Of a stretch of DNA of 29,340 bases, positions 1 through 29,340 are shown piece by piece. Every line of letters begins with the position of its first letter. The first letter of the stretch is position 1. Where the stretch lies: positions 1 to 29,340 of the IMG/VR virus record IMGVR_UViG_3300025086_000155. One strand, written 5' to 3'. The translations under genes and the position numbers were made by a program. This stretch comes from a virus. Under the pieces are notes generated by a model, which saw only the letters and a list, made by a program, of their open reading frames with translations, made no database searches and had not been told where the DNA came from.

Positions 1-489
1 ATTTACTTCAGCTTCTAACCTATCGGCTTCTGTAAGTATTCCTGCTCTTTCTGTTGCAACATCCGAACTAATAGCAATGTCCCTCTCTGCTTTTCTTATA
101 ATTTGCCAATCTGTAGGCTCTAACATTTTACCTGCTTTAGATTTTATCTCTGCAATCTTACTTGCTTTGATGTCGGCTATCTTATACCTTTTTTCTTTTT
201 CGCCTGTTGGCTCTCCATCTTCTCCGATAACATCAACCTCTTGATTAAAGTCTATGTCAGTAACATCATAGGTTACTATCTTCTTTTTTTCGTCAAAGTA
301 TAGACCTCCTTTAGTTTGGGTTTGCTTATCGTAGCTTGGTTTTACGACATCGTAAATACCTATCTCTTGTAGTTCTTCGTCAGATAGGTTGTTAGCACCT
401 CCAAGAATGTGTTTCTTTGGTGTTTTAAGTGAGTTTGGTAAGCTTTTGTATATGGTTACTATTCTACCGTTTTCTACTGCTGCTTTCAT
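1..489 (-). CDS. Partial tail-fibre/fibre-assembly-like protein (3' end off window)
   Basis: The reading frame opens at an ATG at 489, two bases after the stop of the upstream fibre-like gene, and runs 163 codons to the window edge without a stop. The N-terminal half is soluble and charged. The visible C-terminal part (about residues 115-163) is lysine/glutamate-rich and contains the segment EPTDWQIIRKAERDIAIS. That segment resembles the C-terminal helices of small phage tail-fibre assembly and host-recognition proteins. The position at the end of the virion operon fits such a role. Function is inferred from position and this weak resemblance only. Confidence 0.6.
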   Translation of the reverse strand, partial: MKAAVENGRIVTIYKSLPNSLKTPKKHILGGANNLSDEELQEIGIYDVVKPSYDKQTQTKGGLYFDEKKKIVTYDVTDIDFNQEVDVIGEDGEPTGEKEKRYKIADIKASKIAEIKSKAGKMLEPTDWQIIRKAERDIAISSDVATERAGILTEADRLEAEVN

Positions 490-491
490 AA

Positions 492-932
492 TTATATACT
501 TTGTGAGATTGATAGGAAAAATGTGTTAGCGGCAGTACAAGCAACTTGAATAAAGTTTACTGCACCTGCGGTATTGCTATACTCACCCGCTATAGTTGTA
601 ATTGTGTTTGGGTTTGTAAGAGTATCAAATGTCAAAGCTGACGTTCCCCCTGAATCTGTTACGATAATATCTTTTACATCGCCTATAGATGCGTTTGTAA
701 AGTTTAAATCTACTGTTATAGATGAAGTCATTGTAAATACTTGTGCGGTGTCAAAATCTACATCTACATCCGCTGCTGCGGTTAATGGAGAAGAACCTCT
801 TAAACTGTCTCCTGTTCCACTTTGTCCGTAAATGTCAGCAGTCATACTATTTATAGATACCATCGCATCTCTTAGTGTCGCTCCTGTACCGTCATTAGGG
901 GATGAACCTACGTTAATTGTTTGTCGTGCCAT
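492..932 (-). CDS. Fibre-like virion protein with INVGSSPNDGTG motif
   Basis: 146 aa. The N-terminus carries TINVGSSPNDGTGATLRDAM followed by SINSMTADIY. This is a variant of the motif (I-N-x-G-x-x-P-N-D-G-T-G-x-x-L-R-D-A) found near the start of many phage tail-fibre and virion-surface proteins. The rest is a Thr/Ser/Ala-rich beta-type sequence with no membrane segment. It lies 8 bases downstream of a 76-aa gene and directly ahead of the partial fibre-assembly-like gene. I infer a structural, probably receptor-facing role. The exact family is not certain. Confidence 0.65.
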   Translation of the reverse strand: MARQTINVGSSPNDGTGATLRDAMVSINSMTADIYGQSGTGDSLRGSSPLTAAADVDVDFDTAQVFTMTSSITVDLNFTNASIGDVKDIIVTDSGGTSALTFDTLTNPNTITTIAGEYSNTAGAVNFIQVACTAANTFFLSISQSI

Positions 933-940
933 TTTATATT

Positions 941-1171
941 TTAATTAAATATTGTTACTAAAGTTAAATCAGCAGTTAAATCTGTTGAATCTACCCTGTA
1001 TAATTGGGTGTCATCTACCGTTAATGCTAATGTTTCTGTTTGACCACCTTCTAAAGCACTTAAAAAGCACTCTGGAGAAGAAAAATGCGGTATTGATTCG
1101 GCTACTGTAAAGTCTTCGTTACCGAACTCTGTAAAGCAATATATCTTACCCCAATTTATTGTGTTAGCCAT
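941..1171 (-). CDS. Hypothetical protein, virion operon (76 aa)
   Basis: 76 aa, acidic, without signal peptide or transmembrane segment. Aromatic and Thr-rich strands suggest a small beta-domain. It sits between a 34-aa ORF and the fibre-like protein, in the operon of head-tail connector and fibre genes. I do not recognise a family. A minor virion or decoration role is only suggested by position. Confidence 0.55.
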   Translation of the reverse strand: MANTINWGKIYCFTEFGNEDFTVAESIPHFSSPECFLSALEGGQTETLALTVDDTQLYRVDSTDLTADLTLVTIFN

Positions 1172-1177
1172 ATATTA

Positions 1178-1282
1178 TCAATACTTTTTTTTGGTTTTTG
1201 TTATATATGTCTTTTGTAAATAGCTTTTAAGCCTCTCTACGTTTTTTTCTTTTGGTTTATAATCGTTTCTTACAAAACCCAT
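1178..1282 (-). CDS. Small basic ORF, 34 aa
   Basis: The ATG at 1282 opens MGFVRNDYKPKEKNVERLKS and the frame closes with TGA at 1178. It overlaps the end of the connector gene by 13 bases and fills almost the whole space before the next gene, as tightly packed as its neighbours. The peptide is strongly basic (many Lys/Arg). Function unknown. It could be a non-coding spacer, but the overlap-and-fill arrangement favours translation. Confidence 0.45.
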   Translation of the reverse strand: MGFVRNDYKPKEKNVERLKSYLQKTYITKTKKKY

Positions 1283-1773
1283 CCTTCAAAATTTGCGTTC
1301 TTATCAGGATATACGTCATCGTTGCTATTTGTGTAGTATTCTGGAAAAGTACCACTTGCATTGAATGACATATAATCAACAAATCTGTCAGTATAATACT
1401 GCGCTATGTTTCTTTCTTTTTCTATTAAAAAATCTATCTCGTCTTTTTCTACGTTTGAAGCATTTTCGCTACTATGTTTAAACACCCCTTTGTTTGCAAT
1501 AGAATAAGCAGCAAAAGGTAAATACTCAACCATCGCCCAATGTACTAACATAGGCTTTACATAGTCTGTTACAAGCGTTAGGTAATCCCCTGTAAGTGTA
1601 CTTGCTTCTATATCGTCTTGTATCTTGTTAAAAAGGTCTGTACCTAAGTAGTTTTTAATGTGTATGTCCTGCGCAATCTTTATATATTGCAAAAACTTAT
1701 CACTATCAACGTTGCCATTTACAGAAGTAAACTTGACTAAATCTTTTCGTGTTATAAATAATCCTTCTGCCAT
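1270..1773 (-). CDS. Head-tail connector-like protein (gp6/adaptor type)
   Basis: 167 aa, mostly alpha-helical. It begins MAEGLFITRKDLVKFTSVNG and continues with helices containing DKFLQYIKIAQDIHIKNYLG and YVKPMLVHWAMVEYLPFAA. This arrangement is typical of the small helical head-completion (adaptor) proteins that sit below the portal in phages of Bacteroidetes. It follows the portal gene by 3 bases, where a connector is expected. Assignment rests on helical pattern, length and position. Confidence 0.6.
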   Translation of the reverse strand: MAEGLFITRKDLVKFTSVNGNVDSDKFLQYIKIAQDIHIKNYLGTDLFNKIQDDIEASTLTGDYLTLVTDYVKPMLVHWAMVEYLPFAAYSIANKGVFKHSSENASNVEKDEIDFLIEKERNIAQYYTDRFVDYMSFNASGTFPEYYTNSNDDVYPDKNANFEGWVL

Positions 1774-1776
1774 TTC

Positions 1777-3666
1777 TTATTTGTTTACAAATCCTTGATT
1801 AGGCATATCCTTTGGTTTCATTGAAACTTCTTTTTCATTTACAGGATTAAAGCCTTCCTTTCTTGCTTTGTTTGTGGATATATTAGGCTCTTGGTCTGCA
1901 AGGTTGCCTTCTGTTTTTCCACGATAAGTTTGTCTTAACCATTTATGATGACAATTGCCTCCGCCCTTGTACTTCCAGATAGAATAGGTAGATGCTCCGC
2001 CTAAACCCCATCCCTTGTTTACAGGTCTTTTACCCATATTTATAATATCCTCTTTTCTGTACAACTTGTTTTGGCTTGTCATTAATTTACAAAACTTCCT
2101 ACTATTAGCAGAAGTTGTATTTGGACTGTATCTGTATCGTACCTTAAACTGTACCCCATCAATTTTTTTATCTTGTTTGGATTTTGTGTTTGGTAACGCA
2201 CTACCTGTACTTGCTAAACCTATCATTTTATCTAATGCTTCTTCTTGGTTATAGTCTACCTCACGCTCATCCACTAATTCCCAATCATCAAGGTTTTCAT
2301 CTTCCCCAAACTCCTGAAGTAAATTAAACATTTCGTCATCGTCAAAATCAAACTCTTGTTTAGACAGTTTATGCTCTTCGCAAGGCATATACCAAGTCTT
2401 ACCATCTAAGTCGTGGGTATGGAAACCATCACAACCTATATTTTTAGCCATTTCCTCTGCTTTTTCTTGTGTAGAGTAAGCTAACCTATCGTCTATGATT
2501 GCAGTATTATCGTTTACTACTTGTGTGGCTAATTTAACGCCTGTTTCTTCCTCCCTTGCTTCGTTGGTGATGGCATTGTCCGTTTCTATAAATTCAAGCG
2601 GCTGTAGGGTCTTAAAATACAATTTAAGGCTAATACCATTTACCGCTAATATGTCATCTATTGCTTCTGTGATTAAATCTTGGTAAGGCTTAATTGTTGT
2701 GTTGTTAAATAACAAAGAAGCAGTTTTAATTTCGTCTGCATTATTGCCAAGCCCATTGTTGCCATCTCTTATACCTAACAAAAGCGGTGATGTAATCCTA
2801 TGTGCTACCATTAACTTGTTTACACTTTCTGTAGATAGGTATTCATAGTGTTGTGGTGCATCAGTAAGCGGTACATCGTCTATAGTGGTTTTGCTCTCTG
2901 CATTGTTGTTAAAAGCTATAATTACTTTTTCGCCTCTTGCGCCAGTCAGTTTACGCATTACGTCTGACTTAACTTGTAACTGTTGCTCTCTATCTGGTAT
3001 TCCGTTGTTAAAGTTCACAACCTTAGTTCCACTAAATCCGTTCTGTACGTCATTAATTAGAAAGTCTGACACTTCGCTTTCAAGTTCTGCATACGCTATA
3101 CCACCCATATAGTCAGGTGGGCAGTAATAATCGTAACCTGATAAATATCTTTTAATTATTTTAATTTCTGGTTCTGTACCATTTCCAAATCCAAAGGCTG
3201 CAATTCTCTTAGGCTTATCGTTTGGCTTTATTTTAGCCCAGTCGTGAAAATAATAATATGCTTCTATCTCCCCATCGTCATTGCACTTTTCCGCTCTTAA
3301 TGTTTGTCTTGGAAAGTGTTCGGCTCTTGCTACTTGTTTGTCTTTGTACAATACCTGAAAACTTGCCTCTCCTAATAGTTTAAGGTCAAAGGTTATTTTT
3401 CTAAGACACGAATCGTGAAATATAGACCTAAGTGCAGCATACTCGTCTGTTTTAGTGCTACTGTCTAATGCATCCAACCCTTTACCGTATATCATCTGAC
3501 TAACACCATTAATAATAGCGTTGTTTGTAGTAGACTCTATAAAAAGGTCTATTAAATAAGTGTAAAAATCGTTATTATCGCCATACTCTACCCATTCCCT
3601 TTTTTTGTCCTCTTTTATTTGTGGGCGGTTGTAAGACGATAAACTAACTATGTGTACGTTTTCCAT
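1777..3666 (-). CDS. Portal protein with C-terminal extension
   Basis: 629 aa. Residues 1-about 400 match the portal pattern: an N-terminal region with WVEYGDNNDFYTYLIDLF, a long alpha/beta body, and a stretch near residues 290-330 with APQHYEYLSTESVNKLMVAH and RITSPLLLG. That stretch corresponds to the clip/stem region that selects binding of partner subunits. The portal forms the dodecameric DNA gate and docks the terminase. The remaining 200 or so residues form an acidic linker plus a compact terminal domain (about 510-590) with YRKEDI, GWGLGG, TYSIWKYKGGG and a CHHKWLR cluster. I have seen this domain in virion proteins of Bacteroidetes phages, but its function is unknown to me. The start overlaps the previous stop (TAATG). 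Confidence 0.75.
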   Translation of the reverse strand: MENVHIVSLSSYNRPQIKEDKKREWVEYGDNNDFYTYLIDLFIESTTNNAIINGVSQMIYGKGLDALDSSTKTDEYAALRSIFHDSCLRKITFDLKLLGEASFQVLYKDKQVARAEHFPRQTLRAEKCNDDGEIEAYYYFHDWAKIKPNDKPKRIAAFGFGNGTEPEIKIIKRYLSGYDYYCPPDYMGGIAYAELESEVSDFLINDVQNGFSGTKVVNFNNGIPDREQQLQVKSDVMRKLTGARGEKVIIAFNNNAESKTTIDDVPLTDAPQHYEYLSTESVNKLMVAHRITSPLLLGIRDGNNGLGNNADEIKTASLLFNNTTIKPYQDLITEAIDDILAVNGISLKLYFKTLQPLEFIETDNAITNEAREEETGVKLATQVVNDNTAIIDDRLAYSTQEKAEEMAKNIGCDGFHTHDLDGKTWYMPCEEHKLSKQEFDFDDDEMFNLLQEFGEDENLDDWELVDEREVDYNQEEALDKMIGLASTGSALPNTKSKQDKKIDGVQFKVRYRYSPNTTSANSRKFCKLMTSQNKLYRKEDIINMGKRPVNKGWGLGGASTYSIWKYKGGGNCHHKWLRQTYRGKTEGNLADQEPNISTNKARKEGFNPVNEKEVSMKPKDMPNQGFVNK

Positions 3667-4007
3667 TATAAGAATATAAATTCATTTGTTGTGTTCTGCT
3701 CCGTGTATTGGCTATCGTTTACTGTAAAGTCCGTAATAGCCTGATTAGTGCAAAATACCTTGTCTTTAAATATTACATCGCCTCCTGATTTAACAGTAAC
3801 CATATAAAAATTATCTTGCTTTACACCAAAGATAGCATTTAGTCTATTGTAGTACAAATTCTCTGTTATAGTATCTACGTCTTGATTGTAAACCTCTGTA
3901 TTGGTTTGTTCGTTTACTATGGTCACGTTGTAGGTGTTACCGCTTGTAAAACTTCTTGGTATAAAATCTAGGTTTTGTGCAGATGCACTTTCTTGTAAAA
4001 CTATCAT
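3666..4007 (-). CDS. Small virion protein (113 aa)
   Basis: 113 aa, beta-rich, with no membrane segment. The N-terminal half contains DFIPRSFTSGNTYNVTIVNE, and Asn/Thr-rich strands follow. It resembles a family I associate with Bacteroidetes phage virions, always close to the portal or tail-tube gene, but I know no established function. It is preceded by a strong terminator at about 4050-4079 and is coupled to the portal start by TAATG. Likely a minor structural protein. Confidence 0.55.
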   Translation of the reverse strand: MIVLQESASAQNLDFIPRSFTSGNTYNVTIVNEQTNTEVYNQDVDTITENLYYNRLNAIFGVKQDNFYMVTVKSGGDVIFKDKVFCTNQAITDFTVNDSQYTEQNTTNEFIFL

Positions 4008-4049
4008 ATATATACAATAAAAAAACTTAAATTTTGTTATTTATAAGGC

Positions 4050-4079
4050 AAAAAAAAAGGGCAGCTAATGCCACCCTTT
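4050..4079 (-). terminator. Rho-independent terminator after the tail-tube gene
   Basis: On the minus strand a 10-pair stem (AAAGGG plus TGGC pairing with GCTG plus CCCTTT, including two G-T wobbles) closes a four-base loop ATTA. A run of nine T follows at 4058-4050. It begins 21 bases after the tail-tube stop at 4100. It would limit transcription from the abundant capsid/tube genes into the portal genes. Confidence 0.85.
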
Positions 4080-4099
4080 ATCCTAATCATTCCTAACTA

Positions 4100-4648
4100 T
4101 TAAGAGTTAGTTCCCTCTGTTACTGTAACAGTTGCGCTTCCCATACCTGCATATGGGTCAGCAGCAGTAGGTGAATCTACAAAGTTAGCAGGTAAAACCT
4201 CTTGGGCAGATAGAGTCAAAGTATAACCAGACAAATCCCCCATAGCAGCACCAGTAACGATAGTACCACCGCTTACCTCTGCTCCGTGTTCTAATCCCAT
4301 AACAAAAACATTACCGTTGTAATCTTCAACTGCAACGTGTGGTCTGCCATAGGCTAAAAGCTTTAATTCCTTATTGCTCTCTTTACTTAGTTTTTTAAGA
4401 GTAAGGTTTAAAGTTTGTTCAAAGAATGTAGTACCATTCTCTCTTGAAGAAGTAATAGTTTGCTCAAAGCTACTATTCCCCTTTAATTCGTATTCAAAGG
4501 CAGTAAAAGCACCTGACATATCTGTAATCTCGTCATTAACCTGTGTTACCGTTCCGTAACCACCAAAGTCTGTAAAATAGACTTTTCTAATGCCGCCAAC
4601 TACCGACTTGCACGGTTCCTTTCTGCCCTCTGATAATGTACAACTCAT
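4100..4648 (-). CDS. Major tail tube protein
   Basis: 182 aa. It starts MSCTLSEGRKEPCKSVVGGI, followed by KVYFTDFGGYGTVTQVNDEI and a beta-rich body with YELKGNSSFEQTI, TTFFEQTLNLTLKKL and GRPHVAVEDYNGNVFVMG. This pattern is that of the tail-tube family seen in siphophages of Flavobacteriia. Tube subunits polymerise on the tape-measure protein to form the tail shaft. The gene is flanked by terminators on both sides (4661-4694 and 4050-4079), which suits a separately dosed, very abundant structural transcript. The C-terminus is a short Ala/Thr tail. Confidence 0.75.
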   Translation of the reverse strand: MSCTLSEGRKEPCKSVVGGIRKVYFTDFGGYGTVTQVNDEITDMSGAFTAFEYELKGNSSFEQTITSSRENGTTFFEQTLNLTLKKLSKESNKELKLLAYGRPHVAVEDYNGNVFVMGLEHGAEVSGGTIVTGAAMGDLSGYTLTLSAQEVLPANFVDSPTAADPYAGMGSATVTVTEGTNS

Positions 4649-4660
4649 ATCTTATGTATT

Positions 4661-4694
4661 AAAAAAGGGTAGGCAGATATAAAACCACCTACCC
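4661..4694 (-). terminator. Terminator-like hairpin between capsid and tail-tube genes
   Basis: On the minus strand GGGTAGG (4694-4688) pairs with CCTACCC (4673-4667) around a 14-base loop, followed by TTTTTT (4666-4661). It starts 23 bases after the capsid stop. The long loop suggests partial termination, which would set the capsid-to-tube ratio. Confidence 0.75.
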
Positions 4695-4716
4695 CTTATT
4701 GTTAGTTAATCAATTC

Positions 4717-5676
4717 TTAGTTTGCAGAGTTGGTAATTCCGTAGGTTACAATATCACCTGCGATACCATATTCCACACCAGCGGTAAATCTCATTACTAC
4801 TCTTACGTTCTGCGAACCATCAAGGTCAGCCATATCTAAAACCTTAACTTCGTTGTGGTCAGAAAGTAGACCTGTCCCAAAGTAAAGGTTGGATTTTTCA
4901 GCAGCAATAGCAGTATTATCCGCAAGACCATTAGCTACAAATAGTTTAACACCATCAAAGCTAAGTCCTCCACCTGCATACCATTGTGTTCCTTTGCTGT
5001 CTGTACCTGCTGCGCCAATTTGTGAAGCAAATCCGCCTAATGCTCTTACATAGGCTCTTGCGATGTTCTGTGATACATAGATAAATAAATCTTCGCTATT
5101 ATAAAGTGAAGAAGGTATTGCATCCACTATGCTTCCAATTTGTGCGATTACGTTAGAGGCATCCACAGTCGTACCAGTCACCTCTTGTGCGGCAGGTAGG
5201 AGAGCATCAAGAGCAATCTTAGTAGAAATACCGTCAAACTGTCCTGTAGTGGCAGTTGTACCAGTCCAAATACTATTTTCTGTTCTCTGTGCTACTTTAG
5301 CAGCTACGTGAGAAATTAAAAAGTCAGAAAATTTAGTAGGTAGGGTTTGATGGGCAGAAAATCCCATAGACAAAGCCTCCCAATCATCTTGGAAATCTGA
5401 CTTACATAATTGTAAATTTACTTGTTGGAATTCAGGGGTAAGTGTTCTCTCATCAAGTGTAATAGTTGAAGTAGCAGAAAAATCACAACTTGCATCTTTT
5501 ACGATGTCATCTGTGCTTACGGTTTTAATAACGTGCTGATACTTTACATTAGGCTTGACGGTAATACCACCATTTTCAATAGTGTTTGCTGATAGCAAAG
5601 CTGCAGAAATATATTCTCCTGCAAACTCACCATTATAGGCGGCAGTCGTTAAAGGGTTTGTTGTAGTTGTTGCCAT
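4717..5676 (-). CDS. Major capsid protein
   Basis: 319 aa. The N-terminus (MATTTTNPLTTAAYNGEFAG) is followed by segments typical of HK97-fold capsid proteins: a spine/E-loop-like region with VKYQHVIKTVSTDDIV, an A-domain with SLYNSEDLFIYVSQNIARAY, and a C-terminal strand region with LYFGTGLLSDHNEVKVLDMA and VRVVMRFTAGVEYGI. It follows an acidic scaffold-like gene by 9 bases and is followed by a terminator-like hairpin, as expected for the most abundant virion product. The short N-terminal arm suggests that the scaffold is the separate upstream protein and not a delta domain. Confidence 0.85.
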   Translation of the reverse strand: MATTTTNPLTTAAYNGEFAGEYISAALLSANTIENGGITVKPNVKYQHVIKTVSTDDIVKDASCDFSATSTITLDERTLTPEFQQVNLQLCKSDFQDDWEALSMGFSAHQTLPTKFSDFLISHVAAKVAQRTENSIWTGTTATTGQFDGISTKIALDALLPAAQEVTGTTVDASNVIAQIGSIVDAIPSSLYNSEDLFIYVSQNIARAYVRALGGFASQIGAAGTDSKGTQWYAGGGLSFDGVKLFVANGLADNTAIAAEKSNLYFGTGLLSDHNEVKVLDMADLDGSQNVRVVMRFTAGVEYGIAGDIVTYGITNSAN

Positions 5677-5685
5677 TTTTTAAAA

Positions 5686-6270
5686 TTATTTATTTTTAAT
5701 ATTTGAAATTCTTTGCATAACTCTATCGGCAGTTGTCATTTCTCTTTTCTGTCCGTAGAGTTTCATTTCTCTTTGTGGTTCTGCTTCAGGGTTGTGTGTT
5801 ACTTTTTCAAGTTCTACTTTTTCTTCAACCTCTTTAGAAAGTTCTTCTTTGTCATCTTTTTCTACTTCTGACATTTCATCTTTCTTTTCAATCATTGCCT
5901 TAATTTCCTCAATCATAGATTTGACTTCTGCAAGTTCTTCTTTAGTTGCGTAAGCCATTTCTTCTTCTTCGAGTTCCTCTGACGCTTCTTCTTCAGTTGG
6001 TTCTTCAGTTGGTTCCTCAGGTTTTCCGATTGCAGCAATAATGCCTTCTTCTTCAACCTTTAGTTGTTCACCATCCTCTAAAGAATATTCGCCAACAGGT
6101 AGTGCTACCTTTTCATCGTCTGTTACAATAAAAACTTCACTACCAACTGCGAAATCCTCACTTTCTATAACAGCACCGTTTTCCAAAGTAGCTTGAGCCA
6201 ATTTTACTTCTTCGGATGCTTCCACCCCAACAAGTTCTTTTACTTTGTTTAACATATCTGTTGCTTTCAT
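5686..6270 (-). CDS. Capsid scaffold-like acidic protein
   Basis: 194 aa. The N-terminal part (about 1-80) has a small beta-domain with TLENGAVIESEDFAVGSEVF and VALPVGEYSLEDG. A very Glu-rich low-complexity stretch follows (about 84-105). A long coiled coil (about 106-160) and a basic tail with TTADRVMQRISNIKNK complete it. Acidic coiled coil plus basic C-terminus, directly upstream of the capsid gene, is the classic scaffold layout. The basic tail would bind capsid subunits, and the protein would be removed by the prohead protease encoded two genes upstream. Confidence 0.7.
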   Translation of the reverse strand: MKATDMLNKVKELVGVEASEEVKLAQATLENGAVIESEDFAVGSEVFIVTDDEKVALPVGEYSLEDGEQLKVEEEGIIAAIGKPEEPTEEPTEEEASEELEEEEMAYATKEELAEVKSMIEEIKAMIEKKDEMSEVEKDDKEELSKEVEEKVELEKVTHNPEAEPQREMKLYGQKREMTTADRVMQRISNIKNK

Positions 6271-6320
6271 AAATATTATTTATATATATACAATAACTTT
6301 TTATTTAGGTTGTTATATTT

Positions 6321-7889
6321 TTAGGTTAAATCTTCTACTGTCCAATAGTAACCTTGATCGTTTCCGTTATCAATAATCATCTCTTGCGCTGGATTTAATA
6401 CCGCAGTTCCACTTGTGCTTGTTATATTTGTAAATACCATTTTATAACTTGTCCAATTAGAAGCATTACCACTATAGGGTGTTGGTGGTACACTGCTTAA
6501 ATTATCAGGTGTAGTATAAATAAGCGTAGCAAACAACCCACAACAAGATGAGTATTGTGCTAATAAAACATCTGATGAATTGTAAAAAGATATCCTTGTA
6601 TCGCCTATATAAAATGTAGTATTTGAACCTGTATTTTGCCCTGCTATTGGATTGCCCAACTGACTCATCAAAGCAAATGCATTTGAATTACCTGTTACAG
6701 GGTCATTAGCATATACACTAAATCCATATGTACTGGTTCCTGAATTTATTATTGGCTCTAATGCTACATAGTTTCCTGCGGCAGGTGTTTGTTGGTCAAA
6801 ATAGAATATTGGCAATTGCCCGTAGGTTGTAGTACAAGTAACAGTCTGACCTGAATTAGAATATCCAGCAGGTACTGTAATATCTACCGATAGAGTTCTT
6901 GTGGTTTCTGTTGTAACAGTTCCAAAACTTGCAGGTGTCATACTATCTATAGTTCCAGCATCTACTGATATTGCTGCTGAATTATAATTACCACTTGCAT
7001 ATACAAGGAAACCACTTATAGTAACATCTGTACAATCAAATACATTGTAAGCAGGTTGTGTAGCGGTTGTAGTACATACTAATACATCGCCTGTGTTGTA
7101 ATATCCTGCTGGTACAGTAATGTCTAAAGTAAGTGTTTGTACCGTAGAAACTGTAACTGTAGCAAATGAAGCAGGACTGCTTGTAAATGTACCTATATCT
7201 ATTGTAGGTTGTGTAATCGTTCCGTTTTCATCTACTGCAAAACCGCTAATTGTTATATCTCCACACGCCAATGTTTGACTTGCACTCTGTACCGCAGTAG
7301 TCGAACACACTAAAGTATCTCCTACGTTGTAATATCCACTTGGTACTGTTATGTCTACCGTTAATGTTTGTGTGGTATCTACGTTTACCCTACTAAATGA
7401 TGCAGGACTTGTAGAAGATATTGTACCTATGTCCGTTGTTGGTAATGTAATTGTGCCATCTTCTGCTACTGCAAAGCCTGATAATGTAATATCACTACAG
7501 GAAAGAGTAGGTGTTAATACCTGTGTTGCAGTTGTGGTACATTCTATTGTTTGTCCAACGTTTCTATAGTCGCTTGGTGCTTCTATTAATACAGTAAGTG
7601 TTCTTTCAGTATTTGTATTTACAATACTATAGGATGAGGGGCTAGTTGATGTTATTGTGCCAATATCCGTAGTTGGTTCTGTTACCGTTCCTTCTTGTGT
7701 AACTGCAAAACCTGACAAGGTTATAAGGCTACATTCAAATAAAGGCAAACCATCGCCTGTTATACTGCCTATTCCCTGCGATTGATATTCTCCATCGCAA
7801 CACTCTCTTGAATAGGTGTTAGTATCCCAACACAAGCATCCTCGTCTGTCATCTTGTGGTACTGGTGGTTTAATTCTATTTCTTCCCAT
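6321..7889 (-). CDS. Repeat-rich surface/decoration protein with four Cys-paired modules
   Basis: 522 aa. The N-terminus is short and Cys-rich (C18, C20, C30, C31). Four tandem modules follow at about 53-123, 131-201, 209-278 and 286-358. Each starts with Cys, carries an I-S-G-F core, a G-T-I-T-x-P-T type strand, an S-P-A-S-F strand, T-L-T-V-D-I-T-V-P and G-Y-Y-N-x-G, and ends with C-T-T-x-x-x-Q. The pairs C53/C117, C131/C195, C209/C272 and C286/C352 could form disulfides. A unique Thr/Ser-rich domain closes the protein (about 360-522). Position between protease and scaffold suggests a capsid fibre or decoration protein with Ig-like repeats. Adhesion is inferred, not shown. Confidence 0.6.
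   Translation of the reverse strand: MGRNRIKPPVPQDDRRGCLCWDTNTYSRECCDGEYQSQGIGSITGDGLPLFECSLITLSGFAVTQEGTVTEPTTDIGTITSTSPSSYSIVNTNTERTLTVLIEAPSDYRNVGQTIECTTTATQVLTPTLSCSDITLSGFAVAEDGTITLPTTDIGTISSTSPASFSRVNVDTTQTLTVDITVPSGYYNVGDTLVCSTTAVQSASQTLACGDITISGFAVDENGTITQPTIDIGTFTSSPASFATVTVSTVQTLTLDITVPAGYYNTGDVLVCTTTATQPAYNVFDCTDVTISGFLVYASGNYNSAAISVDAGTIDSMTPASFGTVTTETTRTLSVDITVPAGYSNSGQTVTCTTTYGQLPIFYFDQQTPAAGNYVALEPIINSGTSTYGFSVYANDPVTGNSNAFALMSQLGNPIAGQNTGSNTTFYIGDTRISFYNSSDVLLAQYSSCCGLFATLIYTTPDNLSSVPPTPYSGNASNWTSYKMVFTNITSTSGTAVLNPAQEMIIDNGNDQGYYWTVEDLT
6816..7733 (-). repeat. Four tandem 70-78-residue coding repeats
   Basis: This stretch encodes residues 53-358 of the 522-aa protein, as four consecutive copies of one module. 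The copies are diverged at the DNA level but keep Cys, SGF, the ITVP strand and the terminal C-T-T. A single more distant copy occurs in the 183-aa protein at 13893-14444. Confidence 0.8.
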
Positions 7890-8905
7890 TATTTAATCGG
7901 TACGCAGTTAGGTACTCTTTTACCATTCTTCATTTTAAAACCTATCATTTCGTATCCATCATAACAAGGTTTTTTTAATGATGCCTCTAACAGGTCGAGT
8001 TCTTTTAGTTTAGAACCTGCCCATCTTAATCCTGCTTTTCCACCCCATAACAAATAAGAAATAGTACCACAAGCCTTAGTATCGCCTTCATCGTAGTACT
8101 CCTCTGCTCTTGACAGGTAACTAAACATTCTTTTAATGGTTTCTACTGTTATGGCTTCGCCTTTAGCTAATTGTTGTGCTCTTACTTTACCAACCTGTGT
8201 AGCACATTTATTGTTTATCTTTTCGTTTAGTTCTATGCCTCGCTTTGCGTTGTTTTTTACACCATCAGGATAATCAGCATAGCTTTCAAATTCCTGCTCA
8301 TTATCAAACAGATTAGTAAGTTGGTCTAATATGTGTTGAGCTTCTTCATCGTCAATCTTGGCAAGTTCGTCTTTTATGGACTTGTCTTGTGGTTTCTCTA
8401 ACTTGTCCGCAAAGTAGCCTTCTATAGAAAACCCTTTTACCTTACCTGTTTTAACGTAGTCGTTCCAAACCTCATCGTTTAGCACTTTCATAGAAACCAT
8501 CCAAGTACCTATAGGCACATCTAAATCGTAATGCCTTGTTTTGTCTTTTTCGCCCTCTACTATCCAACTCTCTACCGCAGTTAGACCTGTAAGCGGCATA
8601 TTGTGTTCTAAGGTTGAATTGTTTTGGTTGCCTCTTATAAAAAACAGTTCACTTGCTTTTCTTACGGTATCTTTTGAAAAGTAGATATAATATTCTTCTT
8701 CTCCGCTTTTACGATAGATAGGCTTGTTAGGCACTAAAGCAGCACCCATTAAAATACGCTTTTCCTTATCTACCTCGGCAAGTTTAAACTCTTGTTTTTT
8801 TAACGCAATAAAATCTTCTTCTATTGCTGGACTTTCTACAACGCTTATAGCCTCAATTCCTGAAACGTCATCGTTTTCATCTATTACAAGTTCTACGATA
8901 TTCAT
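7889..8905 (-). CDS. XkdF-like prohead serine protease with extra C-terminal domain
   Basis: 338 aa. Residues 1-170 match the XkdF-type putative phage protease (S78 relative): ESPAIEEDF near 24-32, MGAALVPNKPIYR at 53-65, a candidate catalytic His at H101 (TLEHNMPLTG), and a candidate Ser at S160 in KVKGFSIEGYF. This enzyme would cleave scaffold and capsid termini during prohead maturation. Residues about 205-315 form a second domain (DYPDGVKNNAKRGIELNEKI, YLSRAEEYYDEGD, YLLWGGKAGLRW) known to me only from Bacteroidetes phage proteins. The C-terminal 25 residues contain two Cys (CYDGYEMIGFKMKNGKRVPN). The stop overlaps the next start (TAATG). Confidence 0.7.
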   Translation of the reverse strand: MNIVELVIDENDDVSGIEAISVVESPAIEEDFIALKKQEFKLAEVDKEKRILMGAALVPNKPIYRKSGEEEYYIYFSKDTVRKASELFFIRGNQNNSTLEHNMPLTGLTAVESWIVEGEKDKTRHYDLDVPIGTWMVSMKVLNDEVWNDYVKTGKVKGFSIEGYFADKLEKPQDKSIKDELAKIDDEEAQHILDQLTNLFDNEQEFESYADYPDGVKNNAKRGIELNEKINNKCATQVGKVRAQQLAKGEAITVETIKRMFSYLSRAEEYYDEGDTKACGTISYLLWGGKAGLRWAGSKLKELDLLEASLKKPCYDGYEMIGFKMKNGKRVPNCVPIK

Positions 8906-8936
8906 ATTATAACAATATTATTTATTGGTTTTTGTT

Positions 8937-10574
8937 TTATATTGACGCACTCTCAATAATGTTTCTGTCTAAACTTTGTGCAGTCGTTACATCATTACTT
9001 ACTACAAACGCTTTTACTGGCTGTTGTTCTTTTTCGCCTATGGTTTGTGCTAACTGACTTTCAGGTGCAGCACCTACTACATTAAAAGATGGGGGGGTAG
9101 GTCTTGATGGTGCGGCTGAACCTCCACCACCTCCGCCTCCTGCGCTACCTATTTTTGATTTTGCAGCGTTTACTGCTGAAGCTATAGTCATTGCAATTCC
9201 TGCTGCTTGTGTGGCAAATAATGCTATTAATGGCACGTTTGCAGGTGGTGGTGCTGAAGACGCTGCCTTCATAAACCCTTTTGCCCCATCCACACCTGAC
9301 TCTGCCGCCGCCGCAGTAATTCTTCCAATAGTAGCTTTTGCACTTAATATCTGTTCCTTTAAAATTAATCCTTGTTTTAATAGAAAAATGGCTTTAGCTA
9401 TTTTGCTTTCTGAACCTGCTGCTGCCGCCACAGCATCCATAGAATCATAAATGCCTTGCCTTTTTTGTTCTTCTAATTCAATTAATTTTTGAGCATTTTC
9501 AATGGCTTTTTCATCTTTTTCCTTTTCTAAATCCGCCCTCTCCCTTTCAAGAGATATTTTATTTATTAGTTGCTCACTTCTAAAGCCTTCTATTTGTGCA
9601 AGTATTCCCTCTTTCTCTGCTTTTGCGTCAAGTAGTGCTATTTGGTTTTCGTCGTTATTGTTTTTGTCAAATTGTGCTTGTGCTGCTTCTATAACTGCAT
9701 CCGCATTAGCTAACATTAACCTTTCCTGTTCTTCTAAAACATCTGCAAGTTTACTGTTTGCCTCTACTCTTTCTGCAATAGTTTTTGTTTCGTCATCCCT
9801 AATCTGCCTTAGCTTTTCCGCTTCTCTATCTTTCTGTTCTAAGATTATTCTGTTTTGTGCTATACCTATTTCTGCCGCTCTGTTTAGTTCTACAGTTTCT
9901 TGTGCAGCTTTTAACGTGCTTTTGCCATACTCAGTAATTCCCTTTATTACAGAAGGCGCAACCTCTACAATCTTATCAAAAGTGTCTGGTACTCCAGTCA
10001 TAACATCTACCGCTTCCTTACCTGCGTTTTTTACCGCATCTAATGCACCTGTAAAATCCCCCTCAATAACTTTTTTAACTGCACTTGCCAAAAATCCCAA
10101 GGTGTCTAATAGACTATTAAACCTTTCTGTAATGTTATTATAAATAGCATTTCCAAAATCATATAAGGACTGGACTGGGTCATTAAAAATACTTTTAAAA
10201 TATCCTACAACAGTTCCTATATTAGCATTAAGAAAACTAAACAGGTCATTAAAGGCTAAACTTAAAGCCTCCATCCCTGTATTAAATATATCTACTATTT
10301 GTTGGTTTTGCCCAAACGTTTCCTTTAGCACATCAAAAGCCTTAACAACTAAATAAACTATTCCTGTTGTTTTGCCTATGTTTTTTATTGCAACACCAAA
10401 ACTTTTAAAACCTTTAGATGACTTGTCTGTGCTTTTCTTTAAGTCATCAATACTGCCCTGTAAGTTGTTTATTTCCTTGTCTTGTTGATTAACAATTTTT
10501 CCTAATTCAGATGCGTTCTTTGCAGCCTCCTTATACTTTAGTTCAAATTCAACACCTACTTTTTTGTATGCCAT
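8937..10574 (-). CDS. Tail tape-measure protein
   Basis: 545 aa. It is dominated by coiled coil (about 15-60 and 225-380, with long runs of Glu/Lys/Arg/Ala) and by hydrophobic helices in the middle (about 65-180). A Gly-rich linker (about 470-480) follows, then a conserved-looking tail with APESQLAQTIGEKEQQPVKA and FVVSNDVTTAQSLDRN. Long coiled coil, central hydrophobic segments and position between tail genes identify a tape measure that sets tail length and scaffolds tube polymerisation. The large open frame on the opposite strand (9502-10143) is a shadow of this sequence. Confidence 0.8.
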   Translation of the reverse strand: MAYKKVGVEFELKYKEAAKNASELGKIVNQQDKEINNLQGSIDDLKKSTDKSSKGFKSFGVAIKNIGKTTGIVYLVVKAFDVLKETFGQNQQIVDIFNTGMEALSLAFNDLFSFLNANIGTVVGYFKSIFNDPVQSLYDFGNAIYNNITERFNSLLDTLGFLASAVKKVIEGDFTGALDAVKNAGKEAVDVMTGVPDTFDKIVEVAPSVIKGITEYGKSTLKAAQETVELNRAAEIGIAQNRIILEQKDREAEKLRQIRDDETKTIAERVEANSKLADVLEEQERLMLANADAVIEAAQAQFDKNNNDENQIALLDAKAEKEGILAQIEGFRSEQLINKISLERERADLEKEKDEKAIENAQKLIELEEQKRQGIYDSMDAVAAAAGSESKIAKAIFLLKQGLILKEQILSAKATIGRITAAAAESGVDGAKGFMKAASSAPPPANVPLIALFATQAAGIAMTIASAVNAAKSKIGSAGGGGGGGSAAPSRPTPPSFNVVGAAPESQLAQTIGEKEQQPVKAFVVSNDVTTAQSLDRNIIESASI

Positions 10575-10711
10575 AACTCTGTCTTAAATATGTTGTATGC
10601 CTCTCTTACACTTTCAGGATATTTGTTTTTGCCTAATGCTATGGCAGTATATTGTCCTGATGTTTTGTTTTGTTTAGCTATTTCTAATAAGTTTAATATA
10701 TTTTCTATCAT
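10556..10711 (-). CDS. Small ORF between tail protein and tape measure (51 aa)
   Basis: Opens at ATG 10711, overlapping the preceding stop (ATGA), and closes at 10556, overlapping the tape-measure start by 19 bases. The peptide begins MIENILNLLEIAKQNKTSGQ and contains an acidic/amphipathic helix. It fills a gap that would otherwise be the only sizeable hole in the tail operon. Function unknown. Its position just ahead of the tape measure would suit a small assembly factor. Confidence 0.55.
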   Translation of the reverse strand: MIENILNLLEIAKQNKTSGQYTAIALGKNKYPESVREAYNIFKTELWHTKK

Positions 10712-12849
10712 ACTGTACCCTCCCAATCTACTGTTACGTTTGTGCTATCTACGGTTAAAAATCTTTTGTCTACTGTGTCAGCAAAATACTTGTCTTGGTT
10801 TTCTATTACAAAGTCGCTCACCTCGTTTATGAGTTCTAAGTCGCTTAAACCAGTTGCAAGGTTTGTGGTTATTTCGTTTATTTTATAAATCTTATCGAAT
10901 ATTATTAGTCTATCTGCTAATGAAAGGTTTAGTAATATCCTAAGTGGTAGGTATGCTTTAAATTTACTTAGCCTACGCTTTTGGTCAAATGTATCCCCTA
11001 TGTAATTACTGTAGTAAGTTTCAAATAGTGTGCTTTTAAATACTGTACCTGCATATTCATTAAACTCAGCCTTAAAGTTTATGTTTTGACTGTCTGTAAT
11101 ATCTACACTATTGGATGGTATGTAGTAATCTGTTATACCAACCCTATTAGACGATGTCTTTACTACACCTATTTGTGTACCACTTGTTATTTTCTTTGCA
11201 TAAAATATTAATGGTTTTCCTAGATACGTTTCTTGTTTTATATCTACTGACCAACCCCATTGTGCATCTGTTACGCTGCCATCATTATCTCTTAGTCTTT
11301 CAAACTTATGATGTTCAAAAGGCAATCTTAACTCAAATTTATCCCCCTCTGTATTGTAGACATCTTCGTAGTTTTCAGTACCCCACTCAACGTTGAATAG
11401 CTCCTTGTGGCTTTCGCTCAAGAAACTTTCCGTACCCTCATACCCAAATACAATACGCCTATATGGCATTAGTGCATCTACTGTAGAAGCGTTTGTATCT
11501 AAAAACTTTGTTATGTCAAAGCTATTTTTGCTTTGTTCATAAAACTCATCTAATGGCTTTACTTGTATAATACCATTTCTGTCTTGAAATGCAGTTAGAT
11601 TAAACATTTTAAACAACCCTGTAATAAAGCTTAGTATTTTCATATCAGGCAACTGCAAGGCTGCATTAAAATCTGAAACAGTTTCTACTTTTGCCCTCCC
11701 CTGTAACTCTATTGTTTTGTTGTCAGACCCTGCTAATATTTTAACCCATTCGTTTAGTGTAATTTCTAACTGAAATTCTGCTGCCGATTCGCTTTCAAAA
11801 TATATTCTATATGTGCCTGATGGATACTCAGCATCTTTGCTGCCACTACCTAATCTTTGTTCACCGTTTACACCGTCAAGTCTTTCGTATTCTTCTCCGT
11901 CTTTGTTTATTATTACGTTGTAGTTTTGTGCTTGGGTAATAACCTTAATATCATATCTTAGCCTAACATTATTAGGGTTTTTTGGTTGTCTAAAGAAAAA
12001 GCTTTCTGATGTAAACCTACCTGCCCAAGTAAATCTGTTATCGCTTGAACCAGACACACAACATAGCGTAGTCTTTGCTCTAATTTTATCGTCATCTAAT
12101 ACGCCTCCCTCTTTCCTATGTAACCACAAATACAAATTGTAAAACGTAGGATTGTCTTTGTTGAAGAAATCACCACTAAACTTTAATCCGTATTTATCCT
12201 CTATTGCTTTTATTAAAGCATATATTCTAATAGCAGGTTTTAATTGTTCATACTTTACACCCTGTATAGTTCCTGCATCATAGGCTACGTTTCCGCTTTG
12301 GGCAACAGGAAGTGTTGAATCGTAATACAACCTTTGTGTGTGTGTAATCAATGGCACTATTAATGCATCAGTATATGAAACACCATTTACAGTTACGTCT
12401 AAACCATCCTGCATATAGGTTATCACGTTGTCAGAGTTGTAAGTAAACTCCATACCATAGATATTGTCTAATGCAGATAGCTTACTTTCTCCTAATAAGT
12501 CTTTAAGGTTTACGGTATCGCCTATAAATGTTAATCTATAAGTATGTGCCTTTGCCTGTTTAAGACTTACCCCTTCTAACCTTATTTTACCCTTTTTAAA
12601 AAACTGATGGTTTAAATATAGTTCAGCAGATTTTTTAGTGCCTGATACATATCCTGTAACATCAAAATTGTAAAAGTGTTTAAATAGCTTATTGTTTTCT
12701 TTACTTGCAGGTACGTTAAAGGTTTTAGTAAAGTCTGTAAATATCTTACTAATGTCTTTTACGTTTTGTAGTGTTTGGGTTAAGCTGACGCTTTCATCCT
12801 TAAACAATTCAACCTCTGTACCCTCTATGTAAAGTTGTAGGTTTAGCAT
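10708..12849 (-). CDS. Large tail structural protein (713 aa), distal tail/baseplate candidate
   Basis: 713 aa, with no transmembrane segment. The N-terminus (MLNLQLYIEGTEVELFKDES and KIFTDFTKTFNVPASKENN) is characteristic of a large virion protein that I recognise from siphophages of Flavobacteriia and Bacteroides, usually next to the tape measure. The body is beta-rich and contains several Cys near residues 265-270. No enzyme motif is visible. By size and place it is the best candidate for the distal tail or tail-hub component. It is coupled to its neighbours on both sides by one- or four-base overlaps. Confidence 0.65.
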   Translation of the reverse strand: MLNLQLYIEGTEVELFKDESVSLTQTLQNVKDISKIFTDFTKTFNVPASKENNKLFKHFYNFDVTGYVSGTKKSAELYLNHQFFKKGKIRLEGVSLKQAKAHTYRLTFIGDTVNLKDLLGESKLSALDNIYGMEFTYNSDNVITYMQDGLDVTVNGVSYTDALIVPLITHTQRLYYDSTLPVAQSGNVAYDAGTIQGVKYEQLKPAIRIYALIKAIEDKYGLKFSGDFFNKDNPTFYNLYLWLHRKEGGVLDDDKIRAKTTLCCVSGSSDNRFTWAGRFTSESFFFRQPKNPNNVRLRYDIKVITQAQNYNVIINKDGEEYERLDGVNGEQRLGSGSKDAEYPSGTYRIYFESESAAEFQLEITLNEWVKILAGSDNKTIELQGRAKVETVSDFNAALQLPDMKILSFITGLFKMFNLTAFQDRNGIIQVKPLDEFYEQSKNSFDITKFLDTNASTVDALMPYRRIVFGYEGTESFLSESHKELFNVEWGTENYEDVYNTEGDKFELRLPFEHHKFERLRDNDGSVTDAQWGWSVDIKQETYLGKPLIFYAKKITSGTQIGVVKTSSNRVGITDYYIPSNSVDITDSQNINFKAEFNEYAGTVFKSTLFETYYSNYIGDTFDQKRRLSKFKAYLPLRILLNLSLADRLIIFDKIYKINEITTNLATGLSDLELINEVSDFVIENQDKYFADTVDKRFLTVDSTNVTVDWEGTV

Positions 12850-13838
12850 TATTTGATGTTGTTTATTTTGCTAAATGCAAATTCAAAATCTAATGTGTGG
12901 TTTATTAGTTTGTCATTTAGTGATGTCTTATAGGTGTGGTTTTTTGTTCTTACAATTACTGGTAACGTTCTACCCTCCCATCTAATCCAAACGTTTTCAC
13001 TTAGAAGTAGTTCTTCTATCGCAAAGTTAAAGTCCTCGTTTACGAATCCTGAATTTAAACTAACCTTTTTAGTAGCACTTACACTATATCTTTCTTGCTG
13101 ACCTTTATAGGTTGCGTATGTTACGTTAGCTAAATCTATAATGTTTGCCTTATACAGTTCATCTTTTACATTCATACTTTCAACAGACTTTTTAAAGAAA
13201 TACATATCCTGATACGCACCGTACTTATTAGCAAACGTAACCTTGTAGGGTGTAAACTTGGGTTCGCATACGTTGTTTACCGTTACCGTTTTAAGTAAGG
13301 TTGTATCGTCTGTATCGTAAACCTGTACCGTGTTACTATCGGCAGGGATTGTAATGTATTGTATTTTCTGATTTGAGTTTCCGTTGTCTGTTATTTGTGT
13401 GTCTACACTATCTATTGTAACCTTACCAACTCCCTCTGCAAGTATTGGCAATCTACCTGCGGTGTTTTCAGGCAAGTAAATGGTTGTGTTACTCGTTAGT
13501 AGATTGTCAGATAGTTGAGGGTTTATACCATCTTCAAAATAACCATAACCATCCATAGCTAAGTAATGGCTTGTAACAGGACTACCAGTTGCAAATTCCT
13601 CCCCATCTGCATCGTATAACCTTGTAACAGCAGTTACCCACTTTGTTCTACTTAGATAATCGTCATTAAAAGTAAGGTCTATGTAATCTCTTACAAGTTC
13701 GCTAATTTCAAATACCACATTGTCTTGGCTTGATATTCTTGTCTTTGAGAGTTCATATCTTAGGTCAGAAGTAGCATAGCTTCCTGATGTACCATCGTAG
13801 ATATATAACTCTAACTCTGCTCTATCTAATACTGGCAT
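12849..13838 (-). CDS. Tail structural protein (329 aa)
   Basis: 329 aa. It begins MPVLDRAELELYIYDGTSGS, then ISELVRDYIDLTF and a beta-rich body with YKVTFANKYGAYQDMYFFKK, WIRWEGRTLPVIVRTKNHTY and a C-terminal LDFEFAFSKIN. The pattern matches a virion protein often found upstream of the 713-aa type in Bacteroidetes phages. In relatives I recall, the family often has an extra N-terminal RSPFF peptide. Here that peptide lies in a separate 16-codon ORF just upstream, in another frame. A role in the distal tail is inferred from position. Confidence 0.6.
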   Translation of the reverse strand: MPVLDRAELELYIYDGTSGSYATSDLRYELSKTRISSQDNVVFEISELVRDYIDLTFNDDYLSRTKWVTAVTRLYDADGEEFATGSPVTSHYLAMDGYGYFEDGINPQLSDNLLTSNTTIYLPENTAGRLPILAEGVGKVTIDSVDTQITDNGNSNQKIQYITIPADSNTVQVYDTDDTTLLKTVTVNNVCEPKFTPYKVTFANKYGAYQDMYFFKKSVESMNVKDELYKANIIDLANVTYATYKGQQERYSVSATKKVSLNSGFVNEDFNFAIEELLLSENVWIRWEGRTLPVIVRTKNHTYKTSLNDKLINHTLDFEFAFSKINNIK

Positions 13839-13840
13839 AA

Positions 13841-13891
13841 TTAGTTGCTGTTAAATTGTATAAAAAACGGACTTCTTGTATTTATTCTCAT
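13841..13891 (-). CDS. 16-codon mini-ORF with RSPFF motif (possible detached N-terminus)
   Basis: Encodes MRINTRSPFFIQFNSN between ATG 13891 and TAA 13841, two bases before the start of the 329-aa tail protein. The R-S-P-F-F-I core is the same as in the N-terminus of the 183-aa protein just upstream (MIKSRSPFFIEH). It could be the N-terminal peptide of the 329-aa protein separated by an indel (natural or a sequencing error), or a leader peptide coupling translation. Confidence 0.4.
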   Translation of the reverse strand: MRINTRSPFFIQFNSN

Positions 13892-13892
13892 A

Positions 13893-14444
13893 TTAACTTA
13901 ATGTATCTGTTGTGCAACCTTGCACTAAATCAAAATACGTAACATCTGACCCTACTACCGTAGGAAAACCAAAGGTCGTAGAATCTACTGGTGCCACACA
14001 TATATCCACCGTACTACTTGCTGCCAAGTAATGCGTAATTTGCTGACCGCCATCAAAAGCAATGTAGCTTATTAATGCGGTTTCTGTTGTACTGTTGTTT
14101 GTTACTCTATAATTCTTTTGATGTGCAGCAGCTACTGTTGCAGGTTGAGTTGCCTGTACCACACAATAGATTTCATTGCTTGTATCTGAGGGGGGTCTAT
14201 GTGTTGTAGCATTATATGTTATTAGCACTTGTACGTTTCTTACAGTATCCACGCTGACAGTTCCAAAGCTACTTGGCTCTAAACTATGTAGTGTGCCTAC
14301 ACTTACCGTTGGGTTTGTAATAGTACCATTTGCTGCAATAGACAATCCTGTAATTAACGTATCTTCACAAGTAAACCTTGGTAATACCGCAGGTGCGGCA
14401 GGTTCTTGGTGTTCTATAAAGAATGGACTTCTTGATTTAATCAT
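13893..14444 (-). CDS. Virion protein with one copy of the Cys-paired repeat module
   Basis: 183 aa. The start MIKSRSPFFIEHQEPAAPAV is followed by a module (about 24-99) with C26, GTITNPTVSVGTL, PSSFGTVSVDT and C94 plus VQATQ. This is the same plan as the four modules of the 522-aa protein at 6321-7889. A C-terminal domain of about 80 residues follows, rich in Thr/Val/Ser. The start overlaps the previous stop (ATGA). Probably a tail-surface protein. The shared module suggests that head and tail surfaces carry related Ig-like domains. Confidence 0.55.
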   Translation of the reverse strand: MIKSRSPFFIEHQEPAAPAVLPRFTCEDTLITGLSIAANGTITNPTVSVGTLHSLEPSSFGTVSVDTVRNVQVLITYNATTHRPPSDTSNEIYCVVQATQPATVAAAHQKNYRVTNNSTTETALISYIAFDGGQQITHYLAASSTVDICVAPVDSTTFGFPTVVGSDVTYFDLVQGCTTDTLS

Positions 14445-14983
14445 TTTTTTAATGCTATGAAATCTTCAATATCTAATGCAAACTTTTCTATTAGTTCGTC
14501 TGGTAGTTTTAGCACATTTGTTTCAAACGGTTTAGTAAAAAAGAAACTTGCCCTTAACCCCTTTTCGTATATACTTTTAGCCAACAAATATCTTAAACTC
14601 TTTCTGCCAATAAACCTACCCTGCTCATCCCTTGTTCCCTTAATAGACTTTTTAACCATCCACTTATCTAAGGATTGTGGAGGTATGCTTTTAAATCTGC
14701 CTGAATACTTAAAAGGACTGTTCTTGCTTTTAGAGTACGTTGATTTACTTCCCCTTACACCTAAGTCTTGGAATGCACCATAGTCTGCCATATAAAACTG
14801 CACCTTAAAGTCGTTTGCGGTTACGTCTAATTCATACCCTAAGCTACCCTCTAAGTCACCACTTGATGAACCAGTAATAAACTTATTATTACGATGCCTT
14901 CTAAGGTTACCTTTTGATTGTTTTATAATACTTTTAGCAAATGCCTCTAAGGCTTGTTTTGTTTGTGCAAAGGTCATTAGCAA
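14441..14983 (-). CDS. HK97 gp10-like / minor structural protein (180 aa)
   Basis: 180 aa, basic. Features include a helical N-terminus, a strand segment with QFYMADYGAFQDLGVRGSKS, a Ser/Lys-rich loop with FKYSGRFKSIPPQSLDKWMV, and an amphipathic C-terminal helix (KPFETNVLKLPDELIEKFAL). The compact alpha/beta plan with a glycine turn after YGAFQDLG and the location next to a tail-terminator-like gene fit the gp10/tail-completion family. No direct motif proves it. Confidence 0.5.
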   Translation of the reverse strand: MLMTFAQTKQALEAFAKSIIKQSKGNLRRHRNNKFITGSSSGDLEGSLGYELDVTANDFKVQFYMADYGAFQDLGVRGSKSTYSKSKNSPFKYSGRFKSIPPQSLDKWMVKKSIKGTRDEQGRFIGRKSLRYLLAKSIYEKGLRASFFFTKPFETNVLKLPDELIEKFALDIEDFIALKK

Positions 14984-15432
14984 ACTGTCATATCATTAAC
15001 TGCCATAACGCTGAACGTTGCAGTCCAACCTGCTAACTTATTTTCAAACCTATCTATAAAAGGTTCACAAGTAACATCTTCCTGTACTTGGTATTTGTCT
15101 GTGTAGCTATCCCCTCTTTGTAGTTCGTTTATTACCCTTGTAAGTAATGCAAGTTGTGTGTTTAATACGTCCTGTTCGTTATCGTTTCCTACAAAGGTAT
15201 CTGTAACCTCATCATTAGATATATCTACTATGTCCATTGCAAGAATTGAAATACTAAAAGTTGTGGTCTTAGTACCTACTACTGCATTGTTTACTATAAT
15301 GTGCGACAAAGGGAATATGCTTTGCTTGTCTAAATCTACATCGTCAATGCTTCCATAGGTAACTGTATTTACAAATGGCTCTGCATTTAAGAGCGTCTTT
15401 AGTTTGTCTGTTACTTGGTAAAATCCTTTCAT
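14977..15432 (-). CDS. Tail terminator-like protein (151 aa)
   Basis: 151 aa. It starts MKGFYQVTDKLKTLLNAEPF, followed by NTVTYGSIDDVDLDKQSIFP and a long loop, then TRVINELQRGD and a C-terminal strand WTATFSVMAVND. An alpha/beta domain of this size, between gp10-like and chaperone genes, fits a tail terminator (cap of the tail tube). Its start overlaps the frameshifted chaperone stop by ATGA (15429-15432). Confidence 0.5.
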   Translation of the reverse strand: MKGFYQVTDKLKTLLNAEPFVNTVTYGSIDDVDLDKQSIFPLSHIIVNNAVVGTKTTTFSISILAMDIVDISNDEVTDTFVGNDNEQDVLNTQLALLTRVINELQRGDSYTDKYQVQEDVTCEPFIDRFENKLAGWTATFSVMAVNDMTVC

Positions 15433-15683
15433 CGTTTCTTAATTAAACTCTTTTCTAATTCTATCTTTTCTTTTTCAAAAGCCAAATACATAAATGACTT
15501 GTGCATATTTAGTTTTGTGATATTGTCAAATTTGGTAACATCCCCTTTAGCCAGTCCATAGACTGATTGATACCAACCCCACTTTCTTCCAAAGCTTGAC
15601 GTTGCTGAGTAGTCAGCTTCCCCTCCATCTCCTTCGCTAAATATTTCAGGGTAGTTTGTAACAACTCGCTGCTTAAATCCCAA
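15429..15683 (-). CDS. Frameshift (T-like) part of tail assembly chaperone
   Basis: An 84-codon frame lying -1 to the 220-aa chaperone ORF and overlapping it. It has no ATG: its first possible start is a TTG inside the T9 run, and an in-frame stop TAG sits 15 bases upstream. Independent initiation is therefore very unlikely. It contains SFGRKWGWYQSVYGLAKGDV and HKSFMYLAFEKEKIELEKSL, features I associate with the second chaperone ORF of Bacteroidetes siphophages. It is expressed, I infer, as the C-terminus of a 247-residue fusion, analogous to lambda gpGT. Confidence 0.75.
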   Translation of the reverse strand: MGFKQRVVTNYPEIFSEGDGGEADYSATSSFGRKWGWYQSVYGLAKGDVTKFDNITKLNMHKSFMYLAFEKEKIELEKSLIKKR

Positions 15684-16171
15684 AAAAAAACAAGGCTACC
15701 CATAACTACATCTAATGGCATATCCTTGAACTTCTCGGTGTCCTCCTTTGCGGTGTATTCTTCTATTTGGTACCTATCACCTTTTTGTAAAGTAACTGGT
15801 CTGTAAAGTACCGCCATAGCCTTGTGCATTGTTTCCCAATCTGAGATATTGTTATCAAGGTCTATGTACTCGCCTAATGTAATGTCATCTAATTTTGGAA
15901 TAAAACCATACTCAATACCTTTTAGTTTAAAGGTTTGTACTAGTTCTGTCTTTGTGTTAAAGATGTTGTTTAGGTCAGATACTATGCTATTGACGTATTG
16001 GTATTTAATTCTTGCAATGTCCTTTAAATCAAGTCTACAAAATATCTCAACCATCTTATGTAGTAAGAAACTACTGTTTTGGTTTTCTTCTATGTTTAGC
16101 TTTTCAAATTTCTGATACTGTTCTAAAGTTATATCAGATAGCTTTTCAGGTATGTATATATCTATTTTCAT
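15509..16171 (-). CDS. Tail assembly chaperone (G-like), zero-frame product
   Basis: 220 aa, acidic and helical, starting MKIDIYIPEKLSDITLEQYQ with KFEKLNIEEN, and LDDITLGEYIDLDNNISDWE near 94-113. Residues 161-163 (V-F-F) are encoded over a T9 run where a -1 slip gives the fusion to the 84-codon frame. Chaperones of this type coat the tape measure during tail assembly. The long form is made at low level. No other gene intervenes between it and the frameshift partner. Unusually, it is not next to the tape-measure gene. Confidence 0.7.
   Translation of the reverse strand: MKIDIYIPEKLSDITLEQYQKFEKLNIEENQNSSFLLHKMVEIFCRLDLKDIARIKYQYVNSIVSDLNNIFNTKTELVQTFKLKGIEYGFIPKLDDITLGEYIDLDNNISDWETMHKAMAVLYRPVTLQKGDRYQIEEYTAKEDTEKFKDMPLDVVMGSLVFFWDLSSELLQTTLKYLAKEMEGKLTTQQRQALEESGVGINQSMDWLKGMLPNLTISQN
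15682..15690 (-). promoter_or_regulatory. Slippery T9 run for programmed -1 frameshift
   Basis: Nine T on the minus strand, read in zero frame as GTT TTT TTT TGG (codons 161-164 of the chaperone). The heptamer T TTT TTT allows both tRNAs to slip back by one and re-pair perfectly, so reading continues as TTG GGA TTT into the 84-codon frame. I did not identify a clear downstream pseudoknot by eye. Confidence 0.75.
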
Positions 16172-16211
16172 AATCGTATATTAATACAATAAAAATACGA
16201 CAAATATGTAT

Positions 16212-16239
16212 AAAAGAAAAGAGGGCATCCCTGCCCCCT
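16212..16239 (-). terminator. Terminator-like hairpin upstream of the tail chaperone gene
   Basis: On the minus strand AGGGGGC (16239-16233) pairs with GCCCTCT (16226-16220), one G-T wobble, six-base loop, followed by TTTTCTTTT. It lies between the 79-aa ORF (stop 16267) and the virion operon (start 16171), which suggests a transcription boundary before the tail genes. Confidence 0.75.
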
Positions 16240-16266
16240 AATCCAACTAATCAACCAAATGAAAAC

Positions 16267-16503
16267 CTATTTAAATGTTCTAAACATATATTCGTACAAT
16301 TCGCTTATCTTATGTTCTAGCTTTTTTGAGTTTTGTGTGTATTCTTCTTTGCCCTGTTGGATGTTCTTTTGTATGTCTAAGTTTATCGTTACTTTGCTTC
16401 TATAGCTACCTCTTTCTATTGGTTTAAGCACAACAAAGAACCCATTATCCCAACACCATTGCCTATGCAACCACGGTCTGAAAAAGTCTTGATTTAGTTC
16501 CAT
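16267..16503 (-). CDS. Hypothetical protein (78 aa)
   Basis: The preferred start is the ATG at 16503 (MELNQDFFRPWLHRQWCWDN). A longer form would use a TTG two codons further up. The product is aromatic-rich at the N-terminus (two Trp, two Phe) and ends in a Lys/Glu-rich helix (QQGKEEYTQNSKKLEHKISE). It overlaps the end of a 50-aa membrane ORF by 10 bases and is followed by a terminator. Family not recognised. Confidence 0.5.
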   Translation of the reverse strand: MELNQDFFRPWLHRQWCWDNGFFVVLKPIERGSYRSKVTINLDIQKNIQQGKEEYTQNSKKLEHKISELYEYMFRTFK

Positions 16504-16646
16504 ATCCAAAACGCTAACTTAACAAATATAAATATAGATGCATAGGACGCTAACCCAAGTATTGTAATATCTCTTATTGCTTTTTTAATGTGCTTCCTGT
16601 TTTCTTTTGCACAAATTTCTTTTTTAATAATAATAAAGTCTTTCAT
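16494..16646 (-). CDS. Small membrane protein (50 aa)
   Basis: ATG 16646 to TAA 16494. A basic N-terminal half (IIIKKEICAKENRKHIKKAI) precedes one hydrophobic segment (about 28-49) ending in FWIWN. It is preceded by a candidate promoter at about 16666-16696 and overlaps the next gene, so it begins a short two-gene unit between terminators. Function unknown. Confidence 0.5.
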   Translation of the reverse strand: MKDFIIIKKEICAKENRKHIKKAIRDITILGLASYASIFIFVKLAFWIWN

Positions 16647-16665
16647 TGTTTTTTTGTTTTATGTT

Positions 16666-16696
16666 GTAAATATATAACCTTTTTTTTAATTAACAA
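16666..16696 (-). promoter_or_regulatory. Candidate Bacteroidetes-type promoter
   Basis: Minus strand: a TTG (16696-16694), 19 bases, then TATATTTAC (16674-16666), one base off the flavobacterial -7 consensus TAnnTTTG. It lies just downstream of a terminator and about 20 bases before the ATG of the 50-aa ORF, as expected for a new transcription unit. Confidence 0.5.
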
Positions 16697-16704
16697 ATAA
16701 TAAA

Positions 16705-16738
16705 CAAAGAAAACAGGGTTACTATTATTCGCCCTGTT
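16705..16738 (-). terminator. Terminator after the terminase unit
   Basis: Minus strand AACAGGG (16738-16732) pairs with CCCTGTT (16718-16712) around a 13-base loop, followed by TTCTTTGTTT. It starts 9 bases after the stop of the 50-aa ORF at 16747 and closes the terminase transcription unit. Confidence 0.75.
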
Positions 16739-16746
16739 ATTTTGCC

Positions 16747-16899
16747 TTACCTGATGTAAACGCCCTCTACTACCCATTGCCCTTTATTGGCAATATAATC
16801 GGCAGACTTAGGCTTTGCACCGTACACGTTAAAAACCCTAAATGCAGGATTGTTTAGGTACTTTGCAAGGTCATTTTGGTTTGTTAATATATGTTTCAT
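16747..16899 (-). CDS. Hypothetical protein (50 aa)
   Basis: I choose the ATG at 16899 (MKHILTNQNDLAKYLNNPAF). Two further in-frame ATGs (16953 and 16932) lie in or near the end of the terminase gene and would only add a Tyr/Asn-rich extension. The peptide has a short helical N-terminus and strands with FRVFNVYGAKP and GQWVVEGVYIR. It lies between the terminase and a terminator. No family recognised. Confidence 0.45.
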   Translation of the reverse strand: MKHILTNQNDLAKYLNNPAFRVFNVYGAKPKSADYIANKGQWVVEGVYIR

Positions 16900-16921
16900 A
16901 AGGCTAATATAATAATTATTT

Positions 16922-18088
16922 TTAATATACATAGTATTGCCCCCTATGTGCATTATCTAATGTATCTGTTAGTACATACCTAAATGCATCTATGCAGTCA
17001 GGATGTTCACCTGTTGGTTTTGGTAGCGTGTTACCATCTTTGTCTTTTGCCCATACATACCCTTGTAGTTCTCGTTTTAAATTCCTGCTTTTGCTTGTTA
17101 CATATATTTCATTCTGGTTTATTAGGTTAATTCCAAAGTTTACACTATCCCTTCCTTTTGTACAGGGGTAGATATTATGACCATCCCTTCTAAGCGTTTC
17201 TATTGACTTCGGTTCTGCTTGGTCAGCTATTATATTGTCTTTTATATTATTGTGCCTTAGAAACAAGCTAACATCCCTTAAAACAGTATTAGACTTATAG
17301 AATACTTCATCAGCTATGTAGGCTTCATTCCATTTGTACAATCCTATAATTGTCGTGGGGTCTGTATATCCAAAGTCCATACCATATCCTAATAGCCTTG
17401 CTTCGTTTGGTACCGCATCTATCTCTTTCCAGTCAGGAATACATACCCCTTCTAAAGAACCAGTTTCCCCTAAACCGTAAACCCTCCACCAATTAGACCA
17501 GTAGGTAGATGTCTTTGCCTTATCTCTTGCTTTCTCTATTTCCTTTATTATGGTTTCAGGTAATGCATCGTTATCTTTGTAGGTAAGCGTAATGTAGTCC
17601 GTATCTTGCTTTCCTATCAGTTCCTTGTCTACCCAAAATAAACTGGATGGGTTATAGTCTAACCATATTGTTCCTGATGTTCTAACTGCTAATTGTGTGT
17701 AAGCATCAAACGGTACGTTATTACATTCATTTATATATAGGTCTGTACGTCTTGCACCTCTCAATTTTAATGGTTGGTCAGTTGAGAAAAACTCTATATA
17801 ACTACCATTTGTAAATATGTATTTTAAGGTGCTTTTATTGTATTGGGTATCGTTATACCTATTTAGACCTTTTAAGATGCCTAAGAAGTCCTTTAAAGCA
17901 CCTCTACGCAGGTGAGGTATGCTTTCCGATACTACACTAATCTCTTTGCCTTCGTTTCTTATAGCATAGTCTATTAACAAACAAAGTATTGATATAGTCT
18001 TAGATGCGCTTGTTCCACCCTTTACTATTCGTATCCTGCTTTGGAGCTTTTTAAGCTTATGAAATGCAATGGTTTTTTTTACTCGCAT
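16922..18088 (-). CDS. terL: Terminase large subunit
   Basis: 388 aa, the packaging motor. The ATPase domain has Walker A GGTSASKT (24-31) and Walker B-like LYINE (117-121). The nuclease domain has acidic residues at D238 in GYGMDFGYTDPT, D289 in NIIADQAEP, and D364/D367 in HPDCIDAFRY, the usual RNase H-like arrangement. Length and motifs fit the PBSX/T4-like large-terminase class. It follows the small subunit by 30 bases. As the motor docks on the portal, its partner is the gene at 1777-3666, unusually far away. Confidence 0.95.
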   Translation of the reverse strand: MRVKKTIAFHKLKKLQSRIRIVKGGTSASKTISILCLLIDYAIRNEGKEISVVSESIPHLRRGALKDFLGILKGLNRYNDTQYNKSTLKYIFTNGSYIEFFSTDQPLKLRGARRTDLYINECNNVPFDAYTQLAVRTSGTIWLDYNPSSLFWVDKELIGKQDTDYITLTYKDNDALPETIIKEIEKARDKAKTSTYWSNWWRVYGLGETGSLEGVCIPDWKEIDAVPNEARLLGYGMDFGYTDPTTIIGLYKWNEAYIADEVFYKSNTVLRDVSLFLRHNNIKDNIIADQAEPKSIETLRRDGHNIYPCTKGRDSVNFGINLINQNEIYVTSKSRNLKRELQGYVWAKDKDGNTLPKPTGEHPDCIDAFRYVLTDTLDNAHRGQYYVY

Positions 18089-18118
18089 ACAAAATGCAGG
18101 TTAGGGTTGTGGTTATCC

Positions 18119-18376
18119 CTAATCCTCCATAAACAATGGTAAGTCCTCAATAATTGTAATGTCCTTAGTTTCTCTTGGTTTACCTGCGTAATAGTTATAG
18201 AACAGCTGCACAAATTTAAAGTCCCCTTTTTCTACACCTTCTTTTAATGCAAGGTATGCCGCATCTTCCAAGGGTGTAAGTTTCTCTATAAGGTTTACTT
18301 CTTCTGCCTTAGATTTTCTACCTGCGGTCTTATGTCCTCCGTTATTTTTTCTTCCATCCATAGAATTAAAAAACAT
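18119..18376 (-). CDS. terS: Terminase small subunit (probable)
   Basis: 85 aa. It contains MDGRKNNGGHKTAGRKSKAE, then EKLTPLEDAAYLALKEGVEK and FVQLFYNYYAGKPRETKD. The basic N-terminal part plus short helices resembles the DNA-recognition subunit encoded just ahead of the large subunit in Flavobacteriia phages. An alternative start is the ATG at 18361 (MDGRKNN...). It immediately precedes the large subunit. The assignment is by position, size and motif resemblance. Confidence 0.65.
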   Translation of the reverse strand: MFFNSMDGRKNNGGHKTAGRKSKAEEVNLIEKLTPLEDAAYLALKEGVEKGDFKFVQLFYNYYAGKPRETKDITIIEDLPLFMED

Positions 18377-18402
18377 TATTAATAATTATACAATAAAAAA
18401 AA

Positions 18403-18489
18403 CTATTCTTTGTTAAAAAACAATGCTATGAGTAAAACCAAAATAGCAGTTAAATAGAACAAACCTACGTAATTCCAAATATCAAACAT
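18403..18489 (-). CDS. Tiny membrane protein (28 aa)
   Basis: ATG 18489 to TAG 18403. The peptide begins MFDIWNYVGLFYLTAILVLL and ends IALFFNKE, a single hydrophobic span over nearly its full length. It overlaps the end of the SET-domain gene by 8 bases and fills the gap before the small terminase. Such single-span micropeptides are common in phages, but the role is unknown. Confidence 0.45.
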   Translation of the reverse strand: MFDIWNYVGLFYLTAILVLLIALFFNKE

Positions 18490-18781
18490 CGTACAAGGTA
18501 TAATACACAGTAAGTTCTTCGTTACCCTTTATTGGTTTAATCGTATATAAGCTACCTACCTTGCCCTTTTTAAGTATAAAGCAATTAGGTGTATCACTAT
18601 GGTTTAAAAAGCCTCCTAAGGGTGTTCTAATCAGTTCTTCCAAATAAGGGTTTATAGCGTCTACCCTGTGGTGTGTTATTCCTAACTCGTTTCCTGCTTC
18701 TATTTTTTCTGTTGCAAATACCCCAAGACCTTCTATTTTGCTTTTCTTTATAGTTAGTTCTTTTGGTAGTGGCTTATACAT
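18482..18781 (-). CDS. SET-domain protein (minimal lysine methyltransferase-like)
   Basis: 99 aa, the size of a minimal SET domain. Hallmarks are present in order: SKIEGLGVFATEKIEAGNEL (14-33) for the N-terminal SET strand, GGFLNHSDTPNC (56-67) for the N-H-S cofactor and active-site motif, and the C-terminal EELTVYYTLYD (88-98) containing the Tyr-rich catalytic end. SET proteins transfer methyl groups from S-adenosylmethionine to protein lysines. No target domain is attached. It overlaps the DnaA-like gene stop. Catalysis is inferred; a catalytically dead binding role cannot be excluded. Confidence 0.8.
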   Translation of the reverse strand: MYKPLPKELTIKKSKIEGLGVFATEKIEAGNELGITHHRVDAINPYLEELIRTPLGGFLNHSDTPNCFILKKGKVGSLYTIKPIKGNEELTVYYTLYDV

Positions 18782-19175
18782 TTATTAGTCTTTTAAGGTT
18801 TCTATGTTTTGTTTGTACGTCTCTTAGTTCTAAAAGTACCTTTGCGTATTTTCTTTTGTAGAAATCCCTACCTCTGTATTTTTGGTTCTCTCTTTTAAAC
18901 TCTCTGCTTACAAGTTTGTCTATTCTTTCGTAAGATTGGATGTATCTTTCTTCGTGTTGTTCTATCCAATCCCTGTAAAGTTTTAAACCGTGCAGTACAG
19001 TTGCGTGGTTTTTGTCTACTGATTTACCTATTACATCTAAAGAATGTAAAGTATATTCTCTGCACAAATTATAATACATTGCTCTTGTATATACTAACTC
19101 TGTTCTTCTTGATTTGTTGTTGAGTTCAATTCCTGTTTCTGTTTCTACTATTTCTTTAATCTTTTCTATTGTCAT
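18774..19175 (-). CDS. DnaA domain IV-like DNA-binding protein
   Basis: 133 aa. Residues about 20-68 match the DnaA C-terminal DNA-binding domain: RRTELVYTRAMYYNLCREYT, then SLDVIGKSVDKNHATVLHGL, including the signature K-N-H-A-T-V-L-H (55-62). In DnaA this helix-turn-helix binds origin DnaA boxes. The AAA+ ATPase part is absent, so this protein may bind DNA without ATPase control. The basic C-terminal half is coiled-coil-like. I infer a role at the phage origin or as a regulator of host DnaA boxes. Confidence 0.8.
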   Translation of the reverse strand: MTIEKIKEIVETETGIELNNKSRRTELVYTRAMYYNLCREYTLHSLDVIGKSVDKNHATVLHGLKLYRDWIEQHEERYIQSYERIDKLVSREFKRENQKYRGRDFYKRKYAKVLLELRDVQTKHRNLKRLINV

Positions 19176-19320
19176 ATTCTAATTCTTTTATTGCTTTTAA
19201 TATTCCTGCACAAGCCTCATAATCTTCTATGTCCTCGTACATTTTTAATGTTTGTTTTAATTCATCTAAACTAACACCATTTTGTATATCTAATAGTGCA
19301 AGTAAATAATATTCTTTCAT
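19156..19320 (-). CDS. Small helical ORF upstream of the DnaA-like gene (54 aa)
   Basis: ATG 19320 to TAA 19156. It begins MKEYYLLALLDIQNGVSLDE and is acidic and helical. It overlaps the DnaA-like gene start by 20 bases, arguing for coupled translation. Nothing further is visible. Function unknown. Confidence 0.5.
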   Translation of the reverse strand: MKEYYLLALLDIQNGVSLDELKQTLKMYEDIEDYEACAGILKAIKELEYDNRKD

Positions 19321-19356
19321 TTCATTATTCAAGACATTATAAATTATTTTTGTTTG

Positions 19357-19824
19357 CTATACACAAAGTAAGGGTTTTTGTGGGGAAACGCCTACCGTGT
19401 GATCTGATGCCAACCATCTACTTAATTGATTCTGCTTATGTATATATAACATCTTTGATTTATTCAGATCTAAATATTTTTTTACATCCTTTTGTATTTT
19501 ATCATTTTTAACAAATGGCGTAATTATAACATAGGGGTCTTTAACGTATGGATGACTTTCAAATAAAAACGAAGTTTGTGTTCTTCCGTAATTGTCAATT
19601 ACCCCTACATTTGAAGCGTATTCTCTCGCTTGGTTTAATGTTAGTTTTTTTCCTGTAAATTTAGAATCAGCGGAAACAACTTTAATTTCAGCAGTTATAT
19701 TAACTAAATCATCTGCAAATATAAAATCTTTATCACCTAAATACAATTGCTTATACCCATCGAAATAGTCGCTTACAACGCCATCAAAAAAAAGGTTGTA
19801 TTGGTTTGATAGTATTTTATCCAT
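19357..19824 (-). CDS. Unknown third protein of the TET/glycosyltransferase cassette (155 aa)
   Basis: 155 aa. It starts MDKILSNQYNLFFDGVVSDY, one base after the glycosyltransferase stop. A D-D (38-39) followed by E46-I-K48 in a strand context (FADDLVNITAEIKVV) resembles the D-x(n)-E-x-K core of PD-(D/E)XK nucleases, but I see no second supporting motif. The C-terminus has WLASDHTVGVSPQKP. The gene contains two GATC sites, unlike most of the phage, so it shares the foreign base composition of its two neighbours. Function unknown. Confidence 0.5.
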   Translation of the reverse strand: MDKILSNQYNLFFDGVVSDYFDGYKQLYLGDKDFIFADDLVNITAEIKVVSADSKFTGKKLTLNQAREYASNVGVIDNYGRTQTSFLFESHPYVKDPYVIITPFVKNDKIQKDVKKYLDLNKSKMLYIHKQNQLSRWLASDHTVGVSPQKPLLCV

Positions 19825-19825
19825 A

Positions 19826-20599
19826 TTAAAATAGTTTTATTTGATTCTTGTCCCCTGTTTTGTCCTTCAAACGTAGTTCTGCGTTTCCTGAAGATCTTCT
19901 TATATACATTGTACAATAGTCTGAAAAATTATCCTCAATCCACTTAATAGAGTTGTATATATATTCTTTTGTTCTAATGGTTTGTAACCCTCCTTCTTCT
20001 TTAAAAAATTTTGATTTAATTGTTATATAATCAAATCGAATAACTTTTTTATTTTTAATATACTGCCTTATGCTATATTCATAATCCTCACCGTGATTTG
20101 TCTCACGTTTTAAGAAATCATCGTGCTGAATAATTAAACCAAACACACCTCCTGGAATATAACATAGTTTTTTATAAATCCTGTTTAACATAAAATAGGG
20201 GTTAGCTGCAGCATAAACACCAAAAATAAAGCTTTTTTTATCAATACACTCCTGAAACCCCTTGATTATTAAGTCGCTTTCAAGATGATATATTTTTTGC
20301 AATTGATTTTCGTTTTTGACAAAAACACCGTCTAAATCATCATCAAACATCATTAGGTAAGTTCCCTCGTTATAGTAACGCTCAATAAAATTTCTTTGTT
20401 TTCCTATTGTTGGTACACCTACAACTATTTTGTATTCCGTCCCTAATGATTTTTTATATTCATACTCCTCATCAGTATTAGCCACAAAGACTGTAATCTT
20501 ATTTTTGTCTATTCCATATTCATTTAATAAACCTAAGGTTTTTTTCTTAATTGTTTCTGGTCTTTTATATGATGGTATTGCAATCTTATAATCTATCAT
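19826..20599 (-). CDS. TET-associated glycosyltransferase (GT-A fold)
   Basis: 257 aa. The N-terminal GT-A strand has IAIPSYKRPETIKKKTLGLL (6-25), then ITVFVANTDEEYEYKK (35-50) and a D-x-D-type motif DDD (86-88) inside MMFDDDLDGVF. The pattern (IPSYKRP, VFVAN, GVPTIGKQRNFI, then DDD) is that of the TET/JBP-associated glycosyltransferase group. Members are predicted to attach sugar to hydroxymethyl bases. It overlaps the dioxygenase gene by 4 bases. I infer transfer of a sugar from a nucleotide-sugar donor to oxidised base in phage DNA. Confidence 0.8.
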   Translation of the reverse strand: MIDYKIAIPSYKRPETIKKKTLGLLNEYGIDKNKITVFVANTDEEYEYKKSLGTEYKIVVGVPTIGKQRNFIERYYNEGTYLMMFDDDLDGVFVKNENQLQKIYHLESDLIIKGFQECIDKKSFIFGVYAAANPYFMLNRIYKKLCYIPGGVFGLIIQHDDFLKRETNHGEDYEYSIRQYIKNKKVIRFDYITIKSKFFKEEGGLQTIRTKEYIYNSIKWIEDNFSDYCTMYIRRSSGNAELRLKDKTGDKNQIKLF

Positions 20600-21474
20600 A
20601 GTCTTAAAAATCCTGTTTGATCCATTTTAATCCTTTCTAATTCTCCTGATGGTGATTTACATTTATACATATATTCTCTGTAATACATAACAAATGTAAT
20701 TCTTAACCAATCATCACTACAATCTGTAAAATCTGTATTTCCGTGCCACCTATGCACATCAACAAACAGGATATCTGTATTATGTAGATCTAATGCAACA
20801 CCGTATTCAGGCAAAACAAAATAGCCATTTTTATAATCGCCTTCACGATATATTATTAGGTTTCCAAAGCCTTCAGGATAATCGCCTGCGTCCTTATGTA
20901 CTGCGGTTTGAAAGTTACGATTTACTGTAACTGTTGTAAATGCAGTGTTATCTATAATATAGTTTTTATTTGTACCATCCGCAATAGCCCTTTGTTTTGC
21001 GTAATGTTCTGGACATAATTCCTTGTATTTTTTGTCTACATATTGTACAAACGGAATACCATCCCTGTACCTGTCAAAGTGCTCTTTTGCAAAGGCTGTT
21101 TTTCTACACACCGCAACGGTACCACCTCCTGGTCTAGCATCCATAAAACCAACGTTTCCACTTTCAACCTTTGGAGATACGTCAAATTTACCCTCTGTGC
21201 CATCTTTTCTTATTTGCTTATGATAACCACCTGCTGCAATTCCTCGTCCACCATTTAAAGTTATAGAATCCTTAAAGGCTAAATATCCAGATTTTAACAC
21301 ATCAAAGGGAATAGCATTTTTTCTAAACCTAAATAGTAGTTTTCCTGTGTTTTCATCGTATGCATCACAATCAAAATTAATTAATTTGTCCCAATGTTTT
21401 TTAGTTAAAAATGTCCCTTTTAATTTTGCACTTTGCTTGTCCGTTAATGTTTGCTTAAGCCTTATTGTCTCCAT
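20596..21474 (-). CDS. TET/JBP-family 2-oxoglutarate/Fe(II) dioxygenase
   Basis: 292 aa. The C-terminal half carries the double-stranded beta-helix signature in order: TTVTVNRNFQTAVHKDAGDY (180-199) with metal ligands H193 and D195; GFGNLIIYREGDYKNGYFVL; then DVHRWHGNT with ligand H244; then R258 in WLRITFVMYY, the expected 2-oxoglutarate anchor. This arrangement is that of TET/JBP enzymes, which hydroxylate 5-methylcytosine or thymine. The N-terminal 110 residues are family-specific. It overlaps the glycosyltransferase, giving an oxidise-then-glycosylate cassette. Substrate (5mC or T) is not decidable here. Confidence 0.85.
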   Translation of the reverse strand: METIRLKQTLTDKQSAKLKGTFLTKKHWDKLINFDCDAYDENTGKLLFRFRKNAIPFDVLKSGYLAFKDSITLNGGRGIAAGGYHKQIRKDGTEGKFDVSPKVESGNVGFMDARPGGGTVAVCRKTAFAKEHFDRYRDGIPFVQYVDKKYKELCPEHYAKQRAIADGTNKNYIIDNTAFTTVTVNRNFQTAVHKDAGDYPEGFGNLIIYREGDYKNGYFVLPEYGVALDLHNTDILFVDVHRWHGNTDFTDCSDDWLRITFVMYYREYMYKCKSPSGELERIKMDQTGFLRL

Positions 21475-21679
21475 AATTCCTATTTAATATTAATAGTAAA
21501 AAATCGCTTAAATTTCCTTTTTGTTGAAAGTCTTCTGCAAATTCCTTTTTAATACCAGCCCTGCAAAGTTTTTTAAATTCCTTTAACTCATCTGTACTAA
21601 AATACAGTATTGTGGTAGTTATTTCTGTGCTATCAATTGGGCTATTATCTATGCCCCACTCATCCTCAAACAACCTCAT
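21455..21679 (-). CDS. Hypothetical protein (74 aa) between exonuclease and TET
   Basis: 74 aa, starting MRLFEDEWGIDNSPIDSTEI. A Phe/Leu-rich helix (STDELKEFKKLCRAGIKKEF) is followed by a C-terminal DNLSDF-like helix (GNLSDFLLLILNRNYGDNKA). It overlaps the exonuclease-like gene stop and the dioxygenase start. No family recognised; possibly an accessory of either neighbour. Confidence 0.5.
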   Translation of the reverse strand: MRLFEDEWGIDNSPIDSTEITTTILYFSTDELKEFKKLCRAGIKKEFAEDFQQKGNLSDFLLLILNRNYGDNKA

Positions 21680-22440
21680 AGTATTCCACGCATTACATAC
21701 TGGTCTAAGTCATTGTCCTGCTCAAAAAAATATTTGTAATTTTCAATACCTTGTATAAATTTATTCTTACCACGTTCTAAAAACTCGTCTGTTACCTCAA
21801 ATATACCAATATCGCAGCTTGATTTGTCTACCACTAAAAAGGTAAACTTTGTGCAGTTAAACAATTGCATATACAGCCACGCCTGTAGATCATATCCATA
21901 TTTATCTGCCGACCATTTAAAAGAATTTAGGTCTGCTGTCGTTTTAAGGTCTATAAGGTGATCGCCTTTTAATATATCAGCCTTACCCCTTATTGCCAAA
22001 CCCTCCATCATTTCAATGGCAGGTACCTCAAAGTCTGCTTTGTTTAGTAGTTTAAGTGCAGCTTCGTTTCTTAATAATGAGTCAGTTAGACGTTCGGCTG
22101 CTTTTTTTTCTTTTTCTAAATATACCTCACCGTGTTCTTCCTTGGCGTGTTTGTAAACATTTGTATTGCGTGTACTTGCTTCTACAAAATGCAACTTGTC
22201 TAACTTTTGAGGTTCAAGGATCATACAATGAAATAATTTACCTGCTATTAGGGCAGGTGTTTCAGAGTCGCTACCATATTTAATTACGTTCCTGTATGTC
22301 TTTGGGCTTTTAAGTATTGTTTTAATACTGCTGCTGCTTAGGGCATATTTACCCAAGTGTCCATAATAGAAATCATCGTCTACCATTTGGGTTAGTATTT
22401 CATCCCTGCCCCAATGCTCTCCGTTTAATAATGTAATCAT
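21676..22440 (-). CDS. PD-(D/E)XK exonuclease-like protein (recombination)
   Basis: 254 aa. It has the exonuclease plan of the RecB/lambda-exo group: ALIAGKLFHCMILEP with H71, G-K-A-D155-I-L, then LIDLKTTAD with D164 and K166, and YGYDLQAWLYM with the Q-x3-Y type motif. This nuclease family resects DNA ends for single-strand annealing proteins, and the phage has an ERF protein at 26420-26944. It contains three GATC sites (21888, 21960, 22219) and so groups by composition with the TET cassette. Confidence 0.75.
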   Translation of the reverse strand: MITLLNGEHWGRDEILTQMVDDDFYYGHLGKYALSSSSIKTILKSPKTYRNVIKYGSDSETPALIAGKLFHCMILEPQKLDKLHFVEASTRNTNVYKHAKEEHGEVYLEKEKKAAERLTDSLLRNEAALKLLNKADFEVPAIEMMEGLAIRGKADILKGDHLIDLKTTADLNSFKWSADKYGYDLQAWLYMQLFNCTKFTFLVVDKSSCDIGIFEVTDEFLERGKNKFIQGIENYKYFFEQDNDLDQYVMRGIL

Positions 22441-22589
22441 AGTTTTAGTGTTTCGTTTTGTTGTTGTAATCTTTTATTAATTTCCTTTTGACATCTTTCG
22501 CCATAACCACCCAAACCACCACTTTTAACGTGTTGTTTCAGTTGTTCTAATGTAAGTTCTGAATAATAAAAATCTTCGTAGCTAAACAT
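22437..22589 (-). CDS. Small ORF (50 aa)
   Basis: ATG 22589 to TGA 22437, encoding MFSYEDFYYSELTLEQLKQH and a Lys/Gln-rich tail. It overlaps its upstream neighbour by one base (TAATG) and the exonuclease-like start by four bases (ATGA), so it is in a translation-coupled series. Function unknown. Confidence 0.55.
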   Translation of the reverse strand: MFSYEDFYYSELTLEQLKQHVKSGGLGGYGERCQKEINKRLQQQNETLKL

Positions 22590-22813
22590 TATTTTGACCT
22601 CCTACCATTTAATGGGTAAATGCGTGTGTAGTAATCCTGACCAGATTTAATTTTTTTACCATTGTCAAGAATAATGTCCTCAGTGGCTGTTGCATTTATT
22701 CGGCTATAATAACCCACCTCATCTCTGTCTGGTTTATCAATGCGTTTTGTGCCTATAAGTTTAGTATCAATAACATACTCTAAAAAATAACCTATTGTTT
22801 CAAATTGTTTCAT
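22589..22813 (-). CDS. Hypothetical protein (74 aa)
   Basis: I choose the ATG at 22813 (MKQFETIGYFLEYVIDTKLI). A longer frame starts upstream at 22861, but its first 16 residues have a non-phage-like Tyr/Lys-rich character. Residues include RDEVGYYSRINATATEDIIL and a Lys-rich tail. No family recognised. Confidence 0.5.
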   Translation of the reverse strand: MKQFETIGYFLEYVIDTKLIGTKRIDKPDRDEVGYYSRINATATEDIILDNGKKIKSGQDYYTRIYPLNGRRSK

Positions 22814-22864
22814 TGTGAATGTTTTATATTGCAATTTAATAAACATTTTATAAACACACAATAT

Positions 22865-23080
22865 TTATTTTATTTTTTTAATTTTTTGTATGTAAAGTAC
22901 CGCATCCATAAGCTCCTCCTGCAAATGATTAAGAAATGACTTAATGCTTTCTGGACTATCCTCTAGTGTTGTTCCGTATTCTTTTTGTCCTTTCTCACTA
23001 CGTTTGTCCATTATATATTTCACATCTTCTACTATACCGTCTGTTTGCATTTCAAAGTATTTCTTTTTGCTATCACTCAT
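22865..23080 (-). CDS. MazG-like small protein (71 aa)
   Basis: 71 aa, all helical. RSEKGQKEYGTTLEDSPESI and then NHLQEELMDAVLYIQKIKKI resemble the core of the all-alpha NTP pyrophosphohydrolases (E-E-x-x-D at 55-59 with a preceding E-x-G-like helix). That family hydrolyses nucleoside triphosphates and is common in phages, where it trims the nucleotide pool or counters alarmone signalling. The protein is shorter than usual MazG domains, so a partial or accessory role is possible. Confidence 0.5.
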   Translation of the reverse strand: MSDSKKKYFEMQTDGIVEDVKYIMDKRSEKGQKEYGTTLEDSPESIKSFLNHLQEELMDAVLYIQKIKKIK

Positions 23081-23388
23081 AATCCTAATTGTTTTTCTTT
23101 TCTTAGTTTTGCTATTTCCTTTTCCAGTTCTTCTATTTTCTTTTCAGCCTTATGCGCACGTTCTATAGCCCTAAGTTTAGCAGTTCTATATTCAGTTAAA
23201 CTTTCGTTGTAATAGAGTTCGTTTGTATATATGTCTGTAATGTAATAGTTAATATCTATTAGGCTTCCCATTAACTTATCTACCGTGTCAGTTGGTTTCT
23301 TTTCTTGCCACTCTAAAAAAGTATTTGCTATAATATCAAAGTTAGCTAAGTAGTTAATGTGTTTTAAGTTGTGTATTTTTTTGTTCAT
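23077..23388 (-). CDS. Hypothetical coiled-coil protein (103 aa)
   Basis: 103 aa. Its first half has helices with HINYLANFDIIANTFLEWQE and TVDKLMGSLIDINYYITDIY. A strongly charged coiled coil (about 65-100, KAEKKIEELEKEIAKLRKEK) makes up the rest. No enzyme motif. It overlaps both neighbours by 4 bases. Confidence 0.5.
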   Translation of the reverse strand: MNKKIHNLKHINYLANFDIIANTFLEWQEKKPTDTVDKLMGSLIDINYYITDIYTNELYYNESLTEYRTAKLRAIERAHKAEKKIEELEKEIAKLRKEKQLGL

Positions 23389-23774
23389 AGTATTTCAGCA
23401 TCTATAACAGGCAGCAAAGCTACCTCTTTTTTTATTTTATTGTTGTTGCTAAAATGGGTTGTTTTATTATGATATTGTACTTCCCACTTTGGATTAACAA
23501 TATACAAATTAAATCTATATATGCCTTTTGGGGTAGAATTTATGTAAATAGGTATGTCTAAGTTTTCGTCTGCCTTACTAATCATTGCATCGTACTTTTT
23601 TCTTTCTATAAGCAAAGTGTCGTAGTGCGCACCCCTACATTTAAGTTCTATTCTGTGTTTACTTATGGGACTGTAGCAATCCCACTTAGACATCTGCTTT
23701 CTTGCCTTAACCAAATCAGGGTAGCAACAATTCTGTAAATATTTAAATAGGTCGTTTTCGTTCCAATTTTTCAC
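23385..23774 (-). CDS. Possible PD-(D/E)XK-type nuclease-like protein (129 aa)
   Basis: 129 aa. A helical N-terminus is followed by D32, then IELKCR with E43 and K45 separated by one residue in a strand, then YDTLLIERKKYDAMI. A D, E-x-K core followed by a helix with conserved aromatic positions resembles small phage resolvase or VRR-type nucleases. The evidence is one short motif; function remains tentative. Confidence 0.4.
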   Translation of the reverse strand: MKNWNENDLFKYLQNCCYPDLVKARKQMSKWDCYSPISKHRIELKCRGAHYDTLLIERKKYDAMISKADENLDIPIYINSTPKGIYRFNLYIVNPKWEVQYHNKTTHFSNNNKIKKEVALLPVIDAEIL

Positions 23775-24184
23775 AAGTACTCATTGTAAAGTTGTTCTAA
23801 CTTTTTATAAACACCATTCACAAAACAGGGTGAGCAGTTAGTGGGTTGTACGTTATCGCTGAAAACCCTGTTGTATATTTCTAACATCCTTTGCTGTTCG
23901 TCTGATAGTATTGTGCTTTTGCGGTTTACAAACTTCTCTTGTAAATACAAAAACTCATCCTCGTTTAAACACTCTGGTTTACGTCTTGGAAAAAGTTTGT
24001 TTAGTTTATCCTTACGGTCATCGCATCCACAGTCATCTCCTGCCAACCATTTAACAGCTTTCTTTATTCCTGTGGCTTTAGTAATCTTTTCTACAGTATC
24101 ACCTAACCCTTTACTTGCATTTTCGTGGTTCTTCTTCCACTCCTTAAACTCTTTGGTTCTTTTATCCCCCTTAAATTCTGTCAT
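23771..24184 (-). CDS. Cys-rich conserved phage protein (137 aa)
   Basis: 137 aa. It has a helical N-terminus (LGDTVEKITKATGIKKAVKW) and a D-D-C52-G-C54-D-D cluster. C72, C117 and C120 (TNCSPCFVNG) add a probable metal site or disulfides. I recognise this combination from hypothetical proteins of Flavobacteriia phages, but no function. It overlaps the sigma-like gene by 14 bases. Confidence 0.55.
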   Translation of the reverse strand: MTEFKGDKRTKEFKEWKKNHENASKGLGDTVEKITKATGIKKAVKWLAGDDCGCDDRKDKLNKLFPRRKPECLNEDEFLYLQEKFVNRKSTILSDEQQRMLEIYNRVFSDNVQPTNCSPCFVNGVYKKLEQLYNEYL

Positions 24185-24716
24185 AATCTTGATTTATATA
24201 GTCCTCGTAGTCCTCTTTAAATATTTCTTTTAATTCTTCCTTACACTTTTTTAGTGTGTTAAATATACTCACCCAACTTATATTGGTTTCTTCTGCTATT
24301 TTTCTAATGGACATATTTGTATCCCTGTACAATATAAATAGGGTTTTATCATACCACCTCCAACCCTCTATGTGATTGTCTATTTTCGTAGTAATTTCGT
24401 TATAGCCTATTTCGTCATCCATTTGCGAATCGTCCGCAATTTGCGTATAAATTTCTTCATCGTCAAGCTCAACTTTTTTAATTTTTTTCTTAGCATTACA
24501 ATACTGTAAAAAAATAGACCGAAGGGTGAAATAGCAATAGCCCCTGCTAACAACATCTTTCTCAATAATTTTTTCTTCACTTGCATATTTATTTAAAACA
24601 AGATACATTTCCTGTACTATATCATCTGCATAGTCGTACTCACCAAAAGAATGCACAATCCTAATCCACTCAATATGTCGTTCAGCTACTTTACCTAACC
24701 ATCCTGCCTCTCCCAT
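24171..24716 (-). CDS. Sigma factor-like (ECF/sigma-70 region 2 and 4) protein
   Basis: 181 aa. Region-2-like helix with DIVQEMYLVLNKY (32-44), then about 75 residues of acidic linker, then a C-terminal helix-turn-helix resembling region 4 (about 124-163) with FILYRDTNMSIRKIAEETNI and SWVSIFNTLKKCKEELKEIF. Length matches small ECF sigma factors. This predicts late-gene control by recruiting host RNA polymerase, but the promoter it would use was not found by me. Confidence 0.6.
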   Translation of the reverse strand: MGEAGWLGKVAERHIEWIRIVHSFGEYDYADDIVQEMYLVLNKYASEEKIIEKDVVSRGYCYFTLRSIFLQYCNAKKKIKKVELDDEEIYTQIADDSQMDDEIGYNEITTKIDNHIEGWRWYDKTLFILYRDTNMSIRKIAEETNISWVSIFNTLKKCKEELKEIFKEDYEDYINQDYDRI

Positions 24717-24952
24717 AATACGTTTACACTAATTATACCTAACAAACATTGTAAGGTGTATTCTGTAACGTTTTTATTGTTTTCTTGATATGTTTCATCG
24801 TGTACTAATGCCCCAACCATAAAACCTTTAATAGGGCTAATAATTATTTCACCATTTACTATAAATGCAATAACAATAAATATAAAAGCTATAATCATCA
24901 GCATTATAAATAAAGAAACTATGGGGTAGGAAAATATTTCGTTTGCATCCAT
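24695..24952 (-). CDS. Single-span membrane protein (85 aa)
   Basis: 85 aa with a long hydrophobic segment (about 9-32: IVSLFIMLMIIAFIFIVIAF), a Gly/Val patch and a mildly hydrophobic C-terminus. It lies between the helicase and the sigma-like gene, overlapping both (TAATG with the former). Role unknown; such early-region membrane proteins are often host-takeover or superinfection factors, which is speculation here. Confidence 0.55.
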   Translation of the reverse strand: MDANEIFSYPIVSLFIMLMIIAFIFIVIAFIVNGEIIISPIKGFMVGALVHDETYQENNKNVTEYTLQCLLGIISVNVLWERQDG

Positions 24953-25860
24953 TAGAATTGAATTGGTTTAAGTTGTTTTTTATGTAAAATGTTTTGACCC
25001 ATAAACTCAAAGCCCACATTATTTAAAGACATTCTAAGGCAAATAGGCTTTTCGTAAGGTGTACACCTACCGCCTGTTTCATTTTCTTTTACTTTTAAAA
25101 CGTGTAGATTACTATACATCCATTCTGTACTATGGCTAGTATATCTGTGAATACAAAGTACATCATCCGCTCGGTTTCCCCATTTACCTCCTCCTTCAAC
25201 ACCTGCTAAGCCTAAGGGCATTGGTAGGTTTTCGTATTCGTGTCCTTTTTGATGTGTTCGCCTTAATGACTCTGTTACTCCGTGTGCATTTAAATAAACA
25301 GTTACGTTTTTCTTTTTAGCAAATAACCTAAACTCGCTACTTACCTGGTAGTCATATTCGTGTCCCCCTACTGCTCTTAAAAGCTGATGGTCTTTTGCTA
25401 AACTATTGTAGGGGTCTATAAGTAAACCATCATAATCCCAAGCATCCTTAACTGCGTTAGCTTCTTTAAGTAAATCCTTATAAGTGTACAAGTCCTCAAC
25501 ATCAATAATTTTAAAATGATTATCACACCAAGCTACCGCTTCAGCTATTTGTTTTTCTTCTGCATTGTGTATTGGTACACCCATTTTAAACTCTATAATT
25601 TTCCTAACTATGCTTTGTGGTGTGTTTTCGCTTGACCAAATTAAAAACCTTAAATTGTGCTTTATTGCATACACGGTTAGTAAATAACATATAACAGTAG
25701 TTTTGCCTACGTTGGCGTGTCCTATTAAAAGGTTAAAATTTCCCTGCTTATATCGTACATACTCATCGATCTCCGGTATATCTATACCTAACCCCTCCTT
25801 AACCCTTCCATACTTAATATCAAGTATTTTGTTTTGTATTGTTTTGGTTTGTGCTATCAT
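24952..25860 (-). CDS. DnaB/RecA-fold replicative helicase-like ATPase
   Basis: 302 aa. Walker A GHANVGKTT (47-55), an Arg/Ser strand with WSSENTPQ where E78 is a candidate catalytic Glu, Walker B-type DYDGLLIDPYNSL (142-154) with D149, and LNAHGV as sensor. This is the DnaB/KaiC-type RecA fold without an N-terminal primase domain. It probably unwinds phage DNA for the host polymerase, because no polymerase or primase was found. Confidence 0.8.
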   Translation of the reverse strand: MIAQTKTIQNKILDIKYGRVKEGLGIDIPEIDEYVRYKQGNFNLLIGHANVGKTTVICYLLTVYAIKHNLRFLIWSSENTPQSIVRKIIEFKMGVPIHNAEEKQIAEAVAWCDNHFKIIDVEDLYTYKDLLKEANAVKDAWDYDGLLIDPYNSLAKDHQLLRAVGGHEYDYQVSSEFRLFAKKKNVTVYLNAHGVTESLRRTHQKGHEYENLPMPLGLAGVEGGGKWGNRADDVLCIHRYTSHSTEWMYSNLHVLKVKENETGGRCTPYEKPICLRMSLNNVGFEFMGQNILHKKQLKPIQF

Positions 25861-26012
25861 CTAATTTGGTTATTGTCTAGCCCATATTTTTTTTGTTCCT
25901 TTTTGCTGTTTCTTTGCTGCCCCTCATATTCGTAACCTAATATTGGATTTACCTTGTAATTCCAAAAATCTATAGGCATTTTTTCCCCACGTTTTAAACG
26001 TTTTAATGTCAT
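25857..26012 (-). CDS. Small protein upstream of the helicase (51 aa)
   Basis: ATG 26012 to TGA 25857, encoding MTLKRLKRGEKMPIDFWNYK and a Gln/Lys-rich C-terminal half. The start codon follows directly after the T-run of a terminator, so it must be made by readthrough, or else start at the second Met at 25979. It overlaps the helicase start (ATGA), so it is probably a helicase-associated peptide. Function unknown. Confidence 0.5.
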   Translation of the reverse strand: MTLKRLKRGEKMPIDFWNYKVNPILGYEYEGQQRNSKKEQKKYGLDNNQIR

Positions 26013-26036
26013 AAAAAAAGGGGCTGTTAAGCCCCC
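26013..26036 (-). terminator. Rho-independent terminator between SSB and helicase genes
   Basis: Minus strand GGGGCT (26035-26030) pairs with AGCCCC (26025-26020) around TAAC, followed by seven T (26019-26013). It begins a few bases after the SSB stop. Partial termination would make more SSB than helicase. Confidence 0.9.
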
Positions 26037-26042
26037 TATGTT

Positions 26043-26360
26043 TTAAAATGGTAAGTCGACTTCCTGTCTTTGTGGGTTTTGTTCTGTATTTGTAACCTCG
26101 TTTCGCTCTGCTAATGTGATATCCCCACCCAACCAACGCACCGCACCGTTACCTAATGTGTTTGCTTTTTGTTTAGCCTCACGTTCTTCTTTGCTTTGGG
26201 TCTGGGTTATCCAGATATTATTTCCATACTGTGACTCATTTTGTATCATCATAGTTATGTTTAAATATTGATTTCCATTTTTAGCAGTTACCACCTTACT
26301 TTTATCAATTGCTGTAAGGTTGATACTTCCTGATAAAATTGCTACATTCTTTTTTTCCAT
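26043..26360 (-). CDS. ssb: Single-stranded DNA-binding protein
   Basis: 105 aa. OB-fold-like strands (VAILSGSINLTAI, QYLNITMMIQNESQY, NIWITQTQ) are followed by a disordered Asn/Gln/Glu-rich tail ending in V-D-L-P-F, the short acidic-hydrophobic tip by which SSBs recruit partners. It is shorter than E. coli SSB, as is common in phages. It would coat single strands during replication and ERF-driven annealing. A terminator follows immediately. Confidence 0.75.
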   Translation of the reverse strand: MEKKNVAILSGSINLTAIDKSKVVTAKNGNQYLNITMMIQNESQYGNNIWITQTQSKEEREAKQKANTLGNGAVRWLGGDITLAERNEVTNTEQNPQRQEVDLPF

Positions 26361-26419
26361 AAATTTTAATTTTATACTCCTTGTTATTAATTTTAGTTTT
26401 GTAATATATACTTTTAATT

Positions 26420-26944
26420 TTACACTTTTGCGAGTTCATCCTGCATTTTTTTACTGACCTTGTATTTAGATTTTATACTATCTAAATCACCTCCGCCTTT
26501 TAAATACTCAATGGCTTTACTAAACTCAGGTGTGTTTTGATTTAACCACCTTTTGTCTTCAGTAATAACAGATTTGCTACTTGCTAAATTACCATCGTCA
26601 TCTTCAGCCTGTAAACCTAATAAACTCGCAAGTGTATATCTACGATAATAGGTAATGGCTGACCCTAACTTTTGTGGGTCGTTAATGTCTGGCAATGTTA
26701 GACTGCTATCTACACTTCCTCCGTTATCTAAACAAAATATTCTACTTGTAACCATATTATCCATAATTGGCTGAATTAATAAAAGTTTGTGCTTAGCTAG
26801 TAATGGATTTAGTTGTTTAATAAGAGAATTTATATCAAAATATTTAGATTTATAAAATGGATTACTCGCATCCTTACTTACAGCACCTATTTCTTGCTGC
26901 AATTTAAATAGCTTATTATAAATGTTAGTTTCTTTTTTTATCAT
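26420..26944 (-). CDS. ERF-family single-strand annealing protein
   Basis: 174 aa. The hallmark LGSAITYYRRYTLASLLGLQ followed by AEDDDGN identifies the ERF superfamily; upstream lies an N-terminal helix with FKLQQEIGAVSKDASNPFYK. ERF proteins form rings that anneal complementary strands, promoting recombination and genome circularisation. The C-terminal 50 residues are a Lys/Asp-rich helix. The likely partners are the exonuclease-like protein (21676-22440), SSB and NinG. Confidence 0.9.
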   Translation of the reverse strand: MIKKETNIYNKLFKLQQEIGAVSKDASNPFYKSKYFDINSLIKQLNPLLAKHKLLLIQPIMDNMVTSRIFCLDNGGSVDSSLTLPDINDPQKLGSAITYYRRYTLASLLGLQAEDDDGNLASSKSVITEDKRWLNQNTPEFSKAIEYLKGGGDLDSIKSKYKVSKKMQDELAKV

Positions 26945-27047
26945 AATTAATACCGTTTTGGATGTTTAATTGGTTTTTAAGTAACTTGTTTTCGTGTTGT
27001 AGTTCTTTGACCTTGCCAAAAAGTTCTACCTTGCTTAAATGTTCCAT
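26925..27047 (-). CDS. Small leucine-zipper-like ORF (40 aa)
   Basis: ATG 27047 to TAA 26925, overlapping the ERF start by 20 bases. MEHLSKVELFGKVKELQHEN then KLLKNQLNIQ forms one amphipathic coiled coil with Leu at heptad-like spacing. Possibly a small DNA-binding or oligomerisation factor. Nothing more can be said. Confidence 0.5.
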   Translation of the reverse strand: MEHLSKVELFGKVKELQHENKLLKNQLNIQNGINYDKKRN

Positions 27048-27050
27048 ATT

Positions 27051-27078
27051 GTAAATATACAAATTATTTTTTAAACAA
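27051..27078 (-). promoter_or_regulatory. Weak promoter candidate before the ERF unit
   Basis: Minus strand: TTG (27078-27076), 16 bases, then TATATTTAC (27059-27051), the same -7 variant as at 16666-16674. It ends only three bases before the ATG at 27047, which would make the transcript nearly leaderless. Confidence 0.3.
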
Positions 27079-27107
27079 AAAAAAGGGCAGTTATTAGCCA
27101 CCCTTTT
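27076..27107 (-). terminator. Rho-independent terminator after NinG-like gene
   Basis: Minus strand AAAAGGG (27107-27101) pairs with CCCTTTT (27087-27081), with an inner G-C pair and wobbles possible, followed by TTTTTTTTG. It starts about 22 bases after the stop at 27129. Stem sequence is closely similar to the terminator at 4050-4079. Confidence 0.8.
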
Positions 27108-27128
27108 AAAAACAATAAAACAATAAAA

Positions 27129-27524
27129 CTAAACAAGTTTTTTAAGTTCTGTACTATAACGATCAATCATACACTGTATCTCGTCATTACTAAACTTAAC
27201 AATTTTGTTACTTTGTAAATATAACTCATTTGCAAGTTCAAAACCTAAATAAATTGAGTATTTATATTGCTCACCCCCCTTAAACATATTACACCCTACA
27301 CACTGTGGCTTAACATTTCTTACATCCCACCGTGTAGAATAATGTTTTCTACTCATAAAATGACCTGCTTGGATACTGCCGTCCTTCCAATGTCCTTTTT
27401 TACCACACGTTACACAGGAGCAATATCCATTTTTATCAGCATTGCTTACTCTAACAAACTGACTAAATACTATATCAAGTTTTTTAACAAGTTTACTACG
27501 TGTAGGCTTTTTACGTTTAACCAT
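27129..27524 (-). CDS. NinG-like HNH recombination nuclease
   Basis: 131 aa. A basic N-terminus precedes a Cys/His zinc cluster: C35, C37, C40, then IQAGHFMSRKHYSTRWDVRN with H55 and H61, and QCVGCNMFKGGEQ with C75 and C78. This matches the NinG/Rap-type HNH fold that resolves branched recombination intermediates. The C-terminus is a helix. Together with the ERF and SSB genes it supports an early recombination block. It overlaps the previous gene by 8 bases. Confidence 0.85.
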   Translation of the reverse strand: MVKRKKPTRSKLVKKLDIVFSQFVRVSNADKNGYCSCVTCGKKGHWKDGSIQAGHFMSRKHYSTRWDVRNVKPQCVGCNMFKGGEQYKYSIYLGFELANELYLQSNKIVKFSNDEIQCMIDRYSTELKKLV

Positions 27525-27759
27525 CTAAATGGTTAATCAATAATTTACCTGTAGACTCATCTATACCTTTTATCTGTTTGTATATATATCTACTATCAGA
27601 TTTTACCTTACCTTTTTCCGTTTTAGTAGAATCAGACCCTAAATTTGTATATTGATTTGCATCAAGTTCTAGCAAATAATCTGTTCTTTCTTTAATAGAT
27701 AATGCAAAGTCTTTAGCTATTTTTTCTGCAAGCTGTCTAATAGTAGTATCTTCTGACAT
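27517..27759 (-). CDS. First gene of the early region, hypothetical (80 aa)
   Basis: 80 aa, starting MSEDTTIRQLAEKIAKDFAL. A helical N-terminal half ends in LELDANQYTNLGSD and is followed by a Lys-rich C-terminus. It is the first gene after the promoter at 27803-27829, so it is an immediate-early gene candidate. No domain recognised. Confidence 0.5.
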   Translation of the reverse strand: MSEDTTIRQLAEKIAKDFALSIKERTDYLLELDANQYTNLGSDSTKTEKGKVKSDSRYIYKQIKGIDESTGKLLINHLDG

Positions 27760-27802
27760 TTTAAATATATTAATTAATTAAATAATTTTACCACTTACCC
27801 AC

Positions 27803-27829
27803 CAAATTTACACGCTTTTTTTTTAACAA
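27803..27829 (-). promoter_or_regulatory. Early promoter, Bacteroidetes -7/-33 type
   Basis: Minus strand: TTG (27829-27827), 16 bases, then a perfect TAAATTTG (27810-27803), matching TAnnTTTG. It sits in the largest early intergenic space (27760-27854), upstream of the 80-aa gene that opens the early block. Confidence 0.65.
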
Positions 27830-27853
27830 TAAATGTTTTGTTTATAACATTTA
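27830..27853. repeat. 8-bp inverted repeat next to the early promoter
   Basis: TAAATGTT (27830-27837) and AACATTTA (27846-27853) form perfect arms separated by 8 bases, adjacent to the -33 box and just downstream of the 44-aa gene stop. It could be a repressor operator, or a weak hairpin ending the lysis transcript. No protein is tied to it here. Confidence 0.55.
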
Positions 27854-27854
27854 A

Positions 27855-27989
27855 TCATTTTCCTTGTCCACGATAAACTTTACGGTAATTTTTACTTGAT
27901 TTTAGGTTACTTTGTTTACTCTTAGCGTGTATGCCCTTACGCTTTTTCTTAGGTTTCTTGTAGTAATTACCTACTATTTGTTTAGCCAT
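27855..27989 (-). CDS. Small basic protein (44 aa)
   Basis: ATG 27989 to TGA 27855. The peptide begins MAKQIVGNYYKKPKKKRKGI and continues HAKSKQSNLKSSKNYRKVYR then GQGK. Small Lys/Arg-rich proteins with the GIHAKxK-SKNY pattern are common in Bacteroidetes phages, in my recollection; function unknown, nucleic-acid binding plausible. It overlaps the holin-like gene end by 8 bases. Confidence 0.65.
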   Translation of the reverse strand: MAKQIVGNYYKKPKKKRKGIHAKSKQSNLKSSKNYRKVYRGQGK

Positions 27990-28398
27990 TGTTTTTTATA
28001 CTTGATACTTTTTCAAAACTTCTACCACCAAAATATCCTGCAAACACAATCCACAATAGTTCCTTGACTATGTCAAGTTCTTCTAATTGTAAATACCACC
28101 CAATAACAAAAGCTACTGTTAAAAATACTAATGTTAATGGTCTTACATTTTTACTAAGCCAACTATCACTCCTACTATCTGCAACCCACCTTTTGGTGAT
28201 GCCGTCCATTTCAGAGCGTTCTAAGCGTAGTTTTTCTAGTGCTACTTGTTTGTCTGCCTCAGACATATCAGAACCTCCTATAATCGCTTCTATTACGTTT
28301 CCTACAGGGGTATCTTGTGCTATTGCGCCTACTACTTTAGGTATTTTTTGGAGCAGGAAAGAACCTACTGCTGTGTCTTTAAATTTCTTTTTAGGCAT
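27982..28398 (-). CDS. Holin-like membrane protein (3TM type)
   Basis: 138 aa. A basic N-terminal half with a charged amphipathic region (about 45-75, ADKQVALEKLRLERSEM) is followed by hydrophobic segments at about 85-105 (RPLTLVFLTVAFVIGWYLQL) and 110-125 (IVKELLWIVFAGYFGGRSFE). The end YFGGRSFEKVSS resembles phage 3TM-type holins. Holins form the membrane lesion that lets the lysin escape. It follows the M15 lysin by 18 bases. Confidence 0.65.
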   Translation of the reverse strand: MPKKKFKDTAVGSFLLQKIPKVVGAIAQDTPVGNVIEAIIGGSDMSEADKQVALEKLRLERSEMDGITKRWVADSRSDSWLSKNVRPLTLVFLTVAFVIGWYLQLEELDIVKELLWIVFAGYFGGRSFEKVSSIKNNG

Positions 28399-28416
28399 AG
28401 CGTACTACCGACTGTA

Positions 28417-28794
28417 TTAGTATGTCCAAATGACTTGTTGTGATTTTCCTTTTTCGGCAGTATCACAATGTATGAAGGTACTGCTAATCCCAATTCTTGT
28501 GAACCCTGCATCAAGTAATGCTGATAAAATAATGAATCTGCTCTTTGAATCTGCGCAATGAATATCTGCTGCTTTGCCGATAAGGTGGGCAGACTTAGTT
28601 GGTTCTTTTCCCAATTTTTTATAGATAGCTTCGTGATGTTCTTTTGTTCGGTAGCCACTATTGATTTTAAAGGCAATCCCTGCAATGTGACGTGCGTTGT
28701 CCAACTTTTGCAAGAAATCACTATCCATATTAATGCCACTATTAGGTAATGTCTGACAATCAAACTCATCTAAAGTAAAATATTTAAGACTCAT
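28417..28794 (-). CDS. Peptidase M15-type lysin
   Basis: 125 aa from the ATG at 28794 (MSLKYFTLDEFDCQTLPNSG). A longer frame to 28839 would overlap the previous gene by 56 bases without a family motif. Zinc-peptidase motifs: SGYRT (46-50), SAHLIGKAADIHC with H70 and D77, and FIHCD with H109. M15 enzymes cleave peptide crosslinks in murein, so this is the probable endolysin. No signal peptide is visible, so the holin should provide access. Confidence 0.85.
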   Translation of the reverse strand: MSLKYFTLDEFDCQTLPNSGINMDSDFLQKLDNARHIAGIAFKINSGYRTKEHHEAIYKKLGKEPTKSAHLIGKAADIHCADSKSRFIILSALLDAGFTRIGISSTFIHCDTAEKGKSQQVIWTY

Positions 28795-29185
28795 TTTTAC
28801 ATTGGTTTTTACACTTACACTTACCGCTTTTGCAGTCATCGTAGTTAAGAGACCTGTTTAACAGTATTCTGTCAATCGTATCATCTTGAACTTTGATGAG
28901 CATTTCTTCTAATTTGTCTTTTGCCATTACAAGCTGTTCTACTTTGCTCTCTAAAGAGTCGTTTTTACGCTGTAGTTCTATTACTTCGTTAGGGTCTTTG
29001 CCTATGAAAACATATATAGCTGCACCTATAGTAGCTACCAAAGCACCTGTAATAAGTTTAAAAGTATCGTTGTTTGTTTCTGGTATTTCGACATAAGAAA
29101 GAAATACAAGCAATAGAATAACAAAAAGAAATACTACTCCACTACCAACATAACCTCTAAGTTCTCTACGTTCTCTGCTGTTCAT
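28784..29185 (-). CDS. Membrane protein of the lysis region (133 aa)
   Basis: 133 aa. Two hydrophobic spans (about 13-30, SGVVFLFVILLLVFLSYVEI, and about 42-62, LITGALVATIGAAIYVFIG) are followed by a coiled coil (about 68-110) and a Cys-rich basic tail (C120, C125, C127, C131). The two-span plus coiled-coil plan and its position ahead of the lysin suggest a second holin or a spanin-like lysis component. It overlaps the lysin start by 11 bases. Confidence 0.5.
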   Translation of the reverse strand: MNSRERRELRGYVGSGVVFLFVILLLVFLSYVEIPETNNDTFKLITGALVATIGAAIYVFIGKDPNEVIELQRKNDSLESKVEQLVMAKDKLEEMLIKVQDDTIDRILLNRSLNYDDCKSGKCKCKNQCKNES

Positions 29186-29283
29186 CTGCTTAATGGTCTA
29201 AATAGTTGTTTGAATCTTTGTCTTATCTTGGTGATTCTAATCCCTTCAATTTGGCTCTGGGTAGGTTTTATGCTGTTGTACAT
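29182..29283 (-). CDS. Small basic ORF (33 aa)
   Basis: ATG 29283 to TGA 29182, encoding MYNSIKPTQSQIEGIRITKI with an Arg-rich C-terminus (QRFKQLFRPLSR). Its start overlaps the previous stop (TAATG) and its stop overlaps the next start, as elsewhere in the operon. Function unknown. Confidence 0.5.
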   Translation of the reverse strand: MYNSIKPTQSQIEGIRITKIRQRFKQLFRPLSR

Positions 29284-29340
29284 TATTTTTTAAGGGCTTT
29301 TACTATCTGAATAACCGTAAACGTAAGGGTTGCAGTTAAC
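29283..29340 (-). CDS. Partial gene, hydrophobic C-terminus (5' end off window)
   Basis: The frame enters from the right edge and ends at TAA 29283-29285. Only the last 18 residues are visible, LTATLTFTVIQIVKALKK: a hydrophobic segment followed by a basic end. It would be a membrane protein at the head of the lysis series. The frame was chosen because its stop overlaps the next start; a second frame closing at 29290 is possible. Confidence 0.4.
   Translation of the reverse strand, partial: LTATLTFTVIQIVKALKK

Follow-up and report, generated by a model that had tools for sequence, protein, structure and literature searches.

Which base does a phage modify when it carries a TET/JBP dioxygenase gene next to that of a glycosyltransferase? 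The question is raised by a marine Bacteroidota phage whose virus record comprises 29,340 bases (IMG/VR IMGVR_UViG_3300025086_000155), all of which was analysed and is referred to below as the window. The record is classed as linear, so the genome is probably incomplete. Its minus-strand genes run from replication and recombination functions through a cassette to a DnaA C-terminal-like gene, a SET-domain gene and finally the terminase and structural genes (Table 1). In order of transcription the cassette comprises a gene for a 74-aa protein, the TET gene, the gene for a TET-associated glycosyltransferase (TAGT) and a gene for a 155-aa protein. The 133-aa protein encoded just upstream of the terminase genes has the DNA-binding C-terminal domain of DnaA (PF08299, 1.4e-12) without the ATPase domain, and this synteny is kept in the related contigs L104 and L142, among others. 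A SET-domain (lysine methyltransferase-type) gene is an uncommon find in a phage; the one adjoining the DnaA-like gene encodes 99 aa and matches PF00856 (4.6e-10) and PHROG 28741.

Table 1. Positions of the features discussed; coordinates refer to the window unless a contig is named.
Feature	Position	Strand	Remarks
Erf-like gene	26420-26944	-	similar to P12024L gp19
DnaB-like ATPase gene	24952-25860	-	
Sigma-like gene	24171-24716	-	
DUF3799/ExoVIII-like nuclease gene	21676-22440	-	
74-aa protein, conserved first cassette gene in this clade	21455-21679	-	20-base overlap with TET start
TET/JBP 2-oxoglutarate/Fe(II) dioxygenase, 292 aa	20596-21474	-	PF12851, predicted fold, active-site residues
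H193-K-D195, iron-binding motif of TET	20890-20898	-	invariant, 104/104 rows of tree alignment
H244, second iron-binding His of TET	20743-20745	-	invariant, 104/104 rows
R258, 2-oxoglutarate-binding Arg of TET	20701-20703	-	invariant, 104/104 rows
TAGT, GT-A type (predicted), 257 aa	19826-20599	-	PF20691; overlaps TET stop by 4 bases
D86-D87-D88, DXD-type acidic motif of TAGT	20336-20344	-	D/S-D-D core recurs across TAGT ORFs of related loci
155-aa gene behind TAGT	19357-19824	-	D..E-x-K and Q-x3-Y motifs (9-member alignment)
DnaA C-terminal-like gene, 133 aa	18774-19175	-	PF08299
SET-domain gene, 99 aa	18482-18781	-	PF00856
GEN-Q-G-E-I-K family member, contig L104	10864-11337		
GEN-Q-G-E-I-K family member, contig L106	2372-2827		

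The first-pass annotation had described a TET/JBP dioxygenase and a TAGT overlapping by 4 bases, and both minus-strand ORFs (292 and 257 aa) are present as described. The TET ORF matches the Pfam family Tet_JBP (PF12851) with E=1.3e-25 and 90 bits, well over the curated cut-off of 34.9, and the active-site residues named at the outset, H193, D195, H244 and R258, are correctly numbered and unchanged in every row of the tree alignment. Relatives are encoded in at least 188 IMG/VR stretches; together with the Pfam score, this indicates that the match is not due to chance. The AlphaFold model (mean pLDDT 79.9, from a 29-row alignment) is best matched among solved structures by TET2 (VIA Z 17.7), CMD1 (16.7), CcTET (14.7) and NgTET1 (14.2), over 211-257 residues with rmsd 3.5-4.8; other 2-oxoglutarate oxygenases (ALKBH, FTO) follow at Z 12.4 and below. 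The comparison with TET templates suggested by the first reading thus bears it out. The modelled protein is predicted to have a TET-type double-stranded beta-helix fold, an assignment that rests on the model because PDB sequence searches with the TET and glycosyltransferase queries gave no meaningful match. Enzymes of the 2-oxoglutarate oxygenase class are generally versatile, and instead of virion DNA this one might target RNA (e.g., m5U or m5C of tRNA) or, as a counter-defence, the DNA of the host. However, DNA-acting homologues top the fold matches and the TET is paired with DNA-modification modules, which makes such a role very improbable.

The second ORF matches the TAGT family PF20691 along the whole profile (1-205 of 205) with E=3.9e-16 and 60 bits (cut-off 27.5). 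It also matches PHROG 25200 (4.8e-37) and PHROG 842 (2e-18), the latter annotated as beta-glucosyl-HMC-alpha-glucosyltransferase. A GT-A fold is predicted from the Pfam match, and the DDD motif noted earlier corresponds to D86-D87-D88. Several related loci encode two glycosyltransferases behind one TET, either a tandem pair of TAGTs (L058, L086 and L089) or a GT32-like protein with a TAGT (L015 and L075), which suggests that a disaccharide is built or that there is a choice between two sugars.

The pair itself is of a known predicted kind, and the Pfam family is named for its association with TET. Iyer, Zhang, Burroughs and Aravind reportedly predicted TET/JBP-TAGT pairs in phages in 2013, with the same two families side by side as in the window. 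That prediction (Iyer et al. 2013) is cited in PMC9302106. The order of TET and TAGT is also the same in the mycobacteriophage Acadian (gp2-gp3) and the Arthrobacter phage Lilmac1015 (gp67-gp68). In the known pairs a ParB-like gene precedes TET, whereas in the window the 74-aa gene does. Unlike the known pairs, the window TET groups with those of Bacteroidota phages. Its best cultured relative, at 59.6% identity, is the TET of P12024L, a phage of Nonlabens (Flavobacteriaceae), in agreement with the flavobacterial-type phage proposed at first; P12024L encodes a TAGT (gp27) followed by a DPPY-type N6/N4 methylase (gp28).

The tailoring gene behind TET is not constant among the relatives. The neighbours of TET were classified at 105 loci, with glycosyltransferases at 79 and a P-loop kinase and/or a homologue of ADDT at 23; the remaining 3, whose contigs end soon after TET, were left unassigned. 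In phages with hypermodified thymine, ADDT serves as the amino acid:DNA transferase, and the same profile search (PF18724) found it in ViI, M6 and W-14. At least 11 changes of tailor, between TAGT glycosyltransferases and a P-loop kinase with or without ADDT, are counted on the TET tree. Even TETs that are 98.6% identical over 288-292 columns are accompanied by different tailors, a glycosyltransferase versus kinase/ADDT (L055 and L057 versus L053; L083 versus L092). Since near-identical TETs occur with either tailor, one TET product presumably serves both, the same intermediate feeding glycosyltransferase and kinase/ADDT alike. The window finds its closest parallel in the 33-kb contig L104, which is collinear with the window across the terminase, the tail genes and the 74-aa gene (62.5% for TerL, 62.7% for TET and 65.7% for the 74-aa gene) and has a companion gene, ADDT and kinase in place of the window's glycosyltransferase and 155-aa gene. 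Its ADDT was missed by Pfam hmmscan, but scores 84.5 bits in the PF18724 profile search and reaches 56% to the ADDT of L025 by BLAST. The window has no ADDT by profile search and no kinase-family ORF.

A longer contig of 61 kb, L044, also carries ADDT, a PLP enzyme and a kinase. It was dropped as the best long contig with TET, ADDT and kinase, and L104 used instead, since its TET is split in two frames, as overlapping ORFs at 9974-10865 that reflect a frameshift or a sequencing error. The otherwise collinear but TET-less contig L142 carries an N6/N4 methylase (DPPY) in the region of the window's TET-TAGT cassette (L142 3878-5073 compared with window 18774-21679); the cassette and the methylase seem to be alternative, mutually replacing DNA-modification modules.

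The alternation of tailors bears on whether the TAGT acts on DNA at all. Phage glycosyltransferases commonly have other acceptors, and the glycosyltransferase subtype varies widely between loci, as might be expected if TET modified DNA while its mere neighbour glycosylated a surface polysaccharide or a protein. Yet the two window genes overlap, the glycosyltransferase lies directly beside TET in most loci, the TAGT family is defined by its TET association, and the gene alternates in one slot with the DNA-acting ADDT and kinase. We consider an unrelated acceptor very unlikely.

If the cassette modifies DNA, the candidate substrates are thymine and 5mC. No C5-methyltransferase (PF00145) was found in the window, a 29.3-kb linear fragment, or in the complete genomes of P12024L, Acadian and Lilmac1015. 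The family occurs in 11 of 95 window and relative records, scattered on the TET tree, with at least 7 changes of state among those detected in the loci. Because it is so rare in the relatives, and missing from P12024L, 5mC would usually not be made by the phage itself in relatives of the window TET. The search for the thymidylate-synthase-type hmdUMP synthase (PF00303) found it in Montesquieu and in the established 5hmU phages ViI, M6 and W-14, but gave no match in the window, P12024L or 34 relative IMG contigs. L104 has neither enzyme. Zemanar, a mycobacteriophage with a complete 71-kb genome, begins with genes for a ParB-like protein, TET, ADDT and a kinase (PF18751, 3.3e-71), and it likewise lacks both PF00303 and a C5-methyltransferase, so TET is the sole visible source of 5hmU there. 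In Acadian the corresponding genes are ParB-like, TET and TAGT (6.5e-38). Oxidation of thymine is the simplest reading, since no other 5-methylpyrimidine is a constant component of DNA. A cluster of ParB, TET, aGPT-Pplase2 and 5hmU kinase was read as thymidine hypermodification in a published announcement (PMC11955845), and actinobacteriophage clusters of ParB, TET, pyrophosphorylase and kinase have already been read as nucleotide or thymidine hypermodification (PMC9302106, PMC11955845). Some records of these phages carry other names: gp2, the TET of NC_023701 and NC_042035 (L107 and L115), is called 'queuine tRNA-ribosyltransferase', and 'terminase small subunit' is the label given to Zemanar gp4 (Ploopntkinase3, 3.3e-71). 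Both mycobacteriophage names look like mis-annotations.

The main competitor of thymine is cytosine. A C5-methyltransferase outside the window fragment, of a family missed by PF00145, or of the host would make 5mC, TET would oxidise it to 5hmC and TAGT would glycosylate the product. The characterised phage TETs of Burke et al. 2021 (PNAS) are said to act on 5mC. PMC12730594 likewise cites phage TETs as acting on 5mC. The phage 5mC-TET systems (Burke et al. 2021) resemble the window in that a phage TET acts on a 5-methylpyrimidine of DNA together with glycosyltransferases, a function that is predicted in the window, but their defining co-occurring C5-methyltransferase was not found in the window fragment or most relatives. 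The 11 records with the enzyme are in favour of cytosine, as is the annotation of PHROG 842 as an HMC glucosyltransferase, and the gene may indeed lie beyond the ends of the window. A C5-methyltransferase accompanies kinase/ADDT in L025, L034 and L029, and in Melnitz it occurs together with TET and a kinase homologue; given the Melnitz case, the presence of a kinase is by itself no proof of thymine, and a cytosine version of the cassette with kinase may exist. A further point for cytosine, and with the incompleteness of the window the weightiest, is D198, three residues after the HxD motif, which resembles D234 of NgTET1 in spacing; D234 interacts with the 4-amino group of 5mC. The equivalent residue is N in the TETs of Zemanar and Acadian, which lack a C5-methyltransferase, and D in that of Melnitz, which carries an M.HhaI-like gene. 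Human TET2 also has N there, so this residue does not decide the substrate. The D234A variant of NgTET1 is inactive (PMC11404850). Against cytosine, the complete P12024L genome encodes TET and TAGT without a PF00145 match, its gp28 being of the N6/N4 type; among the 13 related IMG contigs of at least 25 kb, just 2 have a C5-methyltransferase; and the slot is also taken in turn by modules of thymine hypermodification. L044 also carries a divergent Cys-motif protein, a possible methyltransferase, but no homologue was found in the other 28 records searched. Overall, we regard the cytosine route as unlikely, though a serious contender.

It was originally proposed that this phage hypermodifies its genome by oxidation then glycosylation, with methylated bases as the implied substrate. 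The families, the operon and oxidation followed by glycosylation are supported, whereas the methylated-base part is the weaker half: thymine appears the likelier substrate because a C5-methyltransferase was not found in the window, P12024L or most relatives and enzymes of thymidine hypermodification occupy the same slot in close relatives. Granted that the cassette modifies virion DNA, we put thymine forward as the substrate with fair confidence. Hypermodification would be post-replicative. In the manner of the eukaryotic JBP enzymes, TET would convert thymine of the phage DNA into 5-hydroxymethyluracil by oxidising its 5-methyl group. TAGT would then attach a sugar, taken from a nucleotide-sugar, to the hydroxyl of 5hmU; the product, a glycosylated thymidine resembling base J, would shield the genome from host nucleases. 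We consider this account of the cassette, drawn from sequence comparison, reasonably probable. Elsewhere the same TET clade would feed other tailors, either glycosyltransferases or a kinase with or without the amino acid:DNA transferase.

The conserved unit extends beyond the TET-TAGT pair. In nearly all related loci a homologue of the 74-aa gene immediately precedes TET (gp25 in P12024L), and the TET-less L142 has no match to it. The 155-aa protein has motifs suggestive of a putative PD-(D/E)XK nuclease; its AlphaFold model is poor (pLDDT 35), no match was found in Pfam, PHROG or PDB, and none in phage records. It is kept as a nuclease candidate by its motifs, and its gene is not specific to the TET cassette, as 15 of the 30 viral loci that carry it are without TET. 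In many relatives TET and tailor are separated by a member of a second companion family (about 150 aa) with an invariant GEN-Q-G-E-I-K motif, of which the window has none. TET is present at 65 of the 71 loci with this family, which may be a cassette-specific nuclease of the PD-(D/E)XK type. Both families carry nuclease-like D/E-ExK motifs, and no profile link between them was found.

Two known pathways help to place the cassette. Thymidine hypermodification by 5hmU kinase and ADDT (ViI, M6 and W-14) resembles it in that relatives of the window carry ADDT and kinase in the glycosyltransferase slot, but there 5hmU is synthesised at the nucleotide level by a thymidylate-synthase homologue, which is absent here and which TET seems to replace. 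The base J pathway of kinetoplastids (JBP1/2 and JGT) shares the proposed logic, thymine being oxidised in DNA and then glycosylated; the window, however, belongs to a bacterial virus and has no J-binding domain, and TAGT is not known to be related to JGT. What is new is the evidence that this clade of Bacteroidota phages exchanges its sugar tailor for those of thymidine hypermodification with no C5-methyltransferase involved, which points to 5hmU made by TET and then glycosylated.

Existing isolates make the question testable, namely Nonlabens phage P12024L and the mycobacteriophages Acadian (TET and glycosyltransferase) and Zemanar (TET and ADDT) as a matched pair, and the cassette enzymes could serve in DNA labelling or protection. 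If thymine is the substrate, phages also use TET/JBP oxidation followed by glycosylation, the logic of base J, which would fit a descent of JBP from phages. It is about evenly balanced, in our judgement, whether Bacteroidota phages make base-J-type glycosylated thymidine via TET in an interchangeable cassette, with swappable tailors adding sugars, phosphate or amino-acid adducts so that close relatives would show host nucleases chemically different genomes. The swapping of sugar, kinase and ADDT genes behind near-identical TETs would also show how phages diversify their DNA chemistry quickly.
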